The position numbers were made by a program, and so were the translations under genes. 54,505 nt of DNA from an uncultured Methanobrevibacter sp. Its GTDB lineage: Archaea > Methanobacteriota > Methanobacteria > Methanobacteriales > Methanobacteriaceae. The stretch's first letter is position 1; each line of letters begins with the position of its first letter. The notes beneath the pieces are model-generated. The model saw only the letters and a program-made list of their open reading frames with translations. It ran no database searches and was not told the DNA's origin. Of the stretch, positions 1 to 54,505 are shown one piece after another. Location of the stretch: positions 1 through 54,505 of the forward strand of contig CACWUH010000014.1 of the NCBI GenBank assembly GCA_902764015.1, given 5' to 3'.

Positions 1-410
1 ACCTTGTTTTCCAAGAATTGAAGATTTGTGTCATTGTCTACAATACCCTCTTCAACCAAAGCGTTCATCTGTTTGTTGGCAGCGGACATGAATACGTCTG
101 CTCCTAAACCGTTTTCAATCTGAGATTGCAAATCTCCACTTGATGCATAAGTTGGTGTAACCTTTACGCCAGGATACTTGTCCTGAAACATAGGAATTAA
201 TTTTTCATCAAATGCATTCTTCAAACTAGCCGCTGCGGCCAATTTAACTTCTTCTCCCTTTAAATCAACGTTAGTAGCATTGGAATCGGCATCAGTAGTG
301 TTTGAATCACCACCGCCAAGGAAATCAAACATTCCAGCGGAACATGAACTTATACTGACGACAGCCACAATTGCTACAGCAGCAATGAATAATATCTTCT
401 TAGAGTCCAT
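1..410 (-). CDS. modA: Molybdate ABC transporter substrate-binding protein (3' end outside window)
   Basis: Reading leftward from the ATG at 408-410 gives a hydrophobic signal peptide (MDSKKILFIAAVAIVAVVS) with a cysteine just after it, compatible with a lipid-anchored protein. A short Asn/Asp/Thr-rich linker follows, then the start of a periplasmic-binding fold: LAAASLKNAF, a TPTYASSGDLQSQIENG stretch and GLGADVFMSA, all characteristic of ModA. The family binds molybdate or tungstate outside the membrane and passes it to ModBC. Methanogens need these metals for formylmethanofuran and formate dehydrogenases. A strong Shine-Dalgarno sequence (GAGGAG) sits about 7 bases before the ATG. The gene has no stop here because it runs off the left edge; about 136 residues are visible. 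ModB and ModC would be expected further left. Tungstate rather than molybdate as ligand cannot be excluded. Confidence 0.88.
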   Translation of the reverse strand, partial: MDSKKILFIAAVAIVAVVSISSCSAGMFDFLGGGDSNTTDADSNATNVDLKGEEVKLAAAASLKNAFDEKLIPMFQDKYPGVKVTPTYASSGDLQSQIENGLGADVFMSAANKQMNALVEEGIVDNDTNLQFLENK

Positions 411-872
411 AACATTCCTCCTCATAAAAATTGTTTTAATTAATTCGTTGTGAATTACTATTCACATATGTTATAATATCTAATATTGTATATATAAAAG
501 TTTTGTTATGAAAACAGAATAACCAAAAACATATCGAAAATTAAAAAAATGCTAAAAACTCGATAAAATAAAAAATAACCATTTAAAATTAAAAAAAGGA
601 ATGGCAACAACAATCATATCATTGATTTAGAAATCGAAAAGAATATGTATTAACATTGATACTTTTGAACCCCATATCCATAAAAAAGAGATTATTATCC
701 TCAGACGATAAAAGAAGATAACAAAAATATAATATTAATAAATAAAGAAGGTGAAATCCGAAACAAGAATAAAACAAAAATTATCATTGATTATAATGTT
801 TCAAAATCGGCCAAATATAATGCGATGTATGGGTTTAAGTATTAACGCTGATGCATCAATACCCAAAATTCT
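411..872. other. AT-rich intergenic region between modA and the glutamate synthase-like gene
   Basis: Both neighbours are on the minus strand, so this stretch holds the modA leader and promoter at its left end and the 3' flank of the glutamate synthase-like gene at its right end. I find no open frame with a credible start and ribosome site. Apart from the modA promoter elements, the rest is A/T-rich sequence without recognisable RNA genes. Confidence 0.6.
450..499 (-). promoter_or_regulatory. modA promoter: TATA box with palindromic operator near the expected start site
   Basis: On the minus strand a TATA box (TTTATATATA) lies at 489-499. About 25 bases downstream, where archaeal transcription would start, is the inverted repeat GTGAAT-TACT-ATTCAC at 450-465 with two perfect 6-base arms. 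A dyad over the start site is the usual position for an archaeal repressor site, so metal- or oxyanion-dependent repression of molybdate uptake is a reasonable inference. The regulator is not identified. Confidence 0.55.
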
Positions 873-2258
873 TTAAACATGTCGGATTTCAGTATAATCT
901 GATATTTCAGAATTTATGGTGCACAAATCATTGACATCCAAGTCATGCACGTCACTATGACCAGTGATTCTTGCAAACGTCTTCAGCTCTTCGGTGGACA
1001 CATTGAGGTAATTTTCAACCCTTTTTGAGGCTGTTTCAATCTTCAGCCTTTTTCTTAAATCCTCATCCTGGGTTGCTACGCCGACAGGACAGTCCCCGCT
1101 GTCGCAAATCCTATACTGCTGGCATGCAGCTGCAATCATGGCAGCAGTCCCGACAGCCACCGCATTGGCGCCCATGGCCAAGGCCTTAGCAAAATCGGAT
1201 GAAACGCGCAATCCTCCGGTTATCGTCAAATCAATTTCGCTTTCATATTCGTCCAGATATCTGCGAGCTCTTGAAAGGGCATAAATCGTTGGAACTGATG
1301 TGGAATCCCTGATAAGTTTCGGGCTTGCGCCGGTTGATCCTCCCCGTCCGTCAATAGTGATGAAATCCGGTTCGGCATACATGACATAATCAAGGTCATC
1401 CTCGATTCTTCCGGCGGCAAACTTCAAGCCAATCGGCCTTCCCCGTGAGCGGCTTCTCAAATCGTCAACCAAATCCTTCAAATCTTCCTTTGATTTGACT
1501 TCAGGGATGGTTGCCGGAGAGTGGATGTCCTCGCCCAAGGCCTTGCCCCTTATTTTGGCAATCTCCTCGGTTACCTTTTCGCCCTGCAGCTGTCCTCCGA
1601 GGCCCGGCTTGGTTGACTGGCCGATTTTTATTTCAATGGCATCGGCATTCTTCAGATTGTCCTCGTTTACAGAGTACTTGTTCGGTACATATTCAAAAAT
1701 ATATTTATAAGCGTTTTCCATCTCTTCAGGAAGTATTCCTCCCTCCCCACTGCATTGGGCAGTCTTTACGGCTGCACTGCCCTTGGCAAGTGCGATTTTG
1801 GTTTCCCTTGAAAGTGCACCGAAAGACATGTGGGTGATGTAAATCGGACTTTCGATGACAAGAGGCCTTTTTGCGTTTTTGCCTATAACAGTCCGTGTGT
1901 TTACATCAATGTCTGATTCAAGCGGCTGAGGGTTCAGCTGGTTTCCCAAAATCAGTATCTCATCCCAATTTGGCATCGGCATGTCGGTATACATTGCAGA
2001 TACTATGGACTTGCCGGTGATTGCCATCTCATGGATTGCATCCATATAGCGAATGTCCTTATCGCTTTTGGCATAGTTCTTGTCGTATGACAAATCAGAG
2101 TCAAAAGTGTCCTGCTTTTCGCGGGGTTCTGAGTTTTCAACCCTTACGAATTTGGAAATGGGCTGGCCGCAGATTGGGCATTTGTCCAGATTTTTCAAAA
2201 GTATTCCTGTTGCTTCTTCGTTATGGATATGACCGCAGATTGTGCATTTGTATATCAT
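873..2258 (-). CDS. Rubredoxin-fused FMN-dependent glutamate synthase-like protein
   Basis: The 461-residue protein opens with a rubredoxin-type iron site (CTIC at residues 5-8 and CPIC at 27-30) and continues into the FMN-binding central domain of glutamate synthase. Visible features are SPIYITHMSFGALS, GQSTKPGLGGQL, the FITIDGRGGSTGASP glycine-rich stretch and a C-terminal cysteine motif (CQQYRICDSGDCP, around 378-390) expected to bind a 3Fe-4S cluster. It lacks the glutaminase domain, as archaeal stand-alone GltB domains do, so it either works with separate subunits or uses ammonia or another acceptor. No gltA- or gltC-like partners are nearby. The ATG is preceded by GAGGTGA, and a TATA-like box in the short gap upstream suggests its own promoter. 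Family assignment is firm; the physiological reaction is not. Confidence 0.88.
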   Translation of the reverse strand: MIYKCTICGHIHNEEATGILLKNLDKCPICGQPISKFVRVENSEPREKQDTFDSDLSYDKNYAKSDKDIRYMDAIHEMAITGKSIVSAMYTDMPMPNWDEILILGNQLNPQPLESDIDVNTRTVIGKNAKRPLVIESPIYITHMSFGALSRETKIALAKGSAAVKTAQCSGEGGILPEEMENAYKYIFEYVPNKYSVNEDNLKNADAIEIKIGQSTKPGLGGQLQGEKVTEEIAKIRGKALGEDIHSPATIPEVKSKEDLKDLVDDLRSRSRGRPIGLKFAAGRIEDDLDYVMYAEPDFITIDGRGGSTGASPKLIRDSTSVPTIYALSRARRYLDEYESEIDLTITGGLRVSSDFAKALAMGANAVAVGTAAMIAAACQQYRICDSGDCPVGVATQDEDLRKRLKIETASKRVENYLNVSTEELKTFARITGHSDVHDLDVNDLCTINSEISDYTEIRHV

Positions 2259-2292
2259 GATGTCACCTCATTGATTATAACTGAAGGCAGGT

Positions 2293-2305
2293 ATTATATA
2301 TACTT
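2293..2305 (-). promoter_or_regulatory. TATA box of the glutamate synthase-like gene
   Basis: The minus strand reads AAGTATATATAAT about 35 bases before the ATG at 2258, inside the 51-base gap after the CMD gene. This position is compatible with a short 5' leader carrying the GAGGTGA ribosome site, and implies transcription independent of the upstream gene. Confidence 0.5.
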
Positions 2306-2309
2306 TTAG

Positions 2310-3029
2310 TTACCAATCAGTCTCATTGACTATTGCCAGTGCATTGAGGGTTCTTGGAAATCCGATATATGGCATGATGACAGTCATTGCTGAAATCAAC
2401 TTTTCTTTGTCATTTCCCACATTCAGATTGCCTTGGATGTGGCCTCTAAGCTGGTTTTCACAGCCGCCTAAAGTTGCGATGAACACAAAAGTAATCAGTT
2501 CCCTCTGCTGGTCGTCCAAGCCATCACGAGTGTAGAAATCACCAAAGCAGAAGCCCTCAAGAAATCTGTTGAAATGCTTCTGGCCTTCGGGAGTCTGATC
2601 GTTCATCATCTCAATCATTTCGGCTCCAAAGTATTTGTCCTGAAGCTCACGGCCCTTGACATGCCTGTTTTCAAGATGGGTGTTTGATCTGGTTGGAAGA
2701 GGCATTTCAATTCCTTTCTTTTCAAACACCTTGATTACTATGCCGAAGAAGTTGTGTGCACGGCCGAATCCAACATAGGGAACTGATTGGTAGAGCAGTT
2801 CCTTGACTTCTTCGGGAGTGATGTCCATATCCAGAGCAGAAAGCAGAATCTTTTTGAATGCCTTTGGAGATTGGCAGGCGATTAAGCTGGCCAATGTCAC
2901 CAAAATGGATTCCTTTTCTGACAAGGTTGAGTATTCAAAGACCTCTCCATAAGCAAAGTTTTCAAAAACTTCATGAAATTCCGGGTCGTTTTTCCGGATT
3001 CTTCCAAAATTAGTGAATAAATCTTTCAT
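2310..3029 (-). CDS. Carboxymuconolactone decarboxylase (CMD) family protein, two-domain
   Basis: This 239-residue protein consists of two all-helical CMD/AhpD-like repeats, roughly residues 30-115 and 145-235. Each has the helix pair ending in the conserved pattern VPYVGFGRAHN or MPYIGFPRTLN. The second repeat keeps a cysteine and a downstream histidine (GGCENQLRGH), while the first has a cysteine without the CxxxH histidine (ACQSPKAF), so a classical two-cysteine peroxidase relay is unlikely. Members of this family are annotated as decarboxylases or alkylhydroperoxidase-like, but most archaeal ones have no proven substrate. It lies upstream of the glutamate synthase-like gene on the same strand, which has a separate promoter. 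Start: ATG at 3029; no strong ribosome site is seen. Confidence 0.85.
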   Translation of the reverse strand: MKDLFTNFGRIRKNDPEFHEVFENFAYGEVFEYSTLSEKESILVTLASLIACQSPKAFKKILLSALDMDITPEEVKELLYQSVPYVGFGRAHNFFGIVIKVFEKKGIEMPLPTRSNTHLENRHVKGRELQDKYFGAEMIEMMNDQTPEGQKHFNRFLEGFCFGDFYTRDGLDDQQRELITFVFIATLGGCENQLRGHIQGNLNVGNDKEKLISAMTVIMPYIGFPRTLNALAIVNETDW

Positions 3030-3076
3030 GAATTAAAATATGAAAAATGAGCTATAAAAAATTTGTTAAAAGCAAA

Positions 3077-3271
3077 TTAAAGATTTGCTTTTAATTCATT
3101 AATTCTAGAGATAGACAAACCAGTTATCTCATGAACATACTTAACATCATGATTATCCCGTAAAAGATTACAAGCCACCTTTTCAGTAACCTGGTCAGTT
3201 ACTTTTTTTGCCTCATCCTCCCTAGCGAGTCTAATTATTCTATCTAATGCATTTTCATAATATTTGACCAT
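3077..3271 (-). pseudogene. Duplicated 3' fragment of the neighbouring Rpn-like gene
   Basis: The encoded ~65 residues (from the ATG at 3271) match the C-terminus of the adjacent gene almost residue for residue: ENALDR-IRLAREDEAKKVTD, NLLRDNHDV-YVHE and the identical ending GLSISRINELKANL. DNA identity begins at about 3073 and 3342 with the same AAATTAAAGATTTGC and runs about 200 bases. The copy has only one of the VTD/VTQ repeat units and no nuclease domain. It looks like a remnant of a tandem duplication or recombination, although a translated stand-alone C-terminal peptide cannot be excluded. Confidence 0.7.
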
Positions 3272-3346
3272 ACAAATCCCCAAGAAGTTTAAGCCATATT
3301 ACCTTTAATAGAATGATTGAAATACTTAAAAAAAATTAAAAACAAA

Positions 3347-4261
3347 TTAAAGATTTGCTTTTAATTCATTAATTCTAGAGATAGACAAACCAGTCATTTC
3401 ATGCACATAATCAACATCATGATTATCGCGTAAAAGATTACAAGCAAAATTTTCAGTAACCTGGTCAGTAACCTCCTGAGTAACCTTATCAGTAACCTCC
3501 TGAGTAACCTTATCAGTTACTTTTTTTGCCTCATCCTCCCTAGCAAGTCTGATTGTTCTATCCAATGCATTTTCACAATATTTAAGCACATTAATCGCCT
3601 CGAGTAGTTTTTCTTGTTCAAATTCGCTGTCAATATAGTGTTCGATGTTCAAATACATTGCAGGAATGATTCTGTTTTTCTCTTCTTCAGGAATGCAGTC
3701 ACATTCTTTAATGTATTCACAGATTTCTCGAACGTATTCCTCTTCCGTGATTGGAAGTTTAAACAACGGTAGATGAACCAGCAGTCCACAGTCCTTATGG
3801 TTCAGCTCAACTTGTTGTTTAAATTTGTCTCTCAACCTTTTTAAATATTTGCTTCCATCTATGTTTTTCAGTTCGATAACGAGTGGCTTGAAGCAAATGT
3901 TTTCATCAGTCGTTGCCCTTTTGAGATTGTTGCCTTCAGACAAGCATGCAATGATGAATTTTATGTTTTTTGAATAGTCACAGAAGGTATCTTGGAAATA
4001 AGTGTAATATCTGCCAAAATCAGGTTCCCTCAATATTTCAGTATGGCCTTCGATTATTACGATCTTACCTGATTTTGTCAAACCCCTGATATCTGTAAAC
4101 TTGTTTTCCAAATTCAGATTGATTATTTCTGTCGGCAAAAGCCTTATAATCTCTTCATTCTGACCAATGATTTCCAAAAAGATATTTCCATAGTTCAACT
4201 CAGAGATTTTAATATATTCATCACGATTTTTAATTTTCTTCAGGTTTTTAAAAGTCTTCAT
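3347..4261 (-). CDS. Rpn-like PD-(D/E)XK nuclease family protein
   Basis: About 304 residues from the ATG at 4261, which has GGAG 9 bases upstream; a GTG at 4285 is possible but less likely. The N-terminal half has a restriction-endonuclease-like pattern, FTDIRG followed by KIVIIEGHTEI, resembling the D...ExK/Q core of recombination-promoting (Rpn/YhgA-like) nucleases, though the E-x-K position is occupied by Gly-His and activity is uncertain. The middle is a charged helical segment. The C-terminus carries three 8-residue repeats (VTDKVTQE, VTDKVTQE, VTDQVTEN) followed by a helix-turn-helix-like tail (GLSISRINELKANL). Such genes are numerous in Methanobrevibacter and vary in copy and tail. 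A partial copy of the tail lies immediately downstream. Confidence 0.7.
   Translation of the reverse strand: MKTFKNLKKIKNRDEYIKISELNYGNIFLEIIGQNEEIIRLLPTEIINLNLENKFTDIRGLTKSGKIVIIEGHTEILREPDFGRYYTYFQDTFCDYSKNIKFIIACLSEGNNLKRATTDENICFKPLVIELKNIDGSKYLKRLRDKFKQQVELNHKDCGLLVHLPLFKLPITEEEYVREICEYIKECDCIPEEEKNRIIPAMYLNIEHYIDSEFEQEKLLEAINVLKYCENALDRTIRLAREDEAKKVTDKVTQEVTDKVTQEVTDQVTENFACNLLRDNHDVDYVHEMTGLSISRINELKANL
3466..3513 (-). repeat. Two exact 24-bp tandem repeats inside the Rpn-like gene
   Basis: Positions 3466-3489 and 3490-3513 are identical 24-mers that encode VTDKVTQE in frame; a degenerate third unit follows. Because the unit is a multiple of three, copy number can change without a frameshift, lengthening or shortening the coiled segment between the nuclease domain and the C-terminal tail. 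Confidence 0.85.
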
Positions 4262-4519
4262 AATATACATCTCCAATATTTCCACCGGTGAAAAGAATCA
4301 TTGGAACAATTAATGATTGTACTGACGAATATATAAAGGTTTCTCAGCTAAAAAAGCAATATTGACATCGCAATAGAAAAAAACAAGATGAAAACAATAT
4401 TGTTTTCAAAATAAAATATTTTTATCAAAAAAAATATTATAAATTATGCATTCGCCATCATATAATGACTCAACGTATGATTTGTATCCTAAGATACGTT
4501 CCATTTATATATTAAATTT

Positions 4520-5689
4520 CTATTTCCTCAACGAATACAAACAAATCGGCAATGCCAGGAATGTGATTATCGATGAGATTATATACATCGGCGCATATCC
4601 TGTGCTTGGGGACACGAACAATCCAAGCAACGCCGGACCAAAGCCGATTGTCGCATCACAGAATATGAAAAATGTCGAAAGTGCATAGGATCTTCGGTGC
4701 TCCGGAGTGTTTCTTGTAATTATTGCAGTGCATGCCGAATTCAGAGTACCGAAACCCAATGCGGCGCAGACTGCACATATTATGACAGTAACGTTTGACG
4801 GAACCAATGCAATCAGCATCAAACCGATTGATTGTGCAACGATTCCCACCACACAGACAATTTTATCTCCACCGTTGTCCTGGATTCTGCCTGCCAAAGG
4901 CCTTGTCAACACCAGACAGACAGAATATATTATGAAAAACCATGAAAAGACGGCTGTCAGGTTGACTTCAACTGCATACAGCCTGTAAAATGACAGGATT
5001 GATACATATCCAAGGCTTGTAAGCGCTGTGAAAAATGAAACGGGCACGGCACCGAACTCTATGACCTTCTCGATGCCGGAATATTCCCTATCATCAGCCA
5101 CTTCTGCTTTTGTGTCGTATTTGTCGATGTCTATCATGCACATGAATATCAGTGCCAGTGCCGAGAACACCCCTGCAGCTATAAAGCAGCCATGTGAACC
5201 GACAGTATCATATAAAATGCCTCCGATGAAAGGTCCGAGACCCACAGCTATTGTCGTTCCAAGCATGAAGTATCCAAATGCTTCTGAAAATCTCTTTTTG
5301 GGAAGGATTGCCGATGCCACGGTCACAATAGCATTTGCAGATGCCCCGAAGCCTATTCCATGTATGAACCTTACAATAATCAGCAAAGTAACATTGTCAA
5401 CTATGAAATACAGAAGGCATGCAAGAAAATGGATGCTCATGAAAACTAGTGCAATCTTTCGCCATCCGATTCTCTCCAAAGCGTTGCCAGAATATACCCT
5501 CGAGCACAGTCCTCCAAAGACATAAATACCTGAAACAAGCCCTGCAATCGTTGCAGTTGAGCCCATTGCCGTTGCATACTCGGTTACCGTTGACATCAGA
5601 GCATACATCACAAGGGCTGTGAAAAGCAATGCCCCAAAAATCAAAAAGAATGATTTTGTAAATATTTTTTCAGATTCTTCAACACTCAT
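4520..5689 (-). CDS. Major facilitator superfamily transporter
   Basis: This 389-residue protein has about twelve hydrophobic segments and the MFS loop signature between TM2 and TM3 (SRVYSGNALERIGWRKIAL), with a related motif in the second half (LTRPLAGRIQDNGGDKIV). Length and layout match small bacterial and archaeal 12-TM drug/metabolite exporters (YfcJ/AraJ-like). The substrate cannot be told from sequence. The chosen ATG at 5689 follows an A/T-rich stretch without a clear ribosome site, so a short leader is likely. It stands alone between the Rpn-like gene and a divergently oriented Fe-S membrane protein. Confidence 0.85.
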   Translation of the reverse strand: MSVEESEKIFTKSFFLIFGALLFTALVMYALMSTVTEYATAMGSTATIAGLVSGIYVFGGLCSRVYSGNALERIGWRKIALVFMSIHFLACLLYFIVDNVTLLIIVRFIHGIGFGASANAIVTVASAILPKKRFSEAFGYFMLGTTIAVGLGPFIGGILYDTVGSHGCFIAAGVFSALALIFMCMIDIDKYDTKAEVADDREYSGIEKVIEFGAVPVSFFTALTSLGYVSILSFYRLYAVEVNLTAVFSWFFIIYSVCLVLTRPLAGRIQDNGGDKIVCVVGIVAQSIGLMLIALVPSNVTVIICAVCAALGFGTLNSACTAIITRNTPEHRRSYALSTFFIFCDATIGFGPALLGLFVSPSTGYAPMYIISSIITFLALPICLYSLRK

Positions 5690-6037
5690 TGATAATGAAT
5701 ATAATTCTAATGCTTAATAAAATTTAAAAAAAGAAGGGCAATCCCATCAAAAATTTATTTCAACGAACTCCCTGAGTGAAGTATTCCGGCATCAATCCGA
5801 CGGCGTTCGGGCATGACAACACAATGACATTCAACTTTCAGGATTCGCAAGAAAGCAGCGCCTTCTTGAATAAGAAATATGTCTTGAACCAGAGCAGACA
5901 TTAAATATATGATTGCACATATATTTTCATAACCATTATTAATATTGAGAATATTAAGAGAGTTAAGGTTGCCTTTGTGTCGTGGCGGCAACCTTCGTTT
6001 TACAAGGTTGTAAAAAATTTGTCTAAATAAAATTCGC
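5690..6037. other. Intergenic region, divergent MFS / NapH-like genes
   Basis: This 348-base divergent spacer contains promoters for both sides. The stretch 5755-5890 is noticeably less AT-rich than the other spacers and keeps an open frame on the minus strand, but that frame has no ribosome site or recognisable product and runs antisense into the next gene. The right-hand third holds the inverted-repeat cluster described separately. Confidence 0.5.
5965..6010 (+). promoter_or_regulatory. Three-segment alternative hairpin in the NapH-like gene leader
   Basis: Segment A AAGGTTGCC (5965-5973) is the exact reverse complement of segment B GGCAACCTT (5987-5995), giving a 9-bp stem with a 13-base loop. 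Segment C AAGGTTG (6004-6010) is complementary to the 3' seven bases of B (CAACCTT) across an 8-base loop. A and C therefore compete for B. If transcribed this is a switchable leader; if bound as DNA it is three copies of one half-site (AAGGTTG/CAACCTT/AAGGTTG). The cluster ends 27 bases before the downstream ATG. Confidence 0.6.
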
Positions 6038-6874
6038 ATGGAGGAGTACAAACTGAACATTAAAACACCAATAATTATGGAAGTTATATTTATTGCGATA
6101 GCTGTCGTAATGTATCTGATTACTACAAATACCTTTTTCATATTCAATTTCCTCTATATCGGGTCAGCCATTTCCCTCGGACTGTTTTTCATGGCAAGAA
6201 ATAACAGATATGCACGAAATATTATATTGCTTGCTGTTGGAAGCTATCTATTTTTTTATGTTGGAATTTTAGGGCATGAAAACTTGTCCATGAGTGGATT
6301 TTGGTATTACTTGTTTTTAGGGGTTTTTGAAGCTGCAATAGTTCACTTTTTAATTGCAAAGATTCTTGGACCTCTTCTGTTTGGCCGTGGATGGTGCGGA
6401 TATGCATGCTGGACGGCGATGGTGCTGGATCTGCTTCCATATAAGACTCCACAAAACCCTAGGAAAAACTGGGGATATATAAGATATGTATTGTTTGTGG
6501 GGATATTGTGCGGCGTGGCTTCACTGTTTGTTTTGAAGCCTTCCAATTCGGATTTGATAATATACTATTTGTTCATTGCCGGAAATTTAGCTTATTATGT
6601 TGTCGGAATCATATTGGCATATAAGTTAAAGGATAACAGGGCATTCTGCAAATACGTTTGTCCGATAACCGTGTTTTTGAAAATATTCAGTTATTTCTCT
6701 ATTATAAGGGTGAAAGTTGATGAAAATCAGTGTGTTGAGTGTGGCAAATGCATTAAGTCATGCCCGATGGATGTTGACATGCTTGATAATTCAAGAAAAA
6801 GAGAAAACGCAACGGAATGCATATTATGCCTTAACTGCATTCGCAGTTGCTCAAAGGATGCATTAAAATTGTAA
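6038..6874 (+). CDS. NapH/CcoG-like membrane protein with two 4Fe-4S clusters
   Basis: 278 residues: about six membrane segments in the first 220, a membrane-embedded GRGWCGYACWTAM motif like the paired-cysteine motif of NapH/CcoG proteins, then a C-terminal ferredoxin domain with CVECGKCIKSCP (Cys232, 235, 238, 242) and CILCLNCIRSC (Cys261, 264, 267, 271). Such proteins carry electrons between the membrane and soluble redox partners; the partner is unknown here and no reductase subunit is adjacent. The start is ambiguous. The ATG at 6038 has no upstream ribosome site, while a perfect GGAGGAG lies inside the frame at 6040-6046, pointing either to a leaderless message or to initiation at CTG 6053 or ATG 6077. 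Confidence 0.82.
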   Translation: MEEYKLNIKTPIIMEVIFIAIAVVMYLITTNTFFIFNFLYIGSAISLGLFFMARNNRYARNIILLAVGSYLFFYVGILGHENLSMSGFWYYLFLGVFEAAIVHFLIAKILGPLLFGRGWCGYACWTAMVLDLLPYKTPQNPRKNWGYIRYVLFVGILCGVASLFVLKPSNSDLIIYYLFIAGNLAYYVVGIILAYKLKDNRAFCKYVCPITVFLKIFSYFSIIRVKVDENQCVECGKCIKSCPMDVDMLDNSRKRENATECILCLNCIRSCSKDALKL

Positions 6875-6944
6875 GTTTCTGAAATGACAATTCACTCAGC
6901 GCAAAAAAGCATCAACAAGTTAATAATAAAGATAAAAAAAATAT

Positions 6945-6967
6945 AGAGTTATTAGCACAATAACTCT
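6945..6967 (-). terminator. Hairpin terminator of the symporter operon
   Basis: AGAGTTATT (6945-6953) and AATAACTCT (6959-6967) form a 9-bp stem with a 5-base loop. Reading on the minus strand, the stem is followed by a run of T (TATATTTTTTTT), so it fits the end of the symporter/accessory protein transcript. Confidence 0.6.
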
Positions 6968-6988
6968 CATATCTATTGTTTTAAATAT

Positions 6989-7102
6989 TTAATCTCCCTT
7001 GTTCCAATTCACTACACCATAAACAATGCATAAAAGTGTTGACAGGATGATTCCAAGATATACACCCCAAATCCAAGGGTCTTCAATTCCTAAAATTGCC
7101 AT
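6989..7102 (-). CDS. Symporter small accessory membrane protein (37 aa)
   Basis: A 37-residue frame starting MAILGIEDPWIWGVYLGI and ending VNWNKGD, with a single hydrophobic helix (about residues 11-31). Its ATG overlaps the stop codon of the symporter gene by one base (TAATG), a translational-coupling arrangement that makes it very likely real despite its size. Tiny one-helix proteins of this kind accompany sodium:solute symporters of the SSS family in methanogens and probably stabilise or modulate the carrier. The Pro-Trp-Ile-Trp motif before the helix and the short charged tail (NKGD) suggest an N-out or interfacial arrangement, which is inferred only. Confidence 0.82.
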   Translation of the reverse strand: MAILGIEDPWIWGVYLGIILSTLLCIVYGVVNWNKGD

Positions 7103-8712
7103 TATGCATCACTTCCCTTTTTGTCTATGTCCTTAAATGCCTTGTCGATTACCTCCTGTGCAGGAGGTTTGGTGAGCAAACTAACGACAATTGTAAATAA
7201 TGCTGAAATCGGAACGGCAATCAACATCACATCAATGGACGGCCATGGAGCGGCAGCCAGCAATGTTTCGGCTCCGAAGATGAATTTACACAATCCGAGT
7301 CCCACAGCAGTCTTTTTGAATACGAAAATCATCCAGAACAGGCTTACGAAAGTACCGGACAATATTCCTGCAATTGCACCCTGCCTCGTAATTCCTTTCC
7401 AGTAGAGCGCACCCAAAAATACCGGCAGGAATGCTGCTGCACATATTTCAAAGAACAGGCTTGTTCCAAGTGCAACCACACTTCCAGGAAGTGAAAATGC
7501 CATCAAAAGCGCAAGAATGATTGCAATCAGAATTCCTACCCTTGAGATGCTTACCTGGTCAAGCTTCTGTTTGGACTTTTCCCTTATTGTACCATAGATG
7601 TCCACACCGAATGCCGTTCCCTGCGTGTGCAGCTGTGAGGATATTGTTGACATTGCGGCTGCAATCAAGGACAGAAGGAATATGTATACGAACCATTCGG
7701 GAAGGGCCATTGTGATGAATGTAGGAATGATCTTGTCGATGTTTCCTCCGACGACATCCACAGCGATTTTTCCCACCTTGTCAAAGAAGTATACGTTTGA
7801 AAGTGATCCGACGATATATGCTGTTGTCGGCATGATTGCAATGAATATTCCTCCAATCAGGACTGACCTGTTAAGTTCCTTGTCTGATTTTACTGTCATG
7901 AACCTAACAATCAATGAAGGCTGTGCGAGCACACCGATACCCACACCAATCAATGTGGATGAGACAAGTGACCACCAGAACGGCGTTCCGAACGTTGGAA
8001 ACGACGTCCACCCCGTACCTCCAGTGGCTGTCGCCTCAGCAGGATACAGGTTGACCATGCTTGTCAGGGCAGTGTTTGCGGTGTCCACTCCTCCAAGTAG
8101 CCAATATACAAATACGAGAAGGAATACCATTGCAACTACCATGATGGTTCCCTGCAATGCATCAGTATACATTACACCGCGTATTCCGCCGAAAAGCACA
8201 TAGAATGTAATGATAATTGATAAGATTAATAATGCAATGCTGAAATCAATCAACAGGGATGATTCGAGAAATCTTGCAGCCCCAATCAATACTACTGCTG
8301 CGTACAAAGGCATTGCACAAAATATAATCAATCCTGAAGAGTAATGGATGAATTTGGAATCGAAACGTTTTCCCAGAAATTCAGGGAATGTGAGTGATCC
8401 CAATGCATGCCCCATACGTCGGGTCCTTTTTCCTAAAAATACAAATGCGATAAATACACCAATGATAATATTCAAGAAAGCGAGCCATAAGACGCTCATC
8501 CCATATTCACCGGCAACCCCTCCAAAACCGACGATTGCCGCTGTCGAAATGAATGTCGCCCCATAACTCATCGCCATGATGAATGGGTGCGTATCCTTAC
8601 CGGCAATCATGAAGTCTTCAGAGGACTGGGTTTTCCTGTAGGCATAGTATCCTACGAAAACCAGGGCAAATATGTACACTATAAATATTATCGCCAAAAT
8701 CATAACGTTCAT
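7102..8712 (-). CDS. Sodium:solute symporter (SSS family)
   Basis: The 536-residue polytopic protein has about 13 membrane segments. SSS hallmarks are an early AYRKTQSSEDFMIAGKD loop, GATFISTAAIVGFGG in TM2, YVLFGGIRGVMYTDALQG and the sodium-site helix LIAAAMSTISSQLHTQ. It is expected to import a small organic solute (proline-, pantothenate- or carboxylate-like) with Na+; the substrate is not determinable. The next cistron, a 37-residue helix, overlaps its stop by one base. The upstream region carries an 18-bp palindrome, a candidate operator. The ATG at 8712 is preceded by AGAGGTAAT. Confidence 0.9.
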   Translation of the reverse strand: MNVMILAIIFIVYIFALVFVGYYAYRKTQSSEDFMIAGKDTHPFIMAMSYGATFISTAAIVGFGGVAGEYGMSVLWLAFLNIIIGVFIAFVFLGKRTRRMGHALGSLTFPEFLGKRFDSKFIHYSSGLIIFCAMPLYAAVVLIGAARFLESSLLIDFSIALLILSIIITFYVLFGGIRGVMYTDALQGTIMVVAMVFLLVFVYWLLGGVDTANTALTSMVNLYPAEATATGGTGWTSFPTFGTPFWWSLVSSTLIGVGIGVLAQPSLIVRFMTVKSDKELNRSVLIGGIFIAIMPTTAYIVGSLSNVYFFDKVGKIAVDVVGGNIDKIIPTFITMALPEWFVYIFLLSLIAAAMSTISSQLHTQGTAFGVDIYGTIREKSKQKLDQVSISRVGILIAIILALLMAFSLPGSVVALGTSLFFEICAAAFLPVFLGALYWKGITRQGAIAGILSGTFVSLFWMIFVFKKTAVGLGLCKFIFGAETLLAAAPWPSIDVMLIAVPISALFTIVVSLLTKPPAQEVIDKAFKDIDKKGSDA

Positions 8713-8801
8713 AAATAATTACCTCTAAAATATTAAAGTTATTAATACCCATTTAATATTTTAGTTATGTAATTATTTAAACATTACTATTATATACATT
8801 G

Positions 8802-8819
8802 ATGTACATATATGTACAT
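8802..8819. promoter_or_regulatory. Perfect 18-bp palindrome upstream of the symporter gene
   Basis: ATGTACATATATGTACAT at 8802-8819 is identical to its reverse complement. It sits about 90 bases before the symporter ATG, upstream of TATA-like sequence, and abuts the stop codon of the TPR gene that precedes it on the same strand. Position and symmetry fit a dimeric transcription-factor site controlling the symporter operon. Confidence 0.5.
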
Positions 8820-9616
8820 TATAGTATAAAATAATGAACTCCATGGATTTTGCCGAAATCCTTGCCTGTGTTTTTGAACTCGAACATCAATTTCAAGGCC
8901 TCATCGACATCCAGATCAATATCCTGAGTTAATGCAATCTTGGCATTCAAATCATCGGACATCCAGTTATAGATTACAATCTTAAGGTCTTCTCCAAACT
9001 CTTTTTTTACATCATCCATTTCGCTGCCTTCAACTATCTCCAAACATGCCTCATACTTTTTGGAAAAGAGCTTCAGCAGAAATACCGGCATTAGGCTGAA
9101 GAGGTCACCATCACAAACCCTGATGAGGTCTTCAGATACGCTGTCAACAAGTTCATCATCCTTAAGGCTGGATGCTGCCAATGCCTTTTCATACAATGCT
9201 GCTTTGAATCCCCCATCGATTGCCAAAGCCTTGTCGCAGTATTCTATGACCTTATCATAGTCATCCAGAAGAGAGTACAAACGGGCAACATTCAAAAGGG
9301 AGTCCTTGTCCTGCCCGTCGACCACACGCTCCAGCTCTGCCAGGGCGCTTTCGGCCTTCTTGTTCTCCTTGAGAAAAATATGGCATCTTGCCTTTTCATG
9401 CCAGAACATTTCATTGTAGGGATTTTTGGAAATCAATGAATTAATGATGTTCAAAGCATCACTATAACATCTCAGCTTCATCAGACAGAGGAATATGTAG
9501 ACCTGGGCATATTCATATTCACTGTCATCCTTTTGGACCTGCTTGAAATGACCCATTGCATCCTTGTAATTTTTCTCGTCAAATTCTTTTTTACCTTGTT
9601 CAATATTCTCATTCAT
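8819..9616 (-). CDS. Tetratricopeptide repeat protein
   Basis: About 265 residues from ATG 9616 (GGTGA just upstream; TTG and GTG codons further out are possible starts but unsupported). Helical repeats with TPR spacing are seen: KKEFDEKNYKDAMGHFKQV, LMKLRCYSDALNIINSLISK, ENKKAESALAELERV, LYSLLDDYDKVIEYCDKAL and ALYEKALAASSLKDDELV. No catalytic motif, signal peptide or membrane segment is present, so a cytosolic scaffold role is likely. TPR proteins are abundant in Methanobrevibacter and most have no assigned partner. It is divergent to the CoA-ligase gene. Confidence 0.85.
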   Translation of the reverse strand: MNENIEQGKKEFDEKNYKDAMGHFKQVQKDDSEYEYAQVYIFLCLMKLRCYSDALNIINSLISKNPYNEMFWHEKARCHIFLKENKKAESALAELERVVDGQDKDSLLNVARLYSLLDDYDKVIEYCDKALAIDGGFKAALYEKALAASSLKDDELVDSVSEDLIRVCDGDLFSLMPVFLLKLFSKKYEACLEIVEGSEMDDVKKEFGEDLKIVIYNWMSDDLNAKIALTQDIDLDVDEALKLMFEFKNTGKDFGKIHGVHYFIL

Positions 9617-9816
9617 GTTTTTCACCAATTGAATGTATAATTAAAGGACTATAAAAAGGTTATATATTAGATAAAGTAAATATTGATGTCAGTTTGTAAT
9701 TTAACGAGATTACAGCAATATTTACCTGAGCATGAAAAATGAACAATAAACAAAGTTTTTTAATGAATGAAGTAAATAGTTTAAGTATTGAAAAAATTTG
9801 GTGAAATAGGGATACT

Positions 9817-11118
9817 ATGTATTGGAATGAAAAAGCAGAATGCATGAACAGAGAAGAAAAAGAGAAGATACAACTGAAAAGACTACAAGACACCGTAAAG
9901 CTCGCATATGAAAATGTGGAGTTCTACAGGAAACGATTCGACGAAATCGGCCTTAAACCGGAAGACATCAAGACATTAAAAGACATTGAAAAAATTCCAT
10001 TTACAACAAAAAGTGACCTAAGACAAGCATACCCATTGGGACTTCTTGCGGTTCCCCGTGAGGAGATTGTGGAAGTGCACGCCTCTTCGGGAACAACTGG
10101 AAAGCCTACAGTAACAGCATACACCCAAAACGATTTAGACATTTGGGGAGAATGCATTGCACGTGGGCTCAAGATGGCAGGCGCCGAAAAAGACTACATC
10201 ATCCAAAATGCATATGGATACGGCCTATTTACCGGAGGATTCGGCATTCACCATGGTGGAAACAGGATGGGGGCAATAACCATCCCTATTTCAGCGGGAA
10301 ATACCCAAAGGCAGCTCGACACAATGGTCGATTTCCAAAGCGAAATCCTAACCTGCACCCCTTCATACGCAGCATATCTCGGAGAGTCAAGGGAAAAGGC
10401 AGGAATCTCATTGGACGACATCAATTTGAAGATAGGAATTCATGGAGCAGAAATGTGGACCGACGAGATGAGAAAAAGAATCGAGTCCTCCCTTGGAATC
10501 AAAACCCACAACATCTACGGACTGACCGAAGTTATGGGTCCGGGCGTTGCCCAGGAATGCGATGAGCAGAACGGAATGCACATACAGGATGACCACTTCT
10601 ATCCGGAAATCATCGATTCAGACACCGGCGAGACTCTGGGCTACGGTGAAAAGGGAGAGTTAGTGTTAACTTCACTTACAAAGACCGGAATGCCTATCCT
10701 AAGGTTCAGGACAAAGGACTTGACTTCACTCATAGGTGATGAATGCGAATGCGGAAGGACAACAGTCAGGATGACCAGAATCACCGGCAGAAGCGATGAC
10801 ATGCTGAAAATCAAGGGAGTCATGGTCTTCCCATCACAGATTGAAAAGGCACTGCTTAAAGTCAGCGGCATCAGCCCTAACTACATGATTCATGTGACCC
10901 GGCCGGACATTCTGGATGAAGTTGAAGTCAAGGTAGAGGCTACAAAAGAGCTGTTCTCAGATGAAATGAAAGAGATGGAAAGGGTCGAAAAGGAAATACA
11001 GGCATCCATCAGATCAGAAACCGGACTTAGAGTGGATGTAAGTATTGTCGAACCTGAAACACTTCCAAGAAGCGAAGGTAAAGCTGTTCGTGTAATTGAT
11101 GAAAGGAATTTTGACTAG
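9817..11118 (+). CDS. Phenylacetate-CoA ligase family protein (aryl-acid:CoA ligase)
   Basis: 433 residues with the adenylate-forming PaaK architecture: N-terminal [17 protein letters not shown]-loop [10 protein letters not shown] near residue 90, [24 protein letters not shown], and the hinge [20 protein letters not shown] before the small C-terminal domain. The family makes aryl-CoA thioesters from aryl acids, ATP and CoA. In methanogens it is found with indolepyruvate oxidoreductase, which here lies 2 kb away, and with an ACT-domain protein, here the next gene. A role in interconverting aryl acids, aryl-CoA and aryl pyruvates, allowing amino-acid synthesis from environmental aryl acids, is therefore likely. 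Start: ATG 9817 after GGTGAAAT. Confidence 0.92.
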
Positions 11119-11126
11119 GTGATAAA

Positions 11127-11558
11127 ATGGCAGTAAAACAAATATCAATTTTTGTCGAAAACAAAGAAGGAAGAATTAAAAAGGCTATCGACACATTGGC
11201 CAAACAGGACATCAACATCCGCGCATTGTCAATTGCCGATACAACAAAATACGGAATCTTAAGACTGATAGTTTCAGACAATGAAAAGGCAATAGAAGCC
11301 CTCGAAAAGGATGGCTTTATCGTTAAGGAAAATGAGGTTATTATCTTGGCCGTTCCGGATAAGCCTAACGGACTGAACTCAACATTGGCCGTCTTTGATG
11401 AAAAGGGCATTAATCTGGAATATCTTTATGCATTTGTAAGCAGCAAGACAGACGAGGCCATTGTCGTCATGAGGCTGGAAAATATGGAAAAGGCCATCGA
11501 TGCATTAAATGAAAGCAACGTCAAGATACTGGATACCGAAGACATAAAAGATTTATAG
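11127..11558 (+). CDS. Tandem ACT-domain protein
   Basis: 143 residues forming two ACT domains. The first (QISIFVENKEGRIKKAIDTL) has the strand-helix start typical of amino-acid-binding regulatory domains; the second begins VPDKPNGLNSTLAVFDEKG. It starts 8 bases after the CoA ligase stop, with TAGGTGAT as ribosome site, so the two are co-transcribed. The family normally binds an amino acid, probably aromatic here, and could modulate the ligase or aromatic biosynthesis. This genetic link is conserved in methanogens; ligand binding is inferred. Confidence 0.9.
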   Translation: MAVKQISIFVENKEGRIKKAIDTLAKQDINIRALSIADTTKYGILRLIVSDNEKAIEALEKDGFIVKENEVIILAVPDKPNGLNSTLAVFDEKGINLEYLYAFVSSKTDEAIVVMRLENMEKAIDALNESNVKILDTEDIKDL

Positions 11559-11579
11559 AAAAGATTAACTTCTTTTCTA
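11556..11579. terminator. Bidirectional hairpin between the ACT gene and the broken Rpn gene
   Basis: TAGAAAAG (11556-11563) and CTTTTCTA (11572-11579) form an 8-bp stem. The stop codon of the ACT gene is the first three bases of the left arm and the stop of the convergent gene lies in the right arm, so the element can serve both transcripts. Confidence 0.55.
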
Positions 11580-12410
11580 CAACTTATTTTTTTCTTTGAT
11601 TTCAAGCACTTTTTCTAATGGAACATTGGCTTTTTCAGCAATGCTTTCAGCATCTTCACCAGATTTCAACAAATTCTCAATAATTTGCTCAATACCATCA
11701 TCTTTTCCATCATTGTACTTGTTCTCACCATATTCATGAATCAAACTCATCCTATCACCCAATAAATCACAAATAATGTTTCGTTCTAAAGGATCTTCCA
11801 CAAATTTATCCGTTGTTAGCCATACTATTCCAAAAGCTAAATCTTTCTGAGATATTGTCATGTCTTTTAATTTGATTAAAATTTTAAAAACCTTATAAAT
11901 ATACTCAGAAATGTTTTTACCTTTTTTACTCAAAGGCACTAAGGACAATAAGATTATTTCCTTAGCGTCTGGTATTTGGTTATGTTTTAGTTTGTTTTTA
12001 ACATTATTTATAATTTCATCACTATCCAAATCACCTAAGCTAAAAATCTCATATTTAAAAGTATTAAGCTTGTTAACTCTATACTCGACAATTTTTGAAT
12101 CTTAAGCAGTGCTTAAAACAGCCAAATTAACTTCCTTATCATTTTTCTTATTTTGGTCAGTGATTGCGACATAGGAATGACCCCTCCTTGAAAAATCATC
12201 ATCTACTTCAGTACTTTGAAATTCATGGATTAAATTTTCATCATCCAAATCCAAAATCAAATCCGGTTTGAAAAATTTTGGGTCAACATGTCTTAATTCT
12301 TTAGTCCATACATTGACCTTTTTAGATTTTTTGCCCAAAAAACCTAAAAGAATACTTGCATCCTCATCAGATACATTTTTAAATAACATATCCTCTTGAA
12401 ATTCTGCCAT
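11577..12410 (-). pseudogene. Rpn-like nuclease gene interrupted by one in-frame TAA
   Basis: From ATG 12410 (GGAGG upstream) the frame encodes MAEFQEDMLFKNVSDEDA, then a PD-(D/E)XK core (KPDLILDLDDENLIHEFQST) and GHSYVAITDQNKKNDKEV, stopping at TAA 12102-12104. The very next codons in the same frame continue DSKIVEYRVNKLNTFKYEIF and run uninterrupted to 11577, ending in an Rpn-like helical tail (EDAESIAEKANVPLEKVLEI). Removing that one stop restores a 277-residue protein of normal family layout. It is most simply a recent nonsense mutation; reinitiation at the downstream ATG 12029 could still make the C-terminal part. A sequencing error is possible. Confidence 0.8.
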
Positions 12411-12482
12411 AATAACATACCTCCAAGATTTATAGGTAATATTATCAAAATAAGAATATATAAACTTTGATATTAAAATCAA

Positions 12483-12739
12483 ACAATTTCCTTTTAAATA
12501 CGATGAATCAACGAAAGCAATTTTACGAAGTGGTACAACTTTTTCTTATTTTAGCTAAAAATGAAATAAAAATGAGCAAAAAAAGAAAAAACTAAAAAAT
12601 TCATATTAAAATAAAGCATGACCAAACTAAACAATACAAAATGATATTAAAATAGCCTAAAATTAACTATTGAACCTAAAATCATTATCAAAAAAAAAGC
12701 AAATTGTCTTGTTAAAAAAAATAGTAAAAAGAAAAATAC
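12483..12739. other. AT-rich intergenic spacer
   Basis: A roughly 80% A/T stretch between two minus-strand genes. It contains promoter-like A/T tracts for the broken Rpn gene at its left end. I see no open frame with a ribosome site, no tRNA-like fold and no repeat family. Confidence 0.5.
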
Positions 12740-13018
12740 CTAAAATTCTTTCAATAATTTAGATATATCTTCTTTTGAATAACCTAAACGCACGAAAAGG
12801 CTTTTCAATGGTTCGTTTTCAGGAATGTTTCCCAATTCTCTCCAGTTTTGGAAATCATTTTTTAAAATACCATTGATTAAAAGCTGGATTGTGATTAAAT
12901 CATCACTTTTAATTGCGATGAATGCATCTTCATCTTTAAAAATGTTTTCTGGATCAATCAATGTTATTTTACCGGTTCTGTCTTTTTTTACAATAGCATT
13001 GTCAATTCTATAAGCCAT
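12740..13018 (-). CDS. Hypothetical protein, 92 aa
   Basis: A small soluble protein from ATG 13018 with no family I recognise. The first half is predicted beta-rich (AYRIDNAIVKKDRTGKITL, then DAFIAIKSDDLITIQLLING), the second half helical (FQNWRELGNIPENEPLKSLF and GYSKEDISKLLKEF). It has no cysteines or membrane segment. It lies alone between the broken Rpn gene and iorB, with its own A/T-rich upstream region. The balanced amino-acid composition and full-length frame argue that it is real, but nothing indicates a function. Confidence 0.6.
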   Translation of the reverse strand: MAYRIDNAIVKKDRTGKITLIDPENIFKDEDAFIAIKSDDLITIQLLINGILKNDFQNWRELGNIPENEPLKSLFVRLGYSKEDISKLLKEF

Positions 13019-13071
13019 AATACCACAACTGTTTTAATTAATAATATTTTTGTTTAAATACTATTTAAAAT

Positions 13072-13656
13072 TTAACCTTTGATGGAGCGATACCCACTTT
13101 CAATTGCCTTTAGATTCATTTCATGGAATTTAGGTTTGAGGTTGTTTTTCATTGCATCGATGACGGATTCCTTTGTAAGCGGAAACTTGTCATCGGCAGT
13201 AACCGCACCCAAAAGAACCATGTTCAAGGACAGAACGCTTCCAGCCTCGATTGCCAGCCTTGTTCCGTCAATAGGAAGCACATGCCTGAAGTTTTCCTTC
13301 AGAGTCTTTGTAATGCTGTCAACGCTCGGATATGCCTTGTCTGTTGAAGACGGAACGATAGGATGAGTATTGTAGACAATTTTGGTTTGTGAGTTTGCCT
13401 TGTCAAGTCCCCTTATCGTCTCGACCGGCTCGAAGGAAAGCAGCATATCGGCCGCATGATTCGGTATGATTGATGAATCGTATCCTCCTATTTTAAGTTC
13501 TGTTGAAACTGATCCTCCCCTCTGGGACATTCCGTGAATCTCGCTCATGACCACATCCAATCCCTGGTTCATTGCAGCCTCTCCTATGATTGTGGAGGTC
13601 TTGATGATTCCCTGACCACCTACGCCGCAAATATAAATACAATAATGATTATCCAT
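13072..13656 (-). CDS. iorB: Indolepyruvate:ferredoxin oxidoreductase, beta subunit
   Basis: 194 residues, the gamma-type domain of 2-oxoacid:ferredoxin oxidoreductases. It begins CIYICGVGGQGIIKTSTIIG and includes the conserved EIHGMSQRGGSVSTELKIGG segment. With IorA it oxidatively decarboxylates aryl pyruvates to aryl-CoA with ferredoxin, or runs in reverse to make aryl pyruvates for amino-acid synthesis. The gene follows iorA by 4 bases in the same transcript. Length matches the stand-alone IorB family. Confidence 0.95.
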   Translation of the reverse strand: MDNHYCIYICGVGGQGIIKTSTIIGEAAMNQGLDVVMSEIHGMSQRGGSVSTELKIGGYDSSIIPNHAADMLLSFEPVETIRGLDKANSQTKIVYNTHPIVPSSTDKAYPSVDSITKTLKENFRHVLPIDGTRLAIEAGSVLSLNMVLLGAVTADDKFPLTKESVIDAMKNNLKPKFHEMNLKAIESGYRSIKG

Positions 13657-13660
13657 TCTA

Positions 13661-15553
13661 TCACCTACCTGCCTCTAGGGCGCCGTACTTGCACACCTGT
13701 ATGCAGACGTTGCATCCGTCGCATTGCGCCTTGTCTATTGTGATTTTTCCGTCGACCTTTGAAATGGCAGGACATGCCAGTTCTTTTACACACTTGTCGC
13801 AACCGTTGCAGTTGCCTTCAACGAAATTTACCGGAGGCTTTTTGGCCAGACCTTTGATTAAAGTACATGGTGCCTTTGATATGATTACTGCAGTGTCATC
13901 CCTTTTGAACGCTTCCACATAGGTCTTCACGACCTGGTCCAGGTTGAACGGATTTATTACGCGAACATAATCGCATCCGCAGGCAAGTGCCAATTTACGG
14001 ATTGACACTTCAGGGGCCTCGTCGCCCATACCATCGATTGGAATTCCAGGGTTCGGCTGGCCACCTGTCATCGCAGTGATTCTGTTGTCCAGAACAGTTA
14101 AAACGAAATTATGCTTGTTGTGAACCGCATTTATCAATGGCGAAACTCCACTGTGGAAGAATGTTGAATCCCCAATGAAGCTTGCAACCTTCTGGTCCGT
14201 TGAAACTGAAAATCCACAGCCATCACCTACGCTTGATCCCATTGACAGTAAATAATCGGCGGCATTGTATGGCGGATTGATTCCCAGCGTGTAGCATCCG
14301 ATGTCTGATGCGAATATCACGTCGTCCGGGGTCAAGCCCAGCTCCTCGATTGCAAGGTTTATTCCATAATACATTGCCCTGTGAGGGCATCCTGCACACA
14401 GCACGGGTGCACGTGAAGGAATATCCTCCTGCAGCTTTTCAAGACCTGAAGAGTAGCTGACATCTCCCCCTTCATAGAAGTTCAGGACCTTGTCCATTCC
14501 TTCGCCGACAATATCTGAGTTGAACTCATGGTAAAGAGGGAATGTTCCATCCAATTTACCATGGACGATTACATCAAGGTTTGTGGCACCGATTGCCGCA
14601 AAGACATCCCTTTCGATTATAGGGTCGACTTCCTCGACTATGAACACCTCATCCAAATCCTCCAGGAATTCCACAACCCTATCCTTTGGGAAGGGATATG
14701 AGAATCCTAATTTGAGAATGTTGACATCGAGATTGTTGAACTTGACGATGTCATGGGCATAGTTGTAGGCACTGCTTGATGCTATAAGTCCGTATGCCTT
14801 ATCATCTGTAAATTTGATTTCGCTATTGAATTCACTTTTGTTTGCAATATCTTCAATCTTGTGAATCTTATCCCACAGCCTTATGTGCATGTCTCCCGCA
14901 AATGCAGGCACCGGAACATATTTTGAAGGGTCCTTGTTGAAGTGGCCCCTCTTCCAGTGGTCATCACCCTTTGATGAGTTGTCCTTGACATCACCAAATT
15001 CGACTACTCCCCTCATGTGGGATACACGGGTTGTCGTTCTCACAATCACCGGCAGGCCGAACTCCTCGGACAGGTCAAATGCATACTTTACCATATCCTT
15101 TACTTCCTGGCAGTTTGACGGCTCAAGAATCGGCACGTTGGCAATCCTTGCATAGTTACGTGTGTCCTGCTCGTTTTGTGATGAAAAGAGTGACGGGTCA
15201 TCTGCAGACAGTATCACCATTCCTCCGGTCACACCGGAGTATGCGGTGGTCATGAAAGAGTCTGCAGCAACGTTCATTCCAACATGCTTCATGAAGGTGA
15301 ATGACCTCAGACCAGAAGCCGCTGCAGTAGCTGCAACCTCCATGGCAACTTTTTCATTTGTGGAAAACTCAAAATAGATATTGGCATCCTTGGCCAATAC
15401 TGACAATACATTTCCAATTTCTGATGAAGGAGTTCCGGGATAAGTGGCAGCAATGGAAACTCCTGCCTCTACCAATCCTCTAACGGCAGCCTCATTTCCA
15501 AGCAAAAACTGCTTTTCACCGGATGCTCCTGTGACTAATTCATTTAGATTCAT
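13661..15553 (-). CDS. iorA: Indolepyruvate:ferredoxin oxidoreductase, alpha subunit
   Basis: 630 residues. The N-terminal pyrimidine-binding domain contains LLGNEAAVRGLVEAGVSIAA and YPGTPSSEIG. The thiamine diphosphate-binding motif follows in the second half (GDSTFFHSGVSPLINAVHN through VLDNRITAMTGGQPNPG). The extreme C-terminus carries a two-cluster ferredoxin domain (CNGCDKCVKELACP and CDGCNVCIQVCKYG), though the first cluster spacing is slightly unusual. It pairs with IorB immediately downstream. The CoA ligase and ACT protein nearby point to aryl-acid assimilation or aromatic amino-acid catabolism. Divergent from tfrB, with about 106 bases between the starts. Confidence 0.96.
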   Translation of the reverse strand: MNLNELVTGASGEKQFLLGNEAAVRGLVEAGVSIAATYPGTPSSEIGNVLSVLAKDANIYFEFSTNEKVAMEVAATAAASGLRSFTFMKHVGMNVAADSFMTTAYSGVTGGMVILSADDPSLFSSQNEQDTRNYARIANVPILEPSNCQEVKDMVKYAFDLSEEFGLPVIVRTTTRVSHMRGVVEFGDVKDNSSKGDDHWKRGHFNKDPSKYVPVPAFAGDMHIRLWDKIHKIEDIANKSEFNSEIKFTDDKAYGLIASSSAYNYAHDIVKFNNLDVNILKLGFSYPFPKDRVVEFLEDLDEVFIVEEVDPIIERDVFAAIGATNLDVIVHGKLDGTFPLYHEFNSDIVGEGMDKVLNFYEGGDVSYSSGLEKLQEDIPSRAPVLCAGCPHRAMYYGINLAIEELGLTPDDVIFASDIGCYTLGINPPYNAADYLLSMGSSVGDGCGFSVSTDQKVASFIGDSTFFHSGVSPLINAVHNKHNFVLTVLDNRITAMTGGQPNPGIPIDGMGDEAPEVSIRKLALACGCDYVRVINPFNLDQVVKTYVEAFKRDDTAVIISKAPCTLIKGLAKKPPVNFVEGNCNGCDKCVKELACPAISKVDGKITIDKAQCDGCNVCIQVCKYGALEAGR

Positions 15554-15659
15554 TATTTTTTCCTCAAAATTATCATTAATAACAATATATTATATAGTAC
15601 ATTAAACTATAAATATATATTATTATGTTTTATATGCTTACAATATTGGGGATAAGATA

Positions 15660-17135
15660 ATGATTAAAGTTTATGTTTCTAGATTCAATAGGGAAACTGA
15701 CACAGAACCTCATTTGGAGTGTTATGAAATAGAACAGACACCCCATATGAAAGTTCTTGACGCCTTGCAGGCCATCAATGAAAAGTATGATGCAGACATC
15801 AGTTTTCAAAGCTCATGCAGGGCAGGCCAATGCGGATCCTGCGGCATCCTGTTTAAGGGAAACGGTGCACTGGCATGCCAAAAGGAAATCAAGGACGGAG
15901 CAATCATTGAACCTCTCCGGTTTCCGGTCATCAAGGATTTGATAGTTGACAGGTCAAGCATCGAAGCCAAGGTCAAGGATTTGGAGCTGTCGCTTCACTG
16001 CGACCACAAATGCGAGGAGCTCGAAACCGGCATTACCAAAGAGGACTCAAAGGAAACCAAAAAGGTGAGAAGCTGCATCGAATGCTATTCCTGCTATTCA
16101 ACATGCCCTGTCGTCAACATCGCAACAGAAGAGTTCGGCGGGCCGTACCTCATGAGATACATCAGGAAATTCGAGTCAGACCCGAGGGATGACTTTGACA
16201 GGCTTAAGGAAGCCTTGGATGACGGACTGTACAACTGCACCAGCTGCGGCAAATGTCTGGCGGTATGCCCTAAAAACATCAACACATTCGGCGATGCCAT
16301 TGAAAAGATGAGGGCAATTGCGGTGGCCAACGGTTCAGGGCCATTGCCTGAGCATGTGGCGTTCAAGGAAAACATCATGAAAAGCGGAAGGTCCGTCACA
16401 ACCGACAAGCCGTCATTCATCGAGGAGGCCGAAAACGAGACAGGTTCCAAGATTGCCTTCTTTACCGGATGCATGGTTGACTACAAGTTCCCTGAAACCG
16501 GCCATAAGCTGGTCAAGATTCTTAAGGAAAACGGCATTGACATCGACGTTCCCGAAGGCCAAGTCTGCTGCGGTTCACCACTTCTTAGAACCGGCCAGAC
16601 CGATCTGGTCCAGGAGCTTGTCGACAAGAACAAGGAAGTCTTCAAGGACTACGACACTGTCATCACAATCTGTTCAGGCTGTGGGGCAACCCTGAAGAAC
16701 AACCACCCAGAATTCGGCTCAAAACTGAATGTGATGGACATCAGCGAGTTTCTGGTGGACAAGCTTGATGCCTCAAAACTGAAAGAACTGGACATGAAAG
16801 TCACATACCATGACCCTTGCCATTTGGGCAGAGGCCAGGGCATCAAGGACCAGCCAAGGGAAATCATTGAAATGATTCCCGGCGTCGAGCTTGAAGAGAT
16901 GCTGTACCCTTGCCAGTGCTGCGGAGCGGGTGGCGGAATAAAATCCGGAAAGCCTGAAATCGCAATGGACCTCTCAAAGTCAAAGGCAGAGATGATTAAG
17001 GATACCGGTGCAGAAGCAGTGGTTACAATATGTCCGTTCTGCAAATTGAACGTGCAGGACGGTTTGGATGCCATCAGCTGTGAAGACATCAAATGCATGC
17101 ATTTATTAGAATTATTAGATAAGGCTTATGAATAA
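15660..17135 (+). CDS. tfrB: Thiol:fumarate reductase (CoM/CoB) subunit B
   Basis: 491 residues with the composite layout of TfrB. An N-terminal 2Fe-2S ferredoxin domain (SCRAGQCGSCGILF, around 52-72) resembles the succinate dehydrogenase iron-sulfur subunit; two 4Fe-4S motifs follow (CIECYSCYSTCP and CTSCGKCLAVCP); then two CCG domains like HdrB (CCGSPLLRTG and YPCQCCGAGGGI). The family oxidises coenzymes M and B to the heterodisulfide while TfrA reduces fumarate, supplying succinate for the incomplete reductive citrate cycle. TfrA is not in this window, so the two subunits are encoded apart. ATG 15660 follows GGGGATAAG. Confidence 0.92.
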   Translation: MIKVYVSRFNRETDTEPHLECYEIEQTPHMKVLDALQAINEKYDADISFQSSCRAGQCGSCGILFKGNGALACQKEIKDGAIIEPLRFPVIKDLIVDRSSIEAKVKDLELSLHCDHKCEELETGITKEDSKETKKVRSCIECYSCYSTCPVVNIATEEFGGPYLMRYIRKFESDPRDDFDRLKEALDDGLYNCTSCGKCLAVCPKNINTFGDAIEKMRAIAVANGSGPLPEHVAFKENIMKSGRSVTTDKPSFIEEAENETGSKIAFFTGCMVDYKFPETGHKLVKILKENGIDIDVPEGQVCCGSPLLRTGQTDLVQELVDKNKEVFKDYDTVITICSGCGATLKNNHPEFGSKLNVMDISEFLVDKLDASKLKELDMKVTYHDPCHLGRGQGIKDQPREIIEMIPGVELEEMLYPCQCCGAGGGIKSGKPEIAMDLSKSKAEMIKDTGAEAVVTICPFCKLNVQDGLDAISCEDIKCMHLLELLDKAYE

Positions 17136-17147
17136 TTGAATTAGGAG

Positions 17148-18056
17148 TTGATTAAAATAGGAGATGCTGCCGTAAGTGAAGAGAAAGTGGTTGAAACCAC
17201 GACAATGGCTTCACCCGAAAGTAAGGAAGAAAGCAAAACCGAAAAGGAATCAACTTCAACAAAAAAATCAAAACCGAAAACCCAGTCCAGAGGAAGCGCA
17301 CGTGCAAAGCTCATAAGAGAAAAGGAAGAAGAGGAAATCAGCCTCTTTAAAGAGAACTTATACATCGTTTTTGTGGAGTGCGAAACTCCCGGAAACATCG
17401 GCTTTCTTGCAAGGACAATGGCAAACTTCGGACTGAAGAACCTGGTATTAATCAATCCCCCGAAATTGACGAATGAGGCATACTATCAGGCCACACACGG
17501 CAAATACATTGTAGAGAATGCCAAGATTTATCCTACACTGGACGATTTCTACCAGTCCCAGAGGATTGACTTCAAGGTCGCTTCAACCGGAATGGCCGGA
17601 GGAAGCTATAACCTGTCAAGAATCCCGATAAGGCCTGAAGAGCTTGGAAAGACCATGAACGTTTCAAATAAAATAGCAATATTATTTGGAAGGGAAGGAG
17701 ACGGACTTTCAAATAAGGAAATCGGCGACTGCGACATCTGCGTATCGATTCCAACAGACCCCACCTATCCTGTCATGAACATCTCCCATGCGGCTGCAAT
17801 AATATTCTATGAGCTGTTTAAAAACAAGCATGACTATAGGGTGGAAGGCCTTAACGAAAGCAGCGATTTGGAAAAGAAGTATCTGGTAAAGGACATGGAG
17901 GAACTGATTGATTGCCTGGACATTCCCGAGCACAAGAAAAGAAACGGCCTCAAGACATTCAACAACATCGTTTCAAGGGCATTCATAACAGGACGAGAGA
18001 TACATACCATGAAAGGTATATTAAGACGATTGAAAAATAAGATTGGTGAACAATGA
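17148..18056 (+). CDS. TrmJ-like SPOUT RNA methyltransferase with charged N-terminal extension
   Basis: 302 residues as drawn. The catalytic SPOUT domain starts near residue 70 (LYIVFVECETPGNIGFLAR, then FGLKNLVLINP) and contains the knot motifs LFGREGDGLSNKEIG and IPTDPTYPVMNISHAAA, matching TrmJ-type tRNA (Cm32/Um32) methyltransferases. The first ~65 residues are Glu/Ser/Thr/Lys-rich and low complexity, unusual for the family. The start is uncertain: the TTG at 17148 lies directly against GGAG, so GTG 17187 or ATG 17205 may be used. It overlaps the next gene by four bases (ATGA). Substrate assignment to tRNA position 32 is by family only. Confidence 0.85.
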   Translation: MIKIGDAAVSEEKVVETTTMASPESKEESKTEKESTSTKKSKPKTQSRGSARAKLIREKEEEEISLFKENLYIVFVECETPGNIGFLARTMANFGLKNLVLINPPKLTNEAYYQATHGKYIVENAKIYPTLDDFYQSQRIDFKVASTGMAGGSYNLSRIPIRPEELGKTMNVSNKIAILFGREGDGLSNKEIGDCDICVSIPTDPTYPVMNISHAAAIIFYELFKNKHDYRVEGLNESSDLEKKYLVKDMEELIDCLDIPEHKKRNGLKTFNNIVSRAFITGREIHTMKGILRRLKNKIGEQ

Positions 18057-18883
18057 GACGACCTAGAGTAGTGGATTTCAGCAGATTCATCCTCAAATAC
18101 ATATTCAACTGGAGATTCAGGATAGCTGAATTCACTAAAAAATCAAAGATATACAAAAGATTCATCGACAAGTTTCTCTTTGAAGATGATGAAATCATTG
18201 TCATACCAAATACCATAAACATCAATCAGAAGATAGAATCCGAAGGCTCCGAGTTTCTGCCAACCGAAATTATAAAAGAGGTCATTAAACGTTGCGACGA
18301 TATTGTTTTGATGAACACCTGCCTTTGCAGAAGCTCAAACGACTGTCAGGATTATCCTCAAGACATCGGATGCATTTTCCTTGGACCGACTTCAAGAAAA
18401 ATCCCAAAACATGTCGGCAGAAAGGCCACTGTTGAGGAAGCCCTGGCGCAGGTTGACAGAGCAGATGCCGCCGGTTTGAGCCACATTATCGGAAGGAACA
18501 AGATTGATACTGTTTGGATGAATATCCATCCGGGAAAGGGGCTTTTGACAATATGCCACTGCTGTCCGTGCTGCTGTCTTTGGAAAGTCTATCCGAATCT
18601 GGATGATGAGATAAGCGACAAGCTGGAAAGGCTTGACGGTGTCAGCGTCAAGCTTCATGAAGAAAACTGCAGAATGTGTAAGAAATGCCTGGATGAGGTC
18701 TGCATGTTTCAGGCCATCGGCATGAAAGACAATAAGATTACTATTGATTATGATATATGCAGAGGCTGCGGCCTTTGCGTCAATACATGTAAATTCGGCG
18801 CCATTACGATTGACTACACCGACGAAACCATAGACAATGTGGTCAACAGAATGGAAGACCTGATTGAAATTAAAGAATTATAG
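18053..18883 (+). CDS. 4Fe-4S cluster-binding protein
   Basis: 276 residues, soluble but with a basic hydrophobic N-terminus (FSRFILKYIFNWRFRIAEF). A cysteine-rich middle (MNTCLCRSSNDCQDYPQD and TICHCCPCCCLWK) precedes a C-terminal ferredoxin-like domain with CRMCKKCLDEVC and CRGCGLCVNTCKFGAI. The layout resembles uncharacterised archaeal ferredoxin-fold proteins with an extra N-terminal cysteine cluster. The start overlaps the methyltransferase stop (ATGA), so both are translated from one message with dcd and glyS. The redox partner and reaction are unknown. Confidence 0.8.
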   Translation: MRRPRVVDFSRFILKYIFNWRFRIAEFTKKSKIYKRFIDKFLFEDDEIIVIPNTININQKIESEGSEFLPTEIIKEVIKRCDDIVLMNTCLCRSSNDCQDYPQDIGCIFLGPTSRKIPKHVGRKATVEEALAQVDRADAAGLSHIIGRNKIDTVWMNIHPGKGLLTICHCCPCCCLWKVYPNLDDEISDKLERLDGVSVKLHEENCRMCKKCLDEVCMFQAIGMKDNKITIDYDICRGCGLCVNTCKFGAITIDYTDETIDNVVNRMEDLIEIKEL

Positions 18884-18901
18884 AATTATTTGTGTGAAAA
18901 T

Positions 18902-19489
18902 ATGGCAATTTTAAGTGACAAGACTATAAAGGAATATTTAAAGGAAGGCAAAATTGGATTTGACCCTTTGACAGATGAAAAGCAGATACAGCCATCCTCC
19001 ATTGACATGAGACTGGGGGATGAGTTCAAGGTATTCAAGGTGATTAGAAAGCCTTACATCGATCCGGACGACGAGGAGGACCTCGCATCCTATATGGAAT
19101 CAACGATTGTGCCTGAAGGCGAAGCGTTCATAATCCATCCGAACGAATTTGCCCTAGCCACCACACTAGAATATGTCAAATTACCTGATGACATCGTTGC
19201 AAGAGTGGAAGGCCGCTCAAGCATGGGAAGGTTAGGCGTTACAATGCACGTTACGGCAGGCTTCATCGATCCAGGATTTGAAGGCAGGATTACCTTGGAG
19301 ATATCCAACATCGGTTCAATGCCGGTGGCACTGTATCCTGGCCAAAGAGTATGCCAAATTGTTTTTGAAACAATGACCACACCTTCCGAGTTGCCTTATG
19401 GACACCCAGAAAGAAACAGCAAGTACATGGGCCAGACCCGCCCTGAAAGCAGCAGAATTAAATTAGACTATGAACTGAAAAAAGATTAG
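18902..19489 (+). CDS. dcd: dCTP deaminase (possibly bifunctional dCTP deaminase/dUTPase)
   Basis: 195 residues from ATG 18902 (MAILSDKTIKEYL), the usual start of the family; a GTG 12 bases earlier would add a non-conserved MCEN. The trimeric dUTPase-like fold is marked by QPSSIDMRLGDEF, VARVEGRSSMGRLGVTMHVT and AGFIDPGFEGRITLEISN. In some methanogens the enzyme converts dCTP directly to dUMP; whether this one is bifunctional cannot be read from sequence by eye. It lies 18 bases after the Fe-S gene and 12 bases before glyS. Confidence 0.93.
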   Translation: MAILSDKTIKEYLKEGKIGFDPLTDEKQIQPSSIDMRLGDEFKVFKVIRKPYIDPDDEEDLASYMESTIVPEGEAFIIHPNEFALATTLEYVKLPDDIVARVEGRSSMGRLGVTMHVTAGFIDPGFEGRITLEISNIGSMPVALYPGQRVCQIVFETMTTPSELPYGHPERNSKYMGQTRPESSRIKLDYELKKD

Positions 19490-19501
19490 GAGATAACGTT
19501 T

Positions 19502-21196
19502 ATGAATCACGATAAAATGTCAAATGTCAGCGCGAAAAGAGGATTTTTATGGCCATCTTTTGAAATATACTCCGGAGTGTCCGGATTCACCGACTACGGA
19601 CCGCTTGGAGCAAGCCTGAAGAACAACATCATGCAGAAATGGAGAAAGCAGTACGTTTCAGGAGAAGGATTCTATGAAATCGAAGGCCCTACCGTAATGC
19701 CTAAAGAGGTTTTAAAAGCATCAGGACATGTCGACAACTTTACCGATCCTATGTGCAAATGTGAAGCTTGTGGAGAGGTATTCAGAGCAGACCACATCAT
19801 CGAAGAGGTAATCGGAGAGGACGTGGAAAGCCTTGAAAACGAGGAACTTGACCAGATTGTAATCGACAACAATATCGTCTGTCCGGAATGCGGAGGAAAG
19901 CTGTCCAACATCTGGAACTACAACCTGATGTTTAAAACAGAAATCGGTGCCAAAGGAGATAAGGTGGGCTACATGAGGCCTGAAACGGCACAGGGAATTT
20001 TCATTCTCTTCAAACGTCTCGAAAGGTTTTTCAGAGGAAAATTGCCGTTTGGTGCAGTCCAGCTAGGAAAGGCATACAGAAATGAGATTTCACCAAGGCA
20101 GGGTGTAATCAGGCTCAGGGAATTCACACAGGCCGAAGCTGAAATCTTTTTAAACCCAAAGGACAAGACACACCCTAAATTCTCACAGATTGAAGATGTG
20201 GTATTGCGCCTGAACTCACAGGAAGTGCAGGAAAAGAATCTGGAGCCTTTGGAAATAACCGCACGTGAAGCGTTGGACAAAGGCATCGTAGCAAATGAAA
20301 TGCTGATCTATCAGCTATACCTTGCCCGCAAGTTTTTAACCGAAATTGGAATTCCTGAAGATGTCTTGAGGTTCAGACAGCACCTCGCTGGAGAGATGGC
20401 ACACTATGCCCTTGACTGCTGGGATGTTGAAGTTCTAACAGACAAATACGGATGGGTTGAAATCATCGGAATTGCAGATAGGGGCGACTATGACCTCACA
20501 TCACACTCACAATACAGCAATGACGAACTGAACGTATTCGTCGAATATGATGAGCCTAAAAAGGTCCAAAAGACCATTGTCAAACCTAACCTGTCCAAAT
20601 TCGGACCTATATTCAAGGGAGATTCACCAAAGGTCAAACAGGCCATTGAAGAGGCCGATATAAATGAAATTAAGGATGCCCTTGAAAAGGACGGCAAGTT
20701 CACCGTTGAACTGGACAAGGCCTATGAGGTTACAGAAGACCTGCTCATCTTTGAGGATATCGAAGAGGAGATAACCGGTGAAAAGATAGTTCCCCACGTC
20801 ATTGAGCCTTCATTCGGTATTGACCGCATAACCTATTCAGTGCTATTGCATTCATTTGCCGAAACAGATGAAAAAGACTACTTCAAATTCGACAAGTCAG
20901 TGGCTCCGGTGCAATTGGGAATATTCCCTCTTGTAAACAAGGAAGGCCCTCGTGAAATAGCTCAGGAATTGACAGAAACCCTAAGAATGGCAGGATTTAC
21001 TGTCGAATATGATGCTACTGGAACAATTGGCAAAAGATATGCGAGAGCTGATGAAATTGGAGTTCCTCTTGCCGTTACAGTGGACTTCGATACATTGGAA
21101 GACAACCAGGTCACAGTAAGGGACAGGGACAGCGAAGCCCAGGAAAGAATCCCTATTGCAGACTTGAAGGATTACCTGGAAAATTATTATAAATGA
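19502..21196 (+). CDS. glyS: Glycyl-tRNA synthetase, archaeal/eukaryotic alpha2 type
   Basis: 564 residues of the class II alpha2-type enzyme: ARGFLWPSFEIYSG-like N-terminus, GPLGASLKNNIMQKW, zinc-type cysteines (CKCEACGE and CPECGG), motif 2 region GKAYRNEISPRQGVIRLREF, motif 3 region EPSFGIDRITYSVLLHSF and an HGTP anticodon-binding domain (LGIFPLVN, VEYDATGTIGKRYARADE). It charges tRNA-Gly in the cytosol. The start ATG 19502 follows TAGGAGATAAC. It is the last gene of the operon and ends in a bidirectional hairpin. Confidence 0.97.
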   Translation: MNHDKMSNVSAKRGFLWPSFEIYSGVSGFTDYGPLGASLKNNIMQKWRKQYVSGEGFYEIEGPTVMPKEVLKASGHVDNFTDPMCKCEACGEVFRADHIIEEVIGEDVESLENEELDQIVIDNNIVCPECGGKLSNIWNYNLMFKTEIGAKGDKVGYMRPETAQGIFILFKRLERFFRGKLPFGAVQLGKAYRNEISPRQGVIRLREFTQAEAEIFLNPKDKTHPKFSQIEDVVLRLNSQEVQEKNLEPLEITAREALDKGIVANEMLIYQLYLARKFLTEIGIPEDVLRFRQHLAGEMAHYALDCWDVEVLTDKYGWVEIIGIADRGDYDLTSHSQYSNDELNVFVEYDEPKKVQKTIVKPNLSKFGPIFKGDSPKVKQAIEEADINEIKDALEKDGKFTVELDKAYEVTEDLLIFEDIEEEITGEKIVPHVIEPSFGIDRITYSVLLHSFAETDEKDYFKFDKSVAPVQLGIFPLVNKEGPREIAQELTETLRMAGFTVEYDATGTIGKRYARADEIGVPLAVTVDFDTLEDNQVTVRDRDSEAQERIPIADLKDYLENYYK

Positions 21197-21210
21197 GTTC
21201 AAACTCATTT
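21191..21210. terminator. Bidirectional hairpin between glyS and the FilR1-type regulator
   Basis: AAATGAGTT (21191-21199) and AACTCATTT (21202-21210) are perfect inverted arms; the terminal pairs would open to give a workable loop. The glyS stop lies in the left arm and the regulator's stop in the right arm. T-rich sequence follows on the plus strand. Confidence 0.55.
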
Positions 21211-21990
21211 ATTTCTCTTTTTGAAGTTTTTAAACAGATTATTGGCCCATCTTAATGAATCCCTGTTTCTGGAAGTCACGAGCCTGTTTTGATCAAACTG
21301 CCCGTTTTCCTTGAAAAGGCCCAGAATCATCATCTTGTCAGTGACAATCAGAAGGAAGTTGTTCTTACCCTTAAAGGATGACAGGTATTCTGATTGCGAT
21401 TTCTTTTCATAGATTTCATAGACCTCATGGGAAGCCATGATTTCAACATGCTTGCCCTTTTTCACCAGATAATTCAGCTGCTTGTTGAAATTGAGGTGAT
21501 AGAAAGGAAGAACGCAACGCACCCTATTTGCATCGCTCAGAGCATCTTCAATGAAATTATAGATCTTATATGCATCGATGCCACCCGATTCCAACAGACT
21601 TGAATGATCAAGCATATACAGTTCATTTATGGATTGTTCAGGAATCCTACTAACAACATGTCCTTCAATCATGTTGAAAAATCTATTCAATAGATTTACA
21701 ACATCTTTAAGTTCCAGGACATGCCTCATTATCACTTTAAGAGAGTTGGACAGATAATACTTGTTGGATTCGCGGTAGACAAATTCCTTAAGTTCCAATC
21801 CGTGGATTGTGCTAGAAATGGAACTGTAGCTTAACCGGGTGAAATCCGCCAGGTCCTTCATGTTCTGAGGCTTTTCAAACAATGCAGCCAATATCTTCAA
21901 TCTTATGATGGAATTTGCTGCGAACTTAACGTCTTCGGACACATAATCATAGTTTTCGAGATAGTTCTTATTTTCATTCACGATAATCAC
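21205..21990 (-). CDS. Winged-helix transcriptional regulator, FilR1 type
   Basis: 261 residues. The N-terminal 90 form a MarR/ArsR-like winged helix (IRLKILAALFEKPQNMKDLA, then LSYSSISSTIHGLELKEFV). The C-terminal part resembles the FilR1 middle domain of methanogen regulators (VRCVLPFYHLNFNKQLNYL, LLIVTDKMMILGLFKENGQ). FilR1 was described as a methanogenesis/filament regulator in Methanosaeta-type archaea; relatives are common in methanogens with unknown ligands. The gene is divergent from a TIM-barrel hydrolase, suggesting it may control that transcript, itself, or both. ATG 21990 follows GGTGAT. Confidence 0.8.
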   Translation of the reverse strand: MIIVNENKNYLENYDYVSEDVKFAANSIIRLKILAALFEKPQNMKDLADFTRLSYSSISSTIHGLELKEFVYRESNKYYLSNSLKVIMRHVLELKDVVNLLNRFFNMIEGHVVSRIPEQSINELYMLDHSSLLESGGIDAYKIYNFIEDALSDANRVRCVLPFYHLNFNKQLNYLVKKGKHVEIMASHEVYEIYEKKSQSEYLSSFKGKNNFLLIVTDKMMILGLFKENGQFDQNRLVTSRNRDSLRWANNLFKNFKKRNK

Positions 21991-22166
21991 CTATGTGGTA
22001 TTACTTACAAGAGTATTTTTATTACTGAAAAATATAAAATCTCTTGAAGTGAACAAATGCTAAAAACCGCACTTGCAAAAACTTTATAAATGAAAAAATT
22101 TTTAGATATTTTTTTAAATTATGAAAAATATACTAAAAGCAAGTAAATATTCACAAAGGGATAACC

Positions 22167-22922
22167 ATGATAGACACACATATGCATGCTGATGCAAGAA
22201 GCGGAGAAGACTTTAGGGAAATGTATCTGGCCGGAATCGACTGCGCAATAACCTGCAGCTATTATCCATACAAGATTCCCCAGGACATCGTATTGTTGAA
22301 TCATCTAAACAGGATTCTTGAACTGGACACCAAAAGGGCTGCGGAATACGGGCTTGAGTTGAAGGTCGCCCTCGGAATCCATCCGACAAACTCAAATGTG
22401 AAGCCTGATGCAATCTTTGAAAGCCTGTATAGATGGATTGAAGCAGACCAAATCATTGCCATAGGAGAGATAGGCCTTGAGGATTTGACTGACAATGAAA
22501 TCGACATCTTCAAAAGGCAACTGGACATAGCCGACGAAACCAAGTCAAAGGTAATCATCCATACGCCAAGGAAAAACAAATCAGAAGTCCTGAAAGTGAT
22601 TCTTGATATCCTTCCGCAGCATATCGATGAAAGCCAGGCAGTAGTTGACCACATCAATCCACATGTCATTGGAGATGCCATTGATTCCGAGTGCATGCTG
22701 GGCCTGACCGTGCAGCCCCAGAAAATGGACAAGTTTGAAGCGATATCCATTTTAGACGAATACGGCTTTGACAGATTTCTGTTGAACAGTGACATCAGCA
22801 ACAAGGAATCCGACCCCCTTTCAGTTCCAAAAACCGTCCGTGAGCTTGAAAGGCAGGGATACAATAAAAGCGAAATCGAAAAGGTCTCAAGCGAAAACGC
22901 AAAGAAATTCTTCATGATATAA
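22167..22922 (+). CDS. TatD-like TIM-barrel metal-dependent hydrolase
   Basis: 251 residues with the amidohydrolase/TatD pattern. The N-terminal metal pair MIDTHMHAD, the conserved ALGIHP, the IAIGEIGLEDL strand carrying the metal-bridging Glu, KVIIHTPR and the late LLNSDIS with the final Asp fit family metal-ligand positions. The group corresponds to predicted archaeal TIM-barrel hydrolases (COG1099 type), whose substrate is not established. Its stop overlaps the ATG of the next membrane gene by one base (TAATG), so both products are coupled. It is distinct from the canonical TatD gene elsewhere in the window. Confidence 0.85.
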   Translation: MIDTHMHADARSGEDFREMYLAGIDCAITCSYYPYKIPQDIVLLNHLNRILELDTKRAAEYGLELKVALGIHPTNSNVKPDAIFESLYRWIEADQIIAIGEIGLEDLTDNEIDIFKRQLDIADETKSKVIIHTPRKNKSEVLKVILDILPQHIDESQAVVDHINPHVIGDAIDSECMLGLTVQPQKMDKFEAISILDEYGFDRFLLNSDISNKESDPLSVPKTVRELERQGYNKSEIEKVSSENAKKFFMI

Positions 22923-23824
22923 TGAACATAATTGAAAAGCTCCCCATTCCAATTTCAGGATTGATTCTTGCGACATTGTCCCTCGGCAATCTGCTCCATG
23001 ACATTCATCCCTATTTAAGATATGCCTTTGGAGGGATAGGAACTTTGATTTTAATTCTGATGATATTGAAAATCGTTTTATATCCCCAAAGCATAAGGGA
23101 GGACTTTAAAAATCCCATCATCCTCAGCAGTTCAGGGACATTTACCATGAGTTTGATGATTCTATCTACATATCTTGTATCATTTATGTCAAGTATTGCA
23201 TATGCCATATGGATAATTGGAATTGCCCTTCATATTATGCTAGTTATCTACTTCACATACCATTTCGTAATACGTAAATTTGATATTTCAACAGTCTATC
23301 CTACATGGTGGATAGTCTATGTCGGAATAACCATGGGTGCAATCACAGCCCACTTCCACGGGATTCACGAAATGGACTTCATATTCTTCATCATCGGATT
23401 TTGCGGAATGCTGGCATCCACCCCGTTGGTGCTGTACCGGGAGTTCGTTTATAAGCAGATTCCCGACCAGAACAAGCCTCTGACATGCATCTTCACTGCA
23501 CTTTTCAGCATATTGATTTTCGGATACCTCAATTCCACCCAATACATTTCAAATGAATTTGTCTTTGGCCTATATTTGATAGCTTGCCTGTTCTACCTGT
23601 TTTCATTATATAAGCTCATAAGCTACAGACATCTGGACTTCTACCCAAGCTTTTCGGCATTCACGTTTCCATTCGTAATAAGCGCACTTGCCACAAAAGG
23701 GATTGCGGGCAAGGTCATCTCAAATATCATGCTGAATGACATTCTGATTTTCGAAACAGTTATGGCAACAGTTCTGGTAACCTATGTGCTGATTAAATAT
23801 GCACAATTCTTAAAAAATAGTTAA
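22922..23824 (+). CDS. TDT-family transporter (TehA/exfoliative toxin A/B-like)
   Basis: 300 residues with ten hydrophobic segments. The start LPIPISGLILATLSLGNLLH is the hallmark of the tellurite-resistance/dicarboxylate transporter family, which also covers anion-channel-like SLAC proteins. Members carry organic acids or anions; 'exfoliative toxin' is only a legacy label. It is translationally coupled to the TIM-barrel hydrolase (TAATG), hinting that the transporter and hydrolase handle the same compound. It ends in a bidirectional hairpin. Confidence 0.85.
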   Translation: MNIIEKLPIPISGLILATLSLGNLLHDIHPYLRYAFGGIGTLILILMILKIVLYPQSIREDFKNPIILSSSGTFTMSLMILSTYLVSFMSSIAYAIWIIGIALHIMLVIYFTYHFVIRKFDISTVYPTWWIVYVGITMGAITAHFHGIHEMDFIFFIIGFCGMLASTPLVLYREFVYKQIPDQNKPLTCIFTALFSILIFGYLNSTQYISNEFVFGLYLIACLFYLFSLYKLISYRHLDFYPSFSAFTFPFVISALATKGIAGKVISNIMLNDILIFETVMATVLVTYVLIKYAQFLKNS

Positions 23825-23825
23825 A

Positions 23826-23845
23826 AAGTAGAGATAACTCTACTT
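23826..23845. terminator. Bidirectional hairpin between the TDT transporter and sepF
   Basis: AAGTAGAG (23826-23833), loop ATAA, CTCTACTT (23838-23845): a perfect 8-bp stem with a four-base loop. The right arm includes the first bases of the sepF stop codon on the minus strand. Confidence 0.65.
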
Positions 23846-24368
23846 ATCCTTTGTTAAGCACTTTAACTTTCTTAGGAGATATGATAATCAGGTTCTTGTC
23901 TTCACTGCGTGCAAGCAACAATGCCTGAGCGTTGTATTTTGATCTCATCATATTGATTTTATCCTTAGCCAATTTAAAGTTAGGAGCACTTTCCCTTTCC
24001 AAAAATGACAGATCAACAATGACAGGATTATTCTCACCAAGCACCTGATCCACAACATAATTAATGTCATCGATTGTTTTTGGCCTGATTAAAACGATTT
24101 CATAATATGACTGTTCCGGAATGATTACAACATCATCAAAATCATCATAAACGGGAGTTGGCCTTGAATTAGGGACTGTAGGATTTGGTTGCGTTTTAGG
24201 AGTTGGCCTGTACTGCTGTTGAGGAGGTGCCTGTGGCCTATTGAAATCTTCTTTAGGTTTTATAATGTCACGAATAGAATCCATAACGCTTGGTCCGTTT
24301 TTCTGTGCACTGCCTGATTCCGTTTCTTCAAATCCCAAACTTCTTTTTAAATCATCTGTGAAACTCAT
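23844..24368 (-). CDS. sepF: Cell division protein SepF (archaeal)
   Basis: 174 residues: an N-terminal amphipathic helix (MSFTDDLKRSLGF) that would target the membrane, a Pro/Gln-rich flexible linker (about 50-75), and the C-terminal SepF domain (YYEIVLIRPKTIDDINYVVD, NPVIVDLSFLERESAPNFKL, ALLLARSEDKNLIIISP). Archaeal SepF anchors FtsZ to the membrane, and in Methanobrevibacter smithii it has been shown to act this way. It lies 5 bases after the DUF1611 gene, so the two are co-transcribed. ATG 24368 is the only plausible start. Confidence 0.93.
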   Translation of the reverse strand: MSFTDDLKRSLGFEETESGSAQKNGPSVMDSIRDIIKPKEDFNRPQAPPQQQYRPTPKTQPNPTVPNSRPTPVYDDFDDVVIIPEQSYYEIVLIRPKTIDDINYVVDQVLGENNPVIVDLSFLERESAPNFKLAKDKINMMRSKYNAQALLLARSEDKNLIIISPKKVKVLNKG

Positions 24369-24373
24369 TTAAA

Positions 24374-25318
24374 TTACTCCTCTAAATATTCAAAAATAGC
24401 ATCTAACAGTTTGGAAGCCCCATTTTTGTAGACATCTTCTGCAGGTAGATTGTATGTATCCTCAAAGTATTCAGGACACATGTCCAAACTGGCATTCTTA
24501 AGATTGATTGACAGACCCACGACTTTTGTCGGTTCAACAGCTTCAATAGCTCTAATCTCTTCTTCAATTCCTTTAGGTTCTCTGTAAGGGTGATTAGGCC
24601 TGTGTCCCACAATGACCGCATCAGGAGCAGCACCAATAAGGATTGCTGCTGAAAGGCCTCTTGGATGAGGGTTTCCGTTTTCGGTCAGGCTGGACTGGCC
24701 TTCAATGAAAATTATATCTGGTTTTTTGGTTTCTTCAACATATTTAATGGCAGACAATACTGCTGATGGTACATCCATTGCAGACAGGCTTCCTGCCCTA
24801 AAGTTAAAATCAGTTGGTTCTTCAAGTCCCATTTCGTCAGTGGAAATGATTGCAGGATTCAATCCTCGTTCTATACTAGCTATACCTAGCATTTTTGTGG
24901 TCGTCCTTTTACCGCATTCCTGTGATGTTCCTCCAACGAAAATCACCGGTGCCTTAGGGGTATAGGATATCTTAGGTAAAACTTCACATGATTTTTTAGG
25001 GGCAATGCCGGCAATCTTTTCAACAACATCAAGTCTAGGACCTATTTCTTTAATGACAAGGTTTTTTGAATCAGCAAATCTCTTTAATGATAAATTTTCA
25101 CCAATGGACAGTGATCTAAATGAAGTAACCACGTTCAATCCTGCGTCAATTGCCTGAACGGCATACTTCAATGCTGCACCTTCAGCACCAATCGGCAACA
25201 TTATGACAAGTGATTTGGCATCAGGTGCTCCTTTCAAACACTCCTCAAGACTGCCTGATACGACTTTACCGCAGAACTGTTTTCCTTGCTTTTTGACATT
25301 GTCATCGATGTATCCCAC
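24374..25318 (-). CDS. DUF1611 family P-loop protein (N-terminus probably longer)
   Basis: Two domains: an N-terminal Rossmann-like part ([20 protein letters not shown]) and a P-loop NTPase part with [13 protein letters not shown] and the FIEGQSSL segment, as in DUF1611 proteins. Some bacterial relatives are N-acetyltransferases of D-amino acids, but the archaeal role is unknown. The drawn start is an internal GTG without ribosome site; the same frame continues upstream and encodes more of the fold (next entry), so the true protein is longer. It precedes sepF by 5 bases, which links it to the division operon by position only. Confidence 0.78.
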
Positions 25319-25426
25319 GGTTTCAATACCTTCGAGATTGGAGAATTTCTCTCCTCCACCTCCGCAACCAACGACAATGAACGGATTTAAATCCTGAATA
25401 TCTTTTACTGATTTTACTGAACACCC
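25319..25426 (-). other. Open N-terminal extension of the DUF1611 gene lacking a canonical start
   Basis: The frame of the DUF1611 gene stays open for 36 more codons, to a TAG at 25427-25429, and encodes a glycine-rich Rossmann start ([19 protein letters not shown]). No ATG, GTG or TTG occurs in that frame. A GTG at 25422-25424 lies in a different frame, and skipping one A in the AAAA run that follows would join it to the extension as [15 protein letters not shown]. Either a one-base indel (real or sequencing) or initiation at a non-standard codon is implied. Confidence 0.65.
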
Positions 25427-25611
25427 CTATCCTATAATTTATAACTTATAACTAATAATCTAATTTATTATCATAACTTTTCGAATAAATTTTTTAAAAA
25501 AATGTTATTACTATTAATTATAATTTTTTTCATTTATAAAGTATAATGTTTTTTAAGTTAAAATTACATATACTATAGTAATTACAAAAAAATTTTAAGG
25601 AGAAAAGTAAC

Positions 25612-26556
25612 ATGAGAAAGCCTTATGTTATACTAATCGGAAGTGCATCAGGTATTGGAAAATCAACCATAGCGGCAGAACTTGCCAAAGCATTAGATAT
25701 AAAGCATTTAATCGAAAGTGATTTTTTAAGAGCAGTAGTTAGGGGAATAATCGGCAAGGAATATGCTCCAGCACTGCACAGCTCATCCTATGATGCATAC
25801 AAACACATCAGAAACAAGAACCGGTACACAAGCTATGACGAGCTGATTGCCGCTGGCTTTGATGACCATGCATCATATGTCATTCCGGCAATAGAAAAGG
25901 TCATCCAGAGGGCGATCACGGATTTCGATGACATCATCATCGAAGGGGTCCATCTGGTTCCGGGCCTGATCAACATTGACCAGTTCAGGGATTATGCAGA
26001 CATCTACTTTTTCGTTTTGAGCTCAGATGAGGAATCCCACAAGGAAAGATTCGTAAAAAGGGCCGTTCAGATTCACAGAGGAGGAAAACAACTTGATTTC
26101 TTCAGGGAAAACAGGATTATACATGACCACCTCCTTGAACAGGCCAAAGAGAATGGCGTGCATATAATCAATGCGGAATCAATCGACAGGACCCTGGAAA
26201 AAATATTGTCTGTCATCAACAAGTCCTGCACCACCGTCAAGCTAATAAACAGCGTCGACGAACTTGAGGATGTCATTGACATCATAATCAACAGGAACAA
26301 TGGAAGCATCGAAAAGATTACCTATAACATCAAGGGATTCTCGGAGCCACTTATTAGAAATGCAGTGATTTCAGACAGCGAATCAGCCAACAGGTTCCTT
26401 GATAATTTGAGTGAAGACAAAGACAAAAAGAATGATTTGGAGGAATTATACAAATTGTCCGAATACAGACAGACAACTATCTGCGCCTCCAATAAGGAAA
26501 AGCTTGACAGGATAGTTGAAGAATTAAGAGATAAGAGGTATGTTTTAAATGAATGA
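25612..26556 (+). CDS. 2-phosphoglycerate kinase
   Basis: 314 residues beginning with a P-loop (ILIGSASGIGKSTIAAELAK), followed by IESDFLRAVVRGIIGKEYAP and DDIIIEGVHLVPGLI, as in archaeal 2-phosphoglycerate kinases. The enzyme makes 2,3-diphosphoglycerate, precursor of cyclic 2,3-diphosphoglycerate, a storage/thermoadaptation solute of Methanobacteriales. A C-terminal ~95 residues (from CTTVKLINSVDELEDVIDII) form an additional, separate-looking domain of unknown function. ATG 25612 follows AAGGAG; the gene overlaps the ZPR1 gene by 8 bases. Cyclic-DPG synthetase is not in the window. Confidence 0.85.
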   Translation: MRKPYVILIGSASGIGKSTIAAELAKALDIKHLIESDFLRAVVRGIIGKEYAPALHSSSYDAYKHIRNKNRYTSYDELIAAGFDDHASYVIPAIEKVIQRAITDFDDIIIEGVHLVPGLINIDQFRDYADIYFFVLSSDEESHKERFVKRAVQIHRGGKQLDFFRENRIIHDHLLEQAKENGVHIINAESIDRTLEKILSVINKSCTTVKLINSVDELEDVIDIIINRNNGSIEKITYNIKGFSEPLIRNAVISDSESANRFLDNLSEDKDKKNDLEELYKLSEYRQTTICASNKEKLDRIVEELRDKRYVLNE

Positions 26557-27130
26557 TGAAACGATTAATGAAATGACAATCAAATGTCCTGCATGCGGTG
26601 TTGAAGGTGTTGCAAAGTCCATCATGAAGGAAATCGAGATACCTCATTTCGGAAAGGTGATGGAAACGACCATACAATGCCCATCATGCGGATTCAAGCA
26701 CTCCGACATTATCGCATTGGAGCAGAATGACCCTGCAAAGTATGTGCTTGAAATAAACAAAAATAATCTCTCCGTGAGAGTGGTCCGCTCACAGTCCGCC
26801 ACCGTCATCATTCCCGAAATCGGCGTGAAGGTTGAGCCCGGCCCAAAATCCGAAGGATATGTCACAAATGTGGAAGGAGTACTCACCCGTTTTGAAAGCG
26901 CAGTCAAAAAGGCATTGAACTTGTTTGATGATGAAGAATCTCAAAAAAACGCAAAAGATACCCTGAATAAGATTCAGGAACTTAAAAAAGGAAACGGCAC
27001 TGCCACTCTAATCATACTTGATCCGTTCGGACAGAGCAATATAGTCAGTGAAAATGTTGAGATTCTAGAAATTCCAGATGAGGAATTGCGAGATTTAAAA
27101 ACAGGTTTCAGTCATATAGAAGAAAATTAA
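26549..27130 (+). CDS. ZPR1 zinc-finger domain protein
   Basis: 193 residues with one ZPR1 unit: a four-cysteine zinc finger (CPACGVEGVAKSIMKEIEIP ... CPSCGFKHSDI) and the following jelly-roll-like domain (VRSQSATVIIPEIGVKVEPG, then GVLTRFESAVKKAL). Eukaryotic ZPR1 has two such units and helps elongation factor 1A fold; archaeal single-unit versions may act similarly on aEF1A, which is inference. It starts inside the end of the 2PGK gene (8-base overlap) and ends at a hairpin facing the histone-fold gene. Confidence 0.9.
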   Translation: MNDETINEMTIKCPACGVEGVAKSIMKEIEIPHFGKVMETTIQCPSCGFKHSDIIALEQNDPAKYVLEINKNNLSVRVVRSQSATVIIPEIGVKVEPGPKSEGYVTNVEGVLTRFESAVKKALNLFDDEESQKNAKDTLNKIQELKKGNGTATLIILDPFGQSNIVSENVEILEIPDEELRDLKTGFSHIEEN

Positions 27131-27131
27131 A

Positions 27132-27152
27132 AAGAAGAAGTTTATTCTTCTT
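27132..27152. terminator. Bidirectional hairpin between ZPR1 and the histone-fold gene
   Basis: AAGAAGAA (27132-27139) and TTCTTCTT (27145-27152) form an 8-bp A/T-rich stem with loop GTTTA. The right arm doubles as codons for the acidic C-terminus of the convergent gene. Confidence 0.5.
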
Positions 27153-27576
27153 CGTCTTCTTCATCGTTTGCTGAAAAGCTGACAAAGCTGTCCTCTTCAG
27201 CAACATCTTTTAATTTTAGGGTTCTTTGAACATCCATTGCCAATGCATTACAGTCAGCCTTGATAGCTTCCAAATGCAATAGGATTCTTTCTTTTTCCTG
27301 GTTGATTCTTTCGATGTTGGTGTATGGGTAGATTGATTCCTTAAGCATTTCGTATTCGATTGTAGTGTATGGATATTCGTTCAATTGTTTACATACGTTC
27401 TTTAACACTTCGCCTAAGAATATGTTCATTTCCACTTTTACCCTTTCACGAATCATCTTGTCATCATCGAGATTTTCTTTCATCAACCTGACGACTTCAG
27501 CTTTAGCGAAAGGTAATTTTTCATCTAAATCTTCTTCAATAATTTCAGAATTTTCACCGAATTCTTCTTCAGCCAT
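27142..27576 (-). CDS. Probable histone-fold protein with coiled-coil tail and acidic termini
   Basis: 144 residues. Residues ~20-90 align by eye with archaeal histones: [16 protein letters not shown] (helix 1), [20 protein letters not shown] (long helix 2), then [12 protein letters not shown] (loop 2 and helix 3, with the TI pair seen in RKTIKAEDIELA of HMf histones). A further long helix ([19 protein letters not shown]) looks like a coiled coil. N- and C-termini are strongly acidic (EENSEII-type and DEEDEEE), and the basic DNA-contact residues of HMf are mostly absent. It may therefore be a histone-fold oligomer or chaperone rather than a classical DNA wrapper. Histone-fold identity is by pattern recognition, not search. 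Confidence 0.6.
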
Positions 27577-27820
27577 AAATTACACCTCTTTCGATTAATT
27601 AATAATATTGAGTTAATTACAAACTTTTAAAAAAAATTATAATTACACCAATATCTAATTAAACATTTATTGGAAGTTTTATATAAAGGTTTTGATTATT
27701 TTAAAGAATCGGACGATTATTCGACCGTTTTTTTCATCAACATGTAAAATAATTTATCGTGAAATCAATAATTTTGATAGTTGAAGAATTTTGAAAAATC
27801 GTTTTGGAAAAAATAAAAAT

Positions 27821-27838
27821 AGTAGCAAAAATGCTACT
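27821..27838 (-). terminator. Hairpin terminator of the adhesin gene
   Basis: AGTAGC (27821-27826) and GCTACT (27833-27838) pair across AAAAAT just after the adhesin stop. On the minus strand the hairpin is followed by ATTTTTATTTTTT, a strong termination signal. Confidence 0.7.
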
Positions 27839-27843
27839 TTAAT

Positions 27844-30800
27844 CTATTTTTTCTTTGAGATGCCCTTGCCCCAAAATGCTATCGAAAGCATCAGGCAAAT
27901 CATCAATACCGCAATCGGATTGGCGGTCGGATGGATTTCAGGAACGCTTTTTATTACATTTCCATCAAATTCATCCCCTGAAGGATTTGACACGTCATTC
28001 AATGGCTTTTCAGTCACATTGACAATGACTGAATCCTTATTGTTGGATTTGTCATAGTCGAAGGTATCGCTTGTTACCCTGACGGTATTCCTAACCATTC
28101 CCTCGCCTGTTGCAACGACTTTTATTATCAGCTTTGCTGACTGGCCGTTGGCTAGGTTTGCGATTGTCCAGATGTTGGTGAACCTATTGAACCTGCCCTG
28201 ATTTGCCTTAAATGATTTCAGCTTCAGTAGATCATCCAATATTTCGCTTACCTTAACATTTCGTGCAGCATCCGGTCCATTGTTGACAACTTCAATCACA
28301 TACTCAATTACGTCACCGACACGGTAGTGGGATTTGGAAACCCTTTTGGTTACTGACAAATCGCTGGTGGGAGCAACATGAATTGACTTCTCTGCCCTGT
28401 TATTGGATTTATCCAAGTCCAGTTCGTCTGCCCAGACTTCAGCGACATTTCTGAAATCGCCTGTTTTTGAAACCCTGCAGATTATTACTATTGACTTTGA
28501 CTCGCCGACACCCAATCTTGAGATTTTCCATATGTTATTTGAGTAGTCTCCGTTTGATTTGACAAATTCCAAACCCTTCGGTAGAACATCTCGAACGACA
28601 ACGTTGTTCGCTGCATTGGGACCGTTGTTTGATACGGTCAATGTCCATCTGACAAGTTCGCCATATTTAGCATTTGGATTGTCGACTGACTTTTCGATTG
28701 CCAAGTCTGCAATAGGCCTGACATTGATTGAGTCATCGTCATGATTGTTGGACATGTTCCAGTCATATTCCCTGGATGTGGCCTTGACGCTGTTGATGAT
28801 TTCGCCTAGCTTATCTGAAACTGTGGTTATATTTAGATAGACCACATCACCAGTATCCAATGAGCCGATATCCCAAACATCATCCTCATAGATTCCATTG
28901 ACAGACCCATATCCTGTGAGAACCAATCCGTCAGGCAGGATATCCTCCAATATCACCTCGGTTGCATTGTCCGGACCGTTGTTCCTTACGCTAATCATCC
29001 ATGTAACCTCATCGCCGAATAGAGGTTCATTATTGCTGACCTGAATCAATGCCTGCAGGTCAACCGCCAATGGGACATCAACACTTTCATTATCCTTATT
29101 GTTGCTTTCATTGTAGTCATGTTCATTTGCCTGGATTGTTGCCAGGTTCATGATTCTTCCTGTTCTGTTGACCCTGCATATTATTTCAAGTGTTTGAAGT
29201 TCTCCATTTTCCAGACAACACATTCCCCAAATGCCATTATCATAAAATCCTTTTGTGGCAGTGTAGTTTATCAGCACCATGCCTTCCGGCAATTGGTCTT
29301 CAACATAGATGTCTGTTGCCTTGTCAGGCCCATTATTTGAAATAACCAATGCCCATTTAACCAAATCATTGTAATTTGGAGAAGAATTGTTCACCAGTTT
29401 TGTTATGGATACGTCAGCAGCCTTCTCGACATCAATCGTTTCATTGGCAACGTTGTTGGTTAGATTGTAATCGTATTCTGTAGCATTGACGGAAACGATG
29501 TTTTGAATCAAGCCTGTTGCATTCACCAGACATTCGATGTTCAATACAAACGATTCTTCAACATCCAATTCGTCAATGAACAATATTCCGGAAATAGGAT
29601 CATAATCCCCCAAGCTATCGTCGCCAATCCAGACCAATGCATCAGGAAGCAGGTCGCTGACTGTCACATTATGGGCCACATCGGGACCATTGTTTATGAC
29701 TTCGACTGTCCATGTCACAATATCTCCGAAGTCGGGATTTGAATCGCTTACGGATTTTGCAACCGAGAGATCGGATGCAGGATTGACATGAATCGGCTCT
29801 TCATCCTCATTGTTTGTCAAATCAAAGTCATAGTTATCTGATGTGACATTGGCATAATTAATGAAGTTTCCGGTAGCTTCCACCAATGTCAATATTTCAA
29901 CAGTTACGGTTTCGCCGACCCCGATGCTATCGATGGTGAATACATCATCACTGTAGTTTCCTTTAGCGAGAATTGAATCCACGTATGTGAAGCCATCCGG
30001 AAGCATGTCGACAACTCGAACATTTTTTGCAATGTCCGGACCGCTGTTTGAAATCTCCAATATCCATTTCACCAAATCGTTGTAGTTTACTCTGCTTGCA
30101 TTAACCGTCTTGACAATGGCCAAATCGCTTGAAGGGTCTACAAATATCCTTTCGCTGTCATTGTTGTTTGTTTCGTCGTAGTCGAACTCGGATGCATTGA
30201 CAGACACCATATTTTCAATCATGCCCGTGCCGTTCACGATGCAGACAATGCTTATGGCTACCTTTTCGCCCTTCTTTAGAGTTCCGACATTCCAAATTCC
30301 CGAATCGGATGAATAATCCTGATTTGAATCAACATAAACCAATGATTTTGGAAGCAAATCGAACATCACCACATCATGGGCAGTATCCGGACCGTTGTTG
30401 GATATCTCTATTGTCCATATGATGCGGTCCCTATAATTCGGAGAGACATCAGAAACGCTTTTAACGACTGCCAGATCGCTTGCAGGATTTACAGGCAGTT
30501 CCCTTTCAGCATGGTTATTTTCCATGTTTTTGTCAAATTCATTGGAAGTCACATTGACTTCATTGACAATGGTTCCGGTCGCATTGACAACGGTGGTCAT
30601 CTGGAATGTGAATGTTTCGCCGACCTTCAAATCTCCAATTGCCAATATTCCGGTTTCAGGATTGTATTTGCCGTTGGCAGTAGTGTTTATCAAAATCAGC
30701 CCTTCAGGTAAAACGTCGACCAGCGTGACATTGGTCGAATCGTTTGGGCCGTGATTTGTAACGGTGACTGTCCATATCACCACATCCTCGAAATTGGCGA

Positions 30801-32787
30801 CATCCTTGGAGACTGACTTTTTGACTTCATTGTCAACATTTGGGATGACCGTGAATGTTGTTGCATTTGCTATGGCCTTGTAGTAGGTATCCTCCTGATG
30901 CCTTGCTGAAACATAATATTTTCCAGGCTTCAGATTGTCCAGATTTACTGCAATTTCGCCCAGATAGCTTGTATGTCCGACTTCATTGTAAACAATGGTG
31001 CCGTCCTCATGCTGGATGGAAAGCAATACATTGATGTTGTACTCACGGCTGTCCTGGTACAGTTCTCCAGTATCAGTAGCGCCGGAGATAGGATATTCCC
31101 CATCTATCACTATATTGGCATTTCCGGCAGCATTGTATATCGCATTTGAAACCGCCAGATTGTCATAATCCGCAATGTTGTTTCCTCCAAAGAGAGTTAC
31201 GTTCACATGCTCTGTATCGCCGTAATATATGTCTTCGGCACGAACCGGCAACCAATAGACCCATGCCTGATTCTGATAGAGCTCATTATTTTCCAATGTG
31301 AGCTTTTCGCCTGACTCGTCGTAATAGATTGCACTGCCGTTTCTTGCGGTATTGAATCTGAAGGAATTGTACTTGATTAATGCCTGTGAGCTGTCAACAT
31401 AGATTGCACCACCCAGTCCGTCATCGATTTTGGCCGCATCAGGAATTGCCTCATTAGCTATGAATGAGGAATCCTCAATCAGAGTATTCTTGCCTTCGAT
31501 ATAGACCGCTCCACCGTCCATATTGGCAACGTTTGAATTGAAAACGGAATCTTTGATGGTAACATCCTCTGCACGGACATAGATGGCACCGCCCTTTTCA
31601 GTTACATTATTGTTCTTGAATTTTGAATCTTCAATCCTGATATTCAGACCGTTCGCCTGTATTGCACCTCCGTTTGGAGCCTCATTGCCATCGAAATTGC
31701 AGTCTATTACTGCCAATTCCATATAATCGTATAGCCATCCTGTTGAAAGCGCACCGCCATAGATGCTGGCGGAATTGTTTATGAATGTGCAGTTTTTGAT
31801 TTCACCGGATGCGTGGAATGTCAATGCACCTCCCTCATCGGCGAAGTTGTCAATGAAAAGGCAATTCAGATAGACTGTTCCATCTCTTACACAGCCCGCA
31901 CCACCATGGGAAGACTGTTCAGTACTGATTGCACTGTTGTTGCGAAATACACAGTTTATTACCTTTGCATTGGATCCCGGCTCATCCATACCGACCTGTA
32001 TCGCTCCTCCATAAGTCGATAGCTTTGACTTGACCCAGTTGTCTTCGAAGATACAGTTTCTAACTTCCGAATCCCTTCCGTAGACCCCCAGTGCTGCGCC
32101 ACGGGAGAACTCCTCCAAATCTTCATAATATCCGGAATTCCTTCTGAACTGGCAGTTGTCGACGATGGTTCCTGAAGCGGTGTCAAGATCGTATTTGGTA
32201 TTGAGAGCACTTCCCTTATTTGCATGATTGTCTTCGAATATGCAGTTTTCGATATGGACGTTCTTTGCATGAATGATTACGGCAGATCCAATCTCTGCCT
32301 CACCGTTTATGAATTTCAGATTTCTGAGCACAGTGCCTGCGCCATTTTCCATGATTAGAAATGCATATGACTGATGATCCCCGTCAAGCGTTGCACTGTC
32401 TTCTGCTGTTATCGTTAACTGCTTGTCTATTTGAATGCGGCCGTTGCCGTTTGAATGGTATGTTCCCTTCAAGAGAATGGTGTCTCCAGGATTGGCCGCA
32501 TTGACCTTTTCCTGGATGCTTGAGTATGTATTTCCGCTTGGAGTATGTACGGCTGTCAAATTATTTTGTGAATCCTGTGAATCCACCTCCAAAACATTGT
32601 TATCTTGAGAATTTTCTAGTTCAATTACATTATTGGATTCCAATCCTACTTCCACATCCGTATCATTTAAGTCTACGGCAAAGGAATCTTCAGCAGAAAA
32701 TCCTATTGCGGTAAACATCAAGCAAATGACACATAGGCAAAAGAGGAGATTTCTTCCAATAACCATCTTTCCATTATTTCTTAACAT
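27844..32787 (-). CDS. Adhesin-like surface protein: beta-helix plus eight DUF11 repeats
   Basis: 1647 residues. A signal peptide (about 1-37, LFCLCVICLMFTAIGFS) is followed by a right-handed beta-helix region (~75-510) built of recurring ENCIFEDN/GGAIYV/IKDSVFNSN turns. An Ig-like domain (about 560-650) and eight DUF11 repeats of about 118 residues then begin near 650, 769, 889, 1006, 1121, 1241, 1359 and 1476. Each repeat has the frame W-x-(I/V)-x-(I/V)-x-N-x-GPD and LP-(D/E)-G. The C-terminus ends in a Pro/Thr stretch, one membrane helix (AVLMICLMLSIAFWG) and KKK, an archaeal wall anchor. Such adhesin-like proteins mediate contact with hosts or partner microbes in gut methanogens. A GGTGAT ribosome site precedes the ATG. 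Confidence 0.93.
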   Translation of the reverse strand: MLRNNGKMVIGRNLLFCLCVICLMFTAIGFSAEDSFAVDLNDTDVEVGLESNNVIELENSQDNNVLEVDSQDSQNNLTAVHTPSGNTYSSIQEKVNAANPGDTILLKGTYHSNGNGRIQIDKQLTITAEDSATLDGDHQSYAFLIMENGAGTVLRNLKFINGEAEIGSAVIIHAKNVHIENCIFEDNHANKGSALNTKYDLDTASGTIVDNCQFRRNSGYYEDLEEFSRGAALGVYGRDSEVRNCIFEDNWVKSKLSTYGGAIQVGMDEPGSNAKVINCVFRNNSAISTEQSSHGGAGCVRDGTVYLNCLFIDNFADEGGALTFHASGEIKNCTFINNSASIYGGALSTGWLYDYMELAVIDCNFDGNEAPNGGAIQANGLNIRIEDSKFKNNNVTEKGGAIYVRAEDVTIKDSVFNSNVANMDGGAVYIEGKNTLIEDSSFIANEAIPDAAKIDDGLGGAIYVDSSQALIKYNSFRFNTARNGSAIYYDESGEKLTLENNELYQNQAWVYWLPVRAEDIYYGDTEHVNVTLFGGNNIADYDNLAVSNAIYNAAGNANIVIDGEYPISGATDTGELYQDSREYNINVLLSIQHEDGTIVYNEVGHTSYLGEIAVNLDNLKPGKYYVSARHQEDTYYKAIANATTFTVIPNVDNEVKKSVSKDVANFEDVVIWTVTVTNHGPNDSTNVTLVDVLPEGLILINTTANGKYNPETGILAIGDLKVGETFTFQMTTVVNATGTIVNEVNVTSNEFDKNMENNHAERELPVNPASDLAVVKSVSDVSPNYRDRIIWTIEISNNGPDTAHDVVMFDLLPKSLVYVDSNQDYSSDSGIWNVGTLKKGEKVAISIVCIVNGTGMIENMVSVNASEFDYDETNNNDSERIFVDPSSDLAIVKTVNASRVNYNDLVKWILEISNSGPDIAKNVRVVDMLPDGFTYVDSILAKGNYSDDVFTIDSIGVGETVTVEILTLVEATGNFINYANVTSDNYDFDLTNNEDEEPIHVNPASDLSVAKSVSDSNPDFGDIVTWTVEVINNGPDVAHNVTVSDLLPDALVWIGDDSLGDYDPISGILFIDELDVEESFVLNIECLVNATGLIQNIVSVNATEYDYNLTNNVANETIDVEKAADVSITKLVNNSSPNYNDLVKWALVISNNGPDKATDIYVEDQLPEGMVLINYTATKGFYDNGIWGMCCLENGELQTLEIICRVNRTGRIMNLATIQANEHDYNESNNKDNESVDVPLAVDLQALIQVSNNEPLFGDEVTWMISVRNNGPDNATEVILEDILPDGLVLTGYGSVNGIYEDDVWDIGSLDTGDVVYLNITTVSDKLGEIINSVKATSREYDWNMSNNHDDDSINVRPIADLAIEKSVDNPNAKYGELVRWTLTVSNNGPNAANNVVVRDVLPKGLEFVKSNGDYSNNIWKISRLGVGESKSIVIICRVSKTGDFRNVAEVWADELDLDKSNNRAEKSIHVAPTSDLSVTKRVSKSHYRVGDVIEYVIEVVNNGPDAARNVKVSEILDDLLKLKSFKANQGRFNRFTNIWTIANLANGQSAKLIIKVVATGEGMVRNTVRVTSDTFDYDKSNNKDSVIVNVTEKPLNDVSNPSGDEFDGNVIKSVPEIHPTANPIAVLMICLMLSIAFWGKGISKKK

Positions 32788-33253
32788 TTTTAAATCACCT
32801 AACTTGAGGACGATTATAAATACTATTAATTAACAAAAAGCTATTAACTAGCGATTGACCTTTTTATTTTTAGGTTTGGACCTGAAAACGATGATTCACA
32901 TGTCAAATTTGAAAAACAACATTTGATCAGTAGGAAAATTATTAGATAACTCCCTATCACAAAGCATTTTCAAGACAAATGACCTGCCAGACTTCAACGT
33001 TGATTTCAATCTGACAATCAAAATCAAGATTTATCAAATCAAAGCAATATTTACCTTAAAATAAAAGATAATCTTTCTAAATCCTCAAAATACCTATTAA
33101 ACTGATTAGTATTTAAAACTAACTGTATAAAGAAAGCAAAATTGTTTTTAGAGTGAAAAATTACATGTTAAGGTCAATATTGATATTAGTGGGAAAAATA
33201 TTTTATTGATGAAGTTAATAGTAATATATAATTAATAATCAAGGTAAAGAGAG
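32788..33253. other. Divergent intergenic region between the two surface-protein genes
   Basis: 466 bases of A/T-rich sequence separating divergently transcribed surface genes. TATA-like stretches for the adhesin lie at about 32814-32834. No open frame with a ribosome site is seen. A long spacer like this could hold surface-gene regulatory sites, but I see no clear dyad. Confidence 0.5.
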
Positions 33254-34387
33254 ATGAAAAGACAAATAGCCATACTGATTATGGCCATACTGATATTGGC
33301 TCCACTCATACAGGACGTGACTGCGGCAAAAACCGTTTTCATAACATCAGACAATATCATAGACCATGACAGTGACGTAAAACTAATGAACTCTTTAAAA
33401 AGTTACATTGAAGAATTGAGCGGAGGAGAACTACAGGTAATCGTTGACAACCAGGCCCCCGCAGCAGGAGAGGGATGGCGGTCAATAGAGGTGACAAGCG
33501 ATGTTAGTGTGGATCTGGCCGCATCGGATGCTGGAAACTTTCTGCAGCTGGCTACTTCCACAATAAATTCAGACAAGCAGATAGTGTTTGTCAATATAGG
33601 CGATTATGATTTGGACAACCATACAAACTTCCTTAGAAGAGCATGGGACGACAATTATTCGAATGAAACTCTGGCAGGAATGCATGACCCTGGAACATTC
33701 CTTAAAAATGCCGGAATTTTCTATGTCCAGCCTGCAAAGGAATTCCCGAATAATGTTCATGACGGCGTCATATCCAACTACGATGAGGAAATGAACAAGC
33801 AGATGGCGCAGGAAATTGTAGATATCATCAACACAAATGGAAAAACTGAAAAGACATTAAGCGATGGATTGGTCACTCACAATATAATCAAACCATCCAT
33901 AATGGCTAAAGCAAGTCAGGAACTGATAAAAAGCAACGATAAGGAGATGAAGGGAACATACGGCAATTATACCGGCCCTCAACTTTTATATCAAACAAGC
34001 TCATATCTGAATGGAAACGGATTGGACATTCCAAAATCCTATGAGGAACCTGAAAACCCAATGGGCATTTCATTAATGGTGAAAGACACCTATTCCATCT
34101 ATGACTATTTCAAAATGGGAGGAATAGTCAGAGAATATATGGATGCAAACGGAAGAGCCCCTGACTCCATAGAATATGAAGGAGCGCAAATCAGCTACTA
34201 TGATTTACTGTACAACTTTGCAAAGATAACCCAGACCCATACTGATGCCAAACACATGAGCTTTGAAAGCGAATATCACTTCGATAAAGTTAACGATTCA
34301 ATATTGCTACAGATATTCCCATTCATTTTAATATTGTTCATACTTTTCGTAGCATATTTATTGTTTAAGCGAATAAGGAGATACTAA
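33254..34387 (+). CDS. Secreted, membrane-anchored protein with pseudomurein-binding-like segment
   Basis: 377 residues: signal peptide (AILIMAILILAPLIQDVTA), a large extracellular part with several Asn-X-Ser/Thr sites, a segment resembling pseudomurein-binding repeats (YMDANGRAPDSIEYEGAQIS followed by YYDLLYNFAKIT) near residues 295-330, then one C-terminal membrane helix (ILLQIFPFILILFILFVAYL) and a basic tail. The topology is type I, the bulk facing the pseudomurein wall. The catalytic role, if any, is unknown; the N-terminal half (TVFITSDNIIDHDSDVKLMN) matches a Methanobacteriales family I cannot name. Ribosome site AGAGAG precedes the ATG. Confidence 0.78.
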   Translation: MKRQIAILIMAILILAPLIQDVTAAKTVFITSDNIIDHDSDVKLMNSLKSYIEELSGGELQVIVDNQAPAAGEGWRSIEVTSDVSVDLAASDAGNFLQLATSTINSDKQIVFVNIGDYDLDNHTNFLRRAWDDNYSNETLAGMHDPGTFLKNAGIFYVQPAKEFPNNVHDGVISNYDEEMNKQMAQEIVDIINTNGKTEKTLSDGLVTHNIIKPSIMAKASQELIKSNDKEMKGTYGNYTGPQLLYQTSSYLNGNGLDIPKSYEEPENPMGISLMVKDTYSIYDYFKMGGIVREYMDANGRAPDSIEYEGAQISYYDLLYNFAKITQTHTDAKHMSFESEYHFDKVNDSILLQIFPFILILFILFVAYLLFKRIRRY

Positions 34388-34411
34388 TAAAAATTACATA
34401 GAGGAAAAATT

Positions 34412-35095
34412 ATGAAGAAATATATTGCAGAATTAATAGGAACGATGGTACTTGTTCTATTTGGTTGTGGAAGTGCGGCCATAGCCGGATCAATGTTGGG
34501 CAATCTAGGAATTGCACTGGCATTCGGTTTGTCAATTGTAGCTATGGCTTACGTAATAGGAGACATCTCAGGATGTCACATCAACCCTGCCGTTTCAATA
34601 GGCATGTGGATTGATGGAAGAATGGAATCAAAAGACCTTGTGATGTACATCATATTCCAGTGCATCGGCGCAATAATCGGAATTGCACTATTGGCGGCAA
34701 TCATCAGCTCCGCTCCAAGCCTTGGAGGATATGCAACAACAGGTCTTGGACAGAACGGATTCGGCTCTGCATCAAGTGTCGGACTTGATGTTGTAGGAGC
34801 AATAATCGTTGAAGTTATCTTAACCTTTGTATTCGTATTCACAGTTCTTGGAGTTACTAAAAAGGCTGAAAACGGTGCCGTTGCAGGTATCGTAATTGGT
34901 TTAACACTTGCATTCGTGCACATCATGGGAATTCCATTGACCGGTACTTCAGTAAACCCTGCACGTAGTTTAGCACCAGCTCTTTTCCTTGGCGGGCAAG
35001 CATTACAACAAGTTTGGGTATTTATCCTAGCCCCAATAGTCGGTGCAGTCATCGCAGGATTCCTATACAAAGGGCTAACCTCAGAGGATGTTTAA
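34412..35095 (+). CDS. aqpM: Aquaporin (MIP family)
   Basis: 227 residues with six membrane helices and both half-helix motifs: GCHINPAVSIG after TM2 and TSVNPARSLAP after TM5. The start KKYIAELIGTMVLVLFGCGS is the MIP consensus. Methanobacteriales AqpM conducts water and, to a lesser extent, glycerol and small gases. Start after GAGGAAAA. The stop codon lies in the loop of a terminator hairpin. Confidence 0.95.
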   Translation: MKKYIAELIGTMVLVLFGCGSAAIAGSMLGNLGIALAFGLSIVAMAYVIGDISGCHINPAVSIGMWIDGRMESKDLVMYIIFQCIGAIIGIALLAAIISSAPSLGGYATTGLGQNGFGSASSVGLDVVGAIIVEVILTFVFVFTVLGVTKKAENGAVAGIVIGLTLAFVHIMGIPLTGTSVNPARSLAPALFLGGQALQQVWVFILAPIVGAVIAGFLYKGLTSEDV

Positions 35096-35118
35096 ATCCT
35101 CTATCTTTTTCTTTTTTT
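35083..35118 (+). terminator. Terminator overlapping the aquaporin stop codon
   Basis: AGAGGAT (35083-35089) and ATCCTCT (35096-35102) form a 7-bp stem with loop GTTTAA, followed by ATC and T-runs (TTTTTC TTTTTTT). The stop codon TAA lies within the loop. Confidence 0.75.
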
Positions 35119-35226
35119 AAATATTTTTAAGCAACATTAACCAATTTCTTATTTTGAACCTGAGAGACCGAACCTTATTAAGATTTAAATAATATCTTGA
35201 AGATAAATATAACATAAGGTGAATAT

Positions 35227-35904
35227 ATGAAAATTGTTGTTGCAATTGGAGGATCAATTTTACTTAAGGAATATGATTGTAAAAAATTCCAGGAATACAG
35301 TGCTATTTTAAAAGACCTCTCACAGGAACATGAATTATTTGTTGTTGTAGGTGGTGGAAAACCTGCAAGAGAATATATCAGTGTAGTTCGTGACTTGGGA
35401 GCTGGAGAGGCACAATGTGACGATATCGGAATTGAAGTTACAAGAATAAACGCAAAATTAATGCTTTCAGCACTTGGCGATGCGGCCTATCAGAGGGTGC
35501 CGCACAATTTCCAGGAAGCTTTGGAATTCTCAGCCACCGGAAAAATAATCGTAATGGGCGGAACCGAACCTGCACACAGTACCGATGCAGTCTCAGCAAT
35601 ACTTGCGGAATACATCCAGGCAGACAAGCTCATCAACCTGACATCCGTCGATGGAATGTACACCAAAGACCCTAACAAGTTTGACGATGCTGAGCTTGTA
35701 AGCGAAATCACCGCAACAGACCTGCTTGAATTTTTAAGCGGCAAGGACGTGAAGGCAGGAACCTATGAATTCTTCGACACAACCGCAGTCCAGATGATTA
35801 AAAGGTCAAACCTTGAAACCGTCATCACCAACGGATTCGAGCCGGAAAACCTTATCAAGGCCGTCAACGGAGAAGACATAGGAACAAGAGTAATCAATGA
35901 ATAG
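35227..35904 (+). CDS. pyrH: UMP kinase (archaeal type)
   Basis: 225 residues with the amino-acid kinase fold: [11 protein letters not shown] at the N-terminus, [13 protein letters not shown], the nucleotide-binding [20 protein letters not shown] and [14 protein letters not shown]. It phosphorylates UMP to UDP. It begins about 130 bases after aquaporin with a TATA-like stretch (AGATTTAAATAATA) and AAGGTGAAT ribosome site. The following TatD gene starts 8 bases after its stop. Confidence 0.95.
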
Positions 35905-35912
35905 GTGATTAA

Positions 35913-36701
35913 GTGGACAATCTTGTCGATATCGGACTGAACCTGATGCACAAATCCTTTAGAAAGGACCGTGTCGAAATCATAGAGGAAGCAAAGAAGG
36001 TTGGCGTCAAGCAGTTCATCATTACCGGAACAAATGTGCATTCAAGCCAGATGGCTGCCGAATATGCATCAAAATATCCTGGAACCCTGTTTTCAACATC
36101 TGGAGTGCATCCCCATGATGCCAAAACATGCAACGGCCATACTATGTTTGAGCTTGAAAAAATCGCTAAAAACGATTGTGTAGTGGCCATCGGAGAATGC
36201 GGCCTTGACTACAACAGAAACTTCTCGCCGCAGGATCTGCAGAGAAAATGGTTTGAGGCACAGGTGGAAGTTGCCGAAAGAACCGACATGCCACTATTTT
36301 TACATGAAAGAGAAGCCCACAAGGATTTATATGATATCCTGAAAAGGCACGACAGCGTGGTTGAAAGGTCAGTTGTCCACTGCTTTACCGGAACCAAGCA
36401 GGAAGCTCAAAATTATGTTGACTTGGGCTGCTTTATCGGAGTTACCGGATGGATTTGTGACATGAAAAGGGGAAGAGACCTGCAGGAGGCAGTAAGTGCA
36501 ATACCTCCTGAAAAATTGATGATTGAAACGGACGCCCCCTTCCTGATACCAAAAAACTTTGACGTTAAGCCTAAAAGGAACCGAAATGAACCTAAATATT
36601 TACCTCATATCCTCGAAACAATTGCCCTATGTATGGGAATTGATGCGGAGGAGCTTGCAAATCAAGTTAATAAAAATACAAAAGAATTTTTCAAAATATA
36701 A
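35913..36701 (+). CDS. TatD family hydrolase
   Basis: 262 residues from a GTG start (35913) with TAGGTGATTAA upstream. The canonical TatD pattern is present in order: IGLNLMHKSF, SGVHPHDA, VAIGECGLDYNRNFSPQD, LFLHEREAH, VVHCFTGTKQEA and the terminal LMIETDAPFL. N-terminal metal ligands are atypical (GLNL where TFDTHxH is common, though Asn/Leu variants occur in TatD subfamilies), which may reduce or alter metal binding. Probably a DNase or deoxyribonucleoside-processing enzyme. Co-transcribed with pyrH. Confidence 0.92.
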   Translation: MDNLVDIGLNLMHKSFRKDRVEIIEEAKKVGVKQFIITGTNVHSSQMAAEYASKYPGTLFSTSGVHPHDAKTCNGHTMFELEKIAKNDCVVAIGECGLDYNRNFSPQDLQRKWFEAQVEVAERTDMPLFLHEREAHKDLYDILKRHDSVVERSVVHCFTGTKQEAQNYVDLGCFIGVTGWICDMKRGRDLQEAVSAIPPEKLMIETDAPFLIPKNFDVKPKRNRNEPKYLPHILETIALCMGIDAEELANQVNKNTKEFFKI

Positions 36702-36713
36702 GGAGATGATAGA

Positions 36714-36905
36714 ATGGCAGTAGACCCTCATAAACATTGCCCAATATGCGGAACCCCAATACCTTTGGATGAACTCGTATGCTCTCCAGACTGCCAAAAG
36801 GTCTGGGATGCAAGACTGAAACAAAGAAGAAAATCACAAATCATACTATATGTGGTAATCGCAATATTCATTATACTCTGGGCATACCTGACCTTTATGA
36901 GATAG
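36714..36905 (+). CDS. DUF2116 zinc-ribbon membrane protein
   Basis: 63 residues: a zinc ribbon at the N-terminus ([19 protein letters not shown], Cys spacing CxxC...CxxxC), a basic linker (KQRRKSQ) and one membrane helix ([19 protein letters not shown]). The layout is the DUF2116 family of archaeal Zn-ribbon proteins. Function unknown. It is 12 bases after the TatD stop with AGGAGATGATAG as ribosome site. Confidence 0.85.
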
Positions 36906-36912
36906 GGATAAA

Positions 36913-37236
36913 ATGATTTTTACATCCTCAAATACTCTAGAAAATAAGGAAGTCATCGAATATAAGGGATTGGTTACCGGAGAATCCTTGATTGGCTCCA
37001 ACATCTACAAGGACATATTTTCAGGCGTCCGTGATGTTGTGGGCGGAAGGACAACACAATATGAAGCGGAACTAGAAAAGGCCCGTGACATTGCATTCGA
37101 AAGCATGAAGGAAAAGGCCGAAAGCCTTGGTGCAAATGCAATCATCGGACTCAAGATTTCATATGACAATCTGGGCGGCACCATGGGAAACACCATTCTC
37201 GTAACCGCCTACGGCACTGCGATAAGATATGAGTAA
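36913..37236 (+). CDS. YbjQ/UPF0145 family protein
   Basis: 107 residues. Features are [19 protein letters not shown], a central [20 protein letters not shown] segment and C-terminal [19 protein letters not shown], all YbjQ hallmarks. The family forms a pentameric beta-sandwich ring; it is often called heavy-metal-binding, but the function is not proven. It is followed directly by a membrane protein with a related C-terminal domain. Confidence 0.9.
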
Positions 37237-37238
37237 GT

Positions 37239-38105
37239 ATGAAAATCAAAGATAAAGAGATAGATTTTATATATGCCGGAAAAACCATCCTCTGCATAGG
37301 AGCGGGAACCGCTGCAGGCCTTGCAGTCTATGGAGTATTCCTGTACTTCCATATTGCAATCTTCGGATGGAATCTGGGACTGATTTTTGCACCTCTGAGC
37401 GCAGGATATGTGGAGACAATACTTTCCAACAGGTTTCTGGGCAAAAACTTTGGTGCAGTCAGCGCATTCATCCTTTTCGTTTACACCACATTCTACAGCT
37501 TCATCCTGAAGAATCCGACTTTGGGAATGAACCTCATAACTGCCGGTTCCATCATTGTCATCCTGCAGTCCGCATTTCCGACGCTGGTGAACTATCTTCT
37601 TATGGTGTTTCTCGGCGGGCTTGCATCAAGCATCATATGGATTTTCAAAAAGATCAAATCATCGTTTAAAACTGCCAAATCCCACATCCGATGGGAAACG
37701 AAAGAAGAAGAGGAAGATTCCGAACCGATTATTTATTTTAATGAGGATGAAAGCAATAAAAAGCTGAACTCTATGGATTTCTTCTTTTTGACAAGCACAG
37801 ACATGTGTGGGCGAGACCATGACCTGCTTGGACTCTATCAAAGCGAAATAATTATACATAACAAGGAAACCATAAGCGTCAAGCGTGATGAGGTAGAGCA
37901 CAAACGTTTGGTTAGCATCAAGCAAGGAAAGGACGACTGCTTAACCAAGCTGGCCGAAAAGGTCAAGGCAGACGGCGGAAATTGCATATTGGATTTGGAC
38001 ATCCGATATGGATTGATTGGACTGGGAGGAGACAACATCCATATAATCGCCATAGGCGTGGCAATCAATATGAAAGACAAATCAAACATTGTGGGAAGGA
38101 GATAA
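37239..38105 (+). CDS. Membrane protein with C-terminal YbjQ-like domain
   Basis: 288 residues. The N-terminal ~125 hold about four membrane helices (TILCIGAGTAAGLAVYGVFL and AFILFVYTTFYSFILKN among them). An acidic linker leads to a C-terminal soluble part (NSMDFFFLTSTDMCGRDHD to IIAIGVAINMKD). Its ILDLDIRYGLIGLGGDNIHI echoes the YbjQ ending [14 protein letters not shown] of the previous gene, so it is probably a diverged YbjQ domain fused to membrane helices. It starts 2 bases after the YbjQ stop. Function unknown. Confidence 0.72.
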   Translation: MKIKDKEIDFIYAGKTILCIGAGTAAGLAVYGVFLYFHIAIFGWNLGLIFAPLSAGYVETILSNRFLGKNFGAVSAFILFVYTTFYSFILKNPTLGMNLITAGSIIVILQSAFPTLVNYLLMVFLGGLASSIIWIFKKIKSSFKTAKSHIRWETKEEEEDSEPIIYFNEDESNKKLNSMDFFFLTSTDMCGRDHDLLGLYQSEIIIHNKETISVKRDEVEHKRLVSIKQGKDDCLTKLAEKVKADGGNCILDLDIRYGLIGLGGDNIHIIAIGVAINMKDKSNIVGRR

Positions 38106-38106
38106 C

Positions 38107-38310
38107 ATGGAAAACGAAGGAACAATCATAATACCAATCATCGGGTACATCATTGCAGTGATTTCCCCGATAATCGGCCTATTGTACGGTGCTGTACTGG
38201 TCTTTTTCAAAAAGGACACTGCATTGTACCAAAAACACGGAAGATTCATAATATATTTTGCAATAGTTCTCTTCATCATAGATTTGATACTGAGATTCGT
38301 CATCAAATAG
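38107..38310 (+). CDS. Small membrane protein, two helices
   Basis: 67 residues from ATG 38107 (GAAGGAGATAAC upstream; an earlier in-frame ATG at 38089 has no ribosome site). Two hydrophobic segments (IIIPIIGYIIAVISPIIGLL and FIIYFAIVLFIIDLILRF) flank a short charged loop (FFKKDTALYQKHGR). Last gene of the DUF2116-YbjQ-YbjQ/TM run, one base after the previous stop. No family recognised. Confidence 0.75.
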   Translation: MENEGTIIIPIIGYIIAVISPIIGLLYGAVLVFFKKDTALYQKHGRFIIYFAIVLFIIDLILRFVIK

Positions 38311-38316
38311 CAAAGG

Positions 38317-38334
38317 ATAAAGCAGATGCTTTAT
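38317..38334 (+). terminator. Hairpin after the YbjQ/membrane operon
   Basis: ATAAAGC (38317-38323), loop AGAT, GCTTTAT (38328-38334). The 7-bp stem lies 7 bases after the last stop codon of the operon; there is no long T-run behind it, so it may act as an RNA 3'-end stabiliser rather than a strong terminator. Confidence 0.45.
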
Positions 38335-38384
38335 GCAATTTATATATGGTCCAAAACAGATTTCTAATTAACATAAAAACACCC

Positions 38385-38418
38385 TGCCATCACCTCAAAT
38401 AACTTAAGTCAGATGGCA
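38385..38418 (+). promoter_or_regulatory. Hairpin in the leader of the nucleotidyltransferase-RNA ligase operon
   Basis: TGCCATC (38385-38391) and GATGGCA (38412-38418) form a 7-bp stem with a 20-base loop, about 65 bases before the ATG at 38483. A smaller TCGG/CCGA hairpin follows at 38435-38449. Together they suggest a structured leader, or a DNA dyad for a regulator, in front of the RNA-ligase cassette. Confidence 0.4.
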
Positions 38419-38482
38419 TCAGAATATCCAAGAATCGGTTTGAATCCGAATGATGCCGAAAAGAAAAAAGGAAGGTGAAAAG

Positions 38483-39271
38483 ATGAAGACCGTTGAAAAA
38501 GAAATGTTTGAATATGTCAACAGACAACTCGATAAAATCGAAGAAGAGCATGGCATCGAGATTTTATACTGTGTCGAAGCGGGCAGTCGTGGTTGGGGCT
38601 TTTCAAATGAGGACTCTGATTATGATGTTAGATTCATCTTTAAAAGACCTTTGAACGATTATTTCGCAATCAACTCCAAAAAGGACACAATCGACTACTT
38701 CGATGGAGATCTGGACTTTGTCGGTTGGGACATCAGAAAGGCACTCCACCTGCATTGGAAAAGCAATCCCAACCTGAGGGAATGGACAAAGCAGAAAATC
38801 GTCTACAGGGGAGATTGCAAATTTCTGGACAACCTGCCGGCATTCAGTCCGGTCACCCTTAAATATCATTACGGAAGCCTCGCCTACAACAACTGGAAGA
38901 GATATGTCGTGGGCCAAGACAATGAAATGACAAAAAAGGTGACCAAAAGATACATGTATGCAATCAGATGCATTCTTGCATGGATTTTGATTGATGATGG
39001 AAAGGATGCGCCGATTGAAATCGATGAGCTCATGAAATGCTTCATCGATGATGACCGCATCGCTACACGCCTATATGCCGACATATTAATGTTCATAAGT
39101 TACTACAAAAGCAATTGCCGAAAAAGCAAACCTGACGAAAGGGCAATTGAAAACGTGACCACTTTCATCAATGCATACATTGAAATCATGAAGGCAGACA
39201 AACCGAAAATGGAAGATTTGAGCGATATTGAAATATACAACACAAGATTCAGAGAAATTGTAATGAAATAA
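38483..39271 (+). CDS. Nucleotidyltransferase superfamily protein (COG3541/YcgL-like)
   Basis: 262 residues from ATG 38483, chosen because AAGGTGAAAAG precedes it. The minimal nucleotidyltransferase motif is complete: G34-S35-R-G-W-G followed by D46-x-D48 (GSRGWGFSNEDSDYDVRFIF); a further acidic site lies in the DLDFVGWDIRKAL stretch. The C-terminal half is helical (KRYMYAIRCILAWILI). The family corresponds to predicted nucleotidyltransferases found in bacteria, archaea and phages. It starts 14 bases before an RNA ligase, so it may add nucleotides to RNA ends before ligation. Substrate not determined. Confidence 0.82.
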   Translation: MKTVEKEMFEYVNRQLDKIEEEHGIEILYCVEAGSRGWGFSNEDSDYDVRFIFKRPLNDYFAINSKKDTIDYFDGDLDFVGWDIRKALHLHWKSNPNLREWTKQKIVYRGDCKFLDNLPAFSPVTLKYHYGSLAYNNWKRYVVGQDNEMTKKVTKRYMYAIRCILAWILIDDGKDAPIEIDELMKCFIDDDRIATRLYADILMFISYYKSNCRKSKPDERAIENVTTFINAYIEIMKADKPKMEDLSDIEIYNTRFREIVMK

Positions 39272-39285
39272 CAGAGGTGAAAACC

Positions 39286-40485
39286 ATGATTATTGACGGG
39301 AAACGTTCCCTTGCCCATGTGGAAAGGATCTCATGGGTAAAGCCGATTGAGGGCGCCGACAACATCGAGCTCATCGGCGTTCTTGGATGGAACTGCATTG
39401 CAAAAATCGGGGAATTCGAAAAGGGCGACCTCTGCGTATACATTGAAATCGACTCGAAGGTTCCCGAAAAGGAATGGTCCGAGTTTTTAAGGGCAAAACA
39501 CTTTAAAATCAAAACCATGAAACTTTCAAAGTTCAATGTTATCTCACAGGGCATAGCCTTGCCGATTGGCATTTTCGATGTTGAGATTCCCCAAAAGGAA
39601 GGTGCTGACGTGACTGAACTGCTTGAAATCAAATACTCAAACCCCGCTGATGCAAAGCGCAAAAGTGAAGGGTTTGATAAGTATGAAGTGATGGTTCAGC
39701 ACCACAAGGAACTCTTTGAAAAGTCCTGGGCGAAATGGCTGATGAAAAGGGATTGGGGTAAAAGGCTGATGTTCTTCTTATTCGGAGACGAAAACGATAA
39801 GAGCAAACGCTTCCCAACCAAATTCCCATACATCTCAAAAACCGACCAGGAACGCTGCGAGAACATGCCGGACATCCTCAAAGACAAGACCCCATACGTC
39901 CGCACCCAAAAGTGTGACGGATCATCCGCCACATACATCCTTGAAAAGGTTAACTCGCATCCTATCAAGAAGGAATACGAGTTTTACGTATGCTCACGCA
40001 ACCTTCGCATCTTCAAGGAGGAGGATCCATTGGTTGAGGATAAAAACCCTTACTGGGAAATGGCCGTAAAATACGATATCGAAAACAAGCTCAAGGATTA
40101 CCTTGAGAATCACAAGGACTGCAGCCATGTCTGCTGGCAAGGTGAAATCTGCGGTCCGAAAATTCAGGGAAATCCTCATAAGCTAGCGGAAAATCATCTG
40201 TTCTGCTTCCATATGATTGACAACAACAAAAAGTTTGATATTCGTGAGGCCAAAAAGATATGGGACGAATACGGAATGGAAAGTGTTCCGATTGACGATA
40301 AGGAATACATCCTTCCCGATGACTTTGAAGAGTTCAAGCAGACGGCAGACGGATACTACTCGGCGGACGTGTGTGACGGACAGACAAAATGCGCCATGGA
40401 AGGCTGGGTATACTACAAAACGACTGAACCAGGATTCAGTTTCAAGAACATCTCCCGCAAATACTTGCTTAAAAGAGGAGAATGA
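39286..40485 (+). CDS. RNA ligase, Rnl5/DraRnl-like
   Basis: 399 residues from ATG 39286 (AGAGGTGAAAA upstream). An N-terminal OB-like domain (LAHVERISWVKPIEGADNIE, IGEFEKGDLCVYIEIDSKVP) precedes a nucleotidyltransferase domain with motif I TQKCDGSSATYI; the adenylated lysine would be Lys209. Downstream are the CWQGEICGPKIQG and C-terminal KCAMEGWVYYKT segments, the latter resembling motif V. An OB domain before the ligase domain is the arrangement described for DraRnl of Deinococcus, which seals nicked RNA in duplexes. Paired with a nucleotidyltransferase; together a candidate RNA-repair cassette. Confidence 0.88.
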   Translation: MIIDGKRSLAHVERISWVKPIEGADNIELIGVLGWNCIAKIGEFEKGDLCVYIEIDSKVPEKEWSEFLRAKHFKIKTMKLSKFNVISQGIALPIGIFDVEIPQKEGADVTELLEIKYSNPADAKRKSEGFDKYEVMVQHHKELFEKSWAKWLMKRDWGKRLMFFLFGDENDKSKRFPTKFPYISKTDQERCENMPDILKDKTPYVRTQKCDGSSATYILEKVNSHPIKKEYEFYVCSRNLRIFKEEDPLVEDKNPYWEMAVKYDIENKLKDYLENHKDCSHVCWQGEICGPKIQGNPHKLAENHLFCFHMIDNNKKFDIREAKKIWDEYGMESVPIDDKEYILPDDFEEFKQTADGYYSADVCDGQTKCAMEGWVYYKTTEPGFSFKNISRKYLLKRGE

Positions 40486-40491
40486 AAACAT

Positions 40492-40511
40492 TAGGGTGGA
40501 TTTCCACCCTA
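40492..40511. terminator. Bidirectional hairpin after the RNA ligase gene
   Basis: TAGGGTGGA and TCCACCCTA are perfect inverted 9-base arms with a two-base centre (terminal pairs would open). It lies between the convergent RNA ligase and TPR genes and is the most GC-rich of the convergent-junction hairpins. Confidence 0.65.
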
Positions 40512-40515
40512 CATT

Positions 40516-40875
40516 TTAATTAATCTCATCTAATCTTTTTTTGAACCCATCATTATTTTTACAGTTAGCGATAGCTTTTTTTAAAATTTCCTTTTCACCA
40601 TCAACATCATTCTGCTTTTGATATATGCCGGCTAGCGCTTCATAAGCTTTCTGGGAATCCGGCAAAACAAAAATCACCTGTTTATATAATTCGGAAGCTT
40701 CATCCAAGTTGCCTTTATCCTCCAAGTATTTTGCCTCATTCATCAAATCAGATATTTTTTTGAATTTACCTTCCGTTTTAGGCATAGTTTTTCCTTCGAC
40801 ATTTTTCAGTCTGTCAAATATGTCTTGTGCAGTCTTTTCATCAAAATTTTCTCCAACTTTTCTCTCTTCACTCAT
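40516..40875 (-). CDS. Small TPR protein
   Basis: 119 residues. Two TPR units are clear: LMNEAKYLEDKGNLDEASELYKQV and AYEALAGIYQKQNDVDGEKEIL; a charged N-terminal segment (EERKVGENFDEKTAQDIFDR) precedes them. Soluble, no catalytic residues. It starts 9 bases after the stop of the TSUP permease gene, in the same transcript, so it may assist that permease or a related process. Confidence 0.8.
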   Translation of the reverse strand: MSEERKVGENFDEKTAQDIFDRLKNVEGKTMPKTEGKFKKISDLMNEAKYLEDKGNLDEASELYKQVIFVLPDSQKAYEALAGIYQKQNDVDGEKEILKKAIANCKNNDGFKKRLDEIN

Positions 40876-40884
40876 GTTATCACC

Positions 40885-41703
40885 TTAAGGCAGAATTCCA
40901 AGCATCTTCAATGCCATGTACAGTACCAATATTGAAAATATGATCTTTAATTTCTTTTGAGGAACCTTATGGGCAAATTTGGCTCCCAAAGAAGCCATAG
41001 GGACTGAGAAACAGGCAATCAAAAGGAAGTTGATGATGCTGACATAACCTATGGAATATGGAAATGTGCTTACGCCCCATCCGGAAACCATATATGACAG
41101 AAAACCGCCGACGGCAGTCAGGCAAATGAATATGGATGATGTCCCTATTGCCTCTATCATTGAAAATCCCAGAAGAGCGGTCAGAATAGCTATCAGAAAT
41201 ATTCCGCCACCAACGCCCAGAAGACCTGACGAAAATCCGACCAGAAGTCCGATGATTCCTGCCGTTACCCAATTGAACGGTATTCTGGCTTCTTCCCTTT
41301 CCTTGTTGATGTTGACTATGTTGTTGACCGTAATGAACAGCAATAAAAGCCCAAATGTTATCTCCAATACTCTTGAAGGAAGCATTGAAGCGGTGAACCC
41401 GCCTATAATTCCTCCGATTACTCCGAAGATGCCCAATCGGATTCCGGGCTCAAGAATATTGTCCATGGTTCTGGTGTGCCGGTATGCTCCGCTCAGGGAT
41501 GTCGGAATGATGATGGCCAGACTGGTTCCAAATGATATTAATATGGCCAAATCCGGCTCGACTCCAATGTATTTCAAAAGAAAGAACTGGAGAGGCACAA
41601 TCAGAAATCCTCCGCCAACGCCCAAAAGGCCGGATGCAAAACCAGCACAAATACCAATGAGCATCAGCCCTATGTAATATTCTATCGGAAACATAAACAT
41701 CAT
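40885..41703 (-). CDS. TSUP family permease (TauE/SafE type)
   Basis: 272 residues in two similar halves with about eight membrane helices. Each half carries the glycine-rich motif GFASGLLGVGGGFLIVP or GFSSGLLGVGGGIFLIA, the family hallmark. TSUP proteins export or import sulfur-containing or organic anions (sulfite, sulfoacetate, thiosulfate). The substrate is not predictable. The start (41703) is ATG-ATG with no ribosome site; ATG 41694 is an alternative, and a leaderless message is likely given the 33-base gap to the divergent gene. Confidence 0.88.
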   Translation of the reverse strand: MMFMFPIEYYIGLMLIGICAGFASGLLGVGGGFLIVPLQFFLLKYIGVEPDLAILISFGTSLAIIIPTSLSGAYRHTRTMDNILEPGIRLGIFGVIGGIIGGFTASMLPSRVLEITFGLLLLFITVNNIVNINKEREEARIPFNWVTAGIIGLLVGFSSGLLGVGGGIFLIAILTALLGFSMIEAIGTSSIFICLTAVGGFLSYMVSGWGVSTFPYSIGYVSIINFLLIACFSVPMASLGAKFAHKVPQKKLKIIFSILVLYMALKMLGILP

Positions 41704-41736
41704 TTATTTAAAGTATTAATACTTAAATTATTGTTA
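41704..41736. promoter_or_regulatory. 33-bp divergent promoter with palindrome
   Basis: The whole spacer between two divergent start codons is 33 bases and contains the perfect 14-bp palindrome AAGTATTAATACTT (41711-41724). There is no ribosome site on either side and too little room for two conventional leaders, so both messages are probably leaderless and the palindrome would overlap TATA/BRE positions of both. Confidence 0.5.
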
Positions 41737-42819
41737 ATGAAACTTAATAAAACTATCATAGTCGGAGCAATATTCATAATATTTGCCGGAGTGATATTTG
41801 CCACGGACATCTTCAATCCAATCATAAGGCCAGTCACATACCAGTTCCTGATGGGGTCATCCAAAGGCAAGGACGTGATATTCTTCGGCCTTTTGGGACT
41901 GTTCCTGATACTGTCCCAGATGATTGATAAGGACATCGACACAACCCGGTATCTTAAGATATCAATCATTCTTGGCACTGCATTGCTAGCCTTAGGCATT
42001 CTTCTGGAAGTCATTTTCAGGATGCAGATGGGCATTGGGCTCAACACAGTTTTCTGCTCCATGACCAACGGCATGAGTTCCACAAGCATATTGCATACCC
42101 ATCTATTAAAGTCCATTTTGGGAGCACTTCTAACACAGATTATGGGACCGTTTATCCAAAGTGACATCAACACAGGAGTCGGCCTATATGCATACATTCC
42201 AAGTTTCGCATTTTTGGTGGTTTTATTAATTCCAGTACTATTCGCCACATTGACATTGGCCATCCAGAAACGTCCATGGTTCACGAACTTCCTGATGGCA
42301 TTCTTTTCAAGCTGCCTGTTTATCGGAATAATCGATGGAGGAATGTTTGCAACACCATCATACGTTGGAATACTAGGGCTCTTTTTAGTCTACAGAAACG
42401 GATTCTACCTGAACTACATTGTCGGGAAAATCTTAAGGGATGAAAATTTGCTTGAACAGAATGAATTAATTCAGCCGACCTACAGAAACCGTGGATTTTC
42501 CGAAATCAGATACCTGTTCAACCGCTTTGGAATCTACCCATTTATAATTTTAGTCATTATCTTAAGGTTTACTGTGGCATTCGCCGGCGCCGAACCGGAC
42601 TACTACACTGTAGATATCGCAAATCCAACCGGAGACATTGATTTGGGAAACATCAGCGTTGAAGTGATCGACCATGAAACCGGCTCAAACAAGACCACAT
42701 ACCATATCGACCCAAGCTACAATGAGATGAAGCTGATCAACGACCTGAAGGTCCCCCTGAACAACTCGTGCGAGTACTATACGGTGACATGGAATGCATA
42801 TTCCTATCTGGAGCAATAA
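41737..42819 (+). CDS. Polytopic membrane protein of unknown function
   Basis: About 360 residues from ATG 41737; an in-frame TTG at 41731 is less likely. Roughly seven to eight membrane helices (TIIVGAIFIIFAGVIFAT, VIFFGLLGLFLILSQM, FLVVLLIPVLFATLTLAI among them) are followed by a final helix (FIILVIILRFTVAFAG) and an 85-residue hydrophilic tail (IANPTGDIDLGNISVEVIDH) that is probably extracellular. The loop GLNTVFCSMTNGMSSTSILH is striking: it is rich in Ser/Thr/Met with a lone Cys and His. I do not recognise the family. The next gene, an EamA transporter, begins one base after its stop. Confidence 0.7.
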   Translation: MKLNKTIIVGAIFIIFAGVIFATDIFNPIIRPVTYQFLMGSSKGKDVIFFGLLGLFLILSQMIDKDIDTTRYLKISIILGTALLALGILLEVIFRMQMGIGLNTVFCSMTNGMSSTSILHTHLLKSILGALLTQIMGPFIQSDINTGVGLYAYIPSFAFLVVLLIPVLFATLTLAIQKRPWFTNFLMAFFSSCLFIGIIDGGMFATPSYVGILGLFLVYRNGFYLNYIVGKILRDENLLEQNELIQPTYRNRGFSEIRYLFNRFGIYPFIILVIILRFTVAFAGAEPDYYTVDIANPTGDIDLGNISVEVIDHETGSNKTTYHIDPSYNEMKLINDLKVPLNNSCEYYTVTWNAYSYLEQ

Positions 42820-42820
42820 A

Positions 42821-43711
42821 ATGAAGAAAATCTATTTAATCCTGCCCATTCTTGCAGGAATAATGTTCGGTTCCAGCGGAATATTCGTTCGGACACTGAC
42901 ACAGAACGGAATCGACCAACCGACATTGCTGTTTCTAAGGTTTTCGATTGCAATAGTCCCCATTCTGATAGCCATCCTGCTGACGGATAGGGAATTGTTC
43001 AAAATAGAATTAAAGGATATTCCATTATTTTTAGCATGTTCATTATGCATTTTAGGGCTCAACCTATGCTACAACCAGTCGATGAATACCGTGCCGCTTT
43101 CTCTGGCAGCAGTCTTGCTTTCAATCGCACCAATTTATGTGCTTGTCATTGCATATTTCCTCTTTGGAGAAAAAATCACCTCAAAGAAATTGGTGTGCAT
43201 GATTTTGGCAATCTTCGGATGCATATTGATGACCGGAGTTTTGGAAAGCGATTTGGGAAGCATCTCCACATTCGGAATTCTTTCAGGCATCGGTGCGGGA
43301 CTCTTCTGGGCATTCTATCTTATGGCCTCAAAAAAATCCATCGAAAACGGAAATCATACCTTTACAATACTGTTCTATTCCATAATATTCATCACGATAG
43401 CCCTGATACCATTCAGCGATTTCGGCCAGATTTCAAACTTCGTCTCCATCAATCCTGCATTCACAATAATGTTTCTGATACTGCATTCTACATTCTCATT
43501 TGCGCTGCCCTACATCTTCTCGACCCTAAGCCTGAAATATATTGACTCTGGCACATCATCAATACTACTGTCGGGTGCGGAGCCGTTTGCGGCGCTGATA
43601 TTCGGATTTTTGATATATGCTGAAATCCCAACGCCCCTCATGTTTTGCGGATTCATATTGACCATCATTGCAATGATGATGCTGAGCCGCAACGACACAA
43701 AAACGACATGA
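42821..43711 (+). CDS. EamA/DMT family transporter
   Basis: 296 residues from ATG 42821. Ten predicted membrane helices arranged as two EamA repeats (LILPILAGIMFGSSGIFVR and GILSGIGAGLFWAFYLMA), with the conserved SLAAVLLSIAPIYVLVIAYF and GSTSILLSGAEPFAALIFG-like ends (here SGTSSILLSGAEPFAALIFG). A metabolite/drug exporter family; the substrate is not inferable. Translationally linked to the preceding membrane protein. Confidence 0.9.
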   Translation: MKKIYLILPILAGIMFGSSGIFVRTLTQNGIDQPTLLFLRFSIAIVPILIAILLTDRELFKIELKDIPLFLACSLCILGLNLCYNQSMNTVPLSLAAVLLSIAPIYVLVIAYFLFGEKITSKKLVCMILAIFGCILMTGVLESDLGSISTFGILSGIGAGLFWAFYLMASKKSIENGNHTFTILFYSIIFITIALIPFSDFGQISNFVSINPAFTIMFLILHSTFSFALPYIFSTLSLKYIDSGTSSILLSGAEPFAALIFGFLIYAEIPTPLMFCGFILTIIAMMMLSRNDTKTT

Positions 43712-44156
43712 CAGAGAGAGGTGCATTTCAACTGTAAATGCTTTAAATCAGAAAATATGCCAAATCAATACTTTTTTTCGAAATCAAAGAATTTTAAGCC
43801 ATAAAATATAAAAGCAGTATTACTAATCATGATAATCCTGAAATGTGTGAAAAATATTGACTTACTCGGAAACAATCTTCATACAGTAACTGAAAGATAT
43901 CTTCCAAAATCAGAAAATGGCCTGCAACATTCAGTGAAAATGAAATTTAAAAAAATGAATAAAGATATTTTAAATTAAAAGATAAAAAATATCCAACTTT
44001 AAGAAAAAAACGATTTTCGAAAAAGTCGATTTTCACTCAAAAATCAGCCTGTCTTGGAAATGAATCCCATTCAAGAAAATAATTGAAATCGGCCCAAATC
44101 CCAAAAAAAGCCAAAAATTACAAAAACTTATTATATTAAAAAATAAATCTAAACAT
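43712..44156 (+). other. AT-rich intergenic region upstream of the glycosyltransferase
   Basis: 445 bases. A GCATTT/AAATGC hairpin at 43723-43741 follows the EamA gene. A TATA-like element (AAATATAAAAG near 43804-43812) precedes a short open frame (next entry). The right part contains two CGATTTTC direct repeats around 44009-44035. A final A/T-rich stretch directly before ATG 44157 suggests a short-leader or leaderless glycosyltransferase message. Confidence 0.45.
43829..43978 (+). CDS. Possible small ORF, 49 aa
   Basis: An ATG-to-TAA frame of 49 codons starting MIILKCVKNIDLLGNNL and ending KMNKDILN. A TATA-like box sits about 20 bases upstream, which would give a leaderless transcript. No ribosome site, no homology I recognise, and A/T-biased codons, so this may be chance or a small-RNA locus. 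Confidence 0.2.
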   Translation: MIILKCVKNIDLLGNNLHTVTERYLPKSENGLQHSVKMKFKKMNKDILN

Positions 44157-46052
44157 ATGATTTTCAGCATTATCATACCCACCTACAATGAGCAGGACTA
44201 CCTCCCAATTCTTTTGGACAGCATCAAGGAGCAGGACTTCGACGATTACGAAGTCATCGTAGCCGATGCAAACTCCAAAGACAGGACCAGAGAAATTGCA
44301 GAGGACTACGGATGTATTGTAGTTGATGGTGGCCTTCCGGCAGTTGGCAGAAACAACGGCGCCAAAGTTGCCCAAGGCGAGATTTTACTGTTTCTTGATT
44401 CCGATTTACAGCTTACTGAAGATTATTTAAGAAAGGTCCTATATGAATTCAGAATGGAAAAGCTTGGAATAGCCATCAGCCAGATGGAGCCGATGTCCAA
44501 CAAGGTCGAGGACAAGCTGTTCCATGATTTTGCAAACTACTTCATGATAGGCGTTGAAAACATAAAGCCCCATGGTGCAGGCTGCTATGGGATAATTGCC
44601 AAAAAATCCCTGCACGATGAATGTGGAGGCTTCGACGAATCATTGACATTCGGCGAGGATACCGACTATATCGAAAGGCTGGCAAAAAAGGAACCGTTCA
44701 GAGTTTTAAGAAACGCTAAAATCGGTGTCTCGACAAGAAGGCTCGAAGAGGAAGGAATCACCACATTGATTCGACAGTATGGAAAGAGCACTGTCAATGA
44801 CTTTTTGGGAAAACGGACCGACGCCAGTGAGCTTGAATATGATTTTGACCATGGAAAGGAAAGGATAACACAATCCAACATGTCAAGGCTTGAAAAAAGC
44901 GCTGAAAGAATAAATGAAATCAAGGAGACATATGACGGATCCCTCGACAAAATCCATAATGCTCGAGCCCAAATAAAATCCATGCGTCGCAGAAGAGACA
45001 AAAAGGTAGTTTTTTATTGCGTTTGCGGTGAGGGAATGGGTCATGCAATAAGAACAGGCGTAATAGTGGACAGAATCAAGGAAAAGTATGATGTTTACAT
45101 ATTCTCAAGCGACAGGGCATACGAATATCTGAATTCAAAATTCGACAACGTCTATAAAATAGGCGGGTTCAATACTGTCTACATCAACAACAAGGTGGAC
45201 AACCTGAAAACATTGTCGGATGCCCTGAAAAGAAATCCTACAAACATAAAGGTGGGATATGAAAATCTATACAAGAAGGCAAGGCAGCTTAGGCCTGATG
45301 TGATTGTGACCGATTTTGAGATATATGCCACAAGGGTTGCAAAGCTGAGGGGAATCCCGCTTATAAGCCTTGACAACATCCACATGATTACACAGACGAA
45401 AATTGACTATCCGAAACATCATTTGGCAGAAATGCTCAAGGCAAAAAGCGTAATAAAGACTTATGTTGTAAATCCTAAGGTGCACATCCTCACCAGCTTC
45501 TTCTATCCAAGAATTAAGCCTAGAAAGAATGCCGTAATCTATCCGCCAATCATACGGGAGGAAATCCTCAAGTTGGAGCCAAAAGACGGCGAGCATATTA
45601 TCGTTTATCAGACAAGCAAGGAAAGCGTCAACCTTGTACGCAGGCTAAAGGCCCTGAAGGATGAGAAATTCATCGTCTACGGATTCAACAAAAATAAAGT
45701 TGACGGCAATCTGACCTACAAGGAATTCAATGAGGATGAATTCTACGATGACCTGGCATCATCCAAAGCGGTAATCTGCAATGGCGGATTCACATTCATC
45801 TCAGAAGCCATACACCTTAAAAAACCGATATATTCCGTTCCGGCAATCGGAAACTTTGAACAGACATTGAACGGATTCTATGTTCAGAAATTGGGATACG
45901 GAGAGTATCATGAAAATCTGAGTGCCAAGAAGGTGGAAAACTTCTTAAGAAGGCTTCCGAAATATCAAAAAAGACTTGCAAAGGTTAAAAAGACAAACAA
46001 CGATGGAATAGTGCGTGAACTGATTTACAGAATTGAAAAATACTCGAAGTGA
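44157..46052 (+). CDS. Two-domain glycosyltransferase: GT2 fused to MJ1255-type GT
   Basis: 631 residues. Residues ~1-235 form a GT-A fold family 2 transferase (IFSIIIPTYNEQDYLPILLD, VIVADANSKDRTREIA, the LLFLDSDLQL catalytic Asp pair, FGEDTDYIERL). A basic helical linker (about 240-285) leads to a second GT-B-like domain beginning VVFYCVCGEGMGHAIRTGV and ending in AVICNGGFTFISEAIHLKKP and SVPAIGNFEQTLNGFYV, matching the MJ1255/VC2487 family (MurG-like). One polypeptide may add two sugars successively to a wall or lipid-linked glycan, or couple synthesis with chain elongation. The TPR gene that follows starts 5 bases after its stop. Confidence 0.85.
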   Translation: MIFSIIIPTYNEQDYLPILLDSIKEQDFDDYEVIVADANSKDRTREIAEDYGCIVVDGGLPAVGRNNGAKVAQGEILLFLDSDLQLTEDYLRKVLYEFRMEKLGIAISQMEPMSNKVEDKLFHDFANYFMIGVENIKPHGAGCYGIIAKKSLHDECGGFDESLTFGEDTDYIERLAKKEPFRVLRNAKIGVSTRRLEEEGITTLIRQYGKSTVNDFLGKRTDASELEYDFDHGKERITQSNMSRLEKSAERINEIKETYDGSLDKIHNARAQIKSMRRRRDKKVVFYCVCGEGMGHAIRTGVIVDRIKEKYDVYIFSSDRAYEYLNSKFDNVYKIGGFNTVYINNKVDNLKTLSDALKRNPTNIKVGYENLYKKARQLRPDVIVTDFEIYATRVAKLRGIPLISLDNIHMITQTKIDYPKHHLAEMLKAKSVIKTYVVNPKVHILTSFFYPRIKPRKNAVIYPPIIREEILKLEPKDGEHIIVYQTSKESVNLVRRLKALKDEKFIVYGFNKNKVDGNLTYKEFNEDEFYDDLASSKAVICNGGFTFISEAIHLKKPIYSVPAIGNFEQTLNGFYVQKLGYGEYHENLSAKKVENFLRRLPKYQKRLAKVKKTNNDGIVRELIYRIEKYSK

Positions 46053-46057
46053 TTATT

Positions 46058-46896
46058 ATGGATCCAGCATGGGAATGGCATGTCGGAGACCCCGTCGGAT
46101 TAGGCAATGATGTAGGGGCTCCAGAAGTGCCTTATATGGGTTATGTAAAAAGACCTGGCGAAGATGAAGAGGAAATAGAGGAAAGAGAAAAAAAGGAAGA
46201 AGAGCAGCGGAAAAGAAACCAGTTAATAAATAAATCCAAACAGATATCCGATGAAGCATGGGAATTGAATCGGGAGGGAAGATACAACGATGCGCTTGTC
46301 TTCATCAACAGGGCTTTGGAATATTATGAACTGGCAAGTGCCTTTAATGTTAAAGCGATTATCCTGGAAAATCTAAATCAGTTTAATGGAGCAGTCCTAT
46401 ATTACAATGAAGCAATAGAATGCGATCCCAAAAACGAAACATACAAACACAACAAGGCAGCTTGCCTTATTAATTACTGTTATCTTTTAATAAGCCCAAA
46501 CAATTATAATGAAGGACTTAAAAAAATCGAGGCAACACTGGAGATCTGAAAGGAAACTTTCTGGAGGGACTTGGCAATATCCCGGAAGCCTTCAAGTGCT
46601 ATAAAAAAGCAGTTGAGATTGCAAAAGATGACAATATAATGAAATCGACATATAAGGAAAATAGGGACAAATTGCTGAAATTCATCGACACTTCAGACAT
46701 CAAGTGCCCGAGATGCGGAAATGAAGTCAAAATAACGGACAATTTCTGCCTAAGATGCGGAAACCGCTTTGACATGGAAATAAAACTCATTGAAAAAAAA
46801 GAGCCTGCCACCGATTACAAAGTGACAAGGCACAAATCAAAATATAGCAAATATGATAATTTAAACGACACCATCATTGAATTCCATGAGGATTAA
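46058..46896 (+). pseudogene. TPR/zinc-ribbon protein gene broken by a frameshift deletion
   Basis: From ATG 46058 the frame encodes an acidic N-terminus, TPR units (DEAWELNREGRYNDALVFIN, LNQFNGAVLYYNEAIECDPK) and stops at TGA 46547-46549 after KKIEATLEI. In another frame, immediately afterwards, the sequence resumes as GNFLEGLGNIPEAFKCYKKA, then VEIAKDDN, a zinc ribbon (CPRCGNEV...CLRCGNRF) and a basic tail to 46896. TPR spacing suggests loss of part of one repeat plus the frame. The upstream part may still be made as a truncated protein, and ATG 46639 could start the zinc-ribbon part. The 3' end overlaps the convergent gene by 4 bases. Confidence 0.78.
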
Positions 46897-47366
46897 AGAT
46901 TGCCAACATCCTTAATCTTGATTGATTCTGAAGCTTCCTTAAGGAGAATCAAATCATTTCCTATTAATATAATGTCAACATCACCCTGATTGGATACACA
47001 TTTAAAGATAGTCTCGTTTTTCAATTCGGATGCATAAATCTGTTGCGAACTTGAATTGGAAATGCTAACAGAAGCATCCCCTATCAAGGATTCTGTCAAT
47101 CCCTTGCTGACAATGATTCCTGAAAAGCTGTCGGAAGCGTTGCCCTTATTCTGGTAGAACTTCATGCCATCCGCTTCGTTTTTGACTGTGAAATTAGATC
47201 CTTCGGGAACTTTAATCTCAAAAATCCCGAAATCCTGCGTCTTTAAAGGAATTTCTGATGTCCCTGCACTTGAATCCCCATTGAACGGATTTGTGAAAAT
47301 CAGATATCCTCCAACGGCAATTAGAATGACCGCAATTATGACAATTAATGAAACTTTCTTATCCAT
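46893..47366 (-). CDS. Membrane-anchored extracytoplasmic protein, unknown family
   Basis: 157 residues: a short basic start, one hydrophobic helix (VSLIVIIAVILIAVGGYLIF) and a soluble domain (KTQDFGIFEIKVPEGSNFTV, ASDSFSGIIVSKGLTESLIG) rich in beta strands and Asn-X-Ser/Thr sites. The layout (uncleaved anchor, extracellular sandwich) is common among small Methanobrevibacter surface proteins. It follows tfb on the same strand after 64 bases with its own A/T-rich region. No function can be proposed. Confidence 0.75.
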   Translation of the reverse strand: MDKKVSLIVIIAVILIAVGGYLIFTNPFNGDSSAGTSEIPLKTQDFGIFEIKVPEGSNFTVKNEADGMKFYQNKGNASDSFSGIIVSKGLTESLIGDASVSISNSSSQQIYASELKNETIFKCVSNQGDVDIILIGNDLILLKEASESIKIKDVGNL

Positions 47367-47430
47367 TTTAAAGCCTCATAATAAAAAAAAGATGATTAAT
47401 AAAGTTAGAACTTCATTAATCCGGGCAAAA

Positions 47431-48393
47431 CTATAATGTTACGCCCATTTCAAGTTGTTCTGTTAATTCTTTGTACCTGTTACGGATTGTCACCTCGGTA
47501 ACTCCCGCAATATCGGCAACATCCCTTTGGGTTTTTCTCTCACCGAGCAGAACTGAAGCGATGTATAATGCTGCTGCCGCAACACCTGTAGGACCTCTTC
47601 CTGAAGTCAATCCTTTTTCCATTGCCTTTTCAATGATTTCAATGGCTTTGGATTGTGCTTCACCTGAAAGCCCGAGTTCTGATGCGAATCTTGGCACATA
47701 ATCAACCGGGGAAGTCGGAGGCAATTTGATGTTCAGTTCACGGGTAAGGAACCTGTATGTCCTTCCAACCTCTTTTTTGGTTACGCGAGAAACTTCAGCG
47801 ATTTCATCCAAGGTACGTGGCACGTTGCAGCGTCTGCATGCAGCATATAATGAAGCTGCCACAACACCCTCAATGCTTCTTCCCCTGATAAGCTTGTTGT
47901 CCACTGCACTTCTGTAGACTACACTTGCAGCTTCCCTTACGCTTCTTGGAAGCCCGAGCCTTGAGGAGTCACGGTCAAGTTCACTCAATGCAAATGCCAA
48001 ATTCCTTTCGGTGGCACCGGAAATCCTAATTTTCCTTTGCCATTTCCTAAGCCTATACCATTGAGCCCTGTTTCTTGCAGGAATGTCACGACCGTAGATG
48101 TCCTTGTTTCTCCAGTCGATCATTGTACTTAGACCCTTATCGTGAATTGTGTAAGTGATTGGTGCTCCAACTCTTGTACGTTTGTCTCTCTGTTCGTGGT
48201 CGAATGCTCTCCATTCAGGACCCATATCTACAAGATTTTCATCAATGACCAATCCGCAATGGGCACATACAACTTCTGCCCTTTCATAGTCACCAATCAA
48301 TTCTTTTGAACCACATTCAGGACATTCAGTCTGTTTTGAATCATCATAAACACCAGTTCTTTTGTCTTCAAAGGTTCTTGTGCGTCCCCTCAT
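47431..48393 (-). CDS. tfb: Transcription initiation factor TFB
   Basis: 320 residues with the TFIIB layout: N-terminal zinc ribbon ([20 protein letters not shown], then [11 protein letters not shown]), B-finger region ([19 protein letters not shown]), and two cyclin repeats ([20 protein letters not shown] and [40 protein letters not shown] and [20 protein letters not shown]) ending in a helix-turn-helix for BRE contact ([20 protein letters not shown]). It recruits RNA polymerase to TBP-bound promoters. It lies 11 bases after gar1. Confidence 0.97.
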
Positions 48394-48404
48394 TGGAGTT
48401 TCCT

Positions 48405-48692
48405 TTACTTTTTGTGTCGTGGTTTCATCCTCCTTTTTCTAGGTTTTTTGGATTTTGGTTTTGATACAAACAGTTTTTCACCACAATTTTTTTCTATTCT
48501 GTCCCTATTCGCTGATTTGAATAAACGGATAGAGACATATGGTTTCTTTGTAGGTCCAAAAACATAACTCACCTTGCCAATCTTGTTCTTGCGGCTGTCA
48601 AAAACAATTCCACCGGGAGAAGGTGTCTTGTCAGACCTTGCTATCAATTTTCCAGAGTTCGCTATATGCAAACTGTTTCCTAAAAATTTCAT
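48405..48692 (-). CDS. H/ACA ribonucleoprotein Gar1-like
   Basis: 95 residues with the Gar1 beta-barrel core ([40 protein letters not shown]) and a basic C-terminal tail ([18 protein letters not shown]). Archaeal Gar1 binds Cbf5 in guide-RNA-directed pseudouridylation. It is adjacent to and co-oriented with tfb, a linkage seen in Methanobacteriales and other archaea. A TATA-like element about 50 bases upstream of ATG 48692 supports a gar1-tfb operon. Confidence 0.92.
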
Positions 48693-48741
48693 AAAATCAA
48701 ACTTAAAATCAAATCTGTATCATTTATATAATTAGAAATAG

Positions 48742-48780
48742 GTTATATATAAACTTATCGATATATTTATATATAAATAT
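48742..48780 (-). promoter_or_regulatory. Promoter region of gar1-tfb with A/T palindrome
   Basis: A TATA-like GTTTATATATAACC (minus strand) lies at 48742-48755, about 50 bases before the gar1 ATG. Just upstream is ATATTTATATATAAATAT (48763-48780), an 18-bp perfect palindrome, though in this A/T-rich context it may be a pair of TATA-type elements rather than a specific site. Confidence 0.4.
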
Positions 48781-48802
48781 TGATTTCTATTTAAATGTTT
48801 TT

Positions 48803-49540
48803 CTATTTGAGTCCGACAATTTCAGCCAGGGTTTTTCCGCTTTCAATTGCATCTATAATATTGGATTCCTTTACCTTGACTTCAAGTGTCGCAAGCATTG
48901 TCTTTGCAAATAGGTCCTGAGGAATGACTACAATGCCACTTTCATCCCCAATGAAAAAATCACCGGGATCAATATTTATCCCTTCCACTTCAATGCTTTC
49001 GTTTAGAGCGCCCAATCCTAAAGCTGAACCTGCATTAGGACAGAAATTGGAAGCAAAAACCGGATAATCCATATGCAGAAGAGCGTCCAAATCCCTTGCA
49101 GCACCATAGATTACGGTTGCCTTAATTCCATTGTTTTGAGCACAGGTTGATGCCAATTCGCCCCAGATGGCCTTGTCATCACCGTCAACCTTGAAGAATA
49201 ATATGTCCCCCTCGCCTGCGCTGTCAATTGCTAGGGCGGATGTTCCCCAGTCATCGGAATCTGTCTGGGCCGTAAAAATAGGTCCAAATACCTTCTTGTT
49301 GTTGATAGGCCTGATGTCTTGAATTGTACCTGACCTTTTGGATATTCCATTATATGCATCCGAAACCTGACATGCGGAAACGTTTTCAAGCAAGGACATC
49401 AGATTAATGTATTGATTATAATTTTTACCATTATACTTTAAATCATCTATTGAGACGTTATCTAAACTGATTTCGGCAATATCGACGCGCTTGTTTAGAT
49501 TTTTATTTTTATTTAACAAATCTTTTGGACTTATTGACAT
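48803..49540 (-). CDS. RraA-like protein
   Basis: 245 residues. The central RraA/4-hydroxy-4-methyl-2-oxoglutarate aldolase-like domain is marked by SACQVSDAYNG, VFGPIFTAQT, the active-site-like VIYGAARDLDALLHMDYPVF and GDFFIGDESGIVVIP. It has an N-terminal extension of ~55 residues and no hexulose-6-phosphate synthase domain, unlike many methanogen RraA fusions. It may be an aldolase/decarboxylase of 2-oxo acids; a role in RNase E regulation does not apply in archaea. ATG 49540 follows GTGGTGAAGTC. Confidence 0.85.
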   Translation of the reverse strand: MSISPKDLLNKNKNLNKRVDIAEISLDNVSIDDLKYNGKNYNQYINLMSLLENVSACQVSDAYNGISKRSGTIQDIRPINNKKVFGPIFTAQTDSDDWGTSALAIDSAGEGDILFFKVDGDDKAIWGELASTCAQNNGIKATVIYGAARDLDALLHMDYPVFASNFCPNAGSALGLGALNESIEVEGINIDPGDFFIGDESGIVVIPQDLFAKTMLATLEVKVKESNIIDAIESGKTLAEIVGLK

Positions 49541-49968
49541 GACTTCACCACTACTATAGTAATCTATTCGACATGATTAAAATAGATTTCATACAATTTA
49601 TATATTAGTTTAAACTAAATATTAATTGTAGTATTGTAATAATACTTATACATTATATGCTCATAGAGTTTACATACATTATTCATTATTATTAATTATT
49701 ATTAATTTATCAAAAAGGGAGAAAATTTAGTATAAGGGAAAACAAAAGTTAAAATGAAGTTATAAGACAAAATAACCAAATTAATTAAGAAATAAAAAGT
49801 AATACCCCATAGTAAATTTCTCAAAAATGTATTGGCTCTTTTTTAGTGTATAATAGGATAAAAAACAAATATTATCGTGTAATTTATGCAAGTTAATCAC
49901 CTAAAAATAATTTAAATTTTTAGCAATTACATAAATTATCCCGATTAATAAGCTTAGGAGGCTTAAAA
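49541..49968. other. AT-rich divergent intergenic region, rraA-like / dnaG
   Basis: 428 bases, about 78% A/T. The dnaG side ends with a ribosome site in a small hairpin: TAAGC (49949-49953), TTAGGAG, GCTTA (49961-49965), with the Shine-Dalgarno bases mostly in the loop. I found no tRNA, CRISPR or open frame with a ribosome site. Box C/D-type small RNAs could be hidden here but I see no matching motif pair. Confidence 0.5.
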
Positions 49969-51216
49969 ATGGGAAAAGGTGAAGAATTAACAACAACAAA
50001 ATATTTAATCCATGCTCAAATTACGGCCAACGGTATTGTTGAAAAACCAGACGTTGTTGGTGCTGTCTTTGGGCAAACTGAAGGTTTACTCAGTAACGAT
50101 TTAGATTTAAGAGAACTCCAAAGAACTGGAAGAATTGGAAGAATCCAAGTTAACATCCACTCAAACAGTGGACGAGCAAAAGGTGAAATCGTAATTCCTT
50201 CCAGTTTAGACAGGGTTGAAACCGCCATTCTCGCTGCATCACTCGAAACCATCAACAGAGTGGGTCCTTGTGAAGCAGAGATACGCACAACAAAAGTTGA
50301 AGACGTAAGAGCTGTCAAAAGGGAGCAAGTCGTCAACCGTGCTAAAGAAATCTACAAGAAAATGGTTGAAAGCGTTGGCCCAACCAGCATGAGAATGATT
50401 GAGGAAGTAAGGGAAGCAATGAGGGTTCATGAAATTTCCGAATACGGAGAAGACCGCCTTCCTGCAGGCCCAAGCATTCACACATCAGATGCTATAATCG
50501 TTGTGGAAGGACGTAGCGATGTTTTGAACCTGCTTAAATACGGAATCAAGAATACCGTGGCAGTTGAAGGAGTAAGCGTACCTAGATCCATTGGAGAATT
50601 AAGTAAGAAAAGGACTACCACCGCATTTGTCGACGGAGACAGGGGTGGAGAACTTATTCTAAAGGAACTCCTGCAGATTGGTGAAGTGGACTACATCACA
50701 CGCGCTCCAAAAGGAAAAGAAGTGGAAGATCTTGAAAAGGACGAAGTCCTTGTTGCACTCAGGGATAAAGTCCCTACAGCACAGTTCCTAGCTACAACCA
50801 ATATTCTAAATGAATCTGGCGGCGGCAACCATAAGAAAGACAATAGCCACAAGCACAACAGAAGAAATCAGAAATACAACCGCCATGGAAAGCAGCAGGC
50901 TGCAAAAGAACCGGAACCTGAAGTTGAAGACGATGAAGTTAGCCTAATGAAAGACATGTTGAAGGAATTTGAAGGAACCGGCAGCGGAGCCATTTTAGAT
51001 GAAGCATTGAACATGACAAAAGAGGTCGAAGTGGAAAATATCTACGACGAAATCAAAAATATTGAAGGCACTGCCGATACAGTCATATTTGACGGCGTGA
51101 TTTCACAAAGACTGGTCGATGCAGCATCCGAAAAGGGAATTAAGAAATTGGTTGCATTCAAATCCATGAACATTGTTAAAAAACCGCAAAACGTGAAATT
51201 AATAACAGTGAACTAA
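49969..51216 (+). CDS. dnaG: Archaeal DnaG-like primase / exosome subunit
   Basis: 415 residues with the TOPRIM catalytic core (IIVVEGRSDVLNLLKYGIKN and TTAFVDGDRGGELILKELLQ), an N-terminal domain (YLIHAQITANGIVEKPDVVG) and a C-terminal region. Between them is a low-complexity His/Asn/Lys linker (about residues 285-320, HKKDNSHKHNRRNQKYNRHG). In archaea this protein is found in the RNA exosome and has limited primase activity. The ribosome site AGGAGG is 7 bases before the ATG. Confidence 0.96.
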   Translation: MGKGEELTTTKYLIHAQITANGIVEKPDVVGAVFGQTEGLLSNDLDLRELQRTGRIGRIQVNIHSNSGRAKGEIVIPSSLDRVETAILAASLETINRVGPCEAEIRTTKVEDVRAVKREQVVNRAKEIYKKMVESVGPTSMRMIEEVREAMRVHEISEYGEDRLPAGPSIHTSDAIIVVEGRSDVLNLLKYGIKNTVAVEGVSVPRSIGELSKKRTTTAFVDGDRGGELILKELLQIGEVDYITRAPKGKEVEDLEKDEVLVALRDKVPTAQFLATTNILNESGGGNHKKDNSHKHNRRNQKYNRHGKQQAAKEPEPEVEDDEVSLMKDMLKEFEGTGSGAILDEALNMTKEVEVENIYDEIKNIEGTADTVIFDGVISQRLVDAASEKGIKKLVAFKSMNIVKKPQNVKLITVN

Positions 51217-51269
51217 TAAGAATAAATTCACAATAATAAAATTAAAATATCGGAAATTGGAGGTAAAAT

Positions 51270-51878
51270 ATGAATATCAATATAAATAGTTACTATAGCA
51301 CTAGAAAAAATGTTTTCGAAAGAATTCAGGACGCTAGTACAGCTACTAAACTACTCATGTCCCTGATGATGGCATGCATTACCGGTATAATGGCACAAAT
51401 CATTATTCCGCTTCCATGGACTCCAGTTCCTATAACTGCACAGACATTTGCAGTGTTATGTTCTGGTTTATTCTTAGGTAAGAAATACGGATGTTTAAGC
51501 CAAATCCTCTATATCGTTTTAGGCGTTGCATTCATTCCTTGGTTTGGAGGAATGACCGGCGGACTTGACATATTCCTTGGTTCAACCTTTGGATTCTTTA
51601 TTGGATTTGTCATCGCATCTTACTTTGTGGGAATGATTACCGAAAAATATGCTGCCTCACGCAGCTTTAGAAAAATGGCAATAACTATTGGAATTGCAAA
51701 CTTCGCATTGATCTACATTCCAGGTTTAGCAGGCCTTGCCTTGTTCATGAGCATGCAAGGAACCCCTGTCGGAATCGTGGAACTCCTGATGATGGGACTC
51801 GTTCCGTTTATTGCTGGAGACATTGTAAAAATATTAGGTGCAGCTTCAGTATCCAAAGTATTTTTACCAAAAGACTAA
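51270..51878 (+). CDS. bioY: Biotin transporter BioY
   Basis: 202 residues with six membrane helices and BioY motifs: IPLPWTPVPITAQTFAVLC, LSQILYIVLGVAFIPWFGG and GGLDIFLGSTFGFFIGF. BioY is the S-component of an ECF biotin transporter; no EcfA or EcfT is adjacent, so it may use shared ECF subunits. The long N-terminus (INSYYSTRKNVFERIQDAST) is typical for the family. ATG 51270 follows GGAGGTAAAAT. The gene ends at a strong terminator. Confidence 0.94.
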   Translation: MNININSYYSTRKNVFERIQDASTATKLLMSLMMACITGIMAQIIIPLPWTPVPITAQTFAVLCSGLFLGKKYGCLSQILYIVLGVAFIPWFGGMTGGLDIFLGSTFGFFIGFVIASYFVGMITEKYAASRSFRKMAITIGIANFALIYIPGLAGLALFMSMQGTPVGIVELLMMGLVPFIAGDIVKILGAASVSKVFLPKD

Positions 51879-51912
51879 GGTTTTCATAACCTTCTTTTTT
51901 TATTTTTTTTTT
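51877..51912 (+). terminator. Hairpin plus T-tract terminator of bioY
   Basis: AAGGTT (51877-51882), loop TTCAT, AACCTT (51888-51893), followed by C and long T runs. A classical intrinsic-terminator shape; archaeal RNA polymerase mainly needs the T tract. Confidence 0.75.
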
Positions 51913-51919
51913 GATTTTA

Positions 51920-52318
51920 ATGAAGCTTAATTTAAGGGGGCATCACCTGCTGTGCCTTAAGGGATTTCAGGGATACGGCTATGATGAAGACTTCATAAAA
52001 AACATGACTCTAATTAATTCAAAAAGAAAATTGCCCCAAACAACCGTTTCCATTTGCGATTGTCCCGATGACATCTGCTCGTCGTGTCCAAATCTGATTG
52101 ACGGCATTTGCGAAAATGAAATTCAAAACGAAAGGATAGTGTCGATGGACAGGGAAGTATTGAAAAAATTGGACATCACAAAAGAGTATGGCTCCATTGA
52201 ATTATTCAATGAAATGGATGAAATATTCGCCACCGAAGAAAGCGTTTCTGAAATCTGTTTTAATTGTAAGTGGAGCGAAAAATGCTTATTTTATCAAAAA
52301 TTATCAAATAACCGATAG
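51920..52318 (+). CDS. DUF1284 family protein, cysteine-rich
   Basis: 132 residues from ATG 51920 (an in-frame TTG lies nine bases earlier). Starts KLNLRGHHLLCLKGFQGYG, the DUF1284 signature, and contains clustered cysteines (CDCPDDICSSCPNL, ICENE, CFNCKWSEKCLFY), suggesting an iron-sulfur or zinc site. The family is found in clostridia and methanogens with no assigned role. Located between bioY and tRNA-Gln. Confidence 0.82.
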   Translation: MKLNLRGHHLLCLKGFQGYGYDEDFIKNMTLINSKRKLPQTTVSICDCPDDICSSCPNLIDGICENEIQNERIVSMDREVLKKLDITKEYGSIELFNEMDEIFATEESVSEICFNCKWSEKCLFYQKLSNNR

Positions 52319-52374
52319 GTTTAAATACCACATAATAAATATATATTAAATGTTGTATATGCTACAACAGATAT

Positions 52375-52446
52375 AGTCCCGTAGGGTAGTGGTAATCCTT
52401 CTAGGCTTTGGACCCGGAGACGGCGGTTCGACTCCGCTCGGGACTA
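52375..52446 (+). tRNA. tRNA-Gln (anticodon UUG)
   Basis: 72 nt fold into a cloverleaf: acceptor AGTCCCG/CGGGACT with discriminator A at 52446, D arm containing AGTGGTA, anticodon loop CTTTGGA giving UUG (decodes CAA), T loop TTCGACT within GGCGG/CCGCT. No CCA is encoded. A1-U72 fits archaeal tRNA-Gln charged via GluRS and GatDE. The anticodon stem has an A·C mismatch at the third pair (CTAGG/CCCGG). Upstream are A/T-rich box-A-like (ATATATATTAA) and box-B-like (ATGC) elements. Confidence 0.93.
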
Positions 52447-52475
52447 CTCCTATAAACTTTTTTTACTGATATTTT

Positions 52476-53660
52476 ATGGACAAGCTATTGCTTATTGGAA
52501 TCGATACAAGAAGTATGCTTAACAGTGCTTTAAAGCTAGACTATGATATTTATTCTGCAAGCTATTTTTCAACATCCGACACTCCATCCATCAGAAATCA
52601 AAAGATCATCCTAAAGGAAAGTGACGGCGAAAGCTGCGGAATCTTCGAGGACAATTTTGACGCTAATGCAATACTTGAAATGTCAAAGGACTATATTGAT
52701 GAAGTTGACCACATAATTCCAATTTCAGGCGTTTCACCCAGCGACTTTTCAAAAAAGAATCGAAAGAAGATATTGGGCAATCATGATGTGGAAAGTGTTG
52801 AGGACAAGTTCAAGTTCTATGGGAAAATCAAAGACGAATTCCTAACTCCCATGACTTTTCATGTGAGTGATATAGATGAAGCATTTGAAATAAGTGGAAA
52901 TCATCCCAAGACTCAATTTATTTTAAAACCCGTTAAAGGAAGTGGGGGCTATGACATTAACCTACTGAATAATCATGAGGATGTTAACTTTAGTGAAGGC
53001 GAATTTATCCTGCAGGAATATGTGAGCGGAATCAGCCTGAGCTCATCGGTACTGTCCAGCGAAAACGAAACAAAAACAATCACAAATTCAAGATTGCTTA
53101 CAATGAATGACTTTGGGGATGAGAATTCATTCATATACATTGGAAACATACTGCCGCTGACAGACAAATCCATAATGTCCATTGTCAAGGATATTGAAAG
53201 CATTAATAACCAGATGATGGATACCAGCGAAAAACTGATTGACAAATTTGGTCTGATTGGATCAAATGGTGTGGATTATATCCTTAATGAAAACGGACTA
53301 TATGTTATAGAAGTCAATCCAAGACTGCAGGGCACATTTGAATGCGTTGAAAGGACATTCGCAATAAATATGCTTGAGGCACATGTCAATGCATGCCTTG
53401 GCGAGGTCATGGAAATTCCAAAAGCAAGATGCTACACATACAAAAAAATTATCTACTCCCCGACAAGAAACAAATATCAGAAACTTGACTTGGATAACAT
53501 TTATGACCTTCCGCATATAGGTTCCATCACCGAAAAGGACGAACCCTTGCTGACAATCATCGATAGTGATAGTGATTTTGAAAGATTATATGAAAAAGTA
53601 GAATCAACCAGTGAAACGGTTAACAGGTCAGCTAAAAGAAACCAAGCAGATGCACAATGA
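52476..53660 (+). CDS. ATP-grasp domain protein
   Basis: 394 residues. An N-terminal domain (KLLLIGIDTRSMLNSALKLD) precedes an ATP-grasp fold: FILKPVKGSGGYDINLLN (ATP-loop), FILQEYVSGISLSSSVLS, GVDYILNENGLYVIEVNPRL and QGTFECVERTF, where the Glu and Asn of EVNPR are the usual Mg/ATP ligands. It corresponds to carboligase-like archaeal proteins (COG2232 type); coenzyme synthesis or peptide-ligase roles are possible but not demonstrated. It is 29 bases after the tRNA and its 3' end overlaps a convergent small gene by 29 bases. Confidence 0.85.
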   Translation: MDKLLLIGIDTRSMLNSALKLDYDIYSASYFSTSDTPSIRNQKIILKESDGESCGIFEDNFDANAILEMSKDYIDEVDHIIPISGVSPSDFSKKNRKKILGNHDVESVEDKFKFYGKIKDEFLTPMTFHVSDIDEAFEISGNHPKTQFILKPVKGSGGYDINLLNNHEDVNFSEGEFILQEYVSGISLSSSVLSSENETKTITNSRLLTMNDFGDENSFIYIGNILPLTDKSIMSIVKDIESINNQMMDTSEKLIDKFGLIGSNGVDYILNENGLYVIEVNPRLQGTFECVERTFAINMLEAHVNACLGEVMEIPKARCYTYKKIIYSPTRNKYQKLDLDNIYDLPHIGSITEKDEPLLTIIDSDSDFERLYEKVESTSETVNRSAKRNQADAQ

Positions 53661-53781
53661 ACAATATTACCCCGAGGGTTATCATAAAAGTAGTAATTAT
53701 CATTCCACGGGTAATCCAGATAAATAACTTGGCCTTGTTGTCTGGGTCCTTCATAAATTGGTCAATTGGATTTCTTCTCAT
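53632..53781 (-). CDS. Small membrane protein next to ATP synthase (49 aa)
   Basis: A 49-residue frame from ATG 53781 (GGTGTGATA upstream): MRRNPIDQFMKDPDNKAKLF then one hydrophobic helix (GMIITTFMITLGVILFIVHL). It is the next cistron downstream of atpD on the same strand (136-base gap) and overlaps the convergent ATP-grasp gene by 29 bases. The N-terminal RNPIDQFMKDPDNKAK segment looks conserved-type, charged and cytoplasmic. I judge it a real small gene from its ribosome site and composition. A role with the A-type ATP synthase is only suggested by position. Confidence 0.7.
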   Translation of the reverse strand: MRRNPIDQFMKDPDNKAKLFIWITRGMIITTFMITLGVILFIVHLLGFF

Positions 53782-53917
53782 TATCACACCATTTTCAGTA
53801 AAAAATATTTTTACAGTAACTTAACAAATTAGCTTTATTTTAAAAAACAAATAATAATCAAACTTTAAATAAAAAAATAATAAAAAATAAAAGAAAATGA
53901 AGAAAATTAAGAAAAAT

Positions 53918-54505
53918 TTAAGCTTCTGCATTTTTTGCTGCTTCGGCAGCAGCTGCAGCTTTTTCATTTTTCTCAATTGTTGATCTAATCATTTTCAATC
54001 TAACGAAGTTTTCCCTTTCCATTTCTTGGAGTCTCATATCAATATACTTCTCAGTATTTTGGAATCTTGGAATCATAATATGTTCTAAAGCATTTACTCT
54101 ACGTTTAGTAGCTTCGATTTCCTCAGCGAGCAAGAAAATGGTTTTTTCTATTTCACCAAGTTCAATCAGATACTTAAGGGATTCCTCATATTTCTTTGCA
54201 GCTTCGTCTAACTGTATGGTTGTGTCGGAGAATCCATAACCCCTGTCAATAATGGAACGCTCTTCCATCTTAACATTGGTCACTGGTACTGCAACACCCA
54301 TTACACTTCTAGATGTAATTTCTACATCAATTGATTCTTTAACAGATAATGCTGCTTTTTTAACAGCCAAATCGCCCATGGCAATTTGAGCTTCAAGCAA
54401 AGCCTCATTAGCTTCCTTTAGACTTAATTCTGCATTTTCACGAATACCTTTGACACGATCCAAGATATCAAAAAACTCTTTAATTAAAGCATCCCTTTTC
54501 TCTTT
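53918..54505 (-). CDS. atpD: A-type ATP synthase subunit D (5' end outside window)
   Basis: The frame is open to the right edge ([19 protein letters not shown]) and lacks its N-terminus; about 195 residues are visible. Subunit D is the central-stalk coiled coil of the A1 motor: [20 protein letters not shown], then [20 protein letters not shown], and a C-terminal helix ([20 protein letters not shown]) ending with an Ala/Glu-rich tail. The enzyme couples Na+ or H+ flux to ATP synthesis. It is presumably the last gene of an ATP synthase operon lying further right. Confidence 0.96.

Follow-up and report, generated by a model that had tools for sequence, protein, structure and literature searches.

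Nucleotidyltransferases of the RlaP family have been described in jumbo phages, where they work with RNA ligases and are predicted to replace missing nucleotides before the ends are joined; the jumbo-phage ligases are mostly Rnl1 or Rnl2, and ATP-dependent ligases require 5'-phosphate and 3'-OH ends (PMC7824862). Relatives of RlaP also occur in a Hen1-Pnkp-RlaP operon in Enterococcus and in an RtcR-slipin-RlaP operon in Citrobacter, and because of this context an RNA-repair role of RlaP is well supported. Of three individual records, NZ_CP081847.1 (L082) has RlaP in a Hen1-Pnkp operon, NZ_CP151862.1 (L083) has it in an RtcR-slipin operon, and in NZ_AP021845.1 (L084) it lies within a type I-like restriction locus that also encodes a YhcG nuclease. 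Since a joint role of the family and RNA ligases has already been described for jumbo phages (PMC7824862), the idea of the pairing is known, and the parts of the locus reported here are ordinary, being known families in a predicted pairing of a known kind. New are the archaeal setting and the link to tRNA arrays and to CARF-HEPN RNases. The stretch of 54,505 nucleotides analysed here (the window) belongs to contig C14 of genome G000, a Methanobrevibacter assembly from metagenome data (1.98 Mb, 84% complete). Our reading of the locus, given with moderate confidence, is that it is a cassette for RNA repair in the chromosome of a rumen Methanobrevibacter. The RNA repaired would most likely be tRNA, and the cassette probably descends from viruses.

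The initial annotation described two genes separated by 14 bases, and this spacing was confirmed exactly with ATG starts at 38483 and 39286 (Table 1). Both open reading frames are intact and lie on the same strand, each behind a strong Shine-Dalgarno sequence (at 38470-38478 for rlaP, whose best start is the ATG at 38483), and the ligase stops at 40485. The flanks consist of ordinary chromosomal genes, no virion genes were found in them, and the left flank is syntenic in G051, G035, G060, G013, G040, G046, G043 and G042. Neither rlaP nor the ligase was matched by PADLOC. No kinase, phosphatase or cyclic phosphodiesterase was found in the cassette, and Pnkp (polynucleotide kinase-phosphatase) was absent from the locus and its flanks, the genome-wide AAA_33 matches being non-specific.

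Table 1. Features of the cassette and its surroundings, in positions of the window
Feature	Coordinates	Strand	Description
Left flank, outside the cassette	36913..38310	+	YbjQ, 288-aa protein, small membrane protein; synteny
tRNA-like remnant in leader	38415..38457	+	Acceptor-like 7-bp stem around T-arm
rlaP	38483..39271	+	RlaP-family Pol-beta nucleotidyltransferase, 262 aa; stop 39269-39271; alternative start 38450 upstream
Intergenic spacer	39272..39285	+	14 bases; ligase Shine-Dalgarno AGAGGTG, begins 39273
Ligase	39286..40485	+	Rnl5-type ATP-dependent RNA ligase, 399 aa; best start ATG 39286; alternative GTG start 39277
Right flank, conserved	40516..41703	-	TPR protein 40516-40875, TauE/SafE exporter 40885-41703

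The product of gene 1 matched the Pfam family RlaP (PF10127) with 162.3 bits and an E value of 2.1e-47 (curated cut-off 23 bits). It had been annotated as a minimal nucleotidyltransferase with GSRGWG and D46xD48; the motifs are as stated, but the protein belongs to this recognised family and is not an unnamed one. Among 19 RlaP proteins, G34, S35, D48 and D78 of the active site (GS...DxD...third Asp) were invariant and D46 nearly so, and G34 S35, D46, D48 and D78 are kept in archaeal, phage and plasmid members. The PDB contained no sequence relative of RlaP, and the predicted structure was poor (pLDDT 46). Template-independent addition of nucleotides at RNA 3' ends is predicted for RlaP in the literature (PMC7824862). 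Three further RlaP genes lie elsewhere in the window's genome. Numerous additional paralogs of RlaP in the genus stand without a ligase, and RlaP paralogs are also paired with other genes, for low-molecular-weight (LMW) phosphatases, HEAT proteins and HNH. The paralogs at L041:5249-6904, L037:5270-6907 and L047:4960-6724 share a conserved operon with two LMW phosphatase genes (PF01451), and these phosphatases are candidate RNA 3'-end phosphatases. In several species (L038:5599-6913, L097, L100, L101) a paralog was observed immediately 3' of a gene for a basic HNH-endonuclease protein.

Gene 2 is, judged from its sequence, an Rnl5-type RNA ligase carrying an additional helical insert, and it is predicted to seal nicks. 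Pfam placed PF21189 (PHA02142 OB) at residues 12-97 and PF09414 at residues 206-390 (GTG-started numbering), and the architecture comprises an OB domain at about 9-95, a helical insert at about 120-170 and a nucleotidyltransferase domain from about 200. Lys209 occupies the nucleophile position in KCDGSS (ATG numbering). In 18 ligases K209, G212, S237, E287, E372, G373 and K387 (motifs I, Ia, III, IV, V) were invariant, while D211, R238 and N239 were kept in most. The best solved relative by sequence was the Naegleria gruberi RNA ligase (NgrRnl; E 1e-21, 26% identity), which also came top in the fold search (E 2e-21) with a predicted model whose mean pLDDT was only 70. The N-terminal OB domain and Lys209 in KCDGSS are as the initial annotation gave them. 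On the RNA_lig_DRB0094 equivalog model (TIGR02306) the ligase scored 91.9 bits, below the 151-bit cut-off, so that it is Rnl5-type and related to DraRnl and no equivalog. A divergent PF21189-type ligase was seen in G012 and G016 (L033:6913-8211, L090:6406-7704), with many small same-strand genes around it; this region may be proviral, and a tmRNA-like call there is putative.

All copies of the two genes, 8 of the ligase and 6 of rlaP, are open and strongly constrained by purifying selection, and are therefore not there by chance; the pairwise dN/dS was 0.03-0.09 for rlaP and 0.03-0.17 for the ligase, in pairs with unsaturated dS. In-frame stops flagged in G040, G059 and G060 were only alignment-edge artefacts, and the genes are open.

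In the leader, the initial annotation had placed a hairpin (38385-38418), the arms of which lie at 38385-38391 and 38412-38418. The letters TGCCATC/GATGGCA are present, but G051, the closest relative, has lost the 5' arm, and the hairpin does not appear in the minimum-energy fold; on both grounds it was rejected as a conserved regulatory element. Its 3' arm overlaps the 5' strand of another pairing, GGCATCA (38415-38421) with TGATGCC (38451-38457), and this second pairing is kept in G051. Inside this acceptor-like stem lies a T-arm, TCGG-TTTGAAT-CCGA (38435-38449), with the D-arm and the anticodon arm missing, and the fold of acceptor and T-arm has -12.3 kcal/mol (z -1.9). Rfam gave no match for the leader, the tRNA model RF00005 being silent at E up to 10, and ARAGORN called no tRNA at the site. 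The element is best described as a remnant or tRNA-like element, not as a tRNA gene. It was found only in G000 and G051 among 139 family genomes and ends 25 nt before the rlaP start codon; an intact tRNA-Leu(CAG) in G035 ends at the same distance 5' of rlaP, and a tRNA or tRNA-like sequence lies immediately upstream in four related genomes. When the remnant was aligned with the G035 tRNA-Leu(CAG), none of 2000 shuffles did as well; it is likely tRNA-derived, and its parent is uncertain because some other tRNAs align about equally, for which reason a definite tRNA-Leu relic was dropped. In a more speculative and unlikely reading, the remnant might even act as a tRNA mimic that lets the repair operon sense damaged tRNAs or the enzymes that it encodes. 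A second degenerate tRNA-like element (GATAATG ... GTGGG-TTCGAAT-CCCAC ... CATTATC) was observed in G035 at L003:5011-5070, upstream of the intact tRNA-Leu(CAG) before rlaP.

Of 152 genomes from the phylum, 12 had the OB domain used as the marker of the ligase and 26 had RlaP. Strict adjacency of rlaP and the ligase was limited to four Methanobrevibacter genomes (G000, G051, G035 and G060), at one locus between the YbjQ and TPR/TauE flanks. The same locus has rlaP only in G046 and G043 and the ligase only in G013 and G040, and in G059 the contig stops just upstream of the ligase. The ligase adjoins tRNAs without RlaP in G003, at a different site about 100 nt after the end of an 11-tRNA array, and in G090 and G099, which belong to another genus. 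In the databases searched the two genes were more often apart than adjacent, and on plasmids RlaP (26 records) and the ligase (10 records) did not overlap among the matches listed. RlaP was present in 8 of 10 ligase genomes versus 10 of 57 others (p 2e-4, a statistic that ignores kinship). The recurrent linkage raised by the initial annotation was only partly upheld: the genes co-occur above expectation, but adjacency is confined to one syntenic locus in four genomes, and in other genomes either gene can be missing from that locus.

Whole-genome tRNA counts were 52 in G000, 77 in G003 and 66 in G035, with 33 in the complete control G002. Ligase carriers had a median of 42.5 tRNAs versus 32 in the others (Mann-Whitney p 1e-4; 67 genomes, kinship ignored), and the ligase was found in six of the eight genomes with at least 42 tRNAs (Fisher p 5e-5; 67 genomes, kinship ignored); most of the effect comes from one clade. 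The presence of RlaP by itself showed no correlation with tRNA number in the 67 genomes (p 0.16-0.17). In the window's genome, contig C18 (L091) carries 16 tandem tRNAs at 2934-4499, for nearly as many amino acids. A CARF-HEPN RNase gene (TIGR02710, Csm6-like) is located at 5721-7010 of L091, 1.2 kb from this array, and a 227-aa protein is also encoded beside the array; the arrangement of array and CARF-HEPN gene is the same in G051 (L146). The homologue of the C18 protein (70% identical) is encoded directly beside the cassette in G035 and G059. G042, which has the same locus without the cassette, holds the CARF-HEPN gene and an identical tRNA-Leu(CAG). The gene lies just inside the right flank in G035, G059 and G042; no CARF-HEPN gene adjoins the cassette in the window. 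Thg1 is a 5'-end tRNA polymerase, and its gene was observed near arrays in G051 (L146:5263-6033, Pfam-confirmed), with a Thg1-like sequence in G035 (L144:15333-16094). A second array, mostly of Leu, Ser and Thr tRNAs, lies by permease-like genes in at least three genomes (L143:8144-9503 in G000 contig C5, L145:7774-8890 in G035 contig C21, and L151 in G051 contig C81) and complements the first. The tRNA arrays of Methanobrevibacter have already been published, including that of RUG344 (our G035) with identical coordinates (32563-36039; Morgado and Vicente 2019, PMC6333295); in its main text that paper mentions neither RNA repair nor any CRISPR gene, RNA ligase or nucleotidyltransferase.

Both genes are carried by the phages HPP-Temi and BRkr, on the same strand and 5-7 kb apart. 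Six viral contigs held a near-full-length relative of the ligase, and one of them holds both genes, about 103 kb apart; a scan of the viral_contigs set for RlaP gave no match. In the ligase tree the viral contigs adjoin the archaeal clade, with L008 as its sister. On the six viral contigs whose ligases are the nearest viral ones, the tRNA counts are 7, 27, 13, 8, 1 and 15 (the 1 is doubtful, and most, not all, bases were scanned), that is, 7-27 each in five of the six. The tree points to a likely viral origin of the ligase, with host and direction as suppositions. The pair had been called reminiscent of phage and bacterial RNA-repair systems, and with relatives found in viruses this interpretation was right in kind. 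As a whole, the earlier reading as an RNA-repair nucleotidyltransferase with an Rnl5-like ligase stood and its hairpin did not, and it had overlooked three things: the leader with its tRNA-like element, the tRNA arrays and, in relatives, the adjoining CARF-HEPN RNase gene.

From these results we infer the enzymatic activities, a tRNA substrate, the joint action of both enzymes and a damaging RNase. In the proposed mechanism, tRNAs would be cut by ribonucleases, for example by HEPN or anticodon nucleases belonging to a defence system or a mobile element. RlaP would then re-add lost nucleotides at the 3' end of the broken RNA. The ligase, after adenylylating itself on Lys209, would activate the 5'-phosphate and join it to the 3'-OH. 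HEPN-type RNases leave ends other than 5'-phosphate and 3'-OH, unlike the ends that the ligase requires, so that an end-healing enzyme would be needed; 2',3'-cyclic-phosphate and 5'-OH ends would call for another enzyme, and none was found in the cassette. That this enzyme is missing from the cassette is the weakest point of the tRNA-repair explanation, and the separate loss of each gene, the adjacency in one clade and the ligase-free RlaP paralogs also count against it, as do the weight of one clade in the tRNA-count association and the lack of a correlation between RlaP alone and tRNA number. A HEPN RNase is plausible as the damaging agent because the HEPN domains of Cas13a cut tRNA anticodon loops (PMC11042736); that TIGR02710 proteins would cut tRNAs is a supposition.

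Two independently useful RNA enzymes could also be neighbours by chance, that is, an Rnl5 ligase that seals RNA nicks in general, like those of Deinococcus or Naegleria, beside an RlaP with its own role, the two forming no single cassette. We regard this as doubtful, though it is the rival that we take most seriously: each gene was lost separately at the same locus, the ligase stands alone by tRNAs in G003 and in G090/G099, and RlaP paralogs have the partners named above (LMW phosphatases, HEAT proteins, HNH). However, the 14-base spacing with its own Shine-Dalgarno sequence in the window, the adjacency retained in four species despite high dS, and the co-occurrence in 8 of 10 versus 10 of 57 genomes (p 2e-4, kinship ignored) argue against chance. 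Alternatively, the pair could be a leftover from a virus or an integrated element that has survived by chance and has no function today. This would agree with the viral position of the nearest relatives beyond the archaeal clade in the tree, with the degenerate leader tRNA and with the patchy presence; it is improbable, since 8 of 8 ligases and 6 of 6 RlaPs are open under strong purifying selection and the flanks are ordinary chromosomal ones without virion genes.

The remaining alternatives concern one enzyme each. RlaP might be an MntA-like adenylyltransferase antitoxin against a HEPN toxin and not add nucleotides to RNA ends, as its weak similarity to MntA_antitoxin (E 0.036) and the adjoining CARF-HEPN RNase gene in relatives would allow. 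We hold this to be quite improbable, in view of 14 bits for MntA (cut-off 60) versus 162 bits for RlaP, of the relatives in Hen1-Pnkp and RtcR RNA-repair operons, and of the window cassette, which has no adjoining HEPN gene. The ligase might make circular or spliced RNAs instead of repairing them, like the archaeal Rnl3-type ligase of Thermococcus; C/D box sRNAs are circularised by an ATP-dependent RNA ligase in archaea (PMC9014305). But the Thermococcus ligase is of a different family and its structures came far below NgrRnl in the fold search, and the sporadic occurrence of our ligase (12 of 152 genomes) fits a housekeeping task poorly, which makes this the least probable of the rivals and a very improbable one.

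Returning to tRNA repair, the placement of the pair, at a site where a close relative has a tRNA gene and with spare tRNA sets in the genomes, suggests a virus-style kit for surviving tRNA-cutting enzymes. In one archaeal lineage, spare sets of tRNAs, enzymes that repair RNA ends and a CARF-HEPN RNase come together, and tRNA-rich viruses have matching ligases; this conjunction allows a direct test of the idea that tRNA arrays serve as defence insurance. A wider and tentative proposal, unlikely as it stands, is that some rumen Methanobrevibacter have a dispersed tRNA-insurance system, in which the spare array tRNAs, RlaP, the Rnl5 ligase and Thg1-like enzymes would be linked to CARF-HEPN RNases cleaving tRNAs in antiviral signalling; if it is true, the cell would be able to recover after its own antiviral defence. 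Two open questions are touched here: the recovery of cells from immunity based on their own RNases, and the reason for redundant tRNA arrays in some prokaryotes.

Compared with known systems, the locus resembles RlaP systems, described in jumbo phages, in its match to the family (E 2e-47), its GS...DxD...D site and its neighbouring ATP-dependent RNA ligase, to which the family name refers, and differs in its archaeal chromosome, its Rnl5-type partner and the lack of a kinase or phosphatase neighbour. RtcR-regulated and Hen1-Pnkp operons likewise contain RlaP in Citrobacter and Enterococcus, whereas their Hen1, Pnkp, RtcA, RtcB and RtcR were not found in the Methanobrevibacter locus. With the Rnl5 ligases DraRnl (Deinococcus) and NgrRnl (Naegleria) our ligase shares the N-terminal OB domain, the C-terminal adenylyltransferase domain and motifs I, Ia, III, IV and V, but NgrRnl, at 26% identity, is without the helical insert of about 50 residues between the domains. 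The T4-type repair against anticodon nucleases (Pnkp and Rnl1) is similar in its presumed purpose, the restoring of tRNAs cut by defence RNases, and the viral relatives here are tRNA-rich; unlike it, the cassette has a different ligase family, an extra nucleotidyltransferase and no end-healing kinase. Furthermore, the archaeal and viral tRNA gene clusters described earlier (PMC6333295) share RUG344 with our set, and the mycobacterial tRNA array units (PMC5966550, PMC12803027) are related known tRNA clusters.
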